Shown piece after piece: positions 1-64,000 of a DNA stretch of 64,000 nt. The notes beneath the pieces were generated by a model that saw nothing but the letters and a program-made list of their open reading frames with translations, did not search any database and had not been told where the DNA came from. Made by a program: the position numbers and the translations under genes. This DNA is from Rugosimonospora africana (lineage in GTDB: Bacteria > Actinomycetota > Actinomycetes > Mycobacteriales > Micromonosporaceae), in assembly GCF_016862975.1 (NCBI RefSeq), contig NZ_BONZ01000034.1, forward strand, positions 1-64,000. The letters are read 5' to 3'. Within the stretch, counting starts at the first letter, position 1. Each line of letters starts with the position of its first letter.

Positions 1-49
1 TGGTCCGGGTCGTAGCGCGGCGCCAGACGCGCCGAGCCGGACTGGTCGG
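1..49 (+). repeat. Dispersed hairpin element, copy A (5' end cut by window)
   Basis: This is the first of three copies of an element also found at 22539-22589 (+) and 33077-33130 (-). All three share the core GCCAGACGCGCCGAGCC. It folds as an outer stem (TGGTCCGG with CCGGACTGG, including two G-U wobbles), a TCG/CGA stem, and an inner GCGCG/CGCGC stem closing an 8-nt loop. The other copies start 1-3 nt after a TGA stop, so a + strand gene probably ends just before this window. Function is unknown. Confidence 0.7.
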
Positions 50-107
50 AAACGTGTCCCCACGGCGGGGCGCGGCCTTGGCACACTGGGCCGGCGGCGG
101 CCTCGGA

Positions 108-128
108 GGGGCGGCGGGTCACCGCCCC
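108..128. terminator. Short GC-rich hairpin
   Basis: GGGGCGG at 108-114 pairs with CCGCCCC at 122-128 across a 7-nt loop, with no T run. It may help end transcription from the gene before the window. Just after it, a 15-bp unit (GCCGACACCGCTCAC) is repeated in tandem at 142-156 and 157-171 in the leader of the next gene. Confidence 0.35.
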
Positions 129-205
129 GCGAGTTCGCCGTGCCGACACCGCTCACGCCGACACCGCTCACCCGGAACCTCTCTTCGGACAGAGGATGAG
201 AATCG

Positions 206-1324
206 ATGATGCAGCACCCCAACGCTCCGCTGTACCAGCAGGTCAAACGCATCCTCGTCGGGGCGATCTCCCGGGGCGAGTACGAGCCCGATCAGCCCTT
301 CGTCACCCAGCGCGAGGTGTGCGAGCGGTACGGCGTGAGCACGACTACCGCGGTACGTGCCCTCAACGAGTTGGTCGCCGACGGGATCCTGGTACGCCGT
401 CGCGGCAAGGGCACCTTCGTCGCCGACCGGAGCGGCCGCCCCGCCACGGACGCCGGTGGCCCGGCCATCGCCTGTGTCGTCCAGGGGCTGTCCGGGCCGC
501 ACGTGTCGCAGATCGTACGGGGCGTCGAGTCGGTCTGCGCCCAGCGCGGGTACCGGATGTTCCTGTCCGAGTCCGACGGCTCCGCCGACCGCCAGGGCCG
601 GGCGCTGCGGCAGGCGATCGACACCGGCGCCGGAGGCGTGGTGCTGTACTCGGTCGAGGGTGAGACGAACACCGACCTGATCGAGGAGCTGCGGCACCGC
701 CGCATCCCGCTCGTGCTCGTCGATCGGTACCGAACCGATCTGGCCACCGACGCCGTTGTGGCCGATGATTTCGGCCTCGGGTACGACATCACCCGGGAGC
801 TGATCGAGCGCGGACATCACCGGATCGCCACGCTCTGGACCGAGACGAACTGCACGAGCGTGCGCGATCGGCTCACCGGTCACGAGCACGCGCTGCGCGA
901 ATACGGGCTGCCGATCCTGCCGGAGCTGACCCGGCTCCGGCCGTACCACACGCTGTCCGGCGGTTCCCAGCGCTCGGCGCTGTCCCGGTTGCTGGACAAC
1001 GTCGAGCCGCCCACCGCGTTGCTGTGCGCCAACGGCTACATCCTCGCCCGCGCCGCCACCGACCTGCTGCACCTGAGCGGCGCGCTGCCCGCGGACGTGG
1101 AGCTGGCCAGCATGGACGACGCCGGCCCGTACGACATCGCGCCGCTGACCGTGCTCTCGGCGACGTTGCCGTCGACGGAGATCGGCCAGCAGGCCGCCGA
1201 GTTGGTGATCGATCGGATCGGGGCGGAGGACCCGTACCGGGACGTGCGGCGCATCGTCCTGGGGGTGCGGATCCGCCGCCGCGACGGGATCGCCGCGCGG
1301 CTGCAGGCGACCGCCGCCCGCTAG
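206..1324 (+). CDS. GntR-type HTH / LacI-type sensor transcriptional regulator
   Basis: This 372-residue cytoplasmic regulator has a GntR winged helix at residues 5-75 (YQQVKRILVGAISRGEYEPD, then QREVCERYGVSTTTAVRAL and RRRGKGTFV). A periplasmic-binding-protein-like effector domain follows from about residue 88 to the end, with LVDRYRTDLATDAVVADDFG, ERGHHRIATLW and LASMDDAG, as in LacI/GalR proteins. This architecture (AraR-like) usually represses sugar genes until an oligosaccharide binds. The start ATG-ATG follows AGAGGATGAG. It lies directly upstream of, and co-directional with, the GH38 alpha-mannosidase, so that gene is its likely target (inference). The sugar ligand cannot be read from the sequence. 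Confidence 0.88.
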   Translation: MMQHPNAPLYQQVKRILVGAISRGEYEPDQPFVTQREVCERYGVSTTTAVRALNELVADGILVRRRGKGTFVADRSGRPATDAGGPAIACVVQGLSGPHVSQIVRGVESVCAQRGYRMFLSESDGSADRQGRALRQAIDTGAGGVVLYSVEGETNTDLIEELRHRRIPLVLVDRYRTDLATDAVVADDFGLGYDITRELIERGHHRIATLWTETNCTSVRDRLTGHEHALREYGLPILPELTRLRPYHTLSGGSQRSALSRLLDNVEPPTALLCANGYILARAATDLLHLSGALPADVELASMDDAGPYDIAPLTVLSATLPSTEIGQQAAELVIDRIGAEDPYRDVRRIVLGVRIRRRDGIAARLQATAAR

Positions 1325-1553
1325 CGCGGCCGCTCAGCGTTCGACCCGATGCCAGCCGCTGGCGCCCGGGTCGCTGAGTGGTCGCCGCGACGCCAGAGCG
1401 TGGCGCACGACCGCCCAGCGTTCGGCGCGGCCGCCAGCCGCTGCCGCGGCGGCTACCGCAGGCAGCGGCGCACGACCGTCACACACAACCGCAGGCGGTC
1501 GCGCACTGCCGTCCCACACAACCGCAGGCAGTGGCGCACGGCTACCGCGTTCC
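1325..1553. repeat. Non-coding spacer with 33-bp tandem repeats
   Basis: No gene is seen between the regulator and the GH38 promoter. Three adjoining imperfect 33-bp units lie at 1454-1486, 1487-1519 and 1520-1552, each beginning ACCGCAGGC and containing GCGCAC. Related degenerate GCGCACGACCG and GCCAGCCGCTG pieces lie at 1350-1450. The array begins downstream of the regulator's stop codon and abuts the GH38 promoter. It has no unique spacers, so it is not a CRISPR. Confidence 0.6.
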
Positions 1554-1554
1554 C

Positions 1555-1584
1555 TTGACACGTTAAAGCGTTGAGCCCGAGGAT
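1555..1584 (+). promoter_or_regulatory. Candidate promoter/operator of the GH38 gene
   Basis: TTGACA at 1555-1560 is a perfect -35 box, followed 18 bp later by GAGGAT at 1579-1584 as a fair -10. TTGACACGTTAA at 1555-1566 resembles the CG-centred operators of LacI-type sensors and overlaps the -35 box, which suits repression by the upstream regulator (inference). Confidence 0.45.
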
Positions 1585-1645
1585 GTCCGATACGGCCAAC
1601 CGGGCACCCATCCGACAACCGGGCCGTCCCCATTCGAGGAGTGTC

Positions 1646-4600
1646 ATGTCACTGCCGTCCATCCGGGCCGAGTCCACTGACCTGTTCATCGGTACGCCGG
1701 ACGCGCCGCGGCAGGTTCTCCGGGTCACGCTGCGCCCAGCCGATGCCGAACGGCGCGTCACCGTCACCGGACCCGGGGTCAGCGGCACCGCCATCGCGCC
1801 GGCCGCCGGTGGCGAGAGTGAGACCCTGGTCGAGGTCGGCCTGGACATCGACGCAGAGCCGGGCGCCGCGGTGCCGGTGACCGTGACCGTGAGCGACGCG
1901 AACGGGGCAGCCGACGCGACGGCGGACACCACCGTGACGGTCGAGCGCACCGGCTACACCCTGCACATGGTGTCCCACTTCCACTACGACCCGGTGTGGT
2001 GGAACACCCAGGCGGCGTACACCACGCCCTGGGAATGGCTGTCCGGCGACGCCAGCACCCGGCCGCTGTTCGCCAACAACTCCTTCGCGCTCGTCGACGC
2101 GCACCTCGACCTGGCGCTGCGGGACCCCGATTACCGGTTCGTGCTGGCCGAAATCGACTACCTCAAGCCGTACTTTGATGTGCACCCGCAGCGCCGGGAA
2201 GACCTGCGCCGGCTGCTGGCCGAGGGTCGGGTGGAACTGCTCGGCGGCACGTACAACGAGCCGAACACGAACCTGACGGCGGCCGAGACCACCATCCGCA
2301 ACCTGGTGTACGGCATCGGGTACCAGCGTGACATCCTCGGCGGAGATCCACGGACCGCCTGGCAGCTGGACGTCTTCGGGCACGATCCCCAGTTCCCCGG
2401 CTATGCCGCGGCCGCCGGGCTGACCGGAAGCGCCTGGGCTCGCGGCCCATTCCACCAGTGGGGGCCGATCCTCAAGAACTTCGGACCGCCGGCCGACGGT
2501 GCCACCGTCATGCAGTTCCCGTCTGAGTTCGAGTGGATCGCACCCAGCGGGCTTGGCGTGTTGACCCACTACATGCCCAACCACTACTCCGCCGGCTGGT
2601 GGATGGACTCCTCCGCCACGCTCGACGACGCGCAGAACGCCGTGTATGAGCTGTACCGCGCCCTCAAGCCGGTCGCCGCGACCCGGCACATGCTGCTGCC
2701 GGTCGGTACCGACTACACACCCCCGAACAAGTGGCTGACCGCGATCCACCGGTCGTGGAACAGCCGGTACGTGTGGCCCCGGTTCGTCTGCGCCACTCCC
2801 CGCGACTTCCTCGACGCGGTGCGGGCCGAGCTCGCCGGATCCGGCCGGCGGCCGTCCCCGCAGACCCGGGACATGAACCCGGTCTACACCGGCAAGGACG
2901 TGTCGTACATCGACACGAAACAGGCACAGCGCGCCGCCGAGGTCGCCGCGATTGACGCGGAAAAGCTCGCCACCATCGCCACCGTGCTCGGTCTCGGCCG
3001 CTATCCACAGGCAGCGCTGGACAAGGTGTGGCGTCACCTCGCCTTCGGCGCGCACCATGACGCGGTCACCGGTTCGGAGTCGGACCAGGTATACATCGAT
3101 CTGCTCGGCGGCTGGCGCGAGGCGCACGATCTCGCGGCCGGAGTCCGGGACACGGCTCTCGACGCTCTCGTCTCGCGGGTGGACACGACCGGGTCGGGCC
3201 GGGCCGTGGTGATCACGAACACGCTGTCCTTCGACCGGTCGGACCTGGTGCGGGTGCCGGTCGCGGGGCCGGCCGGGGTGCTGGACGACACGGGGGCTCC
3301 GGTGCCGGCGCTCTACGACCGCGGCACGTTGACGTTCCACGCCGCCGACGTGCCGGCGATGGGATGGCGAACCTGGCGCCTGACCGACGACGCCGCACAG
3401 CAGGAAGCCACACCGGCGCCGCAACAAGACGAGGCCGGGCACCAGGAGACGGCACCGGCACGAGACGAGGCCGGGCAGCCAGGAACCGACATCGGCGCGA
3501 CGACCCAGAGCTGGGTCGAGGCCAGCGGCGACAGCATCGCCAACCAGCGGTACCGGGTCGTCGCCGACCCCGCCCACGGCGGCGCCCTCAGCTCCATTGT
3601 GGACACCGCGACCGGCCGGGAACTGCTGCGCGGGTTGGGTAACGAGCTGCGCGTGTACGACGAGTACCCGACGCACCCGCAGTTCGGCGAGGGCCCCTGG
3701 CACCTGCTGCCCAAGGGTACGGTCGCCGGCTCGTCCGCCTCACCGGCCATAGTGCGCCGCTTCACCGGCCCGATCGGCGAGCGGCTGGTGGTCACCGGCA
3801 CCGTCGACGGGATCGACTACGAGCAGGTCGTCACGCTGTGGAGCGGCGTGGACCGGATCGACTTCCGTACCCGGGTACTGGACCACGCGGTGCAGGACAA
3901 GCTGGTACGGGTGAGGTTCCCGGTCGACCTGCCCGGCGCGCTGCCGGTGTCGGAGGTGGCCGCGGCGGTGGTCGGTCGCGGGTACGCGCTGCCCGACGTG
4001 GACTCGGCCGAAGCGCCGTGGACGCTGGACAACCCGGCCAACACCTGGTTCGGTCTCGGCAGCACGGCGCGCGTGCGCCTCACCTCCCCGGACGGCGTAC
4101 CGCTGGGCGAGCGGGCGATCGGCGTCGCTGAGGTGGTCGTGCCGGGGGTCGACGACGGCGCGGACGCCCGCGACCTCGTCGTCGCGCTGGCCCGAGCCGG
4201 TGTCACCGCGACGACGTCCAGTGCCGACGGATCCCGGTACGGCTGGCTGAACGTGGACTCCAACCTGCCGGACTTCCGCATCGTGCTGGGCGACGCCGAC
4301 GCCAACGCGGTGACCCGGGACCTGCTGGCCCGGGCGGGGTCGGGGTACGCGGACGCCCTGGCCCGGCACGGCGTCGTGTGGATCCCGGCGGAGCGGCCAC
4401 TGCCACAGGTGTGGCAGCCGAACGCCGACCTGCGCGACCTCCGCGCGCTACCGGCGCTCGTGGTCTCCGGCCCGGTCGAGGCCATCGTCGCCGACCTGGC
4501 CGACGCGACGCTGGAGGCGACCGCGCTGGAACCGCCCGCCGAGCCGCTGACCGACGCGACCGTCGCGCTGCTCACCTACGGGCTGCCCGGTTTCGCCGTC

Positions 4601-6100
4601 GATCCGACCGGAGCGCTGCACCTGTCGCTGCTGCGCTCGTGCACCGGCTGGCCGTCCGGGGTGTGGATCGATCCGCCACGGCGTACCGCGCCGGACGGCT
4701 CCGCGTTCCAGTTGCAGCACTGGACGCACGAGTTCCGGTACGCGCTGGTGTCCGGCGACGGCGACTGGCGGGCGCTGACGCTGCCGGCCCGGGGACAGGA
4801 GTACATCACGCCGCTGCTGCCCCGGCTGGTCGAGACGCTGCCCGAGGCGGCATCCGGGGCGTTGCCGGCCACCCACTCGTTCGTCCGCGTCGAGCCGGCC
4901 CGCCGGGTGCTGCTGAACGCGCTCAAGCCGGCCGGCAACCCGATAGCGTCCGGCAGCGCCGCCGAGGCTGACCCGGCCGCGCGGGTGACGCTGCGCCTGG
5001 CCGAGAGCACCGGGCTGGGCAGTGTGTCCGAAGTGGACGGTGCGCTGTCGCTGACCGACCGACGGGCGGCGGACCTGCTCGAGCGCGACCTGGGGCCGGC
5101 TCGGCTGGAGCTGACCGGCTTCGAGGTCGCGACCATCACCGCCCGACCCTCGCTTCCGGCAGCGGAGGCTGGGACGCCGTCAGGAACGCCGGCGGAAACC
5201 GTTGAGCCGCACGGCGCGCCGGCGGACACCGACACACCGCCGGAGACCGGAACACAGCACGAGACCGGAGCTCAGACCGGGACCGCGGCGCGACGGCCGT
5301 TGCTCGGCCCGGCCGGCGAGGCGGTGCAGCCCGTCTACAGCCGGTACTGGTTGCACAACCGCGGCCCCGCCCCGGCCGGGTACCTGCCGGTGACCGTCGC
5401 CGCCTCGCCCGGCCTGCTGCGTACCGGGGGCGAGCCGGTCGACGTCGACATCGTGCTCGCCTCCCAGCTGCGCGACGCCGAGCACGAGGGCATCGTGACG
5501 GTCACCGCCCCCGAGGGGTGGCGCGTCGAACCAGAGTCCCGGGTGTACCGGTTGCCGGCCGGCGGCTGGCAGCGCTTCACCGCCACGGTCACTCCCCCGC
5601 CCGGTACCCCGGAAGGCTTGTATTTCACGGCCGCCCGCCTGGTGCACGACGGCACGACGGTCGAGGATGTCGTCACCGTCGTGGTCGGGGAGCCGGACGG
5701 CGCGCTGCCGGTGCCCGGCCCGATTCCGCCGAATGACGTGGTGTTCGCCGGTACCACCGCGAGCACGGCCCGGGAGACCGGCCTGTCGGTGGACGTCGTC
5801 AAGCCCGAGGTGGTGCTGCGCGCGGGGCAGCGCGGTTCGGTGACCGTCACGGTGGCGAGCGCGGCCCGCGACGAGATCCGCGGCGAGGTGCAGTTGGTGT
5901 CGCCGTGGGGGACGTGGGAGCACCTCTCCGGCGTGGTGCGCGGTTTCACTGTCGCGGCCGGCGGCAGGTCCACAGTGGACTTTCCGGTCGCCGTGCCGGC
6001 GGACGCCGAGCCGGGCCACGCGTGGGCGGTCGCGAAGGTGATGTGGTTCGGCCGCTGCCAGTACACCCCGGCGGTGCGCCTGGTGGTGGCCGGTGACTGA
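1646..6100 (+). CDS. GH38 family alpha-mannosidase, cytoplasmic, multi-domain
   Basis: This protein of about 1484 residues would hydrolyse alpha-mannosides from imported glycans or glycosides. An N-terminal beta domain (1-100) is followed by the GH38 catalytic barrel. The metal-binding motif HFHYDPVWWN lies at about 111-120 and the nucleophile Asp of LDVFGHD at about 242. Further conserved segments are LLGGTYNEPN and FGAHHDAVTGSESDQVY. A mannosidase beta-sandwich region follows, then two NEW3-like beta domains near the C-terminus. No signal peptide is present. The start at 1646 is chosen because GAGGA sits 5 nt upstream; an upstream in-frame ATG at 1571 lacks a ribosome site. Two Thr/Pro/Glu/Ala-rich linkers (about residues 585-620 and 1170-1215) look like repeat expansions. 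The protein is longer than usual GH38 enzymes (about 850-1050 residues). Confidence 0.93.
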   Translation: MSLPSIRAESTDLFIGTPDAPRQVLRVTLRPADAERRVTVTGPGVSGTAIAPAAGGESETLVEVGLDIDAEPGAAVPVTVTVSDANGAADATADTTVTVERTGYTLHMVSHFHYDPVWWNTQAAYTTPWEWLSGDASTRPLFANNSFALVDAHLDLALRDPDYRFVLAEIDYLKPYFDVHPQRREDLRRLLAEGRVELLGGTYNEPNTNLTAAETTIRNLVYGIGYQRDILGGDPRTAWQLDVFGHDPQFPGYAAAAGLTGSAWARGPFHQWGPILKNFGPPADGATVMQFPSEFEWIAPSGLGVLTHYMPNHYSAGWWMDSSATLDDAQNAVYELYRALKPVAATRHMLLPVGTDYTPPNKWLTAIHRSWNSRYVWPRFVCATPRDFLDAVRAELAGSGRRPSPQTRDMNPVYTGKDVSYIDTKQAQRAAEVAAIDAEKLATIATVLGLGRYPQAALDKVWRHLAFGAHHDAVTGSESDQVYIDLLGGWREAHDLAAGVRDTALDALVSRVDTTGSGRAVVITNTLSFDRSDLVRVPVAGPAGVLDDTGAPVPALYDRGTLTFHAADVPAMGWRTWRLTDDAAQQEATPAPQQDEAGHQETAPARDEAGQPGTDIGATTQSWVEASGDSIANQRYRVVADPAHGGALSSIVDTATGRELLRGLGNELRVYDEYPTHPQFGEGPWHLLPKGTVAGSSASPAIVRRFTGPIGERLVVTGTVDGIDYEQVVTLWSGVDRIDFRTRVLDHAVQDKLVRVRFPVDLPGALPVSEVAAAVVGRGYALPDVDSAEAPWTLDNPANTWFGLGSTARVRLTSPDGVPLGERAIGVAEVVVPGVDDGADARDLVVALARAGVTATTSSADGSRYGWLNVDSNLPDFRIVLGDADANAVTRDLLARAGSGYADALARHGVVWIPAERPLPQVWQPNADLRDLRALPALVVSGPVEAIVADLADATLEATALEPPAEPLTDATVALLTYGLPGFAVDPTGALHLSLLRSCTGWPSGVWIDPPRRTAPDGSAFQLQHWTHEFRYALVSGDGDWRALTLPARGQEYITPLLPRLVETLPEAASGALPATHSFVRVEPARRVLLNALKPAGNPIASGSAAEADPAARVTLRLAESTGLGSVSEVDGALSLTDRRAADLLERDLGPARLELTGFEVATITARPSLPAAEAGTPSGTPAETVEPHGAPADTDTPPETGTQHETGAQTGTAARRPLLGPAGEAVQPVYSRYWLHNRGPAPAGYLPVTVAASPGLLRTGGEPVDVDIVLASQLRDAEHEGIVTVTAPEGWRVEPESRVYRLPAGGWQRFTATVTPPPGTPEGLYFTAARLVHDGTTVEDVVTVVVGEPDGALPVPGPIPPNDVVFAGTTASTARETGLSVDVVKPEVVLRAGQRGSVTVTVASAARDEIRGEVQLVSPWGTWEHLSGVVRGFTVAAGGRSTVDFPVAVPADAEPGHAWAVAKVMWFGRCQYTPAVRLVVAGD

Positions 6101-6863
6101 GCGGGTGGCCGAGCGGGCGGCCGTCCTCGGGTACCTCGACGGCGAGCCGGTTCCCCGGGACCGGCTGGACCGGCGGCTCGCCCGGATGCGTCAGGGGTCG
6201 CGCTCGGCGATGCTTCCCGCGGTCGGCAGTCCGGAGGACCGGCAACTGGCCCGCTGGCTCACCCAGGTGATCCTCACCGAGGCGCTGTGCGAGGCCGAGG
6301 CGGCGGCCCGGGACCTTCCGCTGGATCCCCGGCGGTACGCCCGGCTGGACCACCAGGCGGCGGTGGAGTACGGCTCCATCAACGCCGCCGCGTTCCAGCG
6401 CAGTCCGGCGGTCCGGGCGGTCGCGCTGGACGTGACCGCCGGCGTGGGCGTCGTCGAGGCCGAGTTGCGCCGGTACTGGGCCGCCACCGCGCGCCCGGTG
6501 CCGGCCCGGTGGGTGCTGCGGCACCGGCTGGACGGCGGCCCGGCACACCGGCTCGGGCCGGCCGGCGCGCTCGACCTGCCCGCCGCGCTGGCCGGTGCCC
6601 TAGTGGGCGCGGCACCCGGCGACACGGTCAGGGTCACCGACCGGCTGGGCCGGCACGAGGCGCACGTCGTCGAGGTGCTGCCCGCACAGGAGCTGTGTTT
6701 CGAGCGGGACGGGCCCGGCCTGCGTACCCGGCTGGAGGCCGCGGCCCGGCGACGCGCATTCGCGCACTGGCTGGACGCGGCGCGCGCAGACCGCGTCCGG
6801 CTCGTTCCGGGGTTGGAGCATCCCGGCGATCCCCGGCAGCCGGACAACCACCACCGCCACTGA
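6093..6863 (+). CDS. SurA/parvulin-like protein of unknown role, coupled to GH38
   Basis: This 256-residue protein starts at a GTG inside the last codons of the GH38 gene (8-bp overlap), so it is translationally coupled to it. It has no signal peptide or membrane segment. The first 140 residues are helical and Arg/Ala-rich (RLARMRQGSRSAMLP, ILTEALCEAEAAARDL). The segment around 155-215 (ALVGAAPGDTVRVTDRLGRH) resembles the parvulin part of SurA-like proteins. The tail EHPGDPRQPDNHHRH is highly characteristic. Similar actinobacterial proteins are, from memory, often labelled malonyl-CoA-ACP transacylase or peptidyl-prolyl isomerase, without proof. A folding or accessory role for the mannosidase is only suggested by the coupling. 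Confidence 0.72.
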   Translation: MTERVAERAAVLGYLDGEPVPRDRLDRRLARMRQGSRSAMLPAVGSPEDRQLARWLTQVILTEALCEAEAAARDLPLDPRRYARLDHQAAVEYGSINAAAFQRSPAVRAVALDVTAGVGVVEAELRRYWAATARPVPARWVLRHRLDGGPAHRLGPAGALDLPAALAGALVGAAPGDTVRVTDRLGRHEAHVVEVLPAQELCFERDGPGLRTRLEAAARRRAFAHWLDAARADRVRLVPGLEHPGDPRQPDNHHRH

Positions 6864-6931
6864 CCGCGGTGCCGACGGCGACCCGGGCGGGCTCCGGGGC
6901 GCTCTCGCCGGCCCGCGCGACCCACCCGGCG

Positions 6932-6964
6932 ACCGGGCCCGCACGATTTCCGTGCGGGCCCGGT
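6932..6964 (+). terminator. Terminator after the GH38 operon
   Basis: A perfect 14-bp stem (ACCGGGCCCGCACG with CGTGCGGGCCCGGT) closes a 5-nt loop ATTTC. It lies between convergent genes and may stop transcription from both sides. Confidence 0.75.
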
Positions 6965-7033
6965 CCGGGCGGGTGAGCGGCCCCCGCCGGGGCCGCACGC
7001 TCAAAAGTGGGCGCCCCCGTCGAGACCGCTCGC

Positions 7034-8197
7034 TCAGAAGTGGGCGCCCGCGCCGGTCCGATGCGGCGTGCCACCGGCGGCGAGACTCAGATCCTGCTGC
7101 ATGGCGGTGAAGGCGGCCTTGGGGTTGAGGTTCACGTCGTAGATGTCCGCGTATCCCTCACCCTTGAACGTGTTCGGCACCCAGGAGTCCGCGTCGCTGA
7201 CGCCCCAGACGGTGAACGAGAGGCAGTCGCGGACCGCGAGGCACGCCTTGAGCATCTGCGAGTACTCGTAGGGCTGCGCGAACGTGGCGAGCGAGTCGGT
7301 CGGGGTCTGGCTGGCGTCGGTGGTCTTGACGAACGTGCGCACATCGGCCTCGGTGATGGCCACCTTGAAACCGGCGGCGGTGTAGCGGCGCAGATCCTGG
7401 GTCAGCAGGGTCGGGAACCCGTACTGCGTGTCCAGGTGGCCCTGGTCGCCGACACCGTCGACCGGTACGCCCTGGGACCTCAGCTGCCGCACGAAGGCGT
7501 ACACCGCGTCGCTCTTGGCGTTGGAGCCGTCCTCGCCCGCGATGTTGTAGTCGTTGTAGAACAGCAGCGCGTGCGGGTCGGCGGCGTGCGCCCAGCGGAA
7601 CGCGTCGGCGATGATGCCGACCCCCAGGTGCGAGACCCAGAAGTCGTTGGGGTTGATGGTCGACGGGTTGCTGTCGGTGAAGAACTCGTTGGCCACGTCC
7701 CACTGCCAGATCTTGCCCCGGAAGTGGCTGACCTCGTCGGTGATGTGCCGGCGGACGATGTCCCTCAGCGCGCTGCTGGTGATGCTCCCGTCGGCGACGC
7801 CCGCGGTCAGCCAGCCGGGGATCTGGTTGTGCCACAGCAGGGTGTGGCCGCGCACCAGTTGGCCGTGCGCGCGGGCGAAGGACACCAGCTGGTCGGCCGG
7901 GCCGAAGTTCTCGGTGCCCCGGCTGGGCTCGATGGTGTCCCACTTCATGACGTTCTCGGCCGTGACGGTGCTGAACTGGTCCGCGACGATGCCGGCGTAC
8001 GCGGTGTCGGCGGCCAACTTGTCCGTGTTCACCGCGGTGCCGACGCGCAGGCCGACGTGGGAGGCCAACGTGCGCAGCGAATCGGCGGGGGGACGGGAAT
8101 GGCCGGCGCTCATGGGCGCTGCGCCGGCTGCGGTGCCGAGGATCAGGACGGCCGCCACTCCGGCGGCGGCGATCAGGGCAGGACGGTGGAGCTTCAC
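7034..8197 (-). CDS. Secreted GH10 endo-1,4-beta-xylanase
   Basis: This 387-residue extracellular enzyme cleaves internal beta-1,4-xylosidic bonds of xylan. Signal peptide 1-27 (KLHRP, hydrophobic ALIAAAGVAAVLIL, cleavage near AGAAP) precedes a single GH10 barrel. Landmarks are TAENVMKWDTIEP, LLWHNQIPGWL, the acid/base Glu171 in WDVANEFF and the nucleophile Glu283 in ITEADVRT. No carbohydrate-binding module follows, so the protein is catalytic-domain only. The start GTG at 8197 is preceded by GAGGGA with a 7-nt spacing; in-frame sequence further upstream has no signal-peptide character. A xylan-type operator lies 70-83 bp upstream. Confidence 0.95.
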   Translation of the reverse strand: MKLHRPALIAAAGVAAVLILGTAAGAAPMSAGHSRPPADSLRTLASHVGLRVGTAVNTDKLAADTAYAGIVADQFSTVTAENVMKWDTIEPSRGTENFGPADQLVSFARAHGQLVRGHTLLWHNQIPGWLTAGVADGSITSSALRDIVRRHITDEVSHFRGKIWQWDVANEFFTDSNPSTINPNDFWVSHLGVGIIADAFRWAHAADPHALLFYNDYNIAGEDGSNAKSDAVYAFVRQLRSQGVPVDGVGDQGHLDTQYGFPTLLTQDLRRYTAAGFKVAITEADVRTFVKTTDASQTPTDSLATFAQPYEYSQMLKACLAVRDCLSFTVWGVSDADSWVPNTFKGEGYADIYDVNLNPKAAFTAMQQDLSLAAGGTPHRTGAGAHF

Positions 8198-8267
8198 GAC
8201 ACACTCCCTCACCAGGGGCGGCGGCGGACCCGTGCGGTACGCCGGCGCGATATCGGGAAGACAGGAT

Positions 8268-8280
8268 CCGAAATTTTCGG
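8268..8280. promoter_or_regulatory. Xylanase operator palindrome
   Basis: CCGAAA-T-TTTCGG is a perfect 13-bp inverted repeat 71 bp upstream of the xylanase start. It matches the CGAAA-N-TTTCG operator type reported for xylanase genes of Streptomyces, where a LacI-family repressor is thought to bind. Confidence 0.6.
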
Positions 8281-8395
8281 CGCATTGCCGATAAACTGAG
8301 AACCTAGACCCGCGTACCGGCGTCGTCAAGGCGTCCATCGATGCCCCGATCCACGGCCGGGCATTTCCGGATAAGGCCATGTCAGCCCATATATA

Positions 8396-8436
8396 GACGA
8401 CCGCGGCGCGCCCTCGAAGGGTGCGCCGCGGTCGTC
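8396..8436 (-). terminator. Terminator of the ABC exporter operon
   Basis: A 14-bp perfect stem (GACGACCGCGGCGC at 8396-8409 with its complement at 8423-8436) continues through five more pairs to a 3-nt loop. It stands 22 bp after the permease stop. The minus strand runs into TATATAT beyond it, and it separates the exporter operon from the xylanase promoter. Confidence 0.8.
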
Positions 8437-8458
8437 GAAAAGTTTCGGGGTACCGCCG

Positions 8459-9640
8459 TCAGGCGGCCCGCCACGCATCCCGCAGCTTGACCCGGGCACC
8501 GCTGCGCAGCACCGCGTTGCGGTAGATCCGGGCGGACAGCAGCACCAGCAGTGGGATCACCACGACCATGCCGCCGACCGCGACCACGAGTTGCCAGACC
8601 GGTACGCCACCCATGGCCACCCGCATCGGCATCAGCGTCGGGGCGAACATCGGCAGCATGGACAGCGTCTCGATGAGGCCGCTGCTCGGGTCGCCCGGAA
8701 GGATCGACACGCCGAGCACGTACCCGGCGATGACGAGCATCAGAATCGGGGTCACCACGCCGCCGACGTCCTCCTGGCGGGACACCGTCGCCGCCGCGGC
8801 GGCGAAGGTCAGCGCGTACGCGACGAACCCGAGCAGGTACCAGACGACCAACCAGATCACGGTACTGAGGGCGGCCGACGTCGGGATCGTCAGCGCGCCG
8901 GTCAGCAGCCCGGCGGTGATGCCGGCTCCTCCCACGAGGACCATCTGGACGAAGCCGACGATGCCGAGGCCGACCACCTTCCCGGCCATCAGCTGCCACG
9001 GCCGGATCGCCGAGAGCAGCAGCTCGACCACCCGGGACGACTTCTCCTCCACCACCCCCTGGGCCACCATCTGCCCGGACAGCAGCAGGGACAGGTAGAT
9101 CAGGATGCCCGCGATGATGCCCAGCACGAGTTGCTGGGTGTTGTACGTGTGCGGACGCTGGATCGAGGTGACCGTCACCGCCGCGCCCGCCACCGCCGCG
9201 TTGACGTCCGCCGGGTCGCCGCCCAGCGATTCGATCTTCTGGTTGAACGCGACCTGCCCGGCCAGCACGTGCAGCGCGTTGCCGAGCTTGGTGTCGAGAT
9301 CCTTCTTCACCACGACCTGGACCGTGCGGCCGTCGCCGACCAGCAGGGCGTCGAGCTTGCCGGACTTCACCTCGTCGCGGCCGGTGGCCTCGTCGGGCAC
9401 CGTGTTCGTGGCGACCGACTGACCGATCGACTTCGCGCTGGCCGACAGCGGCGCGGACAGCGACGAGGTCTGACCGGTCACGCCGACGGTGAAGTCGCTG
9501 TGGCCGGAGCCGCCGATCAGCTTCGTGAGGATGGCCACCGCGACGACGATGACGACCAGCACCACGGTCGAGATGACGTACGCCTTCGATCGGGCCCGGG
9601 CGAGAATCTCCCGCTGCGCGACGAGCCAGACGCTGCTCAT
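8459..9640 (-). CDS. ABC-2 type exporter permease (NatB-like)
   Basis: This 393-residue membrane protein is the permease half of an ABC exporter. A first membrane helix (about 20-42, AYVISTVVLVVIVVAVAIL) is followed by an extracytoplasmic domain of about 150 residues. Five or six helices then follow (LVLGIIAGILIYLSLLLSG, VVGLGIVGFVQMVLVGG, VIWLVVWYLLGFVAYAL and others). The motif GVVEEKSSRVVELLLSAI between helices is typical of NatB/YhaP-like permeases, which export Na+ or unknown substrates. Its ATG overlaps the stop of the ATPase gene (ATGA), so the two are co-translated. The substrate cannot be inferred. Confidence 0.88.
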   Translation of the reverse strand: MSSVWLVAQREILARARSKAYVISTVVLVVIVVAVAILTKLIGGSGHSDFTVGVTGQTSSLSAPLSASAKSIGQSVATNTVPDEATGRDEVKSGKLDALLVGDGRTVQVVVKKDLDTKLGNALHVLAGQVAFNQKIESLGGDPADVNAAVAGAAVTVTSIQRPHTYNTQQLVLGIIAGILIYLSLLLSGQMVAQGVVEEKSSRVVELLLSAIRPWQLMAGKVVGLGIVGFVQMVLVGGAGITAGLLTGALTIPTSAALSTVIWLVVWYLLGFVAYALTFAAAAATVSRQEDVGGVVTPILMLVIAGYVLGVSILPGDPSSGLIETLSMLPMFAPTLMPMRVAMGGVPVWQLVVAVGGMVVVIPLLVLLSARIYRNAVLRSGARVKLRDAWRAA

Positions 9641-10569
9641 GACTTCTCCCCGTTCGAATCGGTGGTGTCGTCGACCGGGACGGTCACGATGTGGCGGAAC
9701 AGCTCCGTCAGGGACGGCCGCTGGCGGGCGAACTCGTGGACCGGCCCGGTTGCCAGGGCCGAACGCAGGACGGCCTGGTCGTCGGTGCCGGCGGTCAGCT
9801 CCAGCGAGGTACGGCTGCCCTCCTGGGACACGACCCGTACGCCGTCGAGATGGTCGGCCCAGCCCGGCTGCGCCTCGGGCGCGTCGACGACGAGCCGCTC
9901 GTCGCCGCCTGAGCGCAGCTCGTCGACGGTTCCGTTGGCGACCATCGAGCCGGCCCGCACGATGCCGATCCGGTCGCAGATGCGCTCGACGAGGTCGAGC
10001 TGGTGGCTGGAGAACATCACTGGTACGCCCTGGGCCGCCTTGTCCCGCAGCACCTGGCTCATCACGTCCACGGCGACCGGGTCGAGGCCGGAGAACGGCT
10101 CGTCGAGCACCAGGATCGCCGGGTCGTGCACGAGTGCCGCGGCGAGCTGGACCCGCTGCTGGTTGCCGAGGCTCAGCTTCTGCACCTCGTCGCCGCGCCG
10201 GGCGGCCACGCCGAGCCGGTCGGTCCACTCCCGCATCGCGGCGTTCGCGGCGGTCGCCGACATGCCGTGCAGCCGGGCCAGGTACACCAGCTGTTCGCCG
10301 ACTCTCATCCGTGGGTACAGGCCGCGCTCCTCGGGCATGTACCCGATGTTCCGGCGGGTCTCGGTGGTGACCGGGCTGCCGTCCCACCGCACCTGTCCGG
10401 CGTCGGCGGCCAGGACGCCGAGGACGATCCGCATGGTCGTCGTCTTGCCCGCGCCGTTGCTGCCCACGAAGCCGAAGATCTCACCGGCGCGCACGTCGAA
10501 TGACATGTCCGCCAAGGCGATGACATCCCCGTAACGCTTCGAGACTCCGTCGATCTCTAGCCGTCTCAT
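9637..10569 (-). CDS. ABC transporter ATP-binding protein (NatA-like)
   Basis: This 310-residue ATPase energises the permease encoded immediately downstream. Motifs in order are Walker A GSNGAGKTT (about 36-44), the Q-loop region NIGYMPEERGLYPRM, signature LSLGNQQRVQLA, Walker B ILVLDEPFSGLDP and switch His in MFSSHQLDL. The C-terminal extension (about 220-310) is the accessory domain of the NatA/drug-exporter subfamily. The PEERGLYP motif is typical of NatA/YhaQ-like proteins rather than importers. The gene starts at 10569 and is first in a two-gene operon. Confidence 0.92.
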   Translation of the reverse strand: MRRLEIDGVSKRYGDVIALADMSFDVRAGEIFGFVGSNGAGKTTTMRIVLGVLAADAGQVRWDGSPVTTETRRNIGYMPEERGLYPRMRVGEQLVYLARLHGMSATAANAAMREWTDRLGVAARRGDEVQKLSLGNQQRVQLAAALVHDPAILVLDEPFSGLDPVAVDVMSQVLRDKAAQGVPVMFSSHQLDLVERICDRIGIVRAGSMVANGTVDELRSGGDERLVVDAPEAQPGWADHLDGVRVVSQEGSRTSLELTAGTDDQAVLRSALATGPVHEFARQRPSLTELFRHIVTVPVDDTTDSNGEKS

Positions 10570-10892
10570 CGCTCGTCCGATCCTGTTGGTTGGAGCACAG
10601 TGATATCACGAGGTGATCGCCCCAGCCGAGAGTCCGCCTCCGGAAGAGGGCTGGGCCACACGTGACGGCCGGCCGACGCCCGGGCCGGGCACTGGCGGCC
10701 GCGGGCAGGCCCGTGGCCGCCCCGGATGCGGGTGGGCCGCTCCGGATGCGGAGAGGAATCTTTGCGCGACTGAGGGGTAACAGCCCGGATGCGAACGATT
10801 CGACCGCGCGTCGCGGTACCCGTGCGCTGGGCACCCGGGGGTCTGGCGGAGGGCGCCGCCGGTACCGGCCGCGCGGTCGGAAGGGACGGCGT
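10570..10892. promoter_or_regulatory. Divergent intergenic region with a candidate operator
   Basis: No gene is seen between the exporter operon and the DMT gene. A perfect 10-bp palindrome GTGATATCAC at 10600-10609 lies 31 bp upstream of the exporter start, with a second GTGAT 5 bp beyond it, suggesting an operator for a local regulator. CCGGATGCG occurs three times between 10720 and 10800. Confidence 0.4.
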
Positions 10893-11741
10893 GTGAGCTC
10901 GATGACGATGGCGGTCCTGTTCGGCATCGGCTCAGCGGTGTTCTTCGCGTTCGGATCGGCGCTCGAGCAGCACGCGGCGCAGCAGGAGAAACCGACCCGG
11001 ACCCTCGACCCCCGGCTGGTGCTGCGGCTGCTGCACCGCCCGCTGTGGCTGTTCGGCTGGGTACCGGACGCGGGCGGTACCGTCCTGCAGGCCGTGGCGC
11101 TCAACTACGGCGCGCTCGCGCTGGTCGAACCGCTGCTGCTCGGTGGAGTCTTCATGGCGATACCGCTGGAGGCAGCGCTGCAACGGCGCCGCCCGCACAC
11201 CCGGGACCTCGTCGTGGTCGCGTTCGGTGTGGTCGGGCTGACCGCGTTCCTGTTCACCGGCGATCCCCGGGGCGGGATCACCGAGCCGTCGACGGGCGCC
11301 TGGATAGCCGTCGGGGCCGGGGTCGGCGCGGTGGTCTCGGTGTGCCTGCTGGTCGCGTGGCGGGTACGGGACGCGGCTCGCGGCGTCGCGCTCGGCATCG
11401 CGACCGGTGCCATGTACGGCGCCGCCGCCTCGCTGGTCAAGACGCTCACCGACCTGTTCGCCGATCATCCTCTGGCGGTGTTCGGCCACTGGCAGCTCTA
11501 CGCGCTCGTGGTCGTCGGGGGTGCCGCGCTGGCGCTGAACCAGAACGCCTTCCAGGGCGGTCCGATCGCCGCGCCGCTGACCACGATCGCGCTCATCGAC
11601 CCGGTCGTCGGCGTGATCATCGGAACCACCGCGTTCCACGAGCGGCTGTCCGCGACCGGCCCGCGGATCGTCGCGCAGGTCGCCGCCGCACTGGTGATGA
11701 CCGTGTGCATCTGGCTGGCCAGCACCACCCGGCAGCGGTGA
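10893..11741 (+). CDS. DMT-superfamily permease-like membrane protein
   Basis: This 282-residue integral membrane protein has about nine or ten predicted helices, for example MAVLFGIGSAVFFAFGSAL, LVVVAFGVVGLTAFLF, WIAVGAGVGAVVSVCLLVAW and LYALVVVGGAALAL. It has the two-fold pseudo-symmetry of EamA/DMT-like transporters. Characteristic pieces are ALNYGALALVEPLLLGGVF, near the first repeat's end, and its counterpart QGGPIAAPLTTIALIDPVVGVIIG. Actinobacterial relatives are of unknown substrate. GTG at 10893 is preferred over an upstream in-frame GTG because AAGGGACGG precedes it and membrane character starts here. The stop codon is the first part of a 15-bp tandem repeat. Confidence 0.8.
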   Translation: MSSMTMAVLFGIGSAVFFAFGSALEQHAAQQEKPTRTLDPRLVLRLLHRPLWLFGWVPDAGGTVLQAVALNYGALALVEPLLLGGVFMAIPLEAALQRRRPHTRDLVVVAFGVVGLTAFLFTGDPRGGITEPSTGAWIAVGAGVGAVVSVCLLVAWRVRDAARGVALGIATGAMYGAAASLVKTLTDLFADHPLAVFGHWQLYALVVVGGAALALNQNAFQGGPIAAPLTTIALIDPVVGVIIGTTAFHERLSATGPRIVAQVAAALVMTVCIWLASTTRQR

Positions 11742-11825
11742 CGGCCGGCCCGGTGGGGGCCTGCCCGGTGGCAGCGTGTCCGGTGACAGCCGGCCCGGTG
11801 GCGGCCTGCCCGGTGATGGCGGCCG
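11736..11825. repeat. Six tandem 15-bp units spanning two convergent gene ends
   Basis: Six consecutive 15-bp units all start CGGTG (11736, 11751, 11766, 11781, 11796, 11811). The first contains the stop codon of the DMT gene (CGG TGA), and the sixth ends exactly where the convergent acetyltransferase gene ends. Confidence 0.8.
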
Positions 11826-12425
11826 CTACGCCGGGTCGCGCCACATCGGCCACATCGTCGGGTCCGGACCGCCCTTCGTGGCGAACGGCTCCCCGATGTC
11901 GAGGTACCCGTGGCGCAGGTACAGCTGCCGGCTGCGCGGGCTGCTCGCCTCCAGGTACGCCGGTACTCCCCGCTCGTCCAGCACCCGATGACGGCGACGC
12001 AGCAGCGCCGACCCGAGCCCACGGCCCTGCGCGCCGGGCCGCACCGCGAGGAACGCGAGGTGCTCGTGCGGCGGGCCGTCCGGGTGCGCCGCGTGCATCG
12101 CCTCGTCGAGGAGCTGAAACCGTTCGGTGTACGGGTCGCAGGCCCGCGCGACGCGTGCGTCGTAGTCGGGGATATCCGGTACCGCGTCCGGCGCCCCGGA
12201 ATACCACACCGCGACGGCATCCAGCCCGCCCGAGGTGACCACCGTGCCGTGTTCGAGGGCGTGCCGCACGAGGATGTGGAAGTCGGCCGGCAGTACCCGG
12301 CGGCGCTCGTCCGGATCGGGTACCAGCCACTGGCAGACCGGCAGGTCGTGGAAGGCGTCCGCGATGAGTTGGGCGAGCGCCACGGCCTGCGCCGGGTCGG
12401 CCGCGCGCGTCGACGTGTCGCTCAT
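11826..12425 (-). CDS. GNAT family N-acetyltransferase
   Basis: This 199-residue protein belongs to the GNAT fold: HLAFLAVRPGAQGRGLGSALL at about 118-138 contains strand beta-4 and the acetyl-CoA pyrophosphate loop (RPGAQGRGLG). The region AYLEASSPRSRQLYLRHGY is the usual C-terminal half. N-terminal ADAFHDLPVCQWLVPD with the DERRRVLPADF helix is typical of a large actinobacterial subgroup of unknown substrate. The start ATG at 12425 is the first Met of the fold. It is convergent with the DMT gene. Confidence 0.88.
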   Translation of the reverse strand: MSDTSTRAADPAQAVALAQLIADAFHDLPVCQWLVPDPDERRRVLPADFHILVRHALEHGTVVTSGGLDAVAVWYSGAPDAVPDIPDYDARVARACDPYTERFQLLDEAMHAAHPDGPPHEHLAFLAVRPGAQGRGLGSALLRRRHRVLDERGVPAYLEASSPRSRQLYLRHGYLDIGEPFATKGGPDPTMWPMWRDPA

Positions 12426-12505
12426 GGTCTGCACTATGCGGGTCGGACGCCGGCCGGGGCAAGGCTCAGCGCGTCGCGGGCGGCGGCGGGGCGGGCAACC
12501 GGTCG

Positions 12506-13060
12506 CTACGGCCGTTCGGCGCCCAGCGGCCCGGTGGTCGCGGCCTCCCGACCGCGGCGGATCCGGCCCCACGGCTTGAACACCGCCAGCACCAGCGCGA
12601 CCAGCAGGGCGATCGGCGACACGATCGGCGGGTACAGCATGCCGTGCAGCGCGGCATCCACCGGCGCCCCGGTGGCGAGCTGCCGCCCGACGCGGCCCAG
12701 CTCGGCCAGCCCCGGGCGCAGCGCGAGCAGGACCAGCCCGGTGAGCAGCAGGTTCAGCGCCAGCTTGGTGGCCACCCACCAGTACCGCAGCAGGCCGTAC
12801 CGGCTGCCCATCCCGAGTACGAGGCCGCTGGCCAGGCAGACGAGCCCGGCGATGAACAGCGGCCACACCGCGACCAGCCCCACCACCTGATAGCAGAGCG
12901 CGACCGTCGCGTCGTCGTGCCGGATGAGCGACGTGAAGATCAGCACGGCCATGGCCACGTCGATGCCGATCCAGGCCCCCGCGGCGGCGATGTGCGCGAC
13001 CAGCACCCACTTGCGGCCGCGGGCGCCGAGCCTGGGAAACCACGAGGTGTCCAGCCGCAT
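12506..13060 (-). CDS. Four-helix membrane protein of unknown function
   Basis: This 184-residue protein has four predicted membrane helices (WVLVAHIAAAGAWIGIDVAM, VVGLVAVWPLFIAGLVCLAS, LALNLLLTGLVLLAL, SPIALLVALVLAVFKPW). The first helix with HIAAAGAWIG resembles DUF2269-like proteins, but the match is from memory. The start ATG at 13060 is preceded by AGGGGG. No catalytic residues were recognised. Confidence 0.7.
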   Translation of the reverse strand: MRLDTSWFPRLGARGRKWVLVAHIAAAGAWIGIDVAMAVLIFTSLIRHDDATVALCYQVVGLVAVWPLFIAGLVCLASGLVLGMGSRYGLLRYWWVATKLALNLLLTGLVLLALRPGLAELGRVGRQLATGAPVDAALHGMLYPPIVSPIALLVALVLAVFKPWGRIRRGREAATTGPLGAERP

Positions 13061-13364
13061 TCCGCCCCCTTCGCCAGATCCAACCCGGCCAGTATTTCGG
13101 GGCGGAGCGAGGCGCGCATACGACCGCTGGCGGTATCGGCGGTACCACAATCGGGGTACCCGGACCGCGGCGGCTGCGTCCGGCGGGGCCGGACGGACGG
13201 CGGCTGAGCGGACGGGCGGACGGGCGCGCGGCGGACCGAGTGGACGGCGGCCGAGCGGACAGCGGACCCGAGTGGGCAGTGGACAGCAGCCCCGAGAAGA
13301 TAGCGGACCGAGCGCGGCCGACCGAGTGGATCGAGGATCGCCCGGTCGTCGGCCCCGAGCCCGC
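13061..13364. repeat. Non-coding spacer with degenerate GGAC repeats
   Basis: No gene is seen. From about 13190 to 13360 the sequence is a run of imperfect 14-20 bp units of the type CCGAGCGGACAGCGGA. It lies immediately 3' of the small HTH gene that ends at 13365, matching the stop-proximal repeats elsewhere in the window. Confidence 0.5.
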
Positions 13365-13628
13365 TCAGATGGTCGGGCTCTCCCCCGACAGGGCATTGCG
13401 CTCGCGCAGGGAGAACAGGGCAGAGTCGCGCTCGTGGCCGGCAGGCAGCGCCAGTGCCGTCGCCAACTCCTCGATGGACTCCGAGTCGATGCCTCGGCTG
13501 CCGTCCGGCCCGGTACTCGTCCGCAAGTCGTTGGTCCGCAGCCAGTCCCTGATGTCCTGGGTCCGTACGCTCAGGCGCTGCGCGGCCTCGGAAACGCTCA
13601 GCCGGTATGCCTTGTCCTCGTCGACCAT
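13365..13628 (-). CDS. Small helix-turn-helix DNA-binding protein
   Basis: This 87-residue cytoplasmic protein has an N-terminal MerR/excisionase-like helix-turn-helix (LSVSEAAQRLSVRTQDIRDW, about 10-29). A recognition wing follows (LRTSTGPDGSRGIDSESIEEL), in which a residue around RGID would fit the wing. It is too short to carry an effector domain. No partner or mobile element is adjacent, so a role in excision is not supported; it could be a small chromosomal regulator. Confidence 0.68.
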   Translation of the reverse strand: MVDEDKAYRLSVSEAAQRLSVRTQDIRDWLRTNDLRTSTGPDGSRGIDSESIEELATALALPAGHERDSALFSLRERNALSGESPTI

Positions 13629-14066
13629 TCCCGCACCTCACCCGATCGCTGATACGACGGGTTTCCCGGTCTGCCCCGGACTAACCACGGCCGTCCCACC
13701 GCGCTCGGCGGCCGGGGACGGCGCGCGCCGGAGCCGGAAACGTCGCGCGCCGAACGCCCCCGGGATCCGGACACCGGGTCCGAAACCGGTCGAGACGGCC
13801 CACCATAGGTCCCGGGCGCCGGGCGAAGCCTGCGCCGTCCGACAGAAGGGCGTCCCGCAGAAGGGCGTCCCGCAGAGGGCCGTCGACACGTCGGCAGAAG
13901 GTCGTTCGGCACAAGTACGCCAACCCGCACGGGCGATCGGACCTCGGAGCCGAACCCGAGCATGGATCGCCGAGCGGCGTTCGGGGTCTGGGAGTACAAC
14001 CAGGGGTATGAATCGGCTGGGTATGAATCGGCTGGACACCGTGACGCGACGGAGGGATGACGGACC
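13629..14066. repeat. Non-coding spacer with short tandem repeats
   Basis: No gene is seen upstream of the reductase gene. CAGAAGGGCGTCCCG occurs at 13843-13857 and 13858-13872, followed by a degenerate third copy. GTATGAATCGGCTGG is repeated exactly at 14006-14020 and 14021-14035. The spacer likely holds the promoter of the reductase gene, though no clear boxes were found. Confidence 0.5.
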
Positions 14067-15158
14067 ATGTCCGAGGTGACAGAGGACAACGACTTTGACG
14101 CGTCAAACGGCGGCAGCCCCGACGCGTCCGGCAACGGCGCGTCCGAACCGCCGGGCGGCGGTCAGTACGTCGATCCGAACGGCGAGTTCAGCCGCGACAT
14201 GCAGTACATCACCACCCGGATCACCGCCGACGGGCGCGACGGCTACCCCGTCGAGCCCGGCCGGTACCGGCTGGCGGTCAGCCGCGCGTGCCCGTGGGCG
14301 AACCGGGCGGTCATCGTCCGCCGGCTGCTGGGCCTGGAGAACGTGCTGTCGATGGCCCTCGCCGGGCCGACCCACGACGAGCGCAGTTGGACGTTCGACC
14401 TCGACCCCGGCGGTCGCGACCCGGTGCTCGGCATCGAGCGCCTCCAGGAGGCATACTTCGCCCGTTTCCCCGGGTATCCGCGCGGCATCACCGTTCCGGC
14501 GATGGTGGACATCCCGACCGGCCAGGTCGTCACGAACGACTTCGTCCAGATCACCATCGACCTGTCCACCCAGTGGACGGCCCATCACCGCCCCGGCGCG
14601 CCCGACCTGTACCCCGAACACCTGCGCGACGAGATTGACGCGGTCAACGACGAGGTGTTCCAGGACGTGAACAACGGCGTGTACCAGGCCGGCTTCGCCG
14701 GCAGCCAGGAGGCGTACGAGCGCGCGTACCACCGCCTGTTCGACCGGCTGGATCGGCTCTCGGAACGGCTGCGCACGCGGCGGTACCTGGTCGGGGACAC
14801 GATCACCGAGGCGGACGTGCGGCTGTTCACCACCCTGGTCCGGTTCGACGCGGTCTACCACGGCCACTTCAAGTGCAATCGCAGCAAGCTGACCGAGATG
14901 CCGGTGCTCTGGGCGTACGCACGGGACCTGTTCCAGACTCCGGGATTCGGTGACACCATCGACTTCGTTCAGATCAAACAGCATTATTACGAGGTCCACC
15001 GGGACATCAACCCGACCGGCATCGTGCCCGTCGGTCCCGAGACGGCTGGCTGGCGCACCCGGCACGGCCGTGAGGTTCTCGGCGGGCACCCGTTCGGCGA
15101 CGGCACTCCCCCGGGTCCACCGCCGCCACACGAAACGGTCCCCGCCGCTCGCCAGTAG
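14067..15158 (+). CDS. Glutathione S-transferase family protein, glutathionyl-hydroquinone reductase-like
   Basis: This 363-residue cytoplasmic protein resembles the Xi-class GSTs (YqjG/Ecm4), which reduce glutathionyl-hydroquinones. The thioredoxin-like half has the catalytic Cys in SRACPWANRAVIVRRLLGLE (about 73-92). The helical half has FVQITIDLSTQW, NNGVYQAGFAGSQEAYERA, ITEADVRLFTTLVRFDAVY and HFKCNRSKL, all hallmarks of the family. Actinobacteria generally use mycothiol instead of glutathione, so the physiological thiol is uncertain. The first 35 residues are an acidic, low-complexity tail. A perfect palindrome TTGACGCGTCAA sits in codons 10-14. GGAGGG precedes the start at 10 nt. Confidence 0.9.
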   Translation: MSEVTEDNDFDASNGGSPDASGNGASEPPGGGQYVDPNGEFSRDMQYITTRITADGRDGYPVEPGRYRLAVSRACPWANRAVIVRRLLGLENVLSMALAGPTHDERSWTFDLDPGGRDPVLGIERLQEAYFARFPGYPRGITVPAMVDIPTGQVVTNDFVQITIDLSTQWTAHHRPGAPDLYPEHLRDEIDAVNDEVFQDVNNGVYQAGFAGSQEAYERAYHRLFDRLDRLSERLRTRRYLVGDTITEADVRLFTTLVRFDAVYHGHFKCNRSKLTEMPVLWAYARDLFQTPGFGDTIDFVQIKQHYYEVHRDINPTGIVPVGPETAGWRTRHGREVLGGHPFGDGTPPGPPPPHETVPAARQ

Positions 15159-15179
15159 GACAACGCCCCAACGGTCACG

Positions 15180-15221
15180 CGACCGTGGGCCCGCCGCGCA
15201 TCTCCGGCGGGCCCACGGTCG
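15180..15221. terminator. Bidirectional terminator hairpin
   Basis: A perfect 17-bp stem (CGACCGTGGGCCCGCCG and its complement) closes an 8-nt loop between two convergent genes. It has no T-run but is strongly stable. Confidence 0.8.
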
Positions 15222-15263
15222 TGCGATCCCCGCGTCCCCTCGACTTCCGTCAGGCTTCGCGCG

Positions 15264-16691
15264 TTAAACCACGACGATCCGATCGAAGTCCGGTGCCCAT
15301 CCGCTCGGGTTGCCGAACCGGATGGTGTTGGCTCCGGCATTGAGGTTCAGCGTCACGCTCACCGACCCCACCGTGTCCCAGCCGCCCGAACTGGGCGTGT
15401 TCACCGTGGTCGCGGCGCCGCCGTTCACGCTGACCGTGGTCGACCGGTTCTCGCCCGAGGTGTAGTAGATGGTGACCGTGTGACTCCCGGCGGTACCGAC
15501 GTTGACGTTGTTGAACTGGAGGTAGTTGGCGGTGCCGCCGCCGACGTACCCGACCAGCGCACCGCCCGAGGCGCCGGAGGACGACCGTACCGCGGCCTGC
15601 CCGGCACGCGTGTTGCTGGTGGCCTCGGCCTCATACGACGTACCGGTCGGCGGCGGGGTGGTGCCGCCCCCGCCACTGATCTGGCCGAGCCAGTCGTCGT
15701 TGGGGTGGACCATCGTGAACGTCAACGCCGGGCAGTCCAGCCGGCTGCCCGGCGCCGGGGAGGGCGCCGTGCTGTTGCTCGTCGTGACCGGTACCCACGT
15801 CGAGCCGCTCATCACCTGCACACCGCTGCTCTCGAACGCCCGGCCGGCGAGGTCGTGGCAGTAGTAGCCCGCCCCGGTGGCCGGGTTCACCGTGGTGTAG
15901 ACCTCGAACATGTTCCAGCCGAAGCTGAACTGCGGCAGGTCGTACGTGCCCGAACTGGTGTAGTAGGTGTCCCAGGCGTGGGTCTGGTAGTTGTAGAGGT
16001 ACGCCGTCCAGGTGTTCGCGGTGGTCGACGTCCGGTGCTCGTCCAGGCTGTAGGTGGTCCGGCCGTTCACGGTCGTGGTGTACGTGTTGAAGAAGCTCGT
16101 GTTCATCGCGGTCAGCTTGCCGACCGTGTCCCGACCCCCGCACCAGTCCCACGCCCAGAGGTCCGGGCCGCTCGGCGTGTACGCGGTGGTCATCTCGATG
16201 CACGCGTTGCCGGGCGGCAGGGCCGTCGGCGCGTAGACGTAGTCGCCGCCGCTGATCGGGCTGGTTCCGGTCAACACGCTCTGCGTGGCGTGCAGTCCCT
16301 GAACCTGGCTACTGGGCATGTTCACGCCCCAGTCGGTGTGCAGCTGTGCCGCCGGAGCGAGTCCGGTCGATCCGGTGCGCTGCTCGGTGAGCTGTTGGAA
16401 CCGGTCGGCCGCGCTCCCGGCGGCAGCCCGGGCCTGCGGACCGGTCAGTCCGGGAACCACACCGCCGGTGGGCGCCATTGCGCCGCGCAGCGCGGGGTCG
16501 TCGGCGGCGGGCCGGAGCAGACCGGCGCCGTCCGGAGCGGCACTGTCCGGAGCGGCGCCGGCGGTCGCGGCGCCGGCCGTGGTACCGCCGGCAGCCGGCA
16601 GGGCCAGCGCGGCCGGTGGGCCGGCCACCGCACCGGTCGCCACCAGCGCGACCAGCACCGGTAGCACGCGGAGGATCCGTGATCGGCTCAT
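15264..16691 (-). CDS. Secreted protein with C-terminal CBM35-like module
   Basis: This 475-residue extracellular protein has a signal peptide at 1-31 (SRSRILRVLPVLVALVATGA, cleavage near ALALPA). An Ala/Gly-rich propeptide-like stretch runs to about 120, followed by a Trp/Tyr-rich beta domain of about 220 residues (WAWDWCGGRDTVGKL, TWTAYLYNYQTHAWDTYY, FSFGWNMFEVYT, TFTMVHPNDDWLGQI) that I do not recognise. After a GGGGTTPPPT linker, residues 350-475 form a CBM6/CBM35-type sandwich (YEAEATSNTRAG, NYLQFNNVNVGTAGSHTVTI, WAPDFDRIVV). CBM35 modules bind xylan, mannan or galactan side chains. GAAGGGA precedes the start. Confidence 0.82.
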   Translation of the reverse strand: MSRSRILRVLPVLVALVATGAVAGPPAALALPAAGGTTAGAATAGAAPDSAAPDGAGLLRPAADDPALRGAMAPTGGVVPGLTGPQARAAAGSAADRFQQLTEQRTGSTGLAPAAQLHTDWGVNMPSSQVQGLHATQSVLTGTSPISGGDYVYAPTALPPGNACIEMTTAYTPSGPDLWAWDWCGGRDTVGKLTAMNTSFFNTYTTTVNGRTTYSLDEHRTSTTANTWTAYLYNYQTHAWDTYYTSSGTYDLPQFSFGWNMFEVYTTVNPATGAGYYCHDLAGRAFESSGVQVMSGSTWVPVTTSNSTAPSPAPGSRLDCPALTFTMVHPNDDWLGQISGGGGTTPPPTGTSYEAEATSNTRAGQAAVRSSSGASGGALVGYVGGGTANYLQFNNVNVGTAGSHTVTIYYTSGENRSTTVSVNGGAATTVNTPSSGGWDTVGSVSVTLNLNAGANTIRFGNPSGWAPDFDRIVVV

Positions 16692-16812
16692 GCGATTCCC
16701 TTCTCGTGAGAGCGACCCGCGCCATGCGGGGCCACCCGGCCGCGCCGCGGGCCGGACGGCCGCGCGGCACGACCCTCGCAGCATCCCTGCGAGCGTTGGC
16801 AGACATCGAAGT

Positions 16813-16877
16813 ATTCGAAATATCGAACGGCATCCGACGGATGCACGCACGTTAAAGTTGACTTCGATGTTTGTCAA
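16813..16877 (-). promoter_or_regulatory. Promoter and possible operator of the CBM35 gene
   Basis: On the minus strand a perfect TTGACA (16877-16872) is separated by 17 bp from TAACGT (16854-16849), a strong actinomycete promoter. TTCGAAATATCGAA at 16813-16826, a near-palindrome, lies just downstream of the -10 where a repressor could block transcription. Confidence 0.62.
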
Positions 16878-17256
16878 TGCCTCACGTAGGGCCACCAGCG
16901 ATCACGCTGCGCACAGTGAACAGGTGTCGAAGAAGGCGCTCGCCGGTATCCTCGCTCTGTCGCATGCTGTTCGCGATTTCGGCTGAACGGCAAACCCCGG
17001 CGAACGGTTGGCGGGTCACCCGCGCCGGGCGGCTGTCAGGCCGCCCGCGGCGGGCGGACGCCGCGGACGCACCCGTGCCGGTCCACTGTGGACTGTCCGC
17101 CGGCGCGCGGGCCCGGGTGCCGGGACCGGCGGGCTCCCGACCCCGGACCGGCCGGTCGAGCGGGCCACGGGCCAGCGACGACATCGCGGGACTGCTACGG
17201 TCTTGCCTGATCTTGTCTTCGCGGCGGCTTGTCATGACAGTGGAAGGAACGCGACG
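16878..17256. other. Non-coding region between divergent genes
   Basis: No gene could be supported here. The segment holds small GC palindromes (CCGCCCGCGGCGGGCGG near 17040) and presumably the promoter of the following membrane-protein gene, for which no clear boxes were found. Confidence 0.45.
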
Positions 17257-17832
17257 GTGACTACGGGAGAGGGACAGGTTCCCGGTAACGCGGCGGCGGC
17301 GCCGGTACCGCCGGAGGTCGTCCAGGCGGCACAGGCGCACAACTTCGGGCGGATGGAAAGCACCCGGTCGCTGGCGAATCCCCGGCAGACGTCCGTCCTC
17401 TGGCTGGTCATCGGGATCGTCTGCTTCGTCGTGCTCTGGCTGCTGTCCGAGGTCGGGTCGAAGAACTCCAGCCTGAGCGTGCTCTGGTCGATCCTGCACT
17501 TCTTCGGGCTGCTCTTCTGCTTCGCCGGGGTGTTCGCCATCGTGGCGGCGATCCGCGTCCTCGTCACCGGTGCGCGCTCCTACTACGTGTACGAGAACGG
17601 CTTCGTCTACCGGCACAACGGCAACGTACGCGCCATCGCCTGGCCGGAGGTGACGTCGTTGCAGTCGGTTCTCGGCACCCGCGGATCGAACTCCGGCAAG
17701 TTGACCCACTACAACCTGAACGTCCAGGGCATCAAGCCCATCCCGATCCCGATCCAGATCGTGAACGGCCGGGACGACTTCCTCGACCACCTGATCGCCG
17801 CGCTCGGCCGGTTCAACCGGCCGGTGGTCTGA
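17257..17832 (+). CDS. Two-helix membrane protein with PH-like cytoplasmic domain
   Basis: This 191-residue protein has a hydrophilic N-terminus (1-45) and two membrane helices (VLWLVIGIVCFVVLWLL and LHFFGLLFCFAGVFAIVAAI). A C-terminal domain of about 85 residues begins YYVYENGFVYRHNGNVRAIAWPEVTSLQSV, the usual pattern of bacterial PH-like domains (ENGFVY...IPWPEV). Relatives occur next to Pro/Gln-rich membrane proteins, as here. GTG at 17257 is preceded by GGAAGGA at 8 nt. The function is unknown; envelope sensing is a guess. Confidence 0.75.
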   Translation: MTTGEGQVPGNAAAAPVPPEVVQAAQAHNFGRMESTRSLANPRQTSVLWLVIGIVCFVVLWLLSEVGSKNSSLSVLWSILHFFGLLFCFAGVFAIVAAIRVLVTGARSYYVYENGFVYRHNGNVRAIAWPEVTSLQSVLGTRGSNSGKLTHYNLNVQGIKPIPIPIQIVNGRDDFLDHLIAALGRFNRPVV

Positions 17833-17861
17833 CAAAGGGCGTGGTCCGACGAGAGGCCATC

Positions 17862-18326
17862 ATGCAGCCTGAACCACAGAATCCGGCCGGGGCGCCGCAG
17901 CCCCCGCACCAGCAGCAGGCGTACCCGCAGCAGCCGTACGCATCCCAGCAGCCGTACGCACCGCAACCGCCCTACGCACCGCAACAGCACCCGCGCCAGG
18001 GATTCCCGCCGTACCAGCAGCCGGGCACCGGTCAACCGTCGAGTGCGGGTCAGCCGCCGGGTCCGGGTCAGCAGCCCTACCTGCCGGGTGCCGGCCAGCC
18101 GCATTACCAGCAGGCGGCATCGTCTGCCGCGGCGATGAGCGCGAAGGCCCGGCATGGGCAACGGAACATGGTCTTCGGTGGGCTGTGGCTCGGCGGCGGG
18201 CTGCTCATCACGATTATCACGCTCAGCTCCGGCTCACCCGTGTTCATCGTCGCCTGGGGAGCGATCCTCGGCGGCCTCATCCAGTTCATCGCCGGGGCAC
18301 GCGAGTACTCCAAGAACAAGGGGTGA
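17862..18326 (+). CDS. Pro/Gln-rich small membrane protein
   Basis: This 154-residue protein has an N-terminal region (1-85) very rich in Pro, Gln and Tyr with repeats of QPYAPQPPYAPQQ type. Two membrane helices follow (VFGGLWLGGGLLITIITL and PVFIVAWGAILGGLIQFIAGA) with a short KNKG tail. This is the common actinobacterial layout of a proline-rich cytoplasmic arm on a two-helix anchor. It lies 29 bp after the PH-like membrane gene and is likely co-transcribed. ATG 17862 is chosen because GAGAG precedes it. Confidence 0.72.
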   Translation: MQPEPQNPAGAPQPPHQQQAYPQQPYASQQPYAPQPPYAPQQHPRQGFPPYQQPGTGQPSSAGQPPGPGQQPYLPGAGQPHYQQAASSAAAMSAKARHGQRNMVFGGLWLGGGLLITIITLSSGSPVFIVAWGAILGGLIQFIAGAREYSKNKG

Positions 18327-18349
18327 CCTCTGGTCGGCACGGCCCGCGG

Positions 18350-18413
18350 TTGACGCGTCAAGCGGCGTCAGAGGTTTCACGCGTTAAGGAGCCCAGTCGG
18401 TTTCACGCGTCAA
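18350..18413. promoter_or_regulatory. Array of three ACGCGT-centred palindromes at 26-bp spacing
   Basis: TTGACGCGTCAA (18350-18361), TTCACGCGTTAA (18376-18387) and TTCACGCGTCAA (18402-18413) lie at exactly 26-bp intervals between two convergent genes, the last overlapping the stop codon of the SnoaL-like gene. The first is a perfect 12-bp palindrome, identical to the one at 14095-14106. Similar ACGCGTCAA motifs occur at 52317 and 52399. They look like binding sites for one dimeric protein, but their position between gene ends is odd for an operator. Confidence 0.5.
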
Positions 18414-18759
18414 GGTATGTCCCGTGCCCCTGCACGACGAGCGGGCCGTCGAACACCAGCACCTCGTTGACCAGCCCGCCGTTCTGATTGCGGTAGTTGA
18501 TGACGAGGGTGTCGATGCCGACGTACGTCGCCACGACCTCGAAGTGCAGGCCGGGGATGCGGGCCAGTCCCTCCGCGTAGTACGCGCGCAGCGCGGCCTT
18601 GCCGCGGACGACCCCGTCACTGCCCGCGATCAGGCGCGCCGCGACCGGAGACGTGAACACCACGTCCTCGGCGAAGTCTTCGAGCAGGCCGTCCAGGTCG
18701 TGAGCGTTCCACCGGGTGACCCAGCGCTCGACGAACTCCCGCGCGGTCGTCTGGTCCAT
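18403..18759 (-). CDS. SnoaL-like / NTF2-fold protein
   Basis: This 118-residue cytoplasmic protein has the NTF2-like cone fold. It starts FVERWVTRWNAHDLDGLLEDFAED, then GVVRGKAALRAYYAEGLAR and INYRNQNGGLVNEVLVFDGP. The WNAHDLDGLL signature is typical of SnoaL-like and steroid-isomerase-like small enzymes, whose substrates vary and cannot be assigned here. The start Met begins the fold. The last codons overlap the third palindrome of the ACGCGT array. Confidence 0.85.
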   Translation of the reverse strand: MDQTTAREFVERWVTRWNAHDLDGLLEDFAEDVVFTSPVAARLIAGSDGVVRGKAALRAYYAEGLARIPGLHFEVVATYVGIDTLVINYRNQNGGLVNEVLVFDGPLVVQGHGTYLDA

Positions 18760-18830
18760 CCCGGGATTCTCCCAGACGGCCAGCCGTACCGGGGCATGGG
18801 GCGGCACGGTCGGTCGCCCCATGCCCCGAC

Positions 18831-18940
18831 GGCCAGTGACCGACGGCCGGGGCCGACGGCCGACGGCCGACGACCGGAGACGGAAGGCCGAAGACCAAAG
18901 AGAGGCGCCCGAAGACCGAAGGCCAAAGACCGGCGCAGCG
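18831..18940. repeat. Degenerate 7/14-bp repeats after the methyltransferase stop
   Basis: Read on the minus strand, the sequence after the methyltransferase stop is a run of 7-bp half-units (TCTTTGG, CCTTCGG, TCTTCGG, TCGTCGG, CCGTCGG). They extend over about 110 bp toward the SnoaL-like gene. Confidence 0.6.
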
Positions 18941-19585
18941 TCACCGCCCCGGCCGGGACAGGGTGAGCGACTGGAAGTGCCATGTGCCCGATTCGACGAC
19001 GTGGAAATCCTCGACGTCGAACGACTCGCGGGCGAACCGCTCGATCTGCTGGTCGGTCCGCCAGGAGAAGAACCGGGGCGGGTCGTACCCGTCCCGGTCC
19101 CAGACACCCTCCGTGCCGTCGCCGCCCCACTCGCCGAGGAAGAACAGGCCGCCTGGGCGCAGTACCGACCGGATGTTCCGCAGGACCGCGGGCAGGTCGG
19201 CGTTCGGTACGTGCAGCAGGCAGTTCATCGCGTACCCGGCGTCGAACGACCCGGGCGGGAAGTCCAGACTCATCAGTTCCATCAGGTGTGCCTCGATGCC
19301 CCGCTCCCGGCACCGGGCGACCATCGCCGGGGACAGGTCGACCGCGACGACGTCGATCCCGTTGTCCCGGAAGAACACGCTGTCCTCTCCTGTGCCGGGA
19401 CCCAACTCCAGCAGGCGGGCGCACCGCCCTTCGCGCAGCCGCGCCAGGAAACGCTCGCGCTCGTCGAGCTTCCACGGCGCCTTGACCATCCCGTCGCGCC
19501 GCCGCACCGCGCCGTCGTAGGCGGCGCGGAGCCCGGGAACGACATCGCCGTAGCGGAACGGCGCTTCGCCATCGGTGGTCGTCAT
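18941..19585 (-). CDS. Class I SAM-dependent methyltransferase
   Basis: This 214-residue enzyme has a Rossmann-like fold with SAM-binding motif I LLELGPGTGEDSVFF (about 58-72), motif II VVAVDLSPAMV and post-motif FDAGYAMNCLLHVP. RSVLRPGGLFFLGEW is the strand following the substrate loop. The C-terminal part (PPRFFSWRTDQQIERFARESF) resembles methyltransferases of unknown small-molecule substrate. ATG 19585 is preceded by GGGAGGGA. The gene is divergent from the LacI regulator, but nothing suggests it belongs to the sugar operon. Confidence 0.87.
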   Translation of the reverse strand: MTTTDGEAPFRYGDVVPGLRAAYDGAVRRRDGMVKAPWKLDERERFLARLREGRCARLLELGPGTGEDSVFFRDNGIDVVAVDLSPAMVARCRERGIEAHLMELMSLDFPPGSFDAGYAMNCLLHVPNADLPAVLRNIRSVLRPGGLFFLGEWGGDGTEGVWDRDGYDPPRFFSWRTDQQIERFARESFDVEDFHVVESGTWHFQSLTLSRPGR

Positions 19586-19674
19586 GACATCCCTCCCGTT
19601 TCCGCGATTCTGCTCGGGCAAGGTACCCGGCCGACGCGAGGAACGGTAGCGCCGCCGGGGCGCCGAAACGGCTC

Positions 19675-19723
19675 TTGACAACGACCGTCCCGCCGAGTTG
19701 TCTGATGAGGCGAACGTTCGCCT
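19675..19723 (+). promoter_or_regulatory. Promoter and LacI-type operator of the sugar operon
   Basis: TTGACA at 19675-19680 is followed at 17 bp by TTGTCT, a weak -10. A perfect 16-bp palindrome AGGCGAACGTTCGCCT (19708-19723) with the central CG typical of LacI-family operators overlaps the probable transcription start. The LacI gene beginning at 19871 is probably self-regulated through it. Confidence 0.65.
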
Positions 19724-19870
19724 AACCGACGACGTGCCATCGACGACGTGCCGTCGCCCCGAGCGCTCGACCACGCACGGGTCCGCCCGTCGACGGCCGG
19801 GGCGGGGTGCTCACCACTCGATCGTTCGGTCCGGCGGGCGTCGCCCGCCGGATGGCGAGGGGAGGCTGGC

Positions 19871-21118
19871 GTGGCGCAGACGTACGTGTCCCTCAAGGAC
19901 GTCGCGGCTCGCGCGGGCGTCAGTTTCCAGACCGCGAGCAAGGTGCTCAACGGCAACCGCAAGGTGGTCTCCGAGGCCACCCGCGAGCGCATCCTGGCCG
20001 CCGCGGAGGAACTCGGTTACCTGCGCAACGCGCTGGCTCACGGCCTGGTCACCAGCTCGACGTACACCGTCGGAGTGATCGGCGACGACCTCGGCGACTG
20101 GGTGTTGGCGCAGTTCGTGGTCGGCGCCGAGCAGGCGGCCAGGCGGCGCGGCCACTCCGTCCTGATCAGCACCACCCATCGGGACGGGACCGACTTCGAG
20201 GGTTGCGTACGCCAGCTGCTGGAGCGCCGGGTCGACGGCATCCTCGCGGCCGCTCCCCGTTCCGAGAACGACCCCGGCATCGGCGACCTGCTGCGCGGGC
20301 GGGTTCCGGCGGTCAGCATCCACCACGTACCCGGCGGATCGGTGCCGGTGGTCGGCTCCGACCACGCCGAGACCGGCCGGTTGGCCGCCGAGCACCTGCT
20401 CGGCCTGGGCCACCGGCGCATCGCCACCATCGTCGGCCCCGAGGAGCGCCGGGTCACCCGGTCCCGGTTGCGCGGGTTCCGCGCCGCGTTGGACGAGGCC
20501 GGTGCCGCGCTGCCTGACTCCCGGCTGGTACGCGCGGACTGGACCGCGGCCGGTGGGTTCACCGCCATGGGGGATCTGATCGCGCGCGATCCCACGGTCA
20601 CCGCGGTGTTCGCCCAGAACGACGACATGGCCACCGGCGCGCTCGCCGCGCTGTGGCACGTGGGTCGCCGGGTACCCGACGACTGCGCGGTCGTCGGCTG
20701 CGACGACCTGCCCCAGGCGCCGTTCCTGGTTCCCCCGCTGACGTCGGTGCACATCCCGTTCCGGGAGACCGGCGAGATGGCGATGGCGCTGCTCCTCGAC
20801 CGCATCGACGACAACGAGCACGCCGACCGGGTACTCATGCCGGTGCGCCTCATCCCGCGCGCCTCGACCCTCGGCCGGGCCGCGACTCTCGACAGGACTA
20901 CGCCCATCGGCCGGTCCTCGACCCTCGACCAAGCCACGATCCTCGACCAAGCCACGACCGACTCCGCCGACCCGGCCGGCGCATCCCCCGAAAACGAGAA
21001 AGAGCGCGGCTCGCCCGGCGGCAAAGACCACGCGTCCCGCAAGAGGTCCGGCACACGCGCCAGGACGGTGCCCGGCCCACGCGCCGGCCGAAAGCCTGGC
21101 GCACACCCCCAGGAATGA
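19871..21118 (+). CDS. LacI family transcriptional regulator with long C-terminal tail
   Basis: This 415-residue DNA-binding repressor probably controls the arabino-oligosaccharide operon downstream. An N-terminal LacI helix-turn-helix (SLKDVAARAGVSFQTASKVL, 7-26) has hinge helix ATRERILAAAEELGY. A periplasmic-binding-like sensor covers 60-330 (VGVIGDDLGDW, VDGILAAAP, AEHLLGLGHRRIATIVGP, VFAQNDDMATGALAAL, VVGCDDLPQAPFLVPPLTSV). After LIPRAS (about 335), where relatives end, an 80-residue tail carries repeats such as STLDRATT and LDQATILDQATT, then a basic segment. The tail looks like tandem repeats translated past the ancestral stop. GTG 19871 is preceded by GAGGGGAGG. Confidence 0.9.
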   Translation: MAQTYVSLKDVAARAGVSFQTASKVLNGNRKVVSEATRERILAAAEELGYLRNALAHGLVTSSTYTVGVIGDDLGDWVLAQFVVGAEQAARRRGHSVLISTTHRDGTDFEGCVRQLLERRVDGILAAAPRSENDPGIGDLLRGRVPAVSIHHVPGGSVPVVGSDHAETGRLAAEHLLGLGHRRIATIVGPEERRVTRSRLRGFRAALDEAGAALPDSRLVRADWTAAGGFTAMGDLIARDPTVTAVFAQNDDMATGALAALWHVGRRVPDDCAVVGCDDLPQAPFLVPPLTSVHIPFRETGEMAMALLLDRIDDNEHADRVLMPVRLIPRASTLGRAATLDRTTPIGRSSTLDQATILDQATTDSADPAGASPENEKERGSPGGKDHASRKRSGTRARTVPGPRAGRKPGAHPQE

Positions 21119-21145
21119 CCCGGCACACCCCCAAGGAGTAACCAC

Positions 21146-22537
21146 ATGAAGCGGACACTCAGGAGCCGGAAACCGCGCCGCCGTCCCCGCGTGCGCGGCG
21201 GCCTGGTCGCCGCGGCGGCCGGGCTTCTCGCCGTGAACCTGCTCGCCGCGTGCGGCGGCGGGGCCGCGAGCGGCGGCCCCACCCCGACGGCGTCCAGTTC
21301 CACGTTCATCGCCAACTGCAAGGACGGGGCCACCAAAATCACGTTCTGGGCCTGGGTGCCCGGGATTTCCCGCGCGGTCGCCGCGTACAACGCCGGTCAC
21401 CCGGACACCTGCGTCGAACTGGAGGACGTCGGTGCCGGCAACCCCGAGTACGTGAAGCTGACGAACACGCTGAAGGCCGGCTCCGGCGCCCCGGACGTGG
21501 CCGAGGTGGAGTACGACGAACTGCCGTCCTTCGAGATCACCCACAGCGTCCTGGACCTGTCGAAGTACAACGCGAACTCGGTGAAGGACAAGTTCGTCCC
21601 GTGGGTGTGGCAGGAAGTCAGCAGCGGCGACTCGGTGTGGGCGATTCCCGGCGACGCCGGCCCGATGGCCTTCTACTACAACGCGACGCTGCTGTCGAAA
21701 TACCACATCAATCCCCCGGCCACCTGGGCCGAGTTCGCCACCGCGGCGGCCGCGCTGCACAAGGCCGCCCCGCAGACGTACCTGACCAGCTTCGCCGCCA
21801 CCGACCTGCAGTGGATCCTGAGCCTGATGGCGCAGGACAACGCGTTCCCGTTCCAGTACAGCGGCGGCGACACGGTGACCATCAACTTCACCGGGCCGGC
21901 CCAGACCGCCTTCGCCGACTACTGGGACCAGTTGTTGAGCGCCCACCTGGTCAACCCCGGCACAGACGTGGACGCGCCGTCGTTCGCCAACCTGGACAAG
22001 GGGATCGACGCGAGCTGGCTCAGCTCCGCGTGGGGGCCGTCGTACTTTGCCCCGGCCGCGCAGGCATCGGTCGGTTCCTGGCGGGCCGCGCCACTGCCCC
22101 AGTGGACCGCCGGCACCAACGTCGCCGCCAACTGGGGCGGATCGTCGTACCCGGTGTTCAAGCAGTCCAAGCACCCGGCCCAGGCGGCCGCGTTCGCGAT
22201 CTGGCTCAACGCGACCGACGAAGCCTGGAACATCACGAAGACCGCGCCGTCGTCGCTGTTCCCGACGTACAAGCCGCTGCTCGCCGATCCGACGTTCCAG
22301 GATCTGACGGTACCGCTGTCCGGGACGGCGACGCCGTACGTCGCGTTCTCCGCGGCGGCCAACAGCGCGACGCCGGTGCAGTGGCCGCCGTTCATGACCG
22401 AGGCGCTGACCCAGTCGACCACCGCGTTCGCCAATGTGGCCTCGGGCAAGCAGACGCTCAAGGCGGCGTTCGCCGGCTTCCAGAAGACGCTGGTGAACTA
22501 CGCGAAGCAGCAGGGCTTCAAGGTCTCCACCTCCTGA
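21146..22537 (+). CDS. Sugar ABC transporter substrate-binding lipoprotein
   Basis: This 463-residue extracytoplasmic lipoprotein delivers oligosaccharides to the permeases encoded downstream. An Arg-rich n-region and hydrophobic stretch end in lipobox LLAAC (Cys at about 36), followed by a GGGAASGG linker. The SBP family 1 fold is shown by ITFWAWVPGISRAVAAYNAG, LKAGSGAPDVAEVEYDELPSF, WAIPGDAGPMAFYYNATLL and NPPATWAEFATAAAALHK. NWGGSSYPVFKQSKHPAQAA lies in the C-lobe. AAGGAG precedes the ATG by 7 nt. Operon order and the GH51 gene suggest arabino- or arabinoxylo-oligosaccharides (inference). Confidence 0.93.
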   Translation: MKRTLRSRKPRRRPRVRGGLVAAAAGLLAVNLLAACGGGAASGGPTPTASSSTFIANCKDGATKITFWAWVPGISRAVAAYNAGHPDTCVELEDVGAGNPEYVKLTNTLKAGSGAPDVAEVEYDELPSFEITHSVLDLSKYNANSVKDKFVPWVWQEVSSGDSVWAIPGDAGPMAFYYNATLLSKYHINPPATWAEFATAAAALHKAAPQTYLTSFAATDLQWILSLMAQDNAFPFQYSGGDTVTINFTGPAQTAFADYWDQLLSAHLVNPGTDVDAPSFANLDKGIDASWLSSAWGPSYFAPAAQASVGSWRAAPLPQWTAGTNVAANWGGSSYPVFKQSKHPAQAAAFAIWLNATDEAWNITKTAPSSLFPTYKPLLADPTFQDLTVPLSGTATPYVAFSAAANSATPVQWPPFMTEALTQSTTAFANVASGKQTLKAAFAGFQKTLVNYAKQQGFKVSTS

Positions 22538-22538
22538 C

Positions 22539-22589
22539 CCGACTGGTCTGGGTCGCGTGGTGCCAGACGCGCCGAGCCAGACTGGCCGG
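22539..22589 (+). repeat. Dispersed hairpin element, copy B
   Basis: It starts one base after the TGA of the binding-protein gene. Outer stem CCGACTGGTCTGG/CCAGACTGGCCGG has two central wobbles, the inner stem is CGTG/CGCG and the loop is GTGCCAGA. It shares its core with copies A (1-49) and C (33077-33130). Confidence 0.75.
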
Positions 22590-22598
22590 CAGGGTGGG

Positions 22599-22678
22599 CC
22601 GGCGGGGCGCGTGCTCCGCCGGCCCGGCCACCGGGATCCGCCGGGGCCGGACCGGATCGGGCGGATCCCGGTGGCCGG
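22599..22678 (+). terminator. Paired hairpins between binding-protein and permease genes
   Basis: A small stem (CCGGCGG/CCGCCGG, 22599-22622) is followed by a perfect 19-bp inverted repeat at 22624-22642 and 22660-22678 with a 17-nt loop. In sugar ABC operons, such intercistronic hairpins protect the binding-protein mRNA or partly end transcription, giving more binding protein than permease (family knowledge). Confidence 0.75.
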
Positions 22679-22706
22679 CGGAAGCAGTACCCGAGAAGGG
22701 AATACC

Positions 22707-23681
22707 GTGAATCCAAGCAGAACTGCCCGTCCCGGCCCGGCCCCGGCGGGCGCGGAATCCGCGGCCCGGCAGGCCCTCCCCCGGCCCCAGATCGGTCGGA
22801 CAAGGCGCGGGCGCCGGGAGGGAGTGCACGGCGCGTCGTTCACCGTGCCGTTCATGGTGGCGCTCGTGCTGTTCATGATCGTGCCGCTCGCCTACGCCAT
22901 CTACAACAGTCTTTACACCAGCAGGCTGATCGGCGGCACCAGCTTCTCCGGACTCGACAACTACCGCCAGACCCTGGGCTCCGGCGACTTCTGGTCGGGT
23001 GTGGTGCGCACCGTCGTGTACGCGGTCATCCAGATCCCGGTCATGCTGGTCATCGCGTTCTTCTTCGCCACCATCTTCGACCTGGGCCTGGTCAAGGGCG
23101 GCCGGGTGTTCCGCACCATCTTCTTCATCCCGTTCGCGGTGCCGGCGGTGGTCGGCGCGGTCATGTGGTCGTTCATCCTGGAGCCGCAGTTCGGTCCGGT
23201 CACCCGGCTGGCCAAGGCGCTCGGCTTCGGGGAGGTGAACTTCTTCTCGTCCAACCTGGTCCTCCCGTCGATCATCGTGATCGTCATCTGGGAGTGGACC
23301 GGATACAACATGGTGATTCTCTACACCGCTCTGAAGTCGGTACCGCGGGACGTCGTCGAGTCGGCGATCCTGGACGGCGCTCCGCTGCACCGCATCATCC
23401 TCGGGGTGAAGCTGCCGATGGTCCGCCCGGCCATCGTGATGCTGTTGTTCCTCAACACGATCGGCGCGCTGCAGCTGTTCACCGAGCCGCTGATCCTCTC
23501 CTACTTCCAGAACTCCGCGATCAGCATCAACTGGACCCCCGCGCTCTATATCTACAACACCGCGGTCGGTGGCGGTCAGTACAACCTGGCCGCGGCCGCG
23601 GCCGTCGTGCTCGGCCTGGTCATCGTCGCCATCTCGACAGCCTCGCTGCTGTTCCGCCGAAGCAAAGGAGAGGTGTCGTGA
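22707..23681 (+). CDS. Sugar ABC transporter permease 1 (MalF-like)
   Basis: This 324-residue membrane subunit of a CUT1 sugar importer has six helices, the first being FTVPFMVALVLFMIVPLAYAI. The EAA loop signature is VPRDVVESAILDGAPLHRIILGVKLPMVRP (conserved A---DG------P) and sits where the shared ATPase docks. FFFATIFDLGLVKGGRVFRTIFFIPFAVPAVVGAVMW is the usual central region. The hydrophilic N-terminal 45 residues are rich in Ala, Pro and Arg. GTG 22707 is preceded by GAGAAGGG. No ATPase gene is in the operon, so a multitask MsiK-type ATPase elsewhere is expected. Confidence 0.92.
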   Translation: MNPSRTARPGPAPAGAESAARQALPRPQIGRTRRGRREGVHGASFTVPFMVALVLFMIVPLAYAIYNSLYTSRLIGGTSFSGLDNYRQTLGSGDFWSGVVRTVVYAVIQIPVMLVIAFFFATIFDLGLVKGGRVFRTIFFIPFAVPAVVGAVMWSFILEPQFGPVTRLAKALGFGEVNFFSSNLVLPSIIVIVIWEWTGYNMVILYTALKSVPRDVVESAILDGAPLHRIILGVKLPMVRPAIVMLLFLNTIGALQLFTEPLILSYFQNSAISINWTPALYIYNTAVGGGQYNLAAAAAVVLGLVIVAISTASLLFRRSKGEVS

Positions 23682-24595
23682 GTACCACCCCCGTCCGTGG
23701 CCGCCGCCGGGACGACGACATGATCCCGGTCAAGCTCTACGGCCTGCCCCGCGGCACGGTCACCTTCTTCACCACGTTGGCCACCCTGTTCGCCATCTTC
23801 ACCCTGCTCCCGATCGCCTGGCTGGTCATCAACTCCACGAAGAACCAGGCGAACCTGTTCGAGTCGTTCGGGTTCTGGTTCGCCGGCCCGTTCGAGTTCT
23901 TCCACAACTTCTCGTCGCTGTTCCACAACCTCGACGGCGACGGCGTCTACTTCCAGTGGCTGGGCAACACCGCGTTCTACGCGGTGGTCGGCGGGCTCGG
24001 CGCGACCGCGCTGTCCGCGCTGGCAGGATACGGCTTCGCGTGCTTCGACTTCCGCGGGTCGCGGGCGCTGTTCTCGCTGGCGATGGCGGCGCTGCTGGTA
24101 CCGATCACCGCGATCACGCTGCCGCTGTATCTGGTGTACGCCAAGGCCGGCCTCATCAACTCGATCTGGGGCATGCTGCTGCCCAGTGTGGTCAGCCCCG
24201 TCGGCGTGTACCTGATGCGCACCTACGTGGCCGCGTCCGTGCCCCGGGAGCTGATCGACGCGGCCCGCATCGACGGCGCCGGGGAGGTGCGCATCTTCCT
24301 CACCATCGCGCTGCCGCTGATGGTGCCCGGCCTGATGACCGTGCTGCTGCTCGCGATCGTCGGCATCTGGAACAACTACTTCCTGCCCCTGCTCATCTTC
24401 AGCCAGAACAAGCTGTACCCGCTGACCGTGGGCCTCGGCCTGTGGACCCAGCGTGCCCAGAACAGCGGCGACGCCTCGATGTTCCCGGCGCTGGTCGTCG
24501 GCGGACTGGTCACGGTCGTCCCCCTCGTCGGCCTGTTCCTGATGGTCCAGCGGTACTGGCGGGGCGGCTTGCTGCTGGGCAGCATCGCCAACTGA
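23678..24595 (+). CDS. Sugar ABC transporter permease 2 (MalG-like)
   Basis: This 305-residue second CUT1 permease has six helices (FFTTLATLFAIFTLLPIAWLV first). The EAA loop is VPRELIDAARIDGAGEVRIFLTIALPLMVPG. LSALAGYGFACFDFRG and PITAITLPLYLVYAKAGLINSIWGMLLP are standard for MalG-like subunits. The GTG overlaps the stop of permease 1 (GTGA), preceded by AAGGAG, so the two are co-translated and should form a heterodimer. The GH51 gene follows after 29 bp. Confidence 0.92.
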   Translation: MSTTPVRGRRRDDDMIPVKLYGLPRGTVTFFTTLATLFAIFTLLPIAWLVINSTKNQANLFESFGFWFAGPFEFFHNFSSLFHNLDGDGVYFQWLGNTAFYAVVGGLGATALSALAGYGFACFDFRGSRALFSLAMAALLVPITAITLPLYLVYAKAGLINSIWGMLLPSVVSPVGVYLMRTYVAASVPRELIDAARIDGAGEVRIFLTIALPLMVPGLMTVLLLAIVGIWNNYFLPLLIFSQNKLYPLTVGLGLWTQRAQNSGDASMFPALVVGGLVTVVPLVGLFLMVQRYWRGGLLLGSIAN

Positions 24596-24624
24596 TGTCC
24601 CCCACCCGGAAGGAAGGAGCCGTC

Positions 24625-26124
24625 GTGGCGGCCCGTATCGCCCTCGATCCCGCGTTCGTCGTCGCAGACGTCGACCCCCGGTTGTTCGGCAGCTTCGTCG
24701 AGCACCTCGGTCGCTGTGTCTACACCGGCATCTACGAACCGGACCACCCGGAGGCCGACCCCGACGGATTCCGCAAGGATGTCGCGGATCTGGTCCGCGC
24801 GCTGGACGTGCCGATCGTGCGGTACCCGGGTGGCAACTTCGTGTCCGGGTACCGCTGGGAGGACGGCGTCGGTCCGCGCGGGCAGCGACCCACCCGACTC
24901 GACCTCGCCTGGCGTTCCATCGAGACCAACGAGGTCGGCACCGACGACTTCATGGCGTGGTGCGCGACCGTCGGCACCGCGCCGATGCTCGCGGTCAACC
25001 TCGGTACCCGCGGTGTCGAGGCGGCGCGCGACCTCGTCGAGTACTGCAACCATCCGGGCGGCACCTACTGGTCGGACCTGCGTGCCAGCAACGGCAACCG
25101 GCAGCCGCACGGCGTCAAGGTGTGGTGCCTGGGCAACGAGATGGACGGCCCGTGGCAGATCGGGCACAAGACGGCCGAGGAGTACGGTCGGCTCGCGGTC
25201 GAGACCGCCAAGGCGATGCGCTGGGTCGACCCGGACATCGAACTGATCGCCTGCGGCTCCTCGCACCACCGGATGCCCACGTTCGGCAGCTGGGAAGCCA
25301 CTGTGCTGGAACACTGCTACGAGCACGTGGACTACGTGTCCGTGCACGCATACTACGAACAGCGGCCCGCCGACCGGGGCAGCTTCCTGGCCTGCGCGAT
25401 GGACATGGACGGGATGATCGAGGACGTACTCGCCTCGGTCGACTACGCGCGGGCGCGCGGCAAGCACCGCAAGCGGATCAACCTGTCGTTCGACGAGTGG
25501 AACGTCTGGTACATGTCCCGGCGGGCCGAGGAACCGGTGTGGACGCAGCGGCCGAGGCTCATCGAGGACCGGTACTCGCTGGTCGACGCCGTGGTCGTCG
25601 GCAACCTGCTGATCAGCCTGCTGCGCCATGCCGACCGGGTCCGCATCGCGTGCCTGGCCCAACTGGTGAACGTCATCGCCCCGATCCTCACGGAGCCCGG
25701 GGGCGCGGCGTGGCGGCAGAGCACCTACCACCCGTTCGCGCTGACCAGCCGGTACGGTCGCGGAACCGTGCTGCGTACCGTGGTGGACGGGCCCCGGTAC
25801 GAGACGTCCTGGTTCGGCGACACTCCCCTGCTCGACGCGGTCGCGGTACGGCATGACGACCCGGACGAGCTGACCGTGTTCGCGGTCAACCGGGACCAGC
25901 ACGAGGCACAGCCCGTCGACCTCGACGTGCGCGGGTTCGGTGGCCTGACCGTGGTGGAACACACCACGCTGTCCGGCGACGATCCCGACGCGGTGAACAC
26001 CGCCGACGATCCGGAGCGGGTCGCTCCCCGCGTCCTGGGCCGGTACCCGGTCGACGGCGGCCGGGTCACCGTGTCTCTGCCCGCGCTGTCCTGGAACATG
26101 CTCCGGCTGCGTTCGGGTGACTGA
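24625..26124 (+). CDS. GH51 alpha-L-arabinofuranosidase, cytoplasmic
   Basis: This 499-residue enzyme removes arabinofuranose from imported arabino- or arabinoxylo-oligosaccharides. Early motifs are LFGSFVEHLGRCVYTGIYEP and VRYPGGNFVSGYRWEDGVGP. The acid/base Glu172 lies in CLGNEMDGPW and the nucleophile Glu291 in SFDEWNVWY. A C-terminal beta-sandwich (about 385-499) ends SLPALSWNMLRL, as in the family. No signal peptide is present, which fits import before hydrolysis. GTG 24625 is preceded by AGGAAGGAG at 5 nt. It is the last gene of the operon and points to arabinose-containing oligosaccharides as the transported ligand. Confidence 0.95.
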   Translation: MAARIALDPAFVVADVDPRLFGSFVEHLGRCVYTGIYEPDHPEADPDGFRKDVADLVRALDVPIVRYPGGNFVSGYRWEDGVGPRGQRPTRLDLAWRSIETNEVGTDDFMAWCATVGTAPMLAVNLGTRGVEAARDLVEYCNHPGGTYWSDLRASNGNRQPHGVKVWCLGNEMDGPWQIGHKTAEEYGRLAVETAKAMRWVDPDIELIACGSSHHRMPTFGSWEATVLEHCYEHVDYVSVHAYYEQRPADRGSFLACAMDMDGMIEDVLASVDYARARGKHRKRINLSFDEWNVWYMSRRAEEPVWTQRPRLIEDRYSLVDAVVVGNLLISLLRHADRVRIACLAQLVNVIAPILTEPGGAAWRQSTYHPFALTSRYGRGTVLRTVVDGPRYETSWFGDTPLLDAVAVRHDDPDELTVFAVNRDQHEAQPVDLDVRGFGGLTVVEHTTLSGDDPDAVNTADDPERVAPRVLGRYPVDGGRVTVSLPALSWNMLRLRSGD

Positions 26125-26159
26125 GTTCGGCTGAGTGACGCTTCTGTTCTGAGACCCTT

Positions 26160-26198
26160 CGGCGGGCCCGGCTGTCCACTGCGGACAGGGGCCCGCCG
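26160..26198 (+). terminator. Terminator of the sugar operon
   Basis: A 10-bp stem (CGGCGGGCCC with its complement) carries an inner 6-bp stem CTGTCC/GGACAG and a 5-nt loop, 36 bp after the GH51 stop. It separates the operon from the orphan subunit a gene. Confidence 0.8.
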
Positions 26199-26285
26199 AT
26201 CCGGTCACGCCGAGTGGTTGCTAAGCTACGGATCCCGGCCGGGGGACCAACCTGACGCACTCGACAGCGCGATGGAAGGGTCCCG

Positions 26286-27065
26286 ATGACCGAGCGCAGC
26301 ATCCTGGCCAAGGACGTGCACTGGCCGCCGTCCGTCGACGACTTTTTCCTCCCCGGTTGGCACTACCCGTGGGTCACCAAGTTCACCGTGATGGTGTGGC
26401 TCGCGGTCGCCGTCATCATCGTGTTTTTCCTTGTCGCGTACCGGAAACCCAGACTGGTCCCGACGCGTACCCAGTGGCTGGCCGAGTCCATCTACGGATT
26501 CGGTCGCAACGGCATCGCGGGCGACGTGATCGGGTCGGAGGGTGTGCGGTTCGCGCCGTACGTCACCACGCTGTTCGCGTTCATCGCGGTGATGAACGTC
26601 CTCGGCATCGTGCCCGGTTTCCAGGTGGCGCCGACCGCGCACATCGCGTTCCCGGTGGCGCTCGCCCTCATCAGCTACGTCGTGTACCTGTCGGTCGGGA
26701 TCCGCCGGCACGGCTTCCGGCGGTTCCTCAAGCGGATATTCGTGCCGCCGGCGGCGCCCGCCTGGCTGCTGCCCATCATGGCGCCGCTGGAGGCGCTGGA
26801 GAACCTGTTCCTGCGGCCGTTCACCCTGTCCGTGCGGCTGTTCGCGAACATGTTCGCCGGGCACTTCATCCTGCAGGTGTTCACGCTCGGCGGGTTCATG
26901 CTCTACGGCACGGGCGTGCTGCTGCTCGAACCGCTGTCGGTGGTGTCGTGGGCGGTCGCGATCGCGGTCACGTTCCTGGAATTCATGGTCGCGGTGCTTC
27001 AGGCGTACGTGTTCGCCATGCTCAACTCGTTCTACATCGGCAGTTCGCTGGCCGACGAGCACTGA
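26286..27065 (+). CDS. atpB: F0 ATP synthase subunit a, orphan copy
   Basis: This 259-residue integral membrane protein is clearly ATP synthase subunit a, the proton-channel half that faces the c-ring. Five to six helices are visible. The essential Arg is Arg184 in PFTLSVRLFANMFAGHF, equivalent to E. coli Arg210. Gln239 in LEFMVAVLQAYVFAMLNSFYI matches E. coli Gln252. No other ATP synthase gene (c, b, delta, alpha and so on) lies on either side. It stands alone between a terminator and a secreted-protein gene, with its own GGAAGGG ribosome site. All key residues are intact, so it does not look dead. Whether it is a second copy or the only one cannot be told from this window. Confidence 0.93.
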   Translation: MTERSILAKDVHWPPSVDDFFLPGWHYPWVTKFTVMVWLAVAVIIVFFLVAYRKPRLVPTRTQWLAESIYGFGRNGIAGDVIGSEGVRFAPYVTTLFAFIAVMNVLGIVPGFQVAPTAHIAFPVALALISYVVYLSVGIRRHGFRRFLKRIFVPPAAPAWLLPIMAPLEALENLFLRPFTLSVRLFANMFAGHFILQVFTLGGFMLYGTGVLLLEPLSVVSWAVAIAVTFLEFMVAVLQAYVFAMLNSFYIGSSLADEH

Positions 27066-27104
27066 CGAGGCACGGCGTTCACGCGGCCGGCATCACCGTT
27101 GGTT

Positions 27105-27533
27105 TCAGTACTCGGGACACGGTGCCGGGTGGAAGCTGGAGATCTCGTCATTGAGACCCTTGCCCACGTACGAGACCTCGTAGTTGGCCAAGAATCCATA
27201 GTACGTATTGCCGTTATAGTCGATGTTGCGGAACTGGCAGTAGCCGATGTCGGACGTGTTCCGCCAGGAGCTCAGCATGTCGCCCCAGGTGTTGTTGGAG
27301 CCCGGGTGCTTAGAGCTGTTGCAGCCGAGACACAGATACTCGTGTAGGGACGGCACGGCGCTCCCCGCCGGGAAAGCGATCATATAACCGCCGAAGTCCT
27401 TGTCCTCGTACAGGCACAGTGAGTCTGGTGGGCACGGCACATCGGCCTGCGCCGCCACGGCTGTGCTCGCTCCCACGAGGACACCGGTGAACACCGCGGC
27501 CAGCGCCATGACGACCCTCGACGTACGGATCAT
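27105..27533 (-). CDS. Secreted I36-type peptidase inhibitor family protein
   Basis: This 142-residue protein has a signal peptide (IRTSRVVMALAAVFTGVLVG, cleavage near AVAAQA). The mature domain begins CPPDSLCLYEDKDFGGYMIAF, the crystallin-like start of I36/SMI-type inhibitors and related small secreted actinobacterial proteins. Six cysteines (CPPDSLC, CLGC, YCQF, APC) would form disulfides. Its function, inhibition of a metallopeptidase or not, cannot be confirmed. The gene and its flank use more A/T than neighbours (ATAACC, TTAGAG), suggesting recent acquisition. Confidence 0.75.
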   Translation of the reverse strand: MIRTSRVVMALAAVFTGVLVGASTAVAAQADVPCPPDSLCLYEDKDFGGYMIAFPAGSAVPSLHEYLCLGCNSSKHPGSNNTWGDMLSSWRNTSDIGYCQFRNIDYNGNTYYGFLANYEVSYVGKGLNDEISSFHPAPCPEY

Positions 27534-27851
27534 GCGACACCCCCAACGCCATCGGACTTGGTGGATTGATGGGGCTCATCGTAGGGGCGACGGGCGGGAC
27601 TTCCTTCCGTCCTTCGACGATTTGCGTGTGCCTTTACGTGTTTTCACCTAACGCGCCCTGAGCGGGTGTACGCATCGGTGAGCCGGCACAGTCCGGTGAC
27701 CGGCGACTCACATCGCCTAAAGCATCCTAGGAAACAAGGTCGCACGTCGTCGGCGGTCTCGAGTCCGGAAAACTTCACGACGACGGGGCGTCGGTGTCGA
27801 TCCCGCCCCGGCCCGTTCGTATAACCGTTGACGAAGGACGAGGAGGCGGTC
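27534..27851. other. AT-richer divergent intergenic region
   Basis: No gene is seen. The stretch is noticeably lower in GC than the rest (for example CCTTTACGTGTTTTCACC and CATCCTAGGAAACAAGG), like the adjacent I36 gene. It should hold promoters for both divergent genes, but no box pair was convincing. No tRNA or attachment-site duplication was found. Confidence 0.5.
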
Positions 27852-28691
27852 ATGGACGCAACACGGGTACTGCTCGACGGGCGGGGTCTGGTCGAGTCGC
27901 CGCGGTGGCACGGCGACCGGCTGTACTTCTCCGACTGGTCCGCCGGTGAAGTCGTCGCGGTGGACCTCGACGGCCGCGACGAGGTGGTGGCCCGCGTGGC
28001 GTCGCTGCCGCTGTGCACGGCGTGGCTGCCGGACGGGCGGATGGTCATCGTGTCGTCGCCGGACGGGCGGCTGCTGCGCCGGGAACCCGACGGCACACTC
28101 GTCGCCTACGCCGATCTCGGCGCGCCGGGCTGGAACGACATCGTGGCGGACGGCCGGGGCAACGCGTACCTGAACTCCCCCGGCTTCGACCTGATGAGCG
28201 GGGCGCCCTACCAGCCGGGCTCGGTGACGCTGGTGACCCCGGACGGTTCGGTGCGGACGGTCGCCGACGGAATCGCGTTCCCCAACGGCATGGCGGTCAC
28301 CGCCGACAACTCGACCCTGCTCGTGGCCGAGTCGTACGGGCACTGCCTGACGGCGTTCGACATCGGCGCCGACGGTACGCTGTCCGGCCGGCGGGTCTGG
28401 GCCGACCTCGGCGACGCCGCCCCGGACGGCATCTGTGTCGACGCCGAGGGCGCGGTCTGGTACGCCGACGTGCCACACCGGCGGTGCGTCCGGGTCGCCG
28501 AGGGCGGCGCGGTCCTGCGCACGGTCGAGTTGGACCGGGGTGGCTTCGCCTGCGCGCTCGGCGGCCCGGCCGGCACCACGCTGTTCATCGTGGCGGCCCG
28601 CTGGGGCGGAACGCCGGCGGAACTGGTCGCGCCGGGCAGTGGCCAGGTACTCGTCACCGAGGTCGACGTGCCGGGCGCCGGCTGGCCGTGA
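27852..28691 (+). CDS. SMP-30/gluconolactonase/LRE family beta-propeller protein
   Basis: This 279-residue cytoplasmic six-bladed propeller would hydrolyse a sugar lactone or a related ester. Family motifs are LVESPRWHGDRLYFSDW (metal-binding Glu in the first blade), APGWNDIVADGRGNAYL (Asn/Asp), GIAFPNGMAVTADNSTLLVAES (Asn) and APDGICVDAEGAVWYAD (catalytic Asp). AGGAGG precedes ATG 27852. Its place in a sugar-rich region fits a gluconolactonase-type step, but the substrate is not proven. Confidence 0.88.
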   Translation: MDATRVLLDGRGLVESPRWHGDRLYFSDWSAGEVVAVDLDGRDEVVARVASLPLCTAWLPDGRMVIVSSPDGRLLRREPDGTLVAYADLGAPGWNDIVADGRGNAYLNSPGFDLMSGAPYQPGSVTLVTPDGSVRTVADGIAFPNGMAVTADNSTLLVAESYGHCLTAFDIGADGTLSGRRVWADLGDAAPDGICVDAEGAVWYADVPHRRCVRVAEGGAVLRTVELDRGGFACALGGPAGTTLFIVAARWGGTPAELVAPGSGQVLVTEVDVPGAGWP

Positions 28692-28728
28692 CGAGTCGGC
28701 CGGTATTTCACGGGTCGCGAGCTGTCGG

Positions 28729-29460
28729 TCAGGCGCGGCGCGCGATCGTGAGGATGACCCGGCTGGTGCCGGTGACCGGACCGCCCTCCCCGTCGCCGTA
28801 CTGGGCGTCGATGGTGAACCCGGCCTCGGACAGGAACCCGTTCAGCGCCGGTACGTCCAGGAAACGCAGGCTCGCCCGGTCCACCCGCAGCACCGAGCCC
28901 CCGGCGTCGGCGGTGGTCTCCGTGAACGTCACCACGTCGCCGTCGACCGACTCGACGCGGTGTGCCACGCGCAGCGTCCGGCCGGTGCCGTCCACCACGT
29001 CCGAGGCGTTGTCCGGATTCCAGGCCTCCCACGCCCGCGCCTGCGGGTGGCGTGTCTCGAACGCGAACCGGCCGCCGTCGCTCAGCGAGGACCGGATCGC
29101 GGCCAGAGACGCGCGCAGTTCGTCGTCGCCGACGAGGCACTGGAACGCGTTGTTGGCCATGGTGGCGAGGTCGAACTCGCCGTCCCACGCGATGTCGGCC
29201 GCCGTGCCGGCCACCCACTCGACGTCGGTACGCCGGCGAGCCCGCTCCAACGCTGCCCGGTCCGGATCGATGCCGGCGAGCCGGCCGGTGTGACCGGACT
29301 CCCGGGCCAGGTGTAGCATGCTGCCGGTGCCGCAGCCGACGTCGAGCACGCTCTCCGCGGCCATCACCAGCCGGTCGAAGAACGCGTCGCTGGAAAACCG
29401 CGCCGGATCCCACGGGTTCTGCAGATCATAGAGCGCGGCGGCATCGGCGTCGGAAAACAT
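28729..29460 (-). CDS. Class I SAM-dependent methyltransferase
   Basis: This 243-residue enzyme has the SAM motif ESVLDVGCGTGSMLHLA (about 36-52), IDPDRAALERARRR, the motif IV region FDLATMANNAFQCL and SLSDGGRFAFETRHP. YDLQNPWDPARFSSDAFF at the N-terminus is the usual start of a Methyltransf_25 subgroup. The substrate is unknown. The ATG at 29460 is favoured over an adjoining GTG. It is convergent with the SMP-30 gene and likely independent. Confidence 0.87.
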   Translation of the reverse strand: MFSDADAAALYDLQNPWDPARFSSDAFFDRLVMAAESVLDVGCGTGSMLHLARESGHTGRLAGIDPDRAALERARRRTDVEWVAGTAADIAWDGEFDLATMANNAFQCLVGDDELRASLAAIRSSLSDGGRFAFETRHPQARAWEAWNPDNASDVVDGTGRTLRVAHRVESVDGDVVTFTETTADAGGSVLRVDRASLRFLDVPALNGFLSEAGFTIDAQYGDGEGGPVTGTSRVILTIARRA

Positions 29461-29566
29461 CACGACAGCGTATCCAGGCGGGTCGGGCCGCCGCCAACAC
29501 GTTTGCGGGCAAGCCGACCAGCCGTCCAACGACATCACCGGTGGACGGGGTGATTCGATCGGCCGG

Positions 29567-30337
29567 TCAGTCGAACAGGTCGCGGTGCTCACGGCTCCAC
29601 CGGATCCGTCGCTCCACCTCGTCGTAGTGGCCACCGGCAAGCAGGGCGCGCTGCGGTTGGTACCCCTGCGCCGCGAGTCGGCGGGCCCGGTCCAGTACCA
29701 GTTCCTGCTGGTCGATGACGGCATCGACGAGCCCGGCAACCGAGGTGAGCCCGTACGCGGAGACGAACCGCTCCAGGCGAGCGCGCCGGTCCGGTGGTGC
29801 GGGGTACCGAAGCCACCGTAGGCACTCCCGGTCGTCCCGGAACGGTACGACGTACTCCAGCGCATATGCCACGTCGTGGGCGGCCGGAGCCGGCCAGGCA
29901 TAGTCCCAGTCGAGGATGCCCACCGGCCGGGATCCGCGCCACACCAGATTCCATGGCCCGAAGTCGCCGTGGCAGATCAGCTCGCCGTCGCCGACCGGCC
30001 CGGTGTGGGCCGCCCACCCGGTGCCGCCGCTGGGACGGAAGCCGGCGACCGCGTCATGGTACTCGCGGAGCAACCGGGCCATGGCGGTCAGGCCGGTGTC
30101 GTCGACGACGTTCGCCCATCCCGCGGGTCCGGACTCCCCCGCGATGAAGCTGAGGATCTCGCGACCGCGCTCGTCGACGCCGAGCACCCGAGGCGAGTAC
30201 GGGAAATCGACAGCTTCCAGATACCGCAGCAACTCGTGGACCGCGGGCGTCCACGGGTACCTCGGCCGGCGTACCGTGTCTCCCACCCGCGTCACGGGAC
30301 GGTACGGGTCGTCCTGCAGAACTTCGGAGTCCTCCAT
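29567..30337 (-). CDS. APH-family phosphotransferase
   Basis: This 256-residue cytoplasmic kinase-like protein has the aminoglycoside phosphotransferase/choline kinase fold. The catalytic loop is ICHGDFGPWNLV (Asp and Asn at about 126-131) and the metal-binding motif GILDWDYA (about 142-149) follows 10 residues later. REILSFIAGESGPAGWA precedes them. No glycine-rich nucleotide loop is obvious in the short N-lobe. Its substrate (antibiotic, sugar or alcohol) cannot be named. Members of this group are often housekeeping kinases rather than resistance genes. Confidence 0.85.
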   Translation of the reverse strand: MEDSEVLQDDPYRPVTRVGDTVRRPRYPWTPAVHELLRYLEAVDFPYSPRVLGVDERGREILSFIAGESGPAGWANVVDDTGLTAMARLLREYHDAVAGFRPSGGTGWAAHTGPVGDGELICHGDFGPWNLVWRGSRPVGILDWDYAWPAPAAHDVAYALEYVVPFRDDRECLRWLRYPAPPDRRARLERFVSAYGLTSVAGLVDAVIDQQELVLDRARRLAAQGYQPQRALLAGGHYDEVERRIRWSREHRDLFD

Positions 30338-30526
30338 GTGGGCGAGACTCTACCGTGCGGCGCCCGGCGCGAGGCAGAGCGGAAGGGACGCGGCGGAGAG
30401 GCCGGCGCGCCGATCCGCGGGCCGGCACGGCGCCCGGCGGCGGGTGTGCCACGATGCGACGGGTGACCACCTGGATCGGGCGGCCGGCGCGGCGCTCGGG
30501 TGGAGATGTGCGATGCGAGGTGTGTG

Positions 30527-31081
30527 GTGCGGGTAACGGCGTTCACCGGCGCGGCCGAGGGCCGGTCCGAGGTGTACCGCGACGCGGTCGAGGCGTTCGG
30601 CGGGCACCTGGCCAAGGCCGGCGTCGAGGTGGTCTACGGCGGCGGGCGGGTCGGGCTGATGGGGGTGCTCGCGGACGCCACGCTCGCGGCCGGCGGCACG
30701 GTCATCGGAGTGATCCCCCAGTCGCTCGTGGACGCCGAGGTCGCGCACACCGGACTGACCGAGTTGATCGTGGTCGAGACGATGCACGAGCGCAAGGCGA
30801 CGATGGCCCGACTCGGCGACGCGTTCGTCGCCCTGCCGGGTGGCACCGGTACCCTCGACGAACTGTTCGAGGCGTGGACCTGGCAGCAGCTCGGCCTGCA
30901 CGACAAGCCCGTGGCGTTGCTGAACCCGGCCGGCTTCTGGGACCCGCTGCTCGCCGCGCTGGAGCACATGCGGGCGGCCGGCTTCGTCCGCCCGGCGGCC
31001 CGGCTCCCGGTGGCCGGCGACGCCGACGAGTTCCTGCGCCTCGTGTGGCCGACCCCCGCCGGAGACGCTACCGGGCGCTGA
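30527..31081 (+). CDS. LOG family protein (cytokinin riboside 5'-monophosphate phosphoribohydrolase-like)
   Basis: This 184-residue enzyme (193 if the upstream GTG at 30500 is used) would release the base from a nucleoside 5'-monophosphate. The TIGR00730 family motifs are [16 protein letters not shown] and [18 protein letters not shown] (PGGxGTxxE). [17 protein letters not shown] lies between them. GTG 30527 fits the usual family start (VRVTAFTG) and has GCGAGG 6 nt upstream. Its stop is followed 7 bp later by the convergent gene's end. Confidence 0.9.
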
Positions 31082-31087
31082 CCGCCG

Positions 31088-32350
31088 TCACCGGCAGGTC
31101 CACAGCACAGCGTGCCGCTGGCCGGCGAGCGTCACGTCCCCGCCGATCGTCGCGCCGGTGTCGCTGATCGTGTACGCCTGCGCGTACCCGGCGCCTCCCC
31201 CGACCGGTACCGGCAGCTTCACGACGCTCCCGGCGAACACCGCCACCGGAGTCTGCTTGTCGACAGCCCCGATCGCCCATCCCCACCGGTTGACCGAGGT
31301 GGCGACGACCGAGTCCGGGTAGCGGAGGAGCTGCCCGGTGCCCAGGTCGAGGCTGCCGTACGCGAGGGTGCCGCTGGCCTTCAGGTTGCCGAGCAACTGG
31401 TCGCCGCGCACGGCCGACCGGCCGACGAACCCGTCGGGTACGGGCAGCTTCGCCGCCACCCCGGCCGGCGACCACACGTACGGCACCGACCGGAGCAGCC
31501 CCGGCTTCCCGTCGCTCACGGTGAGCGTCGCGTAGACCCGACCCTGGTCGTCGATCGACGCCAGGTCCGGCACTGCCGTCGGGGCCGGGGTGGTGCCGGC
31601 CGGCGACGCGAGGGTCCGCGGCTCGGCCGGGTCGTCCGCCGGCCACACGATCAGGTGCTCGCTCATCGTGTCCGGTTCCTTCGGGTTCAGCTCGTACCCG
31701 ACGCCGACGACGTCGCCGGCGCCGTTGATGCCCTCGGCCCGGAACTGGGTCATCGCGGTGCCGCCGGGAGGCGACGGGAGGTAGGACAGCTTCCCGGCGG
31801 CGAGCGTCCAGATGGACGATTCCGTCGGACTCTGCGGGTCTCTGGGCACCGTGTACCCGGTGACCACGCCGGCCGAGTTGACCCCGGCGACGGTCGGCCG
31901 CTTCCCCGGCACCGTGGTGACGGTCTCCAGCTTCCCCTGGTCCCAGAGCACCACCGTCCATCCGGCGCCGCGCCAGGCGTAGCCGGCCTGGTACCGGCCG
32001 GTCGGGTCGGCGGCGACCACCTGAGTGTCGGTCACGCCGGGCGGCTCGGGCAGCAGCCCGGCCCGGCAGGCGGCCGGCGCCGCGGGCATCGTCGGCGACG
32101 GGCTCGGCGCGACGGACGGCAAGCTGGCCGGCACCGGAGCCGACCCGCCGCGCGGCACCATCACCGCCACCGCGACGGCCAGCGCGGCCACGGCCGCGAC
32201 CGCCCCGCTCACCGACACGCGCTGCCGCCGGCGCCGGCGGCGGGCGCGCCCGTCGGTGATCGCCCGCTCGACGCTGGACATCGGGTCGGGTGCGCGGTCC
32301 CCCAACGACGCCAGGAGGCCGGTCAGGTACTCGTCGTCGTCTTCGCGCAT
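31088..32350 (-). CDS. Single-span membrane protein, partner of the SigE-type sigma factor
   Basis: This 420-residue protein has a cytoplasmic head of about 45 residues (YLTGLLASLGDRAPDPMSSV then six consecutive Arg) and one membrane helix (VSGAVAAVAALAVAVAVMV). After a Pro/Ser linker, a large extracytoplasmic beta-rich domain carries VVAADPTGRYQAGYAWRG, VAGVNSAGVVTGYTV and EGINGAGDVVGVGYE. These resemble HAF-type extracellular repeats, in which each blade carries an N-x-x-G-x-V-x-G pattern. It starts 1 bp after the sigma gene. The position and layout fit an anti-sigma or sensor protein, although no zinc-binding anti-sigma motif is present. Confidence 0.78.
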   Translation of the reverse strand: MREDDDEYLTGLLASLGDRAPDPMSSVERAITDGRARRRRRRQRVSVSGAVAAVAALAVAVAVMVPRGGSAPVPASLPSVAPSPSPTMPAAPAACRAGLLPEPPGVTDTQVVAADPTGRYQAGYAWRGAGWTVVLWDQGKLETVTTVPGKRPTVAGVNSAGVVTGYTVPRDPQSPTESSIWTLAAGKLSYLPSPPGGTAMTQFRAEGINGAGDVVGVGYELNPKEPDTMSEHLIVWPADDPAEPRTLASPAGTTPAPTAVPDLASIDDQGRVYATLTVSDGKPGLLRSVPYVWSPAGVAAKLPVPDGFVGRSAVRGDQLLGNLKASGTLAYGSLDLGTGQLLRYPDSVVATSVNRWGWAIGAVDKQTPVAVFAGSVVKLPVPVGGGAGYAQAYTISDTGATIGGDVTLAGQRHAVLWTCR

Positions 32351-32351
32351 C

Positions 32352-32924
32352 TCAGTTCCCTCGTCTCGTCGCGCCGTGCACCGAAGCGCCGGGGCGCGCC
32401 GCGGACAACGCGGGCGGCGCCCCGAGAAGGCGGCGGAGTGCGGCCAACCCGTGCGCGGTCTGGCTCTTGACCGTGCCCTCGGAGATGTTCAGGATCTCGG
32501 CCACCTCGGCGACCGGCAGGTCGCAGGTGAACCGCAGGACCAGCACGGCGCGCTGGCGCGGGGGTACCCGGGACAGCGCGATGCGCAACTCGTCGCGCAG
32601 TTCCACGTCGTCGCCGCCGGCCGCCTCGCGCTCGGGCGGATTGCCGACCAGCCAGACCCGGGACAGCCAGCCGGTCCGCCTCTCGTGCAGGTAGTTGCGC
32701 AGGAGCATGCTGTGCACGTACCGGTCGAGATGGGTCACGTCGCGTAGCTTGTGCCACTTCAGGTACAGCGTGGTCATCGTCTGCTGGACGAGGTCGTCGG
32801 CCCGATGACCGTCGCCGCACAGGGCGAAGGCCATGCGGTGCAGTGCCATCCGGCGAGCGGTCACGTACTCGACGTAGTCGTCGTCGTTCTGCTGCGAGCG
32901 CGCCACGGGCTCTCCATCCGTCAT
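32352..32924 (-). CDS. SigE-family (ECF-like) RNA polymerase sigma factor
   Basis: This 190-residue sigma factor has region 2 (YVEYVTARRMALHRMAFALC then HRADDLVQQTMTTLYLKWHKL) and region 4 (VPPRQRAVLVLRFTCDLPVAEVAEILNISEGTVKSQTAHGLAAL), with a helix-turn-helix for the -35 box. The VTARRMALHRMAFALCGD segment places it in the actinobacterial SigE family of about 170-190 residues. ATG 32924 follows GGGGTGG. It is followed 1 bp later by its membrane partner gene. Its promoter and signal are unknown. Confidence 0.9.
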   Translation of the reverse strand: MTDGEPVARSQQNDDDYVEYVTARRMALHRMAFALCGDGHRADDLVQQTMTTLYLKWHKLRDVTHLDRYVHSMLLRNYLHERRTGWLSRVWLVGNPPEREAAGGDDVELRDELRIALSRVPPRQRAVLVLRFTCDLPVAEVAEILNISEGTVKSQTAHGLAALRRLLGAPPALSAARPGASVHGATRRGN

Positions 32925-33024
32925 CAGCCACCCCCATGAGGCAGCCGGGCGCACCGGAGGTTGCATGGGAGATGAAGGTCACGCGCCCGATCGCGGAGAG
33001 TGAGCACGCGAATCCGTTCCGCAG

Positions 33025-33066
33025 ACGGCGGGTGGCGGCCTCCCTGAGGAGACCGCCACCCGCCGT
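33025..33066 (-). terminator. Terminator after the six-hairpin glycosidase gene
   Basis: A 14-bp stem (ACGGCGGGTGGCGG with its complement) continues with an inner CTCC/GGAG stem past one mismatch to a 4-nt loop. It follows copy C of the dispersed hairpin element. Confidence 0.75.
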
Positions 33067-33076
33067 TCGCGGAGTT

Positions 33077-33130
33077 TCGACCAGTCTGGCTCGGCGCGTC
33101 TGGCGCCGCGCCACGACCCAGATCAGTCGG
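33077..33130 (-). repeat. Dispersed hairpin element, copy C
   Basis: On the minus strand it begins 3 nt after the TGA (33134-33136) of the glycosidase gene. Its outer stem is CCGACTGATCTGG/CCAGACTGGTCGA, its inner stem GGCGCG/CGCGCC and its loop GCGCCAGA. It shares its core with copies A and B and has the same orientation relative to the preceding gene as B. Confidence 0.75.
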
Positions 33131-33133
33131 TTG

Positions 33134-35734
33134 TCAGCCTAGCCGCACGGTCAGGGTGTGCTGGCCTCCGCCGGTGCCGGCGGGTACCCGGACCTCGGTG
33201 CCCCGGGTGGTGGTGACCCGCTGGTACGCGATCTGGTGCCCGTCCAGCGACACCGACCGCACCGAGGCCCCGGCCGGCAGTACGGCGCCGAGGGTCAGCG
33301 TCCCGCGCACCCCGGTCCGGCGCACCTGCGTGGTCAGCGTGGCACCCGAGCGCGTCGCGGTCACGTCGATGTCGCCGCCGCCGAGCCGGATGCCGGAGCC
33401 GGCGACCCGCTGCTGCCCCGGCGGGATCTGCGGTACGACGGCCAGCTGCCCCCGGCCCAGGTCCGGCGCGACGCCGAGCTGCTGCGCGACGACCGGCCAC
33501 AGCACGCCGTAGGTGCCCCACGCCTGGAGCACGCTGGAGCGGCTGAGGAAGTCGTGCGACAGGTTCGACCCGAAGTCCGGCGACGGTGCGATCTCCGGCA
33601 TCGCGCCGGGCAGCTCCCACACGTCCGGGTCGAGCTGGATGCGCGCGTTGTCGGTGGTGTAGGCGTGCTGCTGGGCCAGCCGGCCGTAGTTGCCCTCGGC
33701 GACGGCCGCGACCGCGGAGCCCAGCGAGAACGTCTCGCGATCCGACGGCGCGGACGAGACCACGGAGTCGCAGGACGGGCCGGGGTTGCCCTTGGCGTCG
33801 CTGGTCGGCCCGGTCCCGGTGTGGAACAGCCCGAAGTCGCCGTTGTAGCAGGCGCGTTCGTGCTGGGCCAGGGTGTCGTCGGCGTGCGCCACCGAGGCCA
33901 GCGGGCCGCCGGGCAGGTCGGCTTCCATCGGGGTCAAGCCGATCCAGTACCGCTGGTACAGCTTGACGTTGCCGGGGTCGGACAGCGAGTCGGCGTAGCC
34001 GTGCGCGTCGCCGCCGTACCAGAAGGTGTCCTCGAACTTCTTCTCCCGGCTGGCGGCCTGAGCGTTCGCCCAGTCGGCGGTCGCGGTGTCGCCCTTGCTC
34101 GCCGCCAGCTGGGCGACGTCGGCGAGCCCGCGGATGGTGTAGACCGCGACGTCGAGCTTCTCGGCGCCCATGCCGGCCCGTTCCACATTGCCGGAGCCCT
34201 CGGGCCAGCCGTCGCCGTCGGCGTCGAGCCCGACCGCGTACTTCATCGCGCGCACGCTGAAGTCGTACATCGAGTCGCGGAACGAGTCGTCCCCGGTCCA
34301 CCGCCAGACCAGCGCGACCGCGCTCGGGAACTTCACCGTCTCGTCGGTGTTGCCGGGGTCGTCGTTGGTGCCGTAGTACACCTGGCCGTCCGGGGTGACC
34401 TCGTGCACCACCTTGCCGGACTTGGCGTTCACGATGTCGCTGACGTCGCGCAGGGTGCGCAGGTGATCCTCGATGGCCTCGAAGTCGCCGGCGGCGACCG
34501 CGGCGAACGCGGTGTACTCGCCATCGGTGCCGAAGATCCACGGGTAGTCGGGCCAGCCGGCGCCGATCCAGCGCGCCTGGGCGAGGGTGCCGGCCAGCGG
34601 CGGCGACTGGGTGCCCTGGTCGCTCGCGAACAGGTGGAGGTCGCGCGACTCCTGGACGGTGTCGGCGAGGTTCTGCTTGGACCACTCGACGCTCTGCGCG
34701 AGCAACGGGTCGCCGGGCAGGTCGACGTGCGTGCGGTCGGACACCTCGCGCCGCTGTGCCTGCTTGCGCGCGAACTGACCGGACGGGTCGCGCAGCGCCG
34801 CGGCCAGCGCCGCCTGGGCCGGCTGCTTGCCCTGGTCGGAACCGGCGACCGCGAACCACACCGTCCGGCCGCCCTTCGGGACGTCCAGCGTGTAGGTCAG
34901 TTGACCGCCGGTGCCCTTGCCGGCCGGGCCGTCGTCGCAGCGCGCCGGCGCCGGATCGGTGTTCGGGCAGATCACCGCCGGATCCTGCGGGCCGCGGAAG
35001 TCCGGGCCGAGCTGGTGGCCGTCCGGGGTCAGCTGCGCGCCGACCAGTGCCGCGTAGTGGTTGGGCTGCTCCTGAAAGACGAGGTCGCGCCCGTCGAAGC
35101 TACCCGTGTCGGGCAGGTTCACCGTGTCCTGGCTGGGCGTGGTCCCGCTCCACGGGTACGCCTTGAGCAGCTCCGAGTGCGCGTCGACGGTCAGCCGTAC
35201 CTGCCGGGCCCCGCCGTCGAAGTGCAGTCCGACCAGGCCGGCCCGGTTGCCGTCGGGTACCACGTCGGTGCGCTGCACACCGCCGCCGAGGTCCATCCGC
35301 GTGTACCCGTACCCGCTGGTGAAGCTCTTCGCCTTCAGCCAGGTGCCGTCGACGGCGAACCACAGCCCGTCGAGCAGCTTGATGGGCTGGCTCCAGAACC
35401 CGCCCATCTCGCCGCGGACGTGCCAGCCGGTCGCCGGATAGCTGCCGTCCGCCGCGCCGACCTCGTAGAACCGGTCGCCGATGGTGACCGTGCGCCGGTC
35501 GGCGAGACGGTCGCTGACGGTGAGTTCGTCGCCGCTGTTGTGCGCGCCGCTGCCGTGCGCGGCGGTGGCCGGTGCCGGTGTCACCGTGAGACCGGCGGCG
35601 ACCAGCGCCGCGGCGGCGGTGACGAGCACCGGTGCTGAGGTCAGGACGCGCCTGCGGGTTCGGCCACGTCTCGTTGTCCAGGTGTTGGTCCATGACAGGG
35701 CATGCCAGATTGACTGAGCACGCTTGGCGGGCAT
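33134..35734 (-). CDS. Secreted six-hairpin glycosidase (glucoamylase/debranching-like)
   Basis: This 866-residue exported enzyme has a long N-terminal signal with RRGRTRRRVLTSAPVLVTAA (possibly Tat-type) cleaved near PATAA. A beta-sandwich (60-330) is followed by an (alpha/alpha)6 toroid (about 340-760) with SVEWSKQNLADTV, GWPDYPWIFGTDGEYTAFAA, GLDADGDGWPEGSGNVE and GTYGVLWPVVAQQL. The Glu of DGWPEGSG and Asp of FGTDGEY are the likely catalytic acids. A small C-terminal beta domain ends in LTVRLG. Similar actinobacterial proteins are labelled glycogen debranching protein, but the fold also occurs in GH15, GH63 and GH78. The substrate is not settled by sequence. Confidence 0.78.
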   Translation of the reverse strand: MPAKRAQSIWHALSWTNTWTTRRGRTRRRVLTSAPVLVTAAAALVAAGLTVTPAPATAAHGSGAHNSGDELTVSDRLADRRTVTIGDRFYEVGAADGSYPATGWHVRGEMGGFWSQPIKLLDGLWFAVDGTWLKAKSFTSGYGYTRMDLGGGVQRTDVVPDGNRAGLVGLHFDGGARQVRLTVDAHSELLKAYPWSGTTPSQDTVNLPDTGSFDGRDLVFQEQPNHYAALVGAQLTPDGHQLGPDFRGPQDPAVICPNTDPAPARCDDGPAGKGTGGQLTYTLDVPKGGRTVWFAVAGSDQGKQPAQAALAAALRDPSGQFARKQAQRREVSDRTHVDLPGDPLLAQSVEWSKQNLADTVQESRDLHLFASDQGTQSPPLAGTLAQARWIGAGWPDYPWIFGTDGEYTAFAAVAAGDFEAIEDHLRTLRDVSDIVNAKSGKVVHEVTPDGQVYYGTNDDPGNTDETVKFPSAVALVWRWTGDDSFRDSMYDFSVRAMKYAVGLDADGDGWPEGSGNVERAGMGAEKLDVAVYTIRGLADVAQLAASKGDTATADWANAQAASREKKFEDTFWYGGDAHGYADSLSDPGNVKLYQRYWIGLTPMEADLPGGPLASVAHADDTLAQHERACYNGDFGLFHTGTGPTSDAKGNPGPSCDSVVSSAPSDRETFSLGSAVAAVAEGNYGRLAQQHAYTTDNARIQLDPDVWELPGAMPEIAPSPDFGSNLSHDFLSRSSVLQAWGTYGVLWPVVAQQLGVAPDLGRGQLAVVPQIPPGQQRVAGSGIRLGGGDIDVTATRSGATLTTQVRRTGVRGTLTLGAVLPAGASVRSVSLDGHQIAYQRVTTTRGTEVRVPAGTGGGQHTLTVRLG

Positions 35735-35910
35735 CGCACGCCTCCGGGGATGAGTCGTCGCTGACTAACCACCCAACCTGCTACGGATCGATCAACTTCG
35801 CAACTGCTGGCACGCCTGCGGGTGCGGCAGGCCAGCCGGCGCCTTCCGGCCCATCGACGGCGGCCGTTCGGCGGCTGGCCCCGCCCTCCGGGCGGCATTA
35901 CCGTCGCGTC

Positions 35911-36369
35911 ATGGGAGCATCCGGCGAGCCGGAGCCCGAGAACCCGCGGCTGCCGGCCGTGGCGCTGCCGCCAGAGCCGGAGCCCGAAAACCTGCCGCTG
36001 CCGGCCGCACCGCCCGTGTCGGCCGCGGCGCTGCTGCCCGAATCGCGCCGGTGGCCATGGTCCCGCGACTCGGTCCTGGGCCCGGTCCTGATCCTGTCGC
36101 TGCCCCTGATGTTTTGCTGCCTGACCAGCCCGCTGTCCCTCTTTCTGGCCGTGGCGGGCGATCCGGTGACGCCCTGCGACCGGGCGTGCATGGATCAGCT
36201 CACGGCCGAGAAGACCGCCGCGTTCGACGCGGGCCTGCTGGCCGTGGGCGGTTCCCTGGTCGCGCTGGCGGTGGCCTGGAGTCCACGGGTGCCGACGGCG
36301 GTACGCATCGCCGCGCTGATCTGCGGCCTGGTCGCGGCGGCCCCGTTCCCGTACCTGTACTTCCGGTAG
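35911..36369 (+). CDS. Small two-helix membrane protein with repeated Pro/Glu arm
   Basis: This 152-residue protein has an N-terminal arm with a duplicated unit (PEPENPRLPAVALP and PEPENLPLPAAPP). It has two or three hydrophobic segments (SVLGPVLILSLPLMFCCLTS, AGLLAVGGSLVALAVAW, IAALICGLVAAAPFPYLYF). CDRACMDQL between the helices could form a disulfide. I do not recognise a family. It is divergent from the glycosidase gene and convergent with the large membrane gene. Confidence 0.6.
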   Translation: MGASGEPEPENPRLPAVALPPEPEPENLPLPAAPPVSAAALLPESRRWPWSRDSVLGPVLILSLPLMFCCLTSPLSLFLAVAGDPVTPCDRACMDQLTAEKTAAFDAGLLAVGGSLVALAVAWSPRVPTAVRIAALICGLVAAAPFPYLYFR

Positions 36370-36421
36370 CCGCCACGCTCCTCGCCGAGGAGCCGCGCGG
36401 CCCGTGCCAGGGCTGATCAGG

Positions 36422-38782
36422 TCACAGGGTGCGGGCGAGGCGGGCGAAGGACAGCACCACGACGGACGAGAGCAGCCAGCCGGCGAGCGTCGCGAGGTCC
36501 AGCCACCATTCGGCGGTCCGGCCGGACGGGGCGTGCGGGTCCGGGTACCAGGTCGAGCGCTGGTCCAGGGAGATGAGCGGGATGACCGTGTCCAGGGCGT
36601 AGAAGTACGGGTTGAAGCACCGCACCTGGCCCGCGCCGCAGCCGTCCGGGGCCGGCCGCTGCGTCGAGGCGACCGCGGCGCCGTCGGCTGTGCTGCCACC
36701 GGCTGTGCTGCCACCGGCACCGGGCGCCTGTCCGGGCGCCGACGGCGAGACGGCGTCCACGGTGACGAGGCGGCCGTCGACGGCGTACACGTTCCCGCGC
36801 GCGTCGGTCGCCCGCAGGCTGGTTGCCAACGGACCCAGTTGCAGCGAGACGACGACCGCGACCAGCAGCGCGACCAACGCCCAGAGCACCCGTCCGGGCC
36901 GGAAGCCGTAGCCGACGGTGAATCCGTACACCGCGTCGACGAGGGTGCGCCGCACCGACCGGTCCGGGCCCGAACGCCTGGCGTCGGCGCGCTGGTCGAT
37001 GAGGATCTGCTCGGCCTGGCGGGCGTACCCGTGCTGGCGGAACACGCGGGCGGCCTGCTCGTAGGGGCCGGCGTCGTAGTCGGCCTGGCCGCGCAGCCAG
37101 GCCCGGCGCAGCCCGCTGTCCCAGGCGTCCGCGCCCGGCTCGCCGCCGGCCGCGCCGAACCGGTCGTAGCTCAGGCCGGCGATCGAGTACCGGCCGGGCC
37201 AGGTCCGGGGGTCGTCGGCAAGCACGGTGGTACTGGTGCTAGTGAAGTCGACGCTGCCGTCGACGGCGCGCCAGGCGAGGTACATGCCGCCGCGGAACGC
37301 CGCGGAGCTGGCCGAGATGGCGTGGCCGAATCTGTCGTAGGAACTGCCGGAAGACTCGATGAACTCTCCGTCCCGGCAGTCGAGCCGGCCGTCGACGATC
37401 GCCCGGGTGAGGTTGACGTGTCCGGTCGAGCGGAAACCGTCGATGAGTCGCACGGAGCCGCGCACCGACGCCTGGTGCAGGCTGAGGGTCAGGTTGCCGG
37501 GATTGGTGAGTTCGGCGCCGGCGGCTTCGACGAAGCTGCCGATGTCGGCACCGAAGAAGTTCACCGAGCCGCCGGTGGCGCGCAAGCCGCGCAGCTGCAC
37601 GGATCCCTCGACCTTCGCGCCGTTGGCGGCCAGCAGCGGCCGGCCTCCGTCGGCGCCGGACAGTACCGCTCCCCGCAGCGTCAGGTCGCCCCGGATCCGG
37701 GTGGCGGTGAGGTCGACCGTTCCCAGCACCTGGACGCCGTCGCCGATCCGCAGCGTGGAGTCGACCTGGGCGTTGGTGAGATTCAGCGCGGTCCGGCGCG
37801 GGGCGTTCAGGCGTGCCGTACCGGTGACGGACAGGCTGCTCATCTGGCTCATCGACAGGTCGATGCCGCCCTCGATGTCGCAGGCGCCCTCCACGCTGAC
37901 ATCGGCGCCGACGGTCAGCCTCGGCGCGCTGACCGCCGTGCCGTCGCTGCGCTGCTTCGCGTACGGGCCGCCGACCGGAGCGCCGGGTGGCTCCCGCAGG
38001 ACCGCGTCGCGGATCAGCAACTGGCCGGCGACCCTTGCGCTGTTCAGGTCGATCCGGCCCTGGATCGTGGGTGGCCCGTCGGCGTCGTCGATGAGGAAGA
38101 AGCTGCCCCCGATGGTCGCGTCCGCCAGGTCGAGGGCGAGGCCGTCCGGGTTCAGGATGCGTGCGCCGGTCAGGTCGAGCGAGCCGTCGATCGTCACGCC
38201 GATGAGCCGGACCTCGCCGACGGCGGTGAACGCGTGCAGCAGCCGCACGTTCCCGCCGACGTGCAACCGGTCAGCCTGCACCGCCCGCTCACCGTCGGCG
38301 GTGATCCGGGTGTCCAGGCAGAGCAGCCGGCCACCGATGTCGGCCTCGCACAGCCACACGGCCGACCGCCGGCTGGTACTCGCCACGGTGCGGTGCGCTC
38401 CGGTGACCACCGAGCCAGACAGATCCAGGTCACGCCGTACCCGCAAACCGTTGCCCAGCAAGCCGGGTACCGCCGGGCAGTCGGTGACCGCCAGGGCGTG
38501 CAGGGACGCACCCTCGCAGATCAGCGGGGAGTCGAACGCGCACGCCTCGAACCGCAGGGGAACCGCCAGCTCGATGCCGGCCAGGTCGAGGTCGCCCACG
38601 ATGGCGGCGTTACGCAACCTGAACCCGTGCGGGTCGATGCCGGCACCACCCGAGCGGCAGATCTGGCGCACCAGGCTGGCGGGCACCGGGCGGCGCGAGC
38701 CGTCCTGCGCGCAGTCGAAGACCTCGCCGGCGGCAAGCGCGTCCACCAGCTCCGTCTCATCGACCGCGCGCACGGCCCGCAC
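36422..38782 (-). CDS. Large membrane protein with beta-helix-like repeat domain
   Basis: This 786-residue protein has about 550 residues of repeated short beta strands (DLDLAGIEL, VRRDLDLSGSVVTG, SLDLTGARI, GTVDLTATRIRGDLTLRGAVL, SVQLRGLRATGG, GRLDCRDGEF). The pattern repeats about every 20-25 residues, like a parallel beta-helix or bactofilin-like coil. A linker region with PYEQAARVFRQHGYARQAEQI follows, then three membrane helices (ALVALLVAVVVSLQLG, YALDTVIPLI, LATLAGWLLSSVVVLSFARL). Related Streptomyces proteins are called membrane-associated oxidoreductase, with no redox motif visible here. No signal peptide is present, so the repeat domain is probably cytoplasmic. The function is unknown. 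Confidence 0.72.
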   Translation of the reverse strand: MRAVRAVDETELVDALAAGEVFDCAQDGSRRPVPASLVRQICRSGGAGIDPHGFRLRNAAIVGDLDLAGIELAVPLRFEACAFDSPLICEGASLHALAVTDCPAVPGLLGNGLRVRRDLDLSGSVVTGAHRTVASTSRRSAVWLCEADIGGRLLCLDTRITADGERAVQADRLHVGGNVRLLHAFTAVGEVRLIGVTIDGSLDLTGARILNPDGLALDLADATIGGSFFLIDDADGPPTIQGRIDLNSARVAGQLLIRDAVLREPPGAPVGGPYAKQRSDGTAVSAPRLTVGADVSVEGACDIEGGIDLSMSQMSSLSVTGTARLNAPRRTALNLTNAQVDSTLRIGDGVQVLGTVDLTATRIRGDLTLRGAVLSGADGGRPLLAANGAKVEGSVQLRGLRATGGSVNFFGADIGSFVEAAGAELTNPGNLTLSLHQASVRGSVRLIDGFRSTGHVNLTRAIVDGRLDCRDGEFIESSGSSYDRFGHAISASSAAFRGGMYLAWRAVDGSVDFTSTSTTVLADDPRTWPGRYSIAGLSYDRFGAAGGEPGADAWDSGLRRAWLRGQADYDAGPYEQAARVFRQHGYARQAEQILIDQRADARRSGPDRSVRRTLVDAVYGFTVGYGFRPGRVLWALVALLVAVVVSLQLGPLATSLRATDARGNVYAVDGRLVTVDAVSPSAPGQAPGAGGSTAGGSTADGAAVASTQRPAPDGCGAGQVRCFNPYFYALDTVIPLISLDQRSTWYPDPHAPSGRTAEWWLDLATLAGWLLSSVVVLSFARLARTL

Positions 38783-38806
38783 TCTACCGCCGCGGCCGTC
38801 CCGGTC

Positions 38807-38945
38807 ACCTCCGGGCGACCGGCCGACCGCCGGGCCCGGCGCAGCGCCTCACCCGGCCCGGCGCAGCCCGTCGGCCGGCCCGGCGCAGCCGAATCGATCG
38901 GCCCGGCCGGCTCAGCCCATCGATCGGCCCGGCCGGCTCAGCCGA
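38807..38945. repeat. Degenerate 22-26 bp tandem repeats starting at the GH3 stop codon
   Basis: Read on the minus strand, units of the type GGCTGAGCCGGCCGGGCCGA start within the last sense codon and stop of the GH3 gene. A second copy of about 26 bp follows, then three degenerate ones (GGCTGCGCCGGGCCGG) up to the next gene. Confidence 0.7.
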
Positions 38946-41900
38946 TCGTCATCGCGAAGATGTGCATCGCCGGGCTGCCGGACGACGCCGTGTCGCTCAC
39001 GTCCGGCAGCGCGACGCCGGTCACCGCCTTGCCGGGCTGCAACGGCACCCCGGCGTAGTACACGTTGACCACGTGCGTCTGCTGCACGTTGCCGCCCTTG
39101 TTGCGGTACGGCATCGTCACCGCGACGTCGTTGCCGGTGGACGTGGCGGAGTACCAGTCCGGTGCGCTCAGCGTGAACGACTGGGTGCTGCCGTCGGCGT
39201 AGCTGACCCGACCGGTACCGGTGGCCGGCCCGTACGTGGCGGCCAGCAGGAACCCCAGCGTGTCCCCGGTACCCGACGCCGAGATCACCTGACCGCCGGC
39301 CACCACGTTGTCCGGCTGCCCCGGGGCGGCCGCGGGCCAGGTGAAGCTCACGCCGCCGTGCTCGATCGTCGCCCCCGGGGTGACACCGGCGGCCGCGAGC
39401 GCCTGGGCGGACAGGCTCGACCCGGTCCCGTCGATGTTCCCGGCGTCCGTGGCGGTGTCGTCGGTGACACCGACGTTGTCGAACGCGGCGGCAAGCGACG
39501 GCGACGGTACGGTCAGGCTCGCCGCGCCGGTGGCCGTCGCGTCGCCGTCGACCCCGTGGTACGTGGCACTGGCCGACAACGCGACCGTTCCCGGGGCGGC
39601 ACCGGCCGGCGCGGTGACCCGCCACGCCGTCCCCTTCGACGAACGCGGCCCGACGACCGGCAGCGACACCGGACCCTCCGGCCGCACGGTCCACCCGGCC
39701 GGCGCGCGCAGCGCGAGCCGCACCTGGCTCGCCGGGTAGTCGCCGGTGTTGGTGAACGTGGTGGTGACCGTCGCGGTGCCGCCCGGCGCGACGACCTGCG
39801 GGCCGGTCACCGCCAGGTACCGCACGCCGGCCGTCCGGGTGGCGATGACCGGCGCCCGCAGCGGCAGGTTCGACGAGGAGTCACCGACGCTGACCGTGTA
39901 CCGGCCGTCGACCGTGGTCCAGTCCTGGGCCGCGCTGTTCCAGATGGAGAACGCGCGCTGGTCGAGGGTGAAGCTCAGGTGCCTGGTCTGCCCGGGCGCC
40001 AGCTGCACCTTCTGGAATCCCTTGAGCTGCAGCGGCGGCTCGCCGGCCGCGGCCGGGTCGGTCAGGTAGAGCTGGGCGACGTCAGCACCGGCGCGGGTGC
40101 CGGTGTTGGTCACGTCGACGGTCGCGGTGACCGAACCGTGGGTGCCGAGGACCGGGGTCACCTTCAGGTGGCTGTACCGGAACGACGTGTACGACAGCCC
40201 GTACCCGAACGGGAACAGCGGCGCGATGTTTTGCGCGTCAAACCACCGGTACCCGACCCGCAGCCCCTCGGAGTACGCCACGGTGCCGTTGACCCCGGGG
40301 TACTGCTGCGGGGTGTGCGCCGGCAGGTCGGCCTCGGTACGGGGGAAGGTGACCGGCAGCTTCCCGGACGGGTTGACGTCCCCGAACAGCACCGCCGCCA
40401 GCGCGTTGCCGTCCTCCTCGCCCGGGTACCACGCCTCCACCACGGCCGGCACCGCCTCGACCCACGGCATCAGCACCGGCGCCCCGCTGTCCACCACGAC
40501 CACCGTGTGCGGGTTGGCCGCCGCGACCGCGCTGACGAGCTGGTCCTGGTTGCCGGTCAGCGACAGGTTGGGCCGGTCGCTGCCCTCCTTCTCCGCGTCG
40601 CTGACGATGACCACCGCGACGTCGGCGGCCGCGGCCTGCGCCGCCGCCTGGGTGGTGTCGCTGCCGTCGGCGGTGGTGACCGTGACCGCCGAGCCGGCGC
40701 GCTGCCGGATGCCCTGGACCGGGCTCACCGTGTACAGCGGGTTGACGTGTGAACTGCCGCCGCCACCCGGGTACGCGGTGTTGGCGTACTGCCCGATGAC
40801 GGCGATCGAGTGCAGGTCGCCGGCGGACAGCGGCAACTGGTTGCCGGCGTTCTTCAGCAGTACCGTGCTCTGCTCGCTGATCGTGCGGGCGGCCGCTCCA
40901 CCGGCCGCGGCGTCGATCGGCGTCGTGGTCGCGGCGCGGTCCAGCAGACCGAACCGGATCTCGGTGGCCAGCCGGTACACCAGAAGCTGGTCGAGCCGCG
41001 CCTCGCTCACCTGCCCGTCGAGCACCGCCTGCCGCAGCTGGTCGTCGTACGGGCCGTTGTCGGCGAGTTCCAGGCTCATGCCGGCGTCCGCCGAACCGAC
41101 CGCGGTGTGCGTGGCCCCGGCGTCGGACTGGATGAACCCGTCGAATCCCCACTGGTCGCGCAGCACGTCGGTGAGCAGGTACCGGTTCTCGCACATGAAA
41201 TCGCCGTTGACCGACGGGTACGCGCACATCACCGCGGCCACGTCGCCCTGCTTGACGGCGGCCTCGAACGCCGGCAGGTGAATCTCGTGCAGGGTGCGGT
41301 CGTCGACCTGCTCGTCGATGGTCTTCCGGTTGGTCTCCTGGTCGTTGGCCGCGTAGTGCTTGACCTCGGCCAGTACTCCCTGGTCCTGGATGCCGCGGAC
41401 GTTGGCGGCGGCGAGCTGCCCGGCCAGGTACGGATCCTCGCCGTAGTTCTCGAAGGCACGGCCGCTCTGCGGTACCCGCACGATGTTCACGTCCGGCGCC
41501 TCGATCAGGCTGTGCCCGACGTCGGCGGTCTCCACCCCCTCGACCGTCCCGTACTGCCGGGCCAGGCCGGTGTCGAACGTGGCGGCCAGCGCGACGGGTG
41601 CGGGCAGGGCGGTCGCGTTCGGTTGGGTGGGCACCGATCCGGTGCCGACGCCCGCGGGTCCGTTGGTGATGCGGAAGTCCGGCACGCCCAGCCGCGGGAT
41701 GCCGGGCACCAGCCGGGCGATGCCGCCCGCCGCCGTGCCGGTGGTGTGCATCTGGGAGATCTTCTCGTCCAGCGTCATCTGCGCGACCAGTTGCTGGGCG
41801 CGCTGCTGCGGGGACTCCGACCGGTCCATCCAGGGGCGGCCCGCCGCGGCGTGGGCCGGCGTGGCCATCGCCGCGGACGGGACGAGGCTCGCGGCCAGGA

Positions 41901-41946
41901 CGAGGCTCGCGGCCACGCCCAGACCCGCTGTCAGTTTGCGTCGCAT
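38938..41946 (-). CDS. Secreted GH3 beta-glycosidase (beta-glucosidase/xylosidase type)
   Basis: This 1002-residue exported enzyme has signal peptide 1-29, then a GH3 barrel (IARLVPGIPRLGVPDFRITN, KHYAANDQETNR, nucleophile Asp275 in FIQSDAGATH). The motif is SDAG rather than the commoner SDWG. The C-terminal sandwich domain has VVVDSGAPVLMPW and GNALAAVLFGDVNPSGKLPV. A fibronectin III-like domain (about 595-680) and a NEW3-like domain (690-790) follow. The last 190 residues (DNVGVTDDTATDAGNIDG onward) are nearly the same as the C-terminus of the protein encoded upstream. It lies 18 bp after that gene, so both are likely made together. The exact sugar is not clear; many secreted GH3s act on glucosides, xylosides or arabinosides. 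Confidence 0.9.
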   Translation of the reverse strand: MRRKLTAGLGVAASLVLAASLVPSAAMATPAHAAAGRPWMDRSESPQQRAQQLVAQMTLDEKISQMHTTGTAAGGIARLVPGIPRLGVPDFRITNGPAGVGTGSVPTQPNATALPAPVALAATFDTGLARQYGTVEGVETADVGHSLIEAPDVNIVRVPQSGRAFENYGEDPYLAGQLAAANVRGIQDQGVLAEVKHYAANDQETNRKTIDEQVDDRTLHEIHLPAFEAAVKQGDVAAVMCAYPSVNGDFMCENRYLLTDVLRDQWGFDGFIQSDAGATHTAVGSADAGMSLELADNGPYDDQLRQAVLDGQVSEARLDQLLVYRLATEIRFGLLDRAATTTPIDAAAGGAAARTISEQSTVLLKNAGNQLPLSAGDLHSIAVIGQYANTAYPGGGGSSHVNPLYTVSPVQGIRQRAGSAVTVTTADGSDTTQAAAQAAAADVAVVIVSDAEKEGSDRPNLSLTGNQDQLVSAVAAANPHTVVVVDSGAPVLMPWVEAVPAVVEAWYPGEEDGNALAAVLFGDVNPSGKLPVTFPRTEADLPAHTPQQYPGVNGTVAYSEGLRVGYRWFDAQNIAPLFPFGYGLSYTSFRYSHLKVTPVLGTHGSVTATVDVTNTGTRAGADVAQLYLTDPAAAGEPPLQLKGFQKVQLAPGQTRHLSFTLDQRAFSIWNSAAQDWTTVDGRYTVSVGDSSSNLPLRAPVIATRTAGVRYLAVTGPQVVAPGGTATVTTTFTNTGDYPASQVRLALRAPAGWTVRPEGPVSLPVVGPRSSKGTAWRVTAPAGAAPGTVALSASATYHGVDGDATATGAASLTVPSPSLAAAFDNVGVTDDTATDAGNIDGTGSSLSAQALAAAGVTPGATIEHGGVSFTWPAAAPGQPDNVVAGGQVISASGTGDTLGFLLAATYGPATGTGRVSYADGSTQSFTLSAPDWYSATSTGNDVAVTMPYRNKGGNVQQTHVVNVYYAGVPLQPGKAVTGVALPDVSDTASSGSPAMHIFAMTIG

Positions 41947-41964
41947 CGTGGCGTCCTCCGGGGG

Positions 41965-44900
41965 TCAGTGGACAGTCATGGCGAAGATGTGCACGGCCGG
42001 CGCGCCCGAGGCCACGCCGTGACTGATGTCGGGCAGCACGACCGTCGAGACGGCCTGGCCGGCCCGCAGGGGCACGCCGACCCGGAACACGTCGATCTGG
42101 TGCGCCTGCTGGGTGTTGCCGGACCGGTTGCGGTACGGCATGGTGACGGCCGGGTCGCTGCCGGCCGGTGGAGCGGCATACCAGTCCGGGACCGACAGCG
42201 TGAACGACTGGGTGCTCCCGTCGGCGTACCGCACCTCGCCCGTACCGCTGGCCGGGCCGTACGTGCTGGTGGCCAGGAAGTCCAGGGTGGCACCGGTGGC
42301 GTCGAGGCGTACCGCCTGTCCCCCGGCGACCACGTTGTCGGGCTGCCCGGCGGCGGCGTCCGGCCAGAGGAACTGCGCGCCGCCGTGGCTGACGGTCGCG
42401 CCGGGGGTCACCCCCTGGGCCGCCAACGCCTGCGCCGACAGGCTGGAACCGGCGCCGTCGATGTCGCCGGCCGAGGTGGCTGTGTCGTCGGTGACGCCGA
42501 CGTTGTCGAACAGCGCGGCCAGGGAGCCGGCCGGCACGTCGAGGGTCGAGGTCGCCGACAGGCCCTCGGGTCCGGCGGGGGTGCCGAACACGGCCCGGTG
42601 CACCAGCTGCGCGGACGGGACGGCGCCGGCGGGCACCGTCACCGTCCAGCTGGCCGACTTCGCCTCGCCGGGAGCGAGGTCGCCGAGGGTCACCGGGGAC
42701 GCCGGCGACACCTGGTAGCCGGCCGGCGCGGTCAGGAACAGCTGCGCCGCGCTCATCGCCGTGTCGCACCCGTCGGTCAGGGTCGTGGTGACCTGGACGG
42801 TGTCGCCCGGTTGGGCCAGTGCCGCGTCCGGCGACACGGTCACCGCCGCCCCGTCGCACGCGGTGTCGACCGACGCGCTCACCGACGCCGCCGCCCCGGC
42901 TCCGTCCGCGGTCAGCGTGGCGACCGTGAAGGTGTACCGCAGGCCCGGCTGCAGGCCGTCGACCACCCGGATCATCGCCTTGGCGGTCGGCTGGGTGACC
43001 AGTGCGTCGCGTCCGGTCTCGTCGATGACGCGCTGATCGGCGGGGATGCCGTCGGAGACGGTGACCCGGTAGCCGATGACCGGGGTCTCCCCCGCCGACG
43101 ACGGCGGAGTCCACTGTAGACCCACGGCACCGTCGCCGGCCCGGGCCTTCAGGCCGGTCGGCGCACCGGCGGTGCCGCCGGCCAGCGGGTGCGGGACGAC
43201 CGCGGTGCGCGAGGGCAACGACGCCTCGCTGTCGCCGGCGGCGTTGTGCGCGGTGACCGTCGCGGTGTACGCGGCGCCGTCGGTCAGGCCGCCGACGACC
43301 GCGTACCCCAGCCGCCGGAAGTCGGCCGCGCTGACCGTGGTACTGGCGGTGTGGGTGCCGTCGGTGACCGTCGCGGTGTACGAGGAGACCGGTGCGCCGT
43401 TGCTCGCGTACGACGGGCTCCACGTCACGTACACGGACTTCTCGGCGGCGAAGGTACCGACCCGCGCCGGGGTGTCCGGCACCGACACCGGGCCGACACG
43501 ACGGTTCAGCAGTCCCCGGTACGCCGGTTCGAGACCGGCGGCCGACACGATCGCGGACGGCGCGGCCGACGGCGCGGCCAGCAGGTGGTTGCCCTGGGTC
43601 ACCAGGCCCTTGTTGTCCGAGTCCGGATCGCCGGTCTCCCAGTAGTTTCCGGTCACCAGCGTCGGATCGTTGTTGCCCAGGTCGTCGCGGTAGTCGGTGT
43701 GCCGGGTGCCGACGTTGGCGTACGCGGCGTGGTAGAGCACATTGCCCGAGACCGTCTCGTACGTGGCGCCGTTGTCGGTGTAGATGTTCTTGCCCAGGCC
43801 CAGTTGGTCGTGGATGACGTTGCCGGTCACCTTCTCGCCGTCGGCCATCGACGTGCCGGTGATGCCCTGGGTGTAGATGCCGCCGCCGTCGTCCAGCCAT
43901 TGCATGTAGTCGACGATGAGGTTGTCGCTGACCACGTTGTCGTGCGAGAAGTTCGGTGTCGGCGGGTCGCCGATCTTGTCCGGCCAGCCGCCCCAGCCCA
44001 TCGAGATGGCGCTGTACCCGACGTCGTCGATCTGGTTGTGCGTGATGAGGTCGTGCTGCGAGTACCCGTTGAGGATCGCGACCCCGCCGTGGAATTCGCG
44101 CGGTAACGCGTACAGGTGGTTGTCGGCCACCGTGACGTCGCGGGTGATGTCGGCGTCGTCGGTGGTCTGCGCCTTGTCGGTACCGCCGATTTCCAGCCCG
44201 TTGCCCGAGGTGTCGGTGAAGACGCTGCCCTCGACCGTGGCGCCCTGCGTGCCGTCGCCCAGGTCCAGCCCGGCCGCGCCGAGGTGGGCGAACACGTCAT
44301 CGGTGAAAGCCACGTCGTGGCCGTAGGACACGCTGACGTTGCCCGGTTCCTTGGTCCACGCGCCGAACGGGCAGGTGCCACCCGGAACGTACTGGCACAG
44401 CCCCTCGACCGCGTACCCGTTGGCGCCGGTGATGGTGTAGCCGGCCTGGATCTCGGAGAAGCCCTCCGGGGATGAGGGGCCGAGCCAGGTCGCGTACGAG
44501 AACTGGATGCCCCGCATCGCGATGTCGTGGACCGGTGCGGTCGCGGTCCCGTGCTCGTCGACCAGGGTCTGCAGGGCCGGTGCCTCGACGTCGGCGGTAC
44601 GCAGGTTCTCGCCGTGCCGCGGCAGGTAGTAGACCCGGTCAGCGGAGCGGTCCAGGTACCACTCGCCGGGCTGGTCGAGCAGTTCGAACGCGTTCTCCAG
44701 GTAGCTGGGGCGCCCGTCGCTGGTGAGACTGCCGGGTCCGACCATGCTCACGGTGCGGCCGGGGATGTCGGGGAACTCCACGCGCCTGGTGGAGTTGTCC
44801 CAGCACGGCTGCGCCATGGTGATGGTGGTGCCGCTGACCGATCCGATCGGGCAGCGCGGCTCAGTCCACTGGCCGAGACCGTCGCGCTCGATGTTCCACA

Positions 44901-45498
44901 GCGCCTCACCGGCCGTGTAGACGAACTCCAGGTCGCCGGGGTTGCGCCAGTGCGCCAGGGTGTCGGCGGAGGCCGTGTAGCCGGTGGCGGTCTCGGTCAG
45001 CGTGACCGGCACCGTGCCCCGGGCGCGCTGTTCGCGCGTGCCGTCGACGTACAACTGCCGGGTGTTGTCCAATCCCCGCGGAGCCGGCGCGGACCACAGT
45101 CCCGGACGGCCGGCGACCGGCTGCCACCCGGTCACCCGCAGGCCGCCGCTGAATACCACCGAGCCGGAGCCCTGCCAGGTGACCCGGTGCCCGTTGCTCC
45201 CCGAGTCTCTCGTGTCGAGCCGCAGCGGTTGGTCCAACCGGTAGGTGCCGGGCGCGAGCGTGACGGTGATGTCCCGGCGCATGTCCCGGTCGAGCGCCCG
45301 GACCCGTTGCTGCGCCCCGGCGAGCGAACAGGGCCGGCCGCGCGAACAGGACGGGCCGGCGCCGTGCGGAGCCGCGTAGACCTGCTCGGCTCCGGGACCC
45401 GGTGGGGGTCCGGCGGCCGCGAACCCCGGGAACGCCATCAGGCACGCGACGGCGGCACCGACCATGACAAGTCCTCGTCGGAGTCTCAACGGCGACAC
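41965..45498 (-). CDS. Secreted right-handed beta-helix glycosidase, GH141-like, with Fn3 modules
   Basis: This 1177-residue exported protein has a signal peptide (MVGAAVACLMAFPGFAAA). A large parallel beta-helix follows (about 40-620: HRVTWQGSGSVVFSGGLRVT, NAFELLDQPGEWYLD, RGIQFSYATWLGPSSPEGFS, HNQIDDVGYSAISMGWGGWP, DGGGIYTQG), the layout of GH141-type enzymes that act on pectic fucose or xylan. Two fibronectin III domains (about 635-735 and 745-850) and a NEW3-like domain follow. The C-terminal 190-residue domain DNVGVTDDTATSAGDIDG is shared with the GH3 protein next door. The family call is from overall pattern, not from catalytic residues. GTG 45498 follows GGGGAAGG. Confidence 0.78.
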   Translation of the reverse strand: MSPLRLRRGLVMVGAAVACLMAFPGFAAAGPPPGPGAEQVYAAPHGAGPSCSRGRPCSLAGAQQRVRALDRDMRRDITVTLAPGTYRLDQPLRLDTRDSGSNGHRVTWQGSGSVVFSGGLRVTGWQPVAGRPGLWSAPAPRGLDNTRQLYVDGTREQRARGTVPVTLTETATGYTASADTLAHWRNPGDLEFVYTAGEALWNIERDGLGQWTEPRCPIGSVSGTTITMAQPCWDNSTRRVEFPDIPGRTVSMVGPGSLTSDGRPSYLENAFELLDQPGEWYLDRSADRVYYLPRHGENLRTADVEAPALQTLVDEHGTATAPVHDIAMRGIQFSYATWLGPSSPEGFSEIQAGYTITGANGYAVEGLCQYVPGGTCPFGAWTKEPGNVSVSYGHDVAFTDDVFAHLGAAGLDLGDGTQGATVEGSVFTDTSGNGLEIGGTDKAQTTDDADITRDVTVADNHLYALPREFHGGVAILNGYSQHDLITHNQIDDVGYSAISMGWGGWPDKIGDPPTPNFSHDNVVSDNLIVDYMQWLDDGGGIYTQGITGTSMADGEKVTGNVIHDQLGLGKNIYTDNGATYETVSGNVLYHAAYANVGTRHTDYRDDLGNNDPTLVTGNYWETGDPDSDNKGLVTQGNHLLAAPSAAPSAIVSAAGLEPAYRGLLNRRVGPVSVPDTPARVGTFAAEKSVYVTWSPSYASNGAPVSSYTATVTDGTHTASTTVSAADFRRLGYAVVGGLTDGAAYTATVTAHNAAGDSEASLPSRTAVVPHPLAGGTAGAPTGLKARAGDGAVGLQWTPPSSAGETPVIGYRVTVSDGIPADQRVIDETGRDALVTQPTAKAMIRVVDGLQPGLRYTFTVATLTADGAGAAASVSASVDTACDGAAVTVSPDAALAQPGDTVQVTTTLTDGCDTAMSAAQLFLTAPAGYQVSPASPVTLGDLAPGEAKSASWTVTVPAGAVPSAQLVHRAVFGTPAGPEGLSATSTLDVPAGSLAALFDNVGVTDDTATSAGDIDGAGSSLSAQALAAQGVTPGATVSHGGAQFLWPDAAAGQPDNVVAGGQAVRLDATGATLDFLATSTYGPASGTGEVRYADGSTQSFTLSVPDWYAAPPAGSDPAVTMPYRNRSGNTQQAHQIDVFRVGVPLRAGQAVSTVVLPDISHGVASGAPAVHIFAMTVH

Positions 45499-45798
45499 CT
45501 TCCCCAGGCACGCGAGTCACACATCGACAACGTTAGACATCGGATTAATCGCAGCCTGGCACGAGGACTGATCAAGTGTCAATGGAGTGACCACGATGAT
45601 TCATCGGATGTAACCGCGCCTTTTCGTCCGGCGGAATCCTCGGTCGGTCATGCCCGGCCGGCCCGGACGGGGCATGACCATCCGCATCGCCGGACATGTC
45701 GCGGCGTGCCCGGGCGCGGGTGCCGCGTTGCCCGATCGTCACGCGCGCGCCGCGTTTTCGTCGGCATCGCGCCCCCATCGATAGATATCGTGCGGCGC
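45499..45798. other. Divergent intergenic region, no gene
   Basis: It separates the beta-helix gene from the GDPD gene and has an AT-richer patch (GATTAATC, ATCAAGTGTCAATGG) near 45543-45585. TGTCAA at 45577-45582 would read TTGACA on the minus strand as a -35 box for the beta-helix gene, but no -10 fits well. Confidence 0.45.
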
Positions 45799-46494
45799 AT
45801 GACTGATCGGCCCCTGCTCACCGTGGCGCACCGCGCCGGAAACACCATCGCCGGCCTGCGTGCCGCCCTGCAGGCCGGCGTCGATCTGGTCGAAGCGGAC
45901 GTCCACCTGTTCCGCGACGCCCTCGAAGTGCGCCACCGCAAGGCGATCGGCCGGCACCTGTACTGGGAGCAGTGGTGGGAGCTGAACCGCCGGCGCAGCC
46001 TCGAACTGCCCGAACTGGCCGACGTACTGGCAGCCGCCGACGGCGATCCGCGGCTGATGCTCGACCTCAAGGGCCCGGCACTGACCGTGGCACACCGGGT
46101 GGCCGCGCTGCTGGCGGACGTCGCTCCGGACGTCCCGCTGACCGTGTGCACCAAGCAGTGGCAGATGCTCGACGCGTTCGACGGCCTGCCGCACATCCGT
46201 CGCGTGCTGTCGGTCAACAATCCCGTTCAGCTCAACCGCCTGCGGGCGCGGCTGCGGCGCCGGCCGGTGTTCGGCGTGTCGATCCGGCGCCAGTTGCTCA
46301 CCCCCGCCATCGTCGCCGAGTTGCGCCGCGCCACGTCCGTGGTGATGGTGTGGCCGGTCGACACCGAAGCGGCGCTGCGACACGCGCGCTCGCTCGGCGT
46401 CACCAGCGTGATCAGCAAGAACCTGCCGATGCTGCGCACGCTGATGACCGACGGGGTGGCGGCGTCCGATGAGGCGGTACTGAGTCCACGCTGA
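45799..46494 (+). CDS. Glycerophosphodiester phosphodiesterase family protein
   Basis: This 231-residue enzyme with a TIM-barrel fold hydrolyses glycerophosphodiesters to glycerol-3-phosphate. Motifs are AHRAGN, GVDLVEADVHLF (metal-binding Glu and Asp), RHRKAIG, LMLDLKGPA and WPVDTEAALRHARSLGVTSVI. There is no signal peptide. Sequence is shorter than typical GlpQ but complete for the cytoplasmic GDPD group. Confidence 0.87.
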   Translation: MTDRPLLTVAHRAGNTIAGLRAALQAGVDLVEADVHLFRDALEVRHRKAIGRHLYWEQWWELNRRRSLELPELADVLAAADGDPRLMLDLKGPALTVAHRVAALLADVAPDVPLTVCTKQWQMLDAFDGLPHIRRVLSVNNPVQLNRLRARLRRRPVFGVSIRRQLLTPAIVAELRRATSVVMVWPVDTEAALRHARSLGVTSVISKNLPMLRTLMTDGVAASDEAVLSPR

Positions 46495-46510
46495 GCGCCT
46501 GGCCAGGCGC
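46495..46510. terminator. Short perfect palindrome between convergent genes
   Basis: GCGCCTGGCCAGGCGC directly follows the GDPD stop (46492-46494). It may act as a weak bidirectional terminator with the hrpB gene ending at 46534. Confidence 0.4.
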
Positions 46511-46533
46511 CGGCCCGCGATCCGCCCGACCGG

Positions 46534-49089
46534 CTACCGGCGGGGCCGGCCGGTGCCCCGCGTCGGTACCGCCGCGGCCGGGTCCTCCGGCCACGCGTGG
46601 CGCGGGTACCGGCCGCGCAGGTCGGCCCGCACCCTGGGATAGCCGGTACGCCAGAACGACGGCAGGTCGCTCGTCACCGCGACCGGACGGCCGGCCGGCG
46701 AGAGCAGGTGCAGCAGCACGGTGACCCGCCCGTCGGCGATGACCGGCGCGGTCTGCCAGCCGAACGCCTCCTGCACCCGCACCGCGAGCACCGGCGCCGC
46801 CGGGTCGCTGTAGTCGACGCGGATGCGGGACCCGCTCGGTACGGCGAGCCGTTCGGGCGCCAGCTCGTCCAGCCGGGCCGCCTGCGGCCAGGGCAGCAGC
46901 CGGCGCAACGCCTGGCCGGCGTCCACCCGTTCCAGGTCGGCGCGGCGGCGGGCCTGCCCGAGGTCCGGGCCGAGCCAGTCCCGCGCCCGGTCGAGCAGCG
47001 CCCGGTCGTCGACGTCCGGCCACGGCTGTCCGAAGGCGCGGTGGCAGAAGGCGAGCCGCGCGCGCAGCGCGACCGCGTCCCGGCTCCAGCGCAGCAGGCC
47101 GACGCCCTCCTGGCGCAGCCCGTCGAGCAGGGCGTCGGTGAGCAGTTCCCGATCGGGCCGGCTCAGCCGCTGCTCCGCCAGGACGATGGCGCCCAGCGTC
47201 CGTACCCGCCGGGCCCGTACGTCGCCGTCGACCCAGCCGACCTCGTCGGAGCCGGCCAGCAACGGCTCCGCGGCCTGCCGCGCGGTCGCCTCGTCGACCG
47301 GTACGGCCAGCCGGATGGTGGCCGCCGAGCTGCCCGGTACCCGGTCCGCCACGGCGACCGCCAACCATGGCGTACCGGCCAGTGCCGACCCGGGCGCGAG
47401 CGACGCGGCGGTGCCGCTGGCCATCAGGTAGGTGCCGGTTCCCGGGGCGCGCACCCGGGCCAGCCGCTCGGGGAAGGCCAGCCCGACGAGCAGCCCGGCC
47501 GCGAGGTCGTCGGGCAGGTCCGCACCACCCGGGGCCAGATCGCCCGCCGGCACCGCGGCGGCGAGCCGCCGGACTTCGTCCCGCCAGCGTGCCGACGCCG
47601 CCCGGTCGACGCCGCCGCGCAGCCGGCGCCACGCCGCCATCAGGTCGTCCCCGGCGCCGGCCAGAGTGTCGTCCGCCAGCAGCGCGACGACTTCCGCGGC
47701 CCGGTCGCGGCCGATCAGCGCCGCCCCGTCGATCAGCGCGCGGGCCAGGCGCGGATGCGTGCCGGCCGCAGCGATCGCCCGTCCCCGTGCGGTGACCTGT
47801 CCACGGTCGTCCACCGCGCCCAGCGCCCGCAGCGTCGACCCGGCCACCTGCATCGCCGCCGCCGGTGGCGGGTCGGGCAGCGCGAGGCCGGTGCCGTCCG
47901 GGTGCCCCCAGCAGGCCAGTTCCAGAGCGAACCCGGTCAGGTCCGCCACGGCCACCTCCGGCGCGGCGTGGCCGGCCAGCCGTTCGTGCTGCGCGGGCGA
48001 CCAGCACCGGTACACCCGGCCGGGAGCCTCCCGTGCCGCCCGGCCGGCCCGCTGGTCCGCCCCGGCCCGGGACACCCGGACGGTGACCAGGGTGCCCAGC
48101 CCACGAGCCAGGTCGGTACGCGGCTGTCGGGACAGGCCCGCGTCCACCACGATCCGTACCCCGGGAACGGTCAGGCTGCTTTCCGCCACGGAGGTGGCCA
48201 GCACGACCCGGCGGCGGGCACCGGGCGACAGCGCCGCGTCCTGCACCCGGGCCGGTTGCCGGCCGTGCAGGGTCAACACGTCAAGCTCGGTACGCAGGTC
48301 GTCGAGCCGGCCGGCGACCGCGGCGATCTCGCCGGCACCGGGCAGGAACACGAGCACGTCGCCGGTGGCCTCGCGGACCGCCCGGCGGACGGTCGCCGCG
48401 ACGTGGTCCAGCAGCCGCGGATCGACGCGCGGAGTCGCGGTACCGCCCGGGCGCCCGCTGGGTACCGTGACCGGCCCGGCCGGCCCCGGGGGCGGTGACC
48501 ACACCAACTCGACCGGGTACGCGGCCGGCGGCGTGCTCAGCACCGGCACGGGTACGCCGTTGCCGAGGCGGGTCGCGATCCGCTCGGCGTCCACCGTCGC
48601 GGACGCGGCCAGCAGCGCCAGGTCCGGTCGCAGCGCGGCACGCACCTCCACCAGGAACGCCAGCGCCAGGTCGGTGTCCAGGTGCCGTTCGTGGCACTCG
48701 TCCAGCAGCACCGCCCCGGTACCGGGCAGTTCCGGATCGCGTTGCAGCCGGCGCAGCAGGACCCCGGTGGTGACCACCTCGACCCGGGTCGCCGGGCCGG
48801 CCCGGCGCTCGCCGCGCACCGTGTAGCCGACCGGGCCGCCCGGTGCCGTGCCGGTGAGCGCCGCCATCCGCCGGGCCGCCGCCCGGGCCGCGATGCGGCG
48901 GGGCTGCGCCACGACGATCCGGCCGGGAATCGCGTCGGCCAGCGCCAGCGGTACCAGCGTGGTCTTGCCCGAACCGGGCGGCGCCACCAGCAGCGCCGAG
49001 CCCGGCGCGGACAGCGCGGCCAGAACGTCGGGCAGCACCGACCGCACCGGCAGGTCGGTGTCCGGCGCGCGGTCCAGGTCAGGCAGCAC
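46534..49089 (-). CDS. hrpB: ATP-dependent RNA helicase HrpB
   Basis: This 851-residue DEAH/RHA-type helicase has motif I APPGSGKTTLVPLAL (about 36-50), Ia QPRRIAARAAARRMA, motif II LLDECHERHLDTDLAL (Asp130-His133) and motif III ASATVD. Motifs V and VI are seen as VLATSVAESSLTVPGVRIVVDAGL and QRAGRAAREAPGRVYRCW. The HrpB-type C-terminal domain (about 480-851) has TYLMASGTAASLAPGSAL and ends VTSDLPSFWRTGYPRVRADL with the Trp-Pro tail typical of HrpB. Length equals the family. GTG 49089 is the first start that leaves a normal N-terminus; the ribosome site is poor. Confidence 0.92.
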   Translation of the reverse strand: MLPDLDRAPDTDLPVRSVLPDVLAALSAPGSALLVAPPGSGKTTLVPLALADAIPGRIVVAQPRRIAARAAARRMAALTGTAPGGPVGYTVRGERRAGPATRVEVVTTGVLLRRLQRDPELPGTGAVLLDECHERHLDTDLALAFLVEVRAALRPDLALLAASATVDAERIATRLGNGVPVPVLSTPPAAYPVELVWSPPPGPAGPVTVPSGRPGGTATPRVDPRLLDHVAATVRRAVREATGDVLVFLPGAGEIAAVAGRLDDLRTELDVLTLHGRQPARVQDAALSPGARRRVVLATSVAESSLTVPGVRIVVDAGLSRQPRTDLARGLGTLVTVRVSRAGADQRAGRAAREAPGRVYRCWSPAQHERLAGHAAPEVAVADLTGFALELACWGHPDGTGLALPDPPPAAAMQVAGSTLRALGAVDDRGQVTARGRAIAAAGTHPRLARALIDGAALIGRDRAAEVVALLADDTLAGAGDDLMAAWRRLRGGVDRAASARWRDEVRRLAAAVPAGDLAPGGADLPDDLAAGLLVGLAFPERLARVRAPGTGTYLMASGTAASLAPGSALAGTPWLAVAVADRVPGSSAATIRLAVPVDEATARQAAEPLLAGSDEVGWVDGDVRARRVRTLGAIVLAEQRLSRPDRELLTDALLDGLRQEGVGLLRWSRDAVALRARLAFCHRAFGQPWPDVDDRALLDRARDWLGPDLGQARRRADLERVDAGQALRRLLPWPQAARLDELAPERLAVPSGSRIRVDYSDPAAPVLAVRVQEAFGWQTAPVIADGRVTVLLHLLSPAGRPVAVTSDLPSFWRTGYPRVRADLRGRYPRHAWPEDPAAAVPTRGTGRPRR

Positions 49090-49121
49090 GGGATCAGTCT
49101 GACGTACCCGCCGCTGCCGCC

Positions 49122-49188
49122 GGCCGGCGGTGATCCGGGGGCGGCCGGCGGTGGCCCGAGGCGGCGTCCGGCGGTGGTTCCGGGGGCA
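49122..49188. repeat. Three imperfect 21-24 bp repeats upstream of hrpB
   Basis: Units of the type CCGGCGGTGATCCGGGGGC occur three times in a row at 49122, 49143 and 49165, between hrpB and the ArsR operators. Their role is unknown. Confidence 0.5.
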
Positions 49189-49214
49189 GCCGGACGGGCC
49201 ACATCCCGAAGCGA

Positions 49215-49274
49215 GCAACCGATGGTTGCGCGTGCCGGGGCGCTGCCCTACAGTCGTGTGCAACCAAACGTTGC
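49215..49274 (+). promoter_or_regulatory. Two ArsR-type operators
   Basis: GCAACC-GAT-GGTTGC (49215-49229) and GCAAC-CAAAC-GTTGC (49260-49274) are 15-bp inverted repeats with centres 45 bp apart. The second ends just before the ribosome site of the SRPBCC gene. They are likely sites for the ArsR protein of this operon (inference). Confidence 0.7.
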
Positions 49275-49292
49275 GAGAGGATGAAGAGCGGC

Positions 49293-49757
49293 ATGGAGTA
49301 CGGAAGCATCGAGCGGGAGATCCACGTCGACGCCACGCCCGAGGTGGTCTACGAGGTCATCAGCACGCCCGAGCACCTGCGGCAGTGGTGGCCGGACGAC
49401 GCCGAGTTCGAGTCGGTGCCGGGCTCCACCGGACTCGTCTCGTTCGGCGACAGGTCGACGCCCGATGCGGCGGTCATACCGCTCACGGTGATGGAGGCCG
49501 ACCCGCCCCGGCGGTTCTCCTTCCGGTGGGTGCACGACGAGGGCCAGCCCGCGACGCCGGCCAACTCGCTCCTGGTGACCTTCGACCTGGTCCCGTCGGG
49601 CTCGGGCACGCTGCTGCGCTTCACCGAGTCGGGATACCGGGAGAGGGGTTGGGAGGGCGCCGTGCTCGAAGAGATGTACCGCGACCACGAAACCGGCTGG
49701 GACCACTTCCTCCCGCGCCTCGTGGCATACGTCGCCCGGCTGGTGTCCACGCCATGA
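49293..49757 (+). CDS. SRPBCC (AHSA1-type) domain protein, arsR partner
   Basis: This 154-residue START-like fold protein has EREIHVDATPEVVYEVISTPEHLRQWWPDDAEF at the start, DPPRRFSFRWVH in the middle and LRFTESGYRER near the end. The family is usually next to, and controlled by, an ArsR regulator, as here (ATGA overlap). It probably binds a hydrophobic ligand. ATG 49293 is preferred because GAGAGG abuts the ATG at 49281 with no spacing, though the upstream one cannot be excluded. Confidence 0.88.
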   Translation: MEYGSIEREIHVDATPEVVYEVISTPEHLRQWWPDDAEFESVPGSTGLVSFGDRSTPDAAVIPLTVMEADPPRRFSFRWVHDEGQPATPANSLLVTFDLVPSGSGTLLRFTESGYRERGWEGAVLEEMYRDHETGWDHFLPRLVAYVARLVSTP

Positions 49758-50092
49758 GCCTCACGGTCGACGACGAGCTCTGGTCGGCGGTGGGAGATCC
49801 GATCCGTCGACAGCTGCTCGACCTGCTGCTGGCCGGCGGCGGCGGGACGGCGACCACGTTGAGTCAGCGGTTGCCGGTGACCCGGCAGGCGGTCGCCAAA
49901 CATCTCGGCGTCCTCGACCGGGTCGGGTTGGTCCGCGCCACGCCGTCCGGACGCGAACGTCGCTACCAGGTGGACGAGGCCCAACTCGCCCGCGCGGTCG
50001 CGCAGCTGTCGTCGGTCGGGGCCAGCTGGGATGCCCGGCTGCGCCGCATCAAGCAGATCGCCGAAGCGATCGAGCGCGCCCGGGAGAGCTGA
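49754..50092 (+). CDS. ArsR family transcriptional regulator
   Basis: This 112-residue winged-helix repressor lacks metal-binding cysteines. Core motifs are LWSAVGDPIRRQLLDLLLAG, TATTLSQRLPVTRQAVAKHLGVLDRVGLV and GRERRYQVDEAQL. It belongs to the metal-independent group linked to SRPBCC/AHSA1 genes. It overlaps the SRPBCC stop by ATGA and is likely autoregulated through the two operators upstream. Its last codons (ERARES) and stop are tandemly duplicated just after the gene. Confidence 0.92.
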   Translation: MSLTVDDELWSAVGDPIRRQLLDLLLAGGGGTATTLSQRLPVTRQAVAKHLGVLDRVGLVRATPSGRERRYQVDEAQLARAVAQLSSVGASWDARLRRIKQIAEAIERARES

Positions 50093-50140
50093 ACCCCCGC
50101 ACGAACGAGCGCGCCCGGGACAGCTGAACTCCGCACGAAC
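50072..50140 (+). repeat. Tandem duplication of the arsR 3' end
   Basis: The 35-bp unit at 50072-50106, covering the last codons, the TGA and 14 further bases, is repeated at 50107-50140 with three changes. The duplicate stop is not translated. Confidence 0.85.
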
Positions 50141-50216
50141 GAGCGTCGCCGCACTCGTGGCGACGCCGATGAATCCTGCCCGAAACCCGGGCGCTTACCG
50201 GAAAAGAGGTACCGAG

Positions 50217-50657
50217 ATGGTGGACATCCTGCACAGGATCGGCGTCACGTCGTCCCCCGACGAGGTGTACGCGGCCCTGACCACGACCGACGGGCTGGCG
50301 GGCTGGTGGACGGAGGACACCGACGGCGACGCCGACGTCGGTGGCGTGCTCCAGTTCCGCTTCATCCCCGGCGGCTTCGACATCAAGGTCCTGGAGACCT
50401 CGCCCGCGACCAGCGTGCTCTGGGAGGTCGTCGACGGTCCGGACGAGTGGCTGGGGACGCAGATCCGCTTCGACCTCAAGCGGGAGGACGACTTCACGAT
50501 CGTCCTGTTCCGTCACGAGGGCTGGCGGGAGCCGGTGGAGTTCATGTACCACTGCAGCACCAAGTGGGCGACCTTCCTGATGAGCCTGAAGAGGCTGGTC
50601 GAGACCGGCAAGGGCGAGCCGGCGCCGCACGACGTGCAGATCAGCAACTGGCACTAA
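50217..50657 (+). CDS. SRPBCC family protein
   Basis: This 146-residue START-like protein has VDILHRIGVTSSPDEVYAALTTTDGLAGWW and DVGGVLQFRFIPGGFDIKVLE. The C-terminal helix is STKWATFLMSLKRLVETGKG. It is distantly related to the SRPBCC protein 0.5 kb upstream but not a close copy. It probably belongs to the same regulon. AAAGAGG precedes ATG 50217. Its last codon (CAC TAA) forms the edge of an 18-bp repeat tract. Confidence 0.87.
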   Translation: MVDILHRIGVTSSPDEVYAALTTTDGLAGWWTEDTDGDADVGGVLQFRFIPGGFDIKVLETSPATSVLWEVVDGPDEWLGTQIRFDLKREDDFTIVLFRHEGWREPVEFMYHCSTKWATFLMSLKRLVETGKGEPAPHDVQISNWH

Positions 50658-50739
50658 CGCAGGAAATGGTATTAACGCACGAACTGGTAGTAACGCGGGA
50701 ACTGGCGACGCGGCAATCGGCATTAACGCAGGAACTCGA
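50653..50739. repeat. 18-bp tandem repeats bridging two convergent stop codons
   Basis: Units like ATTAACGCAGGAACTGGT start at 50653, 50671, 50689 and, after a 15-bp degenerate unit, 50722. On the minus strand the last unit contains the codons LEFLR and the stop of the alpha/beta hydrolase. The first unit contains the stop of the SRPBCC gene. Confidence 0.85.
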
Positions 50740-51640
50740 GCACCTGCTGGGTCATCCGCTCCGGCTGCTCCTCGAACAACCAGTGCCCGCAGTCCTCCAC
50801 CACCCCCGGGCGGACGTCCGTGCCGTAGTGGCTGACCTGGGTGCCGACCGCCGGGCCGAGGCTGCCGTCGGCACCCAGCGCCAGCACCGGCATCGGTAGC
50901 GGCGTCTGGGCGTACCCGGCGTTGTCGGCAACGTCCTGCGCCAGGGTCCGGAAGTACCCGAAGCTCGCCCTCAGGTGCGCCTCGTCGAGCAGGCACCGGG
51001 CGTACTCCTGCATGCCGTCCTCACCGACGGCGTCCCGCCGGATCGCCAGCGCGTCGATGAAATGCCGTACCCACAGCAGTTCCCGGCCGGCGACGATCCG
51101 CTCGGGCAGGCCGTTGTCCACAGTGAACAGTCCGAAGTTCCACAGCCCCGGCCCGCCCTGCGTTAGCGCGGGAAGCTGGTAGAGGCCCTGATCCGGGATC
51201 GGGGCCTCGCACAGCACGAGCCGCCGCACGCTGTCCGGATGCTCGGCGGCGTAGGCGTAGGCGACCATCATGCCGATGTCGTGACCGACGATCCGGACCT
51301 CGTCGTCGAGACCGAGCTGGCCGAGAAGTCCGTGGACGTCGGCGGCGAGGGTCTTCTTGTCGTACCCGCCGGGTGGCGCACTACTGTCGCCGGCACCGCG
51401 CAGGTCCGGCGCCACGACGGTGTACTGGCGGCACAGCGCCGGCATGACCTTCCGCCACATGTACCAGGTCTGCGGGTACCCGTGCAGCAGCACCAGCGGT
51501 GGGCCGCCGCCGCCCCGCACGTAGTTGATGGTGACGTCGCCGACTCTGGCGGCCAGTTCGCTGAACCCGTCCGGAGGGCGGCGCTCGGCTACCGGCGACG
51601 CCATTTCGCCGATGACATCGCGGTTGTCTTCCCCGGTCAC
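50723..51640 (-). CDS. Alpha/beta hydrolase, epoxide-hydrolase/dehalogenase-like
   Basis: This 305-residue hydrolase has the oxyanion motif LHGYPQTWYMWRKVMPALC, APDLRGAGDSSAPPGGYDK and the nucleophile elbow VGHDIGMMVAYAYA. The Asp nucleophile in GHDIG fits epoxide hydrolases and fluoroacetate-type dehalogenases. The catalytic His lies in VEDCGHWLFEEQPE. The gene is divergent from a small DNA-binding gene. GTG 51640 is chosen because GGGGG precedes it; earlier in-frame starts are poor. Confidence 0.88.
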   Translation of the reverse strand: MTGEDNRDVIGEMASPVAERRPPDGFSELAARVGDVTINYVRGGGGPPLVLLHGYPQTWYMWRKVMPALCRQYTVVAPDLRGAGDSSAPPGGYDKKTLAADVHGLLGQLGLDDEVRIVGHDIGMMVAYAYAAEHPDSVRRLVLCEAPIPDQGLYQLPALTQGGPGLWNFGLFTVDNGLPERIVAGRELLWVRHFIDALAIRRDAVGEDGMQEYARCLLDEAHLRASFGYFRTLAQDVADNAGYAQTPLPMPVLALGADGSLGPAVGTQVSHYGTDVRPGVVEDCGHWLFEEQPERMTQQVLEFLR

Positions 51641-51687
51641 GCTCGTACCCCCGCAGCAGCGTGTTTCAACACTTTGTTCAAAACGAT

Positions 51688-51700
51688 TCGTTGACAACGA
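51688..51700. promoter_or_regulatory. Palindromic operator candidate in a divergent promoter
   Basis: TCGTTG-A-CAACGA is a perfect 13-bp palindrome. It contains TTGACA (51691-51696), which may serve as a -35 for the + strand gene. AACGATTC occurs twice around it. The adjacent DNA-binding protein is a natural candidate to bind it (inference). Confidence 0.5.
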
Positions 51701-51726
51701 TTCACTCGGTCGGGCATGCTGGGCTC

Positions 51727-52170
51727 ATGTCCGACACCCTCGACACCGGCGATCCGTTCTCACCACCCGACGCCCAGCGAGCCAGAGCCGAGCGGGAGTT
51801 CGCCGCGCTGAGCCGGATCTCGCAGCGGCACGCGTCCACACCCCGCCGTCGGCAACGCCAGGCGCACCCGACCGAGCTGGAACCTCACGAGGCGGTGCGG
51901 CTCGTCGCGGCCCTGGCCGGCGGGTCGGCGCCGCTGGCGTCCGGGGAGCCTCCGGTCGACGAGGCCGACCTGACCGCGGCCCTGTCCCTCATCGCGCACG
52001 TCCGCGCCGACGTCGACACGATGGAGACGGGTCTGCTCCGGTTGGCCCGCGAGCGCGGCCTGACCTGGCAGGCCATCGCGTTCGGCCTCGGCCTGGGTTC
52101 CGCCCAGGCCGCCAAGCAACGCCTCGAACGGCTGTCGGACCGTGGCCGCCCGTCCACACCCGGCGGCTGA
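51727..52170 (+). CDS. Small HTH-containing DNA-binding protein of unknown role
   Basis: This 147-residue protein has a hydrophilic N-terminal half (basic RRRQRQAHPTELEPHE). The C-terminal helix-turn-helix LLRLARERGLTWQAIAFGLGLGSAQAAKQRLERL (110-140) is of a type found in many actinobacterial regulators. It may regulate itself and the divergent hydrolase. ATG 51727 is preferred because the preceding in-frame sequence overlaps the promoter palindrome. No ligand domain is present. Confidence 0.7.
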   Translation: MSDTLDTGDPFSPPDAQRARAEREFAALSRISQRHASTPRRRQRQAHPTELEPHEAVRLVAALAGGSAPLASGEPPVDEADLTAALSLIAHVRADVDTMETGLLRLARERGLTWQAIAFGLGLGSAQAAKQRLERLSDRGRPSTPGG

Positions 52171-52465
52171 GCGGCCCGGCAATCGGATCGGACATCGCTC
52201 ACCGCCTCTCGCTCATGACGGAGCATGTCATGCGCGACCGGGCGGGAAAGATGAAAGTCTCTACGTCACACGTACGGAGTCAGCCGCGATCCCTTCGCGC
52301 GCCATGCCTCGGTAGGACGCGTCAACGATGGCCCGGCCGGCCCCGGCTCTTCGGACCTGAGCGCGCGAAAGGCAACGCCAGCAACCGTGCGGCCTATCAC
52401 GCGTCAAAGATGGCCGGCCGACCCTGGCGCCCTGATCTGAGCGCGCGAAGGCGACGCCAGCCACC
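52171..52465. repeat. Intergenic region with a pair of ~80-bp direct repeats
   Basis: No gene is seen. One copy runs from about 52315 to 52390 and the next from about 52397 to 52469. They share ACGCGTCAA, GATGGCC, CTGAGCGCGCGAA and GCAACGCCAGC/GCGACGCCAGC plus ACCGTGC in the same order, offset by 79-82 bp. The second copy leads straight into the AhpD-like fragment. Confidence 0.7.
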
Positions 52466-52735
52466 GTGCCGACGTCCCCTCACACTCTTCGCGGCTGCGT
52501 CGTCGAACCACTGACACAGCAGTCAGCGCTGGAACTCGTGGAGGCCGTGCTCACCCCGAACCCGTTCGGAGAGCGCGTCCCCGATGAGCTGTACGCCAGG
52601 GCGTCCGCCCACTACGACGACAAGGCACTCTGGACGCTCACCCTGGTGATCAGCCAGATCTGCTTCTTCATCCCGGTCGCCCTCATCGCCAAGCCGATCC
52701 CCGGCAGGGCCCTCGGTAAGAACTACAGCAAGTGA
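52466..52735 (+). pseudogene. C-terminal fragment of an AhpD/carboxymuconolactone decarboxylase-like protein
   Basis: This 89-residue reading frame matches only the end of AhpD-like proteins: a region like PDELYARASAHYDDKALWTLTLVISQICFFIPVALIAKP, the usual helix pair and the final ALRTP-like tail. The helices carrying the redox Cys-x-x-Cys are absent, as are the first 90 or so residues. The start GTG at 52466 falls in the repeated sequence. It is probably a remnant, not an enzyme. A short functional protein cannot be excluded. Confidence 0.6.
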
Positions 52736-52819
52736 CGGCCGACGGGCGGTAGCGGGATCCCGCCGGGCTACGGCCGTTCGCGGTTGTTCACACACCGCGA
52801 CCGGCTCCCCGCCGGCACC

Positions 52820-52920
52820 GTCATCGCCCCGTCGGCACGGGCATCGCCTCGCAGGAAGCGTCATCGCTCCGCAGGAAGGGTCATCGGACCGGCGGGCAGC
52901 GCCGTCGGGCCGGCGGGCAG
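52820..52920. repeat. Five imperfect ~20-bp tandem repeats
   Basis: Units of the type GTCATCGCTCCGCAGGAAGG begin at 52820, 52841, 52860, 52880 and 52901, lying downstream of the AhpD fragment and upstream of the next promoter. Confidence 0.75.
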
Positions 52921-52937
52921 GAACAGCCCGAAAAGTA

Positions 52938-52990
52938 TTGACTGTCGTGAATAGCGAGCCTAGCGTAGGAGCGCTTAGGAAACTTTCCTA
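52938..52990 (+). promoter_or_regulatory. Promoter and palindromic operator of the lysozyme-like gene
   Basis: TTGACT (52938-52943) and TAGCGT (52961-52966) at 17-bp spacing make a good promoter. A perfect 15-bp palindrome TAGGAAA-C-TTTCCTA follows at 52976-52990, overlapping the expected transcript start. It looks like a repressor site for chitin or peptidoglycan control, but the protein is not identified. Confidence 0.68.
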
Positions 52991-53007
52991 TTTATGGGAG
53001 GTTAGCC

Positions 53008-53691
53008 ATGCTCCTCTCACGCCGGGCCATCGCCGGCGCCACCATGGTGCTGGCCGGCGCGGTGGCCGCACTGCTCGGCACGCCCGCGTACGCCGGTGTC
53101 GGGTCCGCGCACACCGCCGCCGCCCCCATGGCCACCTGCACCCAGCAGAGCTTCCTCGAGGGCACCCACTACAGCACCGTGCAGGTCGCGCAGTTCGCGC
53201 GGCAGGGTGGGTTCAGCGGAAACGACTGGGTCATCGCCGTGGCCGTCGCGGAAGCGGAGAGCGCCGGGTGGAGCCACGCCCGGCTCATCGACACCGACTG
53301 CAGCGTCGACCGCGGCATGTGGCAGATCAATTCGTACTGGCACTCCGAAGTCTCGGACTCCTGCGCCTTCGACCCGACCTGTGCCGCCCAGGCGACGCAC
53401 ACGATCTGGGCCAACGGCGGCTGGTCGCAGTGGACGACGTACACCAACGGCGCGTACCAGGCGCACATGGCTGAGGCGCAGGCCGCGGTGAACCAGGTCG
53501 GCGGCTCCGGCGGAGGGGGCGGCGGAGGCGGTGGCGGCTCTGGCGGCGGTACCTGGCAGGCCAACCACGCGTACACCGCCGGGCAGACCGTCACCTACGG
53601 CGGCCACACGTACCGGTGCCTGCAGAGCCACACCTCGCTGGTCGGCTGGGAACCGCCGAACGTCCCCGCGCTCTGGCAGCTGGTGAGCTGA
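53008..53691 (+). CDS. Secreted lysozyme-like protein with chitin-binding CBM5/12
   Basis: This 227-residue exported protein has a signal peptide (LLSRRAIAGATMVLAGAVAA, cleavage near AYAGV). The catalytic-looking domain runs about 45-155: FARQGGFSGNDWVIAVAVAEAESAGWSHA carries the likely catalytic Glu, with CSVDRGMWQINSYWH and CAAQATHTIW also present, as in SLT-type transglycosylases. After a Gly-rich linker, a CBM5/12 module (WQANHAYTAGQTVTYGGHTY, WEPPNVPALWQLV) binds chitin. It would act on peptidoglycan or chitin outside the cell. GGGAGG precedes the ATG. Confidence 0.88.
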   Translation: MLLSRRAIAGATMVLAGAVAALLGTPAYAGVGSAHTAAAPMATCTQQSFLEGTHYSTVQVAQFARQGGFSGNDWVIAVAVAEAESAGWSHARLIDTDCSVDRGMWQINSYWHSEVSDSCAFDPTCAAQATHTIWANGGWSQWTTYTNGAYQAHMAEAQAAVNQVGGSGGGGGGGGGGSGGGTWQANHAYTAGQTVTYGGHTYRCLQSHTSLVGWEPPNVPALWQLVS

Positions 53692-53748
53692 CGAGTCACG
53701 GCGCGGGCGGAGCGGTCTGGAGGACCACCCGCCCGCGCCGCCCGTCGG

Positions 53749-54812
53749 TCAGCCGATCCGGTCGGTCCAACCGGAGTCGAGGAATTGCACGTAGGTCGTC
53801 AACGCGGGGGACGCGACGACGGACTCCTCGAGGTCGAGCAGTTCCCCCGTACGTTCGTCGAAGATCAGCACGCTCTCGTACTGGTTGCTGTCGCCCCTGT
53901 CCTGCGGGGCACGCCCCCGGACAGTGATCGCGACGCCGTGCCGCCCGATGCGGTCGGTGACCTGGCCGCGCCAGCGGCCGGGCAGCCCCGCCAGGATGGT
54001 GAGTACCTGGGCGCGGACCCCTCGGGGAACCACGTAGCCGCGGTAGAGCTCCATGGTCCATTTGGCGGCGTCGAGCGCGCCGTATTCGGCCCGGAGCATG
54101 CCGGCCAGCTGGGCCGCGTCGGCCGGCGGCTGGGTCCAGTCCGCCGGTTGCGGTGGGGCGTTCGGGTCCGGTCGATGGGCCGGTATGTCCTGGACGTCTT
54201 CGTCGGGGATCGCGGGGGCCTGTCCCCGGGCCATCCGTGCCTGCCAGTATCGGCGGGATGCCTGGTCGGGGTACTCGGCGCCGACGGTCTTGCGTCGAAC
54301 CCGGAGGCTGCCGTCCGGGGCGGTCCATGCCTGCTCTTCCTCGACGAATCCCAGGGTGTGGCCCTCGGTGCCGAGTGTCCCGGCCGACCAGGACTTCCGT
54401 GCCGATAGGCGTAACGGCCGGATCGCCCGTCGTGCGGAGCGTCGGTGATGCTGCCGGCCAGTGCCCGTAACCGGTCGGCGGCCGGGGGTGCGTCCGGGTC
54501 GTCGCGGAACGCCATGGGGACGACCACGGTACCGGCCAGAGCCCACGCCGGGGTGTCGCTGGTTCGGGGGTCGGTGCGCGATCGCGTCAGCACATAGGCT
54601 GCGGCGCCGGCTGTGACGGTGGCGGCTCCGGCCAGGACGAGCCCGCGGCGAGCCAGCCCGGGCGGCTCCGCGAACCGGTGGGGGCCCAGTGTGCGGGCCT
54701 CGGCCTCGGCGATGACCTGTGCGCTGGTCATGCGAGGTGCTGCCGGCGTTATCAGCCGGCCCGGGTCGGCCTGGCCGAACAGGTCGCGGATCTGCTGTTC
54801 ACTGCTGCCCAT
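53749..54812 (-). pseudogene. CU044_5270 family protein, frameshifted
   Basis: The N-terminal half (start 54812: EQQIRDLFGQADPGRLITPA, membrane segment LARRGLVLAGAATVTAGAAAYV, LRALAGSITDAPHDGRSGRYAYRHG) is in one frame. The C-terminal half (KSWSAGTLGTEGHTLGFVEE, AEYPDQASRRYWQARMARGQ, FLDSGWTDRIG) is in another. They join near 54396-54400, where one base is missing between GG and AAG on the minus strand. The family is a single-span membrane protein partnered with the sigma gene just upstream. Each half looks intact, so this is either a recent mutation or a sequencing error. Confidence 0.75.
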
Positions 54813-55410
54813 GGTCGGCTCCGTTCGTCAGCGGGGTCATCGGCCGCGCCCGGGACGTAGCGGTCGCGCGGGACGCGGCGGCCGGCCGGGATGCGGCGGC
54901 CGGCCGGGATGCGGCGGCCGGCCGGGATGCCACGGTCAGGGAAAGAGCCGCGGGGAATCGTCGTCGCGCCCGGTGCAGACGTACCTTCGCGGCGGTATGG
55001 CTGCACGCGAGGACCGTGGCCGCCTCCTCGATGGTCAGCTGTTCCCACCCGATCAGGCGGAGGATCTCCTGGTCGATGTCGGGTAGCTGGTCCAGGGCCG
55101 TGGCCAGGTCGGTCAGCGCCGCCACCGAGTCCGGATGGTCGGCCTGCGCCGGGCGCAGCAGGTCGGCGAACGGCTGGGTGAGAGGTGCCCTGTGCTGCGC
55201 TCGGCGGTGGTTGGCCAGCAGGCGCCGGGCCACGCCGTACAACCACGGAAGGCAGTTGTCCGGAACCTGATCACGCCGCCGCCAGGCCACGACGAACACC
55301 TCCTGAGCGAGGTCGGCCGCGGCGTCCGCGTCGGCTGTCCGGCGCACGCTGTACCTGACGATGTCCGGGTAGTGGCAGTGGCCCGGCAGCGGGCACTCGC
55401 GCACGGGCAT
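54799..55410 (-). CDS. Sigma-70 family RNA polymerase sigma factor, short N-terminus
   Basis: This 203-residue sigma factor has region 2 (YPDIVRYSVRRTADADAAADLAQEVFVVAWRR) and region 4 (LDQLPDIDQEILRLIGWEQLTIEEAATVLACSHTAAKVRLHRARRRF). Only about 18 residues precede YPDIV. Relatives usually have a longer N-terminal helix before it. The C-terminus has three SRPAAA repeats (18-bp units) and a tail that overlaps the start of the next gene by 14 bp. It is partnered with the CU044_5270 gene, a normal pairing. The start ATG at 55410 lacks a good ribosome site. Confidence 0.82.
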   Translation of the reverse strand: MPVRECPLPGHCHYPDIVRYSVRRTADADAAADLAQEVFVVAWRRRDQVPDNCLPWLYGVARRLLANHRRAQHRAPLTQPFADLLRPAQADHPDSVAALTDLATALDQLPDIDQEILRLIGWEQLTIEEAATVLACSHTAAKVRLHRARRRFPAALSLTVASRPAAASRPAAASRPAAASRATATSRARPMTPLTNGADHGQQ

Positions 55411-55465
55411 TGACGGTGTTGTCTGCGTACCGCGAAGATGAGCCCGGGATGACGAGGGGGATGCC

Positions 55466-56518
55466 ATGAAGGTCGCCACCACCGGTCCGGCCCGTCCGCT
55501 GCTCGTGCTGCCGGTCGCGGCGGCCCTGCTGGCGCTGGGCATGCTCCTGCCGGGCAGCACGCGCGGCGCCGAGGGCGGAGCACCACCGGCGAGCCAGGCG
55601 ACCCCGCCGCACGGCATCGCCGGCGACGCGCACACCCACGACCCGGGCCTGGCCCGGACGGCGGGCGGCTGGTACGTGTTCTCCACCGGCGACCCGCAGG
55701 TGGCCGGCGGTACGATCCAGATCCGCTCCTCGCGTGACGGCCACACCTGGTCGTCGGCCGGGACGGTGGACACCGCGATCCCGGCCTGGGTCAGCCAGGC
55801 CGTGCCGGGCGTGACGAACCTGTGGGCGCCGGACGTGTCGTACCACGACGGGCGCTGGTACCTGTACTACGCCGCCTCGACGTTCGGCTCCAACCGCTCG
55901 GTCATCGGGCTGTTCACCAACGCGACCCTGGACCCCCGCGACCCCCGCTACGCCTGGACCGACGAGGGACTGGTGACCCAGTCGAACGTCACCGACGACT
56001 ACAACGCGATCGACCCGAGCCTGTTCGTCGACGACGACGGTTCGGCGTGGCTGACGCTCGGCTCCTACTGGAGCGGGATCAAGCTCATCCCGGTCGACCT
56101 GCCATCCGGCAAGCCGGCCACGGCGCAGCCCGATCGGGTCGCGCTGGTCGACCGGCACTTCGGGCCGAACGCGGTCGAGGCGCCGTACCTGGTCAAGCAC
56201 GGCGGCTGGTACTACCTGTTCGCCTCGTTCGACTCCTGCTGCCAGGGCGCGAACAGCACGTACCGGGAGGTCGTCGGCAGGTCACGCACGATCGGCGGAC
56301 CGTACCTCGACCGGGCCGGAGTCTCTATGCTCGCCGGCGGCGGCAGCGCGCTGCTCGACGGCGAGGGCGACATGCGCGGACCCGGCGGAGCGTCGGTCAG
56401 CGGCGGCACCATCGCGTTCCACTACTACGACGCGGCCCGGCAGGGCGACTTCCACCTCGGCCTCGGGCGGCTGGAGTACCGCGACGGCTGGCCGGTCGTC
56501 ACCGACGTGCGCATCTGA
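55466..56518 (+). CDS. Secreted GH43 arabinan endo-1,5-alpha-L-arabinanase
   Basis: This 350-residue exported enzyme degrades arabinan. The signal peptide is followed by a five-bladed propeller. Catalytic residues are Asp59 in HTHDPGLAR, the pKa-setting Asp183 in NAIDPSLF and Glu238 in VEAPYLVKHG. NLWAPDVSYHDGRWYLYYAASTFG and SFDSCCQGANSTYREVVGRS are typical of GH43 subfamily 5 arabinanases. No carbohydrate-binding module follows. It lies beside the sigma gene, transcribed away from it. Its product would feed the GH51 uptake operon. Confidence 0.93.
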   Translation: MKVATTGPARPLLVLPVAAALLALGMLLPGSTRGAEGGAPPASQATPPHGIAGDAHTHDPGLARTAGGWYVFSTGDPQVAGGTIQIRSSRDGHTWSSAGTVDTAIPAWVSQAVPGVTNLWAPDVSYHDGRWYLYYAASTFGSNRSVIGLFTNATLDPRDPRYAWTDEGLVTQSNVTDDYNAIDPSLFVDDDGSAWLTLGSYWSGIKLIPVDLPSGKPATAQPDRVALVDRHFGPNAVEAPYLVKHGGWYYLFASFDSCCQGANSTYREVVGRSRTIGGPYLDRAGVSMLAGGGSALLDGEGDMRGPGGASVSGGTIAFHYYDAARQGDFHLGLGRLEYRDGWPVVTDVRI

Positions 56519-56618
56519 CCGGCGGGCGCCCCGCGACCGTCCTCGGGGGGTCGGCGCGACGGTACGCCGGAATCGGCCCCGGGCAGTGTCGGTGGGTGAG
56601 GCACAATCGTTGTCCCGG

Positions 56619-56695
56619 GCCGACGCCGCCGTCGGCAAGGAGGCCGCCAACGCAACCCCGCGGCCGACGCCGCCGTCGGCAAGGAGACCGCCAAC
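56619..56695. repeat. 44-bp direct repeat before the helicase gene
   Basis: GCCGACGCCGCCGTCGGCAA and the next bases occur at 56619 and at 56663, offset 44 bp. Each copy has an internal GACGCCGCCGTC near-palindrome. They fall between the GH43 stop and the most probable helicase start. Confidence 0.6.
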
Positions 56696-56702
56696 AAAGC
56701 CC

Positions 56703-59700
56703 ATGCTGCCCCGTCAGATTCTCAACGTGCTCGCCGACCTGGCTCCCGCGCCCGGCGAGCGGGTCTTCGACGTGTGCCGGACCGGGCAGACCCTGCACTG
56801 GCTGCCCGACCCCGACCGGGCCGCCCGCACCCGCGCCGTCGACCGCCTGGCCGCAATGGACGCGCTGAGCCCGGAGGAGCGGATCCTGCGGCGCGGCTGG
56901 GCGTTCGTCATCGGCGGCCTGGAGGTCGACGGGGTACGCCGCACCGTCCGGCTGCCGCTGCTGACCCAGCCGGTACGCCTGGAGCGGGGACTGCGCGGAT
57001 ACCGGGTGGCACCGGCCGGCGACCTTGAGCTGACCGGGCTGGTCGAGGACCGGGCACTGGCCGGCCAGTTGGAGGCGGCACCCGGGCTCGGCGGCGCGGG
57101 CTGGTTGCGGGCCACCGGCACGACCGCCTGGATCCGCTCCGCCGCCGAAGCGGCCGGGCTCATCGTGTCGGACGTGACCGACCGGCCGCCGACCCGGCCG
57201 CCGGACGCGAAGCTGGTGGCCGTCGCGGGCGCGGCCCTGTTCGTGATCCGCGACGTGCGCTCCGCCGGCCTGCGGGACACCCTGCTGACCTGGGCTGGTC
57301 GCCCCGGCCTGGAAGCGACCGCGCTGGCTCACGTGTACGGCCTGACCGACGCGCCCGACCCCGGCACGACCGGTCGGCCGGCCACCGGCCTCGACGACAC
57401 GGCCGTCCGACAGGTCGGCACCTGCCTCGACAGCGACGCCGCCCGGCAGCTCGGCACCCGCCTCGACGGCACCGGGCCGACCACCGGCCGGCAGGTCAGC
57501 GCCGGCCAGCAGCTCGGCGCGCACCGGCAGATCAGCGCCGGCCAGCAGCTTCGCGCGGACACTGCCGGGGGCGACCCGGTCGCCTCACCGCTGCCGCTGA
57601 ACGCGGCGCAGCGCGAGACCGTGCGCCGCACGCGCACCGAGCCGCTGGTCGTGGTGTCCGGACCGCCCGGCAACGGCAAGAGTCACACGCTGGTAGCCGC
57701 CGCCCTGGACACCGTCGACCGGGGCGGCAGTGTGCTGGTCGCCGCGCAGTCACCGGCCGCCGTGGATGCGCTGGCCGCGCTGCTGCGCCGCTACCCCGGA
57801 CCGACGCCGGTGCTGTTCGGCGACGCGGAGCGGCGCGAGGCCATGGCCGCGGAGCTCGCGGCGGGCACGTCGGCCGGGGTTCCCGACCGGCAGCTCGCGG
57901 CCGACGCCGAGGCGGTCGCGGCGGCCAGCGGACGGGTGTCGGCCGTCGAAGCGGCGATCACCGCGGCCCTCGACCTGGAGCGGCGCGCGGCGTCGCTCTC
58001 ACACTGGGCGCCGCTGCTCGCCGGGCTCGAGTCCGACGTGCCCGGCCCGTTCCGCCAGGACTTCGACCTCACCCGCGCGCGGCGCCTCGCCGGCCGTACC
58101 GGCGGTGACCGCGCCGCCGGGGATGCGCGGCCGGAGCCGGGCTTTGGCGGACCGCCACGACCAGGGCGAGGCGAGCGCCTCCACGGCTTTGCCAGGTGGT
58201 GGCGGGCGGCGGTGGGCAACCTCGCGCGCCGCCGGCTGCGCCGCCTGACCGGCGCCGGGCCGGACACGCCGCCGGACCGGATCCGGGCCGCTCTCGACGC
58301 CGCCGCGGCCAGCCGGGCGGCGGCACGGTTGGCCGCGACCGGCGGCACCGACCTCGACCCGGCTTGGCGTGAGCTGACCGACGCGGACGCCGACCTGGCC
58401 GCCGCGATCGGCACCGCCATGCGTCACCGCGCCGCCAGCGCCCGCCGCTGGACGAAGCAGGCGCGGCGCAGCGCGGCGGTGCTCGCGACGGCGTTGCGGG
58501 CCGGACGGAACCGCCGCCGGGAGATGCTCGCGGAGCTGGACGGCGAGGCGCTGGTGCGGGCGTTGCCACTGTGGATCGGCAGCATCACCGACGTCGAGGA
58601 CCTGCTGCCGCCGGTACCGGGCCTGTTCGATCTGGTCATTCTCGACGAGGGCGTGCACGTCGACCAGATCCGGGCCGCACCGGTGTTCGCCCGGGCCCGC
58701 CGGGCGCTGGTCGCGGGCGACCCGCGGCAACTGCGGTTCGTCTCGTTCGTCGCGGATGTGGACGTCTCCGTCGCACTGCGCCGCCAGGGGCTGGACGGAC
58801 TGGCCGACCGGCTCGACGTGCGCCGGGTCAGTGCGTTCGACGTCGCGGCGGGCGCGGCGCCGGTGACCGCGCTGACCGACCATTACCGGTCCGCGCCGCA
58901 CCTCATCGAGTTTTCCGCGCGCCGCTTCTACCGCGACCGCATCGCGCTGGTCACCCGCCATCCGCGTAACGAGGGCGCGGATCTGATCGACGTGGTACGC
59001 GTGGCCGGCAACGTCGTCGACGGAGTCAACCGGGCCGAGGTCGACGCCGTCGTGGCGCAGATCCGCGCGCTGACCGGCGACGGGCACATCGACATCGGGG
59101 TGGTCACGCCATTCCGGGCGCAGGCCGACGCGCTGGAGTCGGCTCTGCTCGCCGCGTTCCCGGTGGAGCAGATCGAAGCGCTGCGGCTGCGCAGCGGCAC
59201 GGTGCACGCCTACCAGGGCAGCGAAGCCGACATCGTGATCGTCTCGCTCGGCCTGGTCGACGGGGACTCGGCGGCCCGGCGGCGGTTCGTCGCCGACCCG
59301 AACCTGTTCAACGTCATGGTCACCCGGGCCCGCCGGAAGATGGTCGTGGTCACGTCGCTGACCTCGGCCGACGGGATCGTGGGCGACTACCTCGACTACG
59401 CCGGTACGGTGCCGGAGCCGTCCCCGGCGGACCCGACGGCGCACGAGGCCGGCGACTGGGTCGCCGCGCTGGCCGCCCGGCTCGACGAGAACGGCGTACC
59501 GGTCCGGGCGCGGTACCCGGTCGGCACCTGGCGCCTGGACCTGTGCGCGGGTACCGGCACGGGCGCGGCCGGCCTCATCTGCGGCGTGCACCCGGACGGC
59601 ACCGACCAGCACATCGAGCGGCAGCGCACCCTGCGGGGCGCGGGCTGGCGGCTCGTCGACGCGTTCCCGAGCCGGTGGGCGGGCGACCCGCTGCGGGCCG

Positions 59701-59738
59701 CCATCGACCTGTCGGCCGATGGATCGGTGCCGGACTAG
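56703..59738 (+). CDS. Superfamily 1 DNA/RNA helicase (Dna2/Upf1-like), with a long N-terminal domain
   Basis: This 1011-residue cytoplasmic protein has an unrecognised N-terminal domain (1-215) and a low-complexity stretch of about 60 residues with VRQVGT and QQLGAHRQISAGQQL repeats. The helicase core follows: Walker A SGPPGNGKSHTLV (about 319-326), motif II region VILDEGVHVDQ, GDPRQLRFVSF, TDHYRSAPHLI, and the C-terminal VVTPFRAQADAL, TVHAYQGSEADIVIVSLGL and NLFNVMVTRARRKMVVV. The motif II is DEG rather than DEAS/DEAT. ATG 56703 is used because the upstream in-frame part is repeat; a GTG at 56586 is possible. It ends 4 bp into the convergent GNAT gene. Confidence 0.82.
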   Translation: MLPRQILNVLADLAPAPGERVFDVCRTGQTLHWLPDPDRAARTRAVDRLAAMDALSPEERILRRGWAFVIGGLEVDGVRRTVRLPLLTQPVRLERGLRGYRVAPAGDLELTGLVEDRALAGQLEAAPGLGGAGWLRATGTTAWIRSAAEAAGLIVSDVTDRPPTRPPDAKLVAVAGAALFVIRDVRSAGLRDTLLTWAGRPGLEATALAHVYGLTDAPDPGTTGRPATGLDDTAVRQVGTCLDSDAARQLGTRLDGTGPTTGRQVSAGQQLGAHRQISAGQQLRADTAGGDPVASPLPLNAAQRETVRRTRTEPLVVVSGPPGNGKSHTLVAAALDTVDRGGSVLVAAQSPAAVDALAALLRRYPGPTPVLFGDAERREAMAAELAAGTSAGVPDRQLAADAEAVAAASGRVSAVEAAITAALDLERRAASLSHWAPLLAGLESDVPGPFRQDFDLTRARRLAGRTGGDRAAGDARPEPGFGGPPRPGRGERLHGFARWWRAAVGNLARRRLRRLTGAGPDTPPDRIRAALDAAAASRAAARLAATGGTDLDPAWRELTDADADLAAAIGTAMRHRAASARRWTKQARRSAAVLATALRAGRNRRREMLAELDGEALVRALPLWIGSITDVEDLLPPVPGLFDLVILDEGVHVDQIRAAPVFARARRALVAGDPRQLRFVSFVADVDVSVALRRQGLDGLADRLDVRRVSAFDVAAGAAPVTALTDHYRSAPHLIEFSARRFYRDRIALVTRHPRNEGADLIDVVRVAGNVVDGVNRAEVDAVVAQIRALTGDGHIDIGVVTPFRAQADALESALLAAFPVEQIEALRLRSGTVHAYQGSEADIVIVSLGLVDGDSAARRRFVADPNLFNVMVTRARRKMVVVTSLTSADGIVGDYLDYAGTVPEPSPADPTAHEAGDWVAALAARLDENGVPVRARYPVGTWRLDLCAGTGTGAAGLICGVHPDGTDQHIERQRTLRGAGWRLVDAFPSRWAGDPLRAAIDLSADGSVPD

Positions 59739-60286
59739 CCGACGGGACAGGCCGCCGGCTCAATCCGCTTGGCCATCTTCACCAGCGGTACCGGTGCCCC
59801 GCCGGTGGCGTCCTCGACGTACTCGACCGGCTCGAAGCCGTACGCCGTGTAGAGCGGCTGACCGGCGAGCGTGGCCATCAGCTCCAGGCGGGTGAACCCC
59901 TCGGCCGCGGCGGCGGCCTCGCAGCGGGCCAGCACCATGCGACCCACGCCCCGCCGGGCGAACGCCGGATCGGTGTACATCGCCCGGACCCGGGCGGCGT
60001 CGACCGCCGGATCGAGCAGCCGCGCGTTGCGGCCGGGTGCGGTGTCGCCGCCGTACAGCGTCGCCCGCCGGCTCCAGCCGCCGCAGCCGGCGACCCGCCC
60101 CTCGGACTCGACGAGGTAGTACGTGCCGTCCTCGACGAGCTGGGTGTCCAGGCCCATGACGGCGCGGCTGGAGGCGATCTGGGTTTCGGTGAGGAAGCCG
60201 CGCTGCAGTTGCCCGATGGCGGCGTCCATCACGGTACGCAGTGCGGGCACGTCGGCGAGACCGGCCTGCCGGATGTCGAACGTCAT
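59735..60286 (-). CDS. GNAT family N-acetyltransferase
   Basis: This 183-residue enzyme has the GNAT pattern: FDIRQAGLADVPALRTVMDAAI at the N-terminus, TYYLVESEGRVAGCGGWSRR, and acetyl-CoA motif AMYTDPAFARRGVGRMVLARCEAAA. ELMATLAGQPLYTAYGFEPVE closes the fold. Its substrate is unknown. The start at 60286 follows GGGGGAGTGG. Its stop overlaps the helicase stop by 4 bp on the other strand. Confidence 0.9.
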   Translation of the reverse strand: MTFDIRQAGLADVPALRTVMDAAIGQLQRGFLTETQIASSRAVMGLDTQLVEDGTYYLVESEGRVAGCGGWSRRATLYGGDTAPGRNARLLDPAVDAARVRAMYTDPAFARRGVGRMVLARCEAAAAAEGFTRLELMATLAGQPLYTAYGFEPVEYVEDATGGAPVPLVKMAKRIEPAACPVG

Positions 60287-60444
60287 CCACTCCCCCTGGG
60301 TCTCGCGGTGCCACGGTCGCTCCCGCTTGAGCCTGCCACCCGTGCCGAGCCGCCCCGCACGGGGGCCGGCCACTCCGAGGGTGCCGTCGCGGATCCGCTA
60401 ACGTCTGTTCACACCTGACAAGACCCGTACCCCCGGGAGCCGGA

Positions 60445-61362
60445 TTGCCCCGACCGCGTCCCCTCGTCCTCCTCGGCCTGGTCGCCATGGTCGCCGTCGG
60501 TGCGCTGATCGTGGTCGTACCGGCCGCCCGTACCCGGCTCGCCGGCGCGGGGCGCGTACTGGGAATCTCGCCGGCGGTGACCGGCAATGCGCGCATCGCG
60601 ATGCAGGCCCCGCCGCCGCCACCGACCCTGCTGGCCGGCCCGGTCACCGCCCCGGCCGATCTGTCCCTGTTCGGCTGGGCGTTGCTGGATCTGCGCACCG
60701 GTACGATGTCCGGCTCCGCCAACCGGGAGACCGTGCTCAACACGACCGAGTCGATGGTCAAGGTCTGGCTCGCCGCGGACTACCTGCGCCGGCTGGGGTC
60801 GCAGCGGCCGACCCAGCAGACGCTTTCCGAGATCGCCCTGATGATCGAGGACAGCAACGACCTGATGGCGGACAAGTACTACAACCTGGACGGCGGCCCG
60901 GCCGCCATCCAGCGGCTGTCCACCGTCTGCAAGCTGACCCACACCGTGCCCGGCCAGAGCTGGAGCTACACCCGGATGACCCCGGCCGACGCGGCCCGCT
61001 ACGGCAGGTGCGTCGAGGACTCGACGGCGGCCGGCCCGACCTGGACCGGGTGGCTCCTGGACACGATGCGGCACGTCCGCGGCACGGTCCAGGACCAGAC
61101 TTCAGAAACGCGGCAGGGTGGCCGCTGGGGGATCATCGACGGGCTGCCCGCCTCGATGGTGCCGGCCACCGCCATCAAGAACGGCTGGACCTACATCTAC
61201 GCCGACGCCCGGTGGCACATCGACTGCCTGGCGATCCAACGGGACTGGGTGCTGACCGTGGAGATGCAGTTCGCCGGCTCGCAGACGTCCGCCGGGCTGC
61301 AGAGGGGCGCCGACGTGTGCGCCTCGGTCGCGCGTCAACTGGTCTACGCCCCGGCCGTCTAG
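60445..61362 (+). CDS. Exported beta-lactamase-fold serine hydrolase
   Basis: This 305-residue protein has an N-terminal membrane anchor or signal (LVLLGLVAMVAVGALIVVV). A class A beta-lactamase-like domain carries SMVK at 103-106 (SxxK), SND at 137-139 in the SDN position and KNG at 245-247 in place of KTG. Position and spacing fit a penicillin-interacting fold of unknown function. Resistance to beta-lactams is not shown. TTG 60445 has GGGAG upstream at 5 nt. Cysteines around residues 162-189 may form a disulfide. Confidence 0.82.
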   Translation: MPRPRPLVLLGLVAMVAVGALIVVVPAARTRLAGAGRVLGISPAVTGNARIAMQAPPPPPTLLAGPVTAPADLSLFGWALLDLRTGTMSGSANRETVLNTTESMVKVWLAADYLRRLGSQRPTQQTLSEIALMIEDSNDLMADKYYNLDGGPAAIQRLSTVCKLTHTVPGQSWSYTRMTPADAARYGRCVEDSTAAGPTWTGWLLDTMRHVRGTVQDQTSETRQGGRWGIIDGLPASMVPATAIKNGWTYIYADARWHIDCLAIQRDWVLTVEMQFAGSQTSAGLQRGADVCASVARQLVYAPAV

Positions 61363-61420
61363 CCCCCGGTCCGGCCGGCCGCCGGCCGGCGTTATCTCGG
61401 TTGCCGGACCGGTCTTCGTC

Positions 61421-62746
61421 GTGCAGCGTGATGCGGTGCGCACGCGGTTGGGCGGACCCTTCGGACGGCTGCTGGTCTCGGTCGGGATCTCCGGCGCGGG
61501 CGACGGGATCCGGCAGACCGCGCTGCCCCTGCTCGCCGCGGTGCTCACCGGCAATCCCCTGGGCGTCTCGGCCGTCGCGGTCGCCCAGGCGCTGCCCTGG
61601 CTGCTGGTCAGCCTGCCGGCCGGTGCGCTGGTGGACCGCTGGGACCGGCGTACCGTCACTCTGGTCACGAACGCGGTGCGCGCCGCCCTGGCCGGGGTTC
61701 TCGCGGCGTTGGTCGCGCTCGGCGCCGCCGGCATTCCCGCGCTGTGCCTGGTGGCGTTCGCGCTGACTGTGGCCGAAACGTTCGCCGACGCGGCGGCGCA
61801 GGCGCTGTTGCCGGCGCTGGTCGAGGTCACCGAACTGGAGCGGGCGAACAGCCGCCTGTCGGTGGTCGGCAGCGTGGCCGTGCAGTTCGCCGGGCCGCCG
61901 CTGGGCGGGGTGTTGTTCGCGGTACGGCGCGCCGTGCCGTTCCTGGCCGACGCGGTCTCCTTCGCCGCCGCGGCGCTGCTGCTGCGCACCCTGCCGCCGT
62001 TGCGGGCTACGCCTGCCGGGCAACCGGACTCGCCGGCCGTCTTGCCGGGCGCGACCCTGTCACCGGCCGGCGCGCGCTCCTCGCGGGTGGCGTCCTCGCG
62101 GGTGGCGTCCTCGCTGCGCGCGGAAATCGCCGAGGGACTGCGCTTCCTCTCCCGGCGCCCGTTGCTGCGCGCCCTGGCAGGTGCGGTGGCCCTCAACAAC
62201 CTCCTGATGGAGGCCGTGTTCGGCATCCTCGTGTTGTACGCCCTGCGCGTGCTGCACCTGGGACCGGCGCAGTACGGTCTGCTGTTCACCGCGTACGCCC
62301 TCGGTGGTGTCCTTGGCGGCTCCTACGCGGTACGGGTACGGGACCAGTTCGGCGCCGGCCCCGCGGTGACCGGCTCGATGCTGCTGCTGGGCCTGCCGTT
62401 CCTGCTGATCGCCCTGGTACCCAACGGATACGCCGCCGGTGTGGCGATGGTCGCGATGGGTACCGGTGAGGGTGTCTGGAACGTACTGACCATGTCCTTA
62501 CGTCAGGCCGTGATCCCGGATCCGTTGCGGGGCCGGGTGCTCAGCGCGTTCCGGATGTTCGGCTGGGGCGCGGCCTCCGTCGGATCGGCACTGGGCGGCG
62601 CGCTGGCGCACGCTCTCGGGCTGCGATTCCCGGTGCTGCTGGCCGGCGTGGTGCTTCCCGTCGCGGCACTGCTGCTGACGCCCGTACTGTCCACGACGGC
62701 GATCGAGCACGCCCGCACGGCCGCCGCGACGCCCCCATCACCTTGA
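61421..62746 (+). CDS. MFS transporter
   Basis: This 441-residue membrane protein has about 10-12 helices. It shows the MFS signature after helix 2, GALVDRWDRRTVTLVTN, helix 4/5 ALTVAETFADAAAQALLPALV, and a second half with VLGGSYAVRV. The central cytoplasmic loop has an SSRVASSRVASS repeat. The TVAETFADAAAQALLPALV segment is typical of the actinobacterial enterobactin-exporter-like (EntS) group of drug or siderophore exporters. The substrate is unknown. The start GTG at 61421 lacks a strong ribosome site. Confidence 0.86.
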   Translation: MQRDAVRTRLGGPFGRLLVSVGISGAGDGIRQTALPLLAAVLTGNPLGVSAVAVAQALPWLLVSLPAGALVDRWDRRTVTLVTNAVRAALAGVLAALVALGAAGIPALCLVAFALTVAETFADAAAQALLPALVEVTELERANSRLSVVGSVAVQFAGPPLGGVLFAVRRAVPFLADAVSFAAAALLLRTLPPLRATPAGQPDSPAVLPGATLSPAGARSSRVASSRVASSLRAEIAEGLRFLSRRPLLRALAGAVALNNLLMEAVFGILVLYALRVLHLGPAQYGLLFTAYALGGVLGGSYAVRVRDQFGAGPAVTGSMLLLGLPFLLIALVPNGYAAGVAMVAMGTGEGVWNVLTMSLRQAVIPDPLRGRVLSAFRMFGWGAASVGSALGGALAHALGLRFPVLLAGVVLPVAALLLTPVLSTTAIEHARTAAATPPSP

Positions 62747-62771
62747 CATCCTTCGATGTGACCGATAACAA
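62743..62771 (+). promoter_or_regulatory. Promoter of the CBM2-GH43 gene
   Basis: TTGACA at 62743-62748, which overlaps the MFS stop, and TAACAA at 62766-62771 are separated by 17 bp. GTGACCGATAACAATCGC over the -10 box may bind a regulator. The leader is then about 190 nt. Confidence 0.6.
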
Positions 62772-62966
62772 TCGCGGACAGCCCGGGTGCTCCGGCCGCG
62801 AGGGAGCCGGCGTGCGCGGTGGCCTCCCGGGTGGATGACCGGTCGACGCCAGCGTCCCTGGGCAACGGGACGCGCCGAGGAAGCGACGGCCCGTCCCAGC
62901 TACCCGCGCACGTCCGCCGCCGCCCGGGTCCGACCGGCGCCGGCCGATCCCGGTAAGGAGACTCGC

Positions 62967-64000
62967 ATGGCGAGTACCAGGAAACGACGCATGTTCCTCG
63001 CGCTGGCGACGGTGGTGGCCGCCGGCTCGGGTACGGTGACCGCGGTCGCGGCCCAGGCGGCCAGCGCCGGCTGCCGGGTCGACTACGCGGTGACCAACCA
63101 GTGGCAGGGCGGTTTCGGCGCCAGCGTGACCGTCACGAACCTGGGCGACGCCGTCAACGGGTGGACGCTGACCTGGTCGTACACGGCCGGACAGGCGGTG
63201 ACCCAGGCGTGGAACGCGACCGTCACCCAGTCCGGCGCAGCGGTGACCGCCCGGGACGCCGGGTACAACGGGTCCCTCGCGACCGGTGCGACCGCCTCCT
63301 TCGGGTTCAACGCCTCGTGGAACAACGCCAGCAACCCGACGCCGGCGAGCTTCGCCCTCAACGGCGTCACCTGTACCGGTGCGGTTTCCGCGACGCCGAC
63401 GCCGACCCGGACCAGCCCCACCCCGACGCCCACCCGCACAAGCCCGACGCCGACCCCCACCAGCACCACGCCGGTGCCCCCGCAGGCCACCCCGACCACG
63501 CCTCCGGCCGCGTACCCGAACCCCGGCGTCGTCACCGGTGACACCGGCGTCCACGACCCGTCCGTGGTCAAGACGCCCAGCGGCGGCTACATCCTGGTGC
63601 ACACCGGCGCGAACATCAGCATCAAGACCTCGACCGACCGCACCGCCTGGCACAACGCCGGATCCGCGTTTCCCAGCGGCGCGTCCTGGACACTGTCCTA
63701 CACCGGCGGCAGCAACCAGCTCTGGGCGCCCGACATCTCGTACCACAACGGCAAGTACTACATGTACTACGCCGCCTCCTCGTTCGGCTCGCAGAACTCG
63801 GCCATCTTCCTGGCGACGAGTTCCACCGGCGCGTCCGGCAGCTGGACGAACCAGGGCCTGATCATCTCCACCAGCAGCAGCAACAACTACAACGCCATCG
63901 ACCCCAACCTCGTCGTCGACGACCAGGGCCGGTGGTGGCTGGACTTCGGCTCGTTCTGGACCGGGATCAAGATGATCCCGCTCGACCCGGCCACCGGCAA
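62967..64000 (+). CDS. Secreted GH43 arabinanase with N-terminal CBM2 (runs off the window)
   Basis: The visible 344 residues start with a signal peptide (basic STRKRRM, hydrophobic [20 protein letters not shown]). A CBM2 cellulose/xylan-binding module follows ([36 protein letters not shown]), then a Thr/Pro linker of repeated TSPTPTPTR type. A GH43 propeller has the base Asp in [28 protein letters not shown] and [10 protein letters not shown]. It is closely related to the GH43 at 55466 but adds the CBM2. AAGGAG precedes the ATG. The end lies beyond the window, so later modules cannot be seen. Confidence 0.92.

Follow-up and report, generated by a model that had tools for sequence, protein, structure and literature searches.

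The window, the whole 64,000-nucleotide stretch of Rugosimonospora africana DNA analysed here, contains three copies of a 52-nt palindromic repeat belonging to a sizeable and real repeat family that is undescribed as far as literature searches reach. The family is very probably a non-autonomous, dispersed palindromic repeat of the Micromonosporaceae and works in the manner of the Rickettsia palindromic elements (RPEs). Its copies are dispersed over lineage-specific sites, some of which are empty in relatives, and in three aligned proteins the element accounts for an insert of about 16–18 residues.

The three hairpin copies reported in the first-pass annotation were all found in the window by the covariance model. 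Copy A (1 to 48, plus strand) is truncated at its 5' end by the contig start and matches model positions 5-52 at 65.9 bits, with nhmmer also locating it; copy B (22540 to 22588, plus strand; 64.1 bits) is 49 nt long through a 3-nt deletion; and copy C (33078 to 33129, minus strand; 78.5 bits) is a complete 52-nt element. The exact 17-mer GCCAGACGCGCCGAGCC occurs three times in the window, and when up to three mismatches are allowed there are nine matches against 2.7 expected, a number reached by 0 of 100 shuffles. A search against Rfam gave no match at or above the gathering score in the window and nothing at E up to 1 in four element loci; between 22500 and 22700 there were five sub-threshold matches, every one of them over the hairpins downstream of copy B. 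These are two very strong, consecutive hairpins (22596-22625 and 22626-22676, plus strand) that lie 3' of copy B and outside the repeat. The region 22539-22680, which holds copy B together with them, folds at -111.5 kcal/mol (z -6.2), and the pair perhaps represents transcript 3'-end structures.

The family consensus is a near-perfect palindrome in which a G-G mismatch divides a 12-bp outer stem from the inner stem, which is closed by an 8-nt loop; the two-part stem with an 8-nt loop originally proposed for the window copies is correct. The ends of the repeat, CGACTGG and TGGTCG, are paired with each other, and flanking sequence is only weakly biased, towards GA on the 3' side. Covariation was assessed in a gap-free alignment (A3) of 85 distinct copies from the own genome and its relatives, with the own-genome copies drawn at random and with orthologues, near-duplicates, low scorers and copies of odd length omitted. 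Standard pairs occupy 96.2% of the cells in this alignment, a value reached by 0 of 500 shuffles, and slid versions of the stem pair in 25 to 35% of cells. The outcome is a conserved, strand-specific fold with covariation: double compensatory changes occur at 9 of 20 stem pairs and in 100 cells, neither figure being reached by any of 500 shuffles, and RNAalifold returns nearly the same fold as the stem model. The number of further pair types was 26 against 23.6 in shuffles (reached by 43 of 500). The change from TCTGG/CCAGA to TCCGG/CCGGA, previously read as compensatory, is real and also common, since it falls on pair 10-43, which is C-G in 41 rows, U-A in 31, U-G in five, G-C in three and non-standard in five. 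In an initial alignment of 27 rows, double change was seen at two pairs, a number matched by 109 of 500 shuffles, and in seven cells (0 of 500); this modest covariation reflects the choice of rows through the exact core, and the 85-row alignment supersedes it.

The strand-specific fold belongs to the sequence that spreads. At two neighbouring positions of the outer stem U-G and G-U pairs predominate (51 and 58 of 85 rows), so that full pairing is available on one strand only, and the modelled strand is the better folder in 130 of 135 full-length copies. Among the 123 full-length copies of the own genome, G-T cells outnumber A-C cells by 207 to 43, and with the two fixed wobble pairs set aside the same copies hold 30 G-T against 40 A-C; the 42 rows from other genomes, treated likewise, hold eight G-U and three A-C, too few to judge. 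Since there is no excess of G-U over A-C outside the fixed wobbles in the own copies, we see no sign there of selective, strand-specific upkeep of an RNA fold after insertion. The own full-length copies differ from the consensus at a mean of 1.8 of 49 scored positions, and the loop and inner sequence are near-invariant across genera.

Further copies elsewhere in the genome had been anticipated, and the covariance model returned at least 151 matches in the 11.1-Mb own genome (E up to 0.01), a floor, with just 150 candidates scored by the model. The exact 17-mer core was listed at 78 places, and with up to three mismatches it gave 387 + 379 matches against 301 + 242 for a reversed control. Under strict filters, 134 of 354 Micromonosporaceae genomes, in 8 of 44 genera, carry a match at the cut-off and 220 of 354 lack one. 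None of 24 genomes from other families of the order had a match, and in a class-wide sample of 394 genomes matches were confined to the own genome and one other genome of the same family. Micromonospora species, a Planosporangium, a Dactylosporangium bin and a Micromonosporaceae bin are among the named genomes in the matches listed, and 22 chosen genomes, all preselected as positive, carried from 1 to 53 matches each.

The genomic context was determined from own-genome loci selected for carrying matches, with genes called by a simple codon-usage caller whose starts are approximate. The fetched loci hold 220 copies forming 173 arrays (133 single, 34 double, five triple and one quadruple), and all 40 multiple arrays are head-to-tail, most often with a period of 54 or 53 nt. 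By location, 117 arrays are intergenic, 48 lie within a called gene, four overlap one and four are at edges; intergenic sites are strongly favoured, with 117 of 169 arrays in 11% of the sequence pool. The 48 in-gene arrays include weak cases, and 23 of them score above 10 for coding on both sides, 12 in sense and 11 in antisense orientation.

These positions bear on the claim of the first-pass annotation that the hairpin is primarily a 3'-UTR RNA element, that is, a terminator, an mRNA stabiliser or a processing site. Copy B does lie 2 nt past the TGA of the gene at 21191-22537, as described; copy C, placed there within 1-3 nt of a TGA, lies 4 nt past the stop of the minus-strand gene at 33134-35629. 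Across the genome the association with stop codons is real in the sense orientation, where a stop lies 1-4 nt ahead of 14 of the 117 intergenic arrays, copies B and C among them, against 2.6 expected (0 of 5000 permutations within the same gaps), although these arrays are a minority. Antisense arrays within 1-4 nt of a stop number one against 2.4 expected, and at 3-7 nt there are eight against 3.0 expected (p 0.008), a range picked post hoc. All three stop codons (TGA, TAG and TAA) are represented, in varied sequence, so that the excess is not accounted for by a simple target. Strong hairpins follow copies B and C, but for the set of 14 the next 75 nt fold only moderately better, at a mean of -34.7 kcal/mol, than those of the 103 other intergenic arrays (-28.5). 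The stop-codon excess, the strong hairpins after B and C and the better folding of the sense strand would all suit a 3'-UTR element; however, close fit is confined to 14 of 173 arrays, 48 of 173 are within genes, the orientation of the 117 intergenic arrays to their neighbouring genes is spread over all four types (36, 31, 28 and 22), and the G-U count beyond the fixed wobbles shows no excess. The claim of a primary 3'-UTR role is not supported by this distribution, and we consider such a role improbable for the family. A minority of copies, those just past a stop codon, may have been recruited as 3' hairpins.

The in-gene copies point instead to an RPE-like dispersed repeat, since they are present in frame in conserved proteins. 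Where 150 nt on both sides are coding-like on one strand, with the frames of the two sides set independently, the frames agree across the element in 20 of 24 own-genome cases and four are out of frame. In a Micromonospora genome (G343, which shares an identical locus with M. yasonensis DSM 45980), the same test on the best 30 of 54 matches, under slightly looser limits, found 15 of 28 arrays flanked by coding sequence, 15 of 15 in frame, and 13 unflanked. Relatives contributed 65 copies from some 50 loci; 21 of these copies occupy an open frame, defined without a frameshift check, and exceed a coding score of 10 on each side, although a few loci enter this count more than once. Two peptides recur, DWSGSxRGxRRAEPDWS and, in antisense, DQSGSARLxPRxDPDQS, and are found in 15 of the 23 best own-genome cases. 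The nine array periods within called ORFs, eight of 54 nt and one of 51 nt, are all multiples of three; outside them the periods are 54, 53, 52, 57 and others, with 19 of 38 divisible by three (Fisher p 0.007). This contrast was rejected as proof of translation because it is partly circular, a frame-shifting array being expected to break the ORF and so leave the class; the arrays that pass the independent two-sided frame test, two in the own genome and two in G343, all have period 54. Six-frame openness was also rejected as a special adaptation, since openness of the consensus in every one of the six frames is matched by 21.6% of shuffles and shared by only 70 of 135 copies.

A Pfam scan covering 20 of the 23 best cases placed the element in phenylalanyl-tRNA synthetase beta chain (PheT), an alanyl-tRNA-synthetase-like protein, SelB, a RecQ-like helicase, 3-hydroxyacyl-CoA dehydrogenase, GH31, GH92, a Memo-like protein, DyP peroxidase and histidine kinases, among others. 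The GH92 protein aligned to solved structure 6f8z with an 18-residue gap precisely at the element, and the DyP peroxidase carries a net 18 extra residues relative to 24rq. In PheT, an enzyme required for protein synthesis, 16 of the 18 element residues face gaps in 28 of 29 loci of other genomes, and the net difference in length is 16 residues in 15 of 29 loci and 14-20 in 28 of 29. An insert of about 16 net residues would fit the loss of about two residues of the old loop, or a loop that varies. The PheT site is filled in the own genome alone among 30, where a single match is full-length and five others are short and fall on the insert. The solved PheT 7daw, which we take to be that of M. tuberculosis, is about 14 residues shorter at the place of the insert. 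The exception among the 29 loci, from another family of the order, carries an unrelated, repetitive in-frame insert of AVERL repeats in the same loop. An AlphaFold model of PheT was discarded for placing the insert as too poor (mean pLDDT 59.5, pTM 0.31). In the solved-structure alignments of GH31, Memo and 3-hydroxyacyl-CoA dehydrogenase the insert was not spanned; those of SelB and the AlaRS-like protein contain it within an unaligned stretch that gives no size; and a GGDEF host had no solved-structure match at the cut-off.

The age of individual sites varies. Several Micromonospora sites are common to more than one species, and in six Micromonospora groups the pairwise identity of the element is 0.95 to 1.0 against 0.45 to 0.96 for the flanks, where indels are counted as differences and one species with a cut flank was dropped from the first group. 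A purely selfish repeat does not predict that orthologous copies out-conserve their flanks. Conservation of this kind, together with a loop and inner sequence that barely vary between genera, would be in keeping with a protein-binding DNA site, serving chromosome organisation or as a recombination signal and selectively kept in place. Such a role is nonetheless highly improbable as an account of the family, given that the PheT site is filled in the own genome alone among 30, that 220 of 354 genomes of the Micromonosporaceae have no match at the cut-off under strict filters and that many copies are within coding sequence. One orthologous site holds a single copy in one Micromonospora and three in another. 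Visual inspection of another in-frame site (30 loci, drawn from 151 genomes with a match) showed an intact element in one species, decayed copies in four and none recognisable in the others. The decayed copies lie in a variable linker, and one of them (L266) seemingly keeps complementary arms of different sequence.

From the strand-specific fold, we infer that the dispersed repeat would spread through a single-stranded hairpin intermediate of DNA or RNA, processed by some enzyme. Each new copy would add about 54 nt, so that within a gene it would leave the frame intact and extend the protein by a hydrophilic stretch of some 18 residues, likely to be tolerated in linkers and loops. Local multiplication would proceed by tandem duplication, through slippage or unequal exchange, and be followed by decay. 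It is conceivable that this mobile hairpin, moved by some enzyme and adding about 54 nt or 18 codons, is in effect tuned to be harmless to genes and thereby keeps supplying short peptide insertions to proteins, essential ones included; we hold this only tentatively, since the net PheT insert comes to about 16 residues and the test of array periods is partly circular.

A search of the own genome with PF01797 (Y1_Tnp) found one gene, in an IS200/IS605-like unit, with no copy of the repeat in the 3366-nt locus, and mobilisation of the RAYT type was rejected because this sole gene sits in a unit without the repeat. By reading, the unit (L231:1490-3160) consists of the Y1 transposase gene and a divergent gene resembling tnpB. 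The element could instead be a MITE, derived by deletion from an insertion sequence and acted on at its terminal inverted repeats by that sequence's transposase, whether still present or lost; this reading overlaps with the RPE-like explanation and differs in the mover. The 12-bp terminal inverted repeats, the high copy number and the location of copies inside another repeat are as a MITE would have them. We nevertheless regard a MITE as rather unlikely, since the search for Y1-class genes revealed no autonomous partner, no clear target-site duplication was seen (among 90 single copies, 2-nt matches numbered 16 against 9 expected, with none at 4 nt or more) and the outer U-G and G-U pairs suit a single-stranded fold better than a double-stranded terminus.

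Set beside known repeat systems, the Micromonosporaceae element shares with MIRU, the interspersed and tandem repeats between genes of an actinomycete, its tandem and intergenic occurrence in an actinomycete, and differs in being palindromic and in also lying within genes. RPEs are described as dispersed palindromes that lie in frame in unrelated genes and leave the host protein recognisable despite the added peptide (PMC10969869, PMC3733652), and the former report gives their length as about 150 bp. By behaviour and description, the present element resembles them in its many dispersed palindromic copies (at least 151, with a covarying stem of 20 pairs) and its in-frame presence in unrelated protein genes (20 of 24 and 15 of 15), whereas it is 52 nt rather than about 150 nt long, occurs in Micromonosporaceae rather than Rickettsiales, as one repeat family spread over eight genera, and forms head-to-tail arrays. 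The GTAG/CGTC REPs, according to PMC3733652, are short, high-copy palindromes lying partly within ORFs in several phyla, and the G-T pairs of their stems are taken there as a sign of transcription; by the same argument, the single-stranded intermediate of our element could be RNA. With those REPs, as so described, it shares the short, high-copy palindrome, the fraction in ORFs and the G-T pairs, but it lacks an unpaired GTAG or CGTC tag, its ends being paired; its 52 nt exceed the 20-40 of REPs, it forms head-to-tail arrays, and RAYT, the partner of the GTAG class, was not found in the own genome. The text of that paper makes no mention of actinobacteria, Micromonospora, Salinispora or Streptomyces, and no actinomycete report of such a repeat was found in the open-access PMC literature. 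The RPE is the best analogue, and the repeat appears to work like one, yet it departs from the named families in length, tag and RAYT.

The best descriptions of coding palindromic repeats come from Rickettsia, and REPs in ORFs are known from some other phyla; the same behaviour now appears in an actinomycete family with many cultivable members. The many natural insertions of about 18 residues, with relatives that lack them and copies at varied stages of decay, make insertion tolerance and the spread of the repeat testable. Segments derived from the repeat are present in the gene models and domain alignments of these genomes, and its copies may interrupt assemblies, copy A being located at the end of a contig.

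A second, MIRU-like repeat, GAGCGAGCGTCAGCGAG...GTGCCTCATGCCGGACC...GGATCCGGCATGAG, lies at gene junctions of the own genome, where its ends overlap the upstream stop and the downstream ATG (examples at C17:42389-42485, C43:36155 and C1:119010). With up to one mismatch it occurs at 14 sites, and the 52-mer is inside five of these and absent from nine. The net insert there, read by eye, is 53-54 nt; set against the 16 residues in PheT, it makes the exact inserted length uncertain. A single insertion, spread along with the second repeat, may account for the five filled sites.
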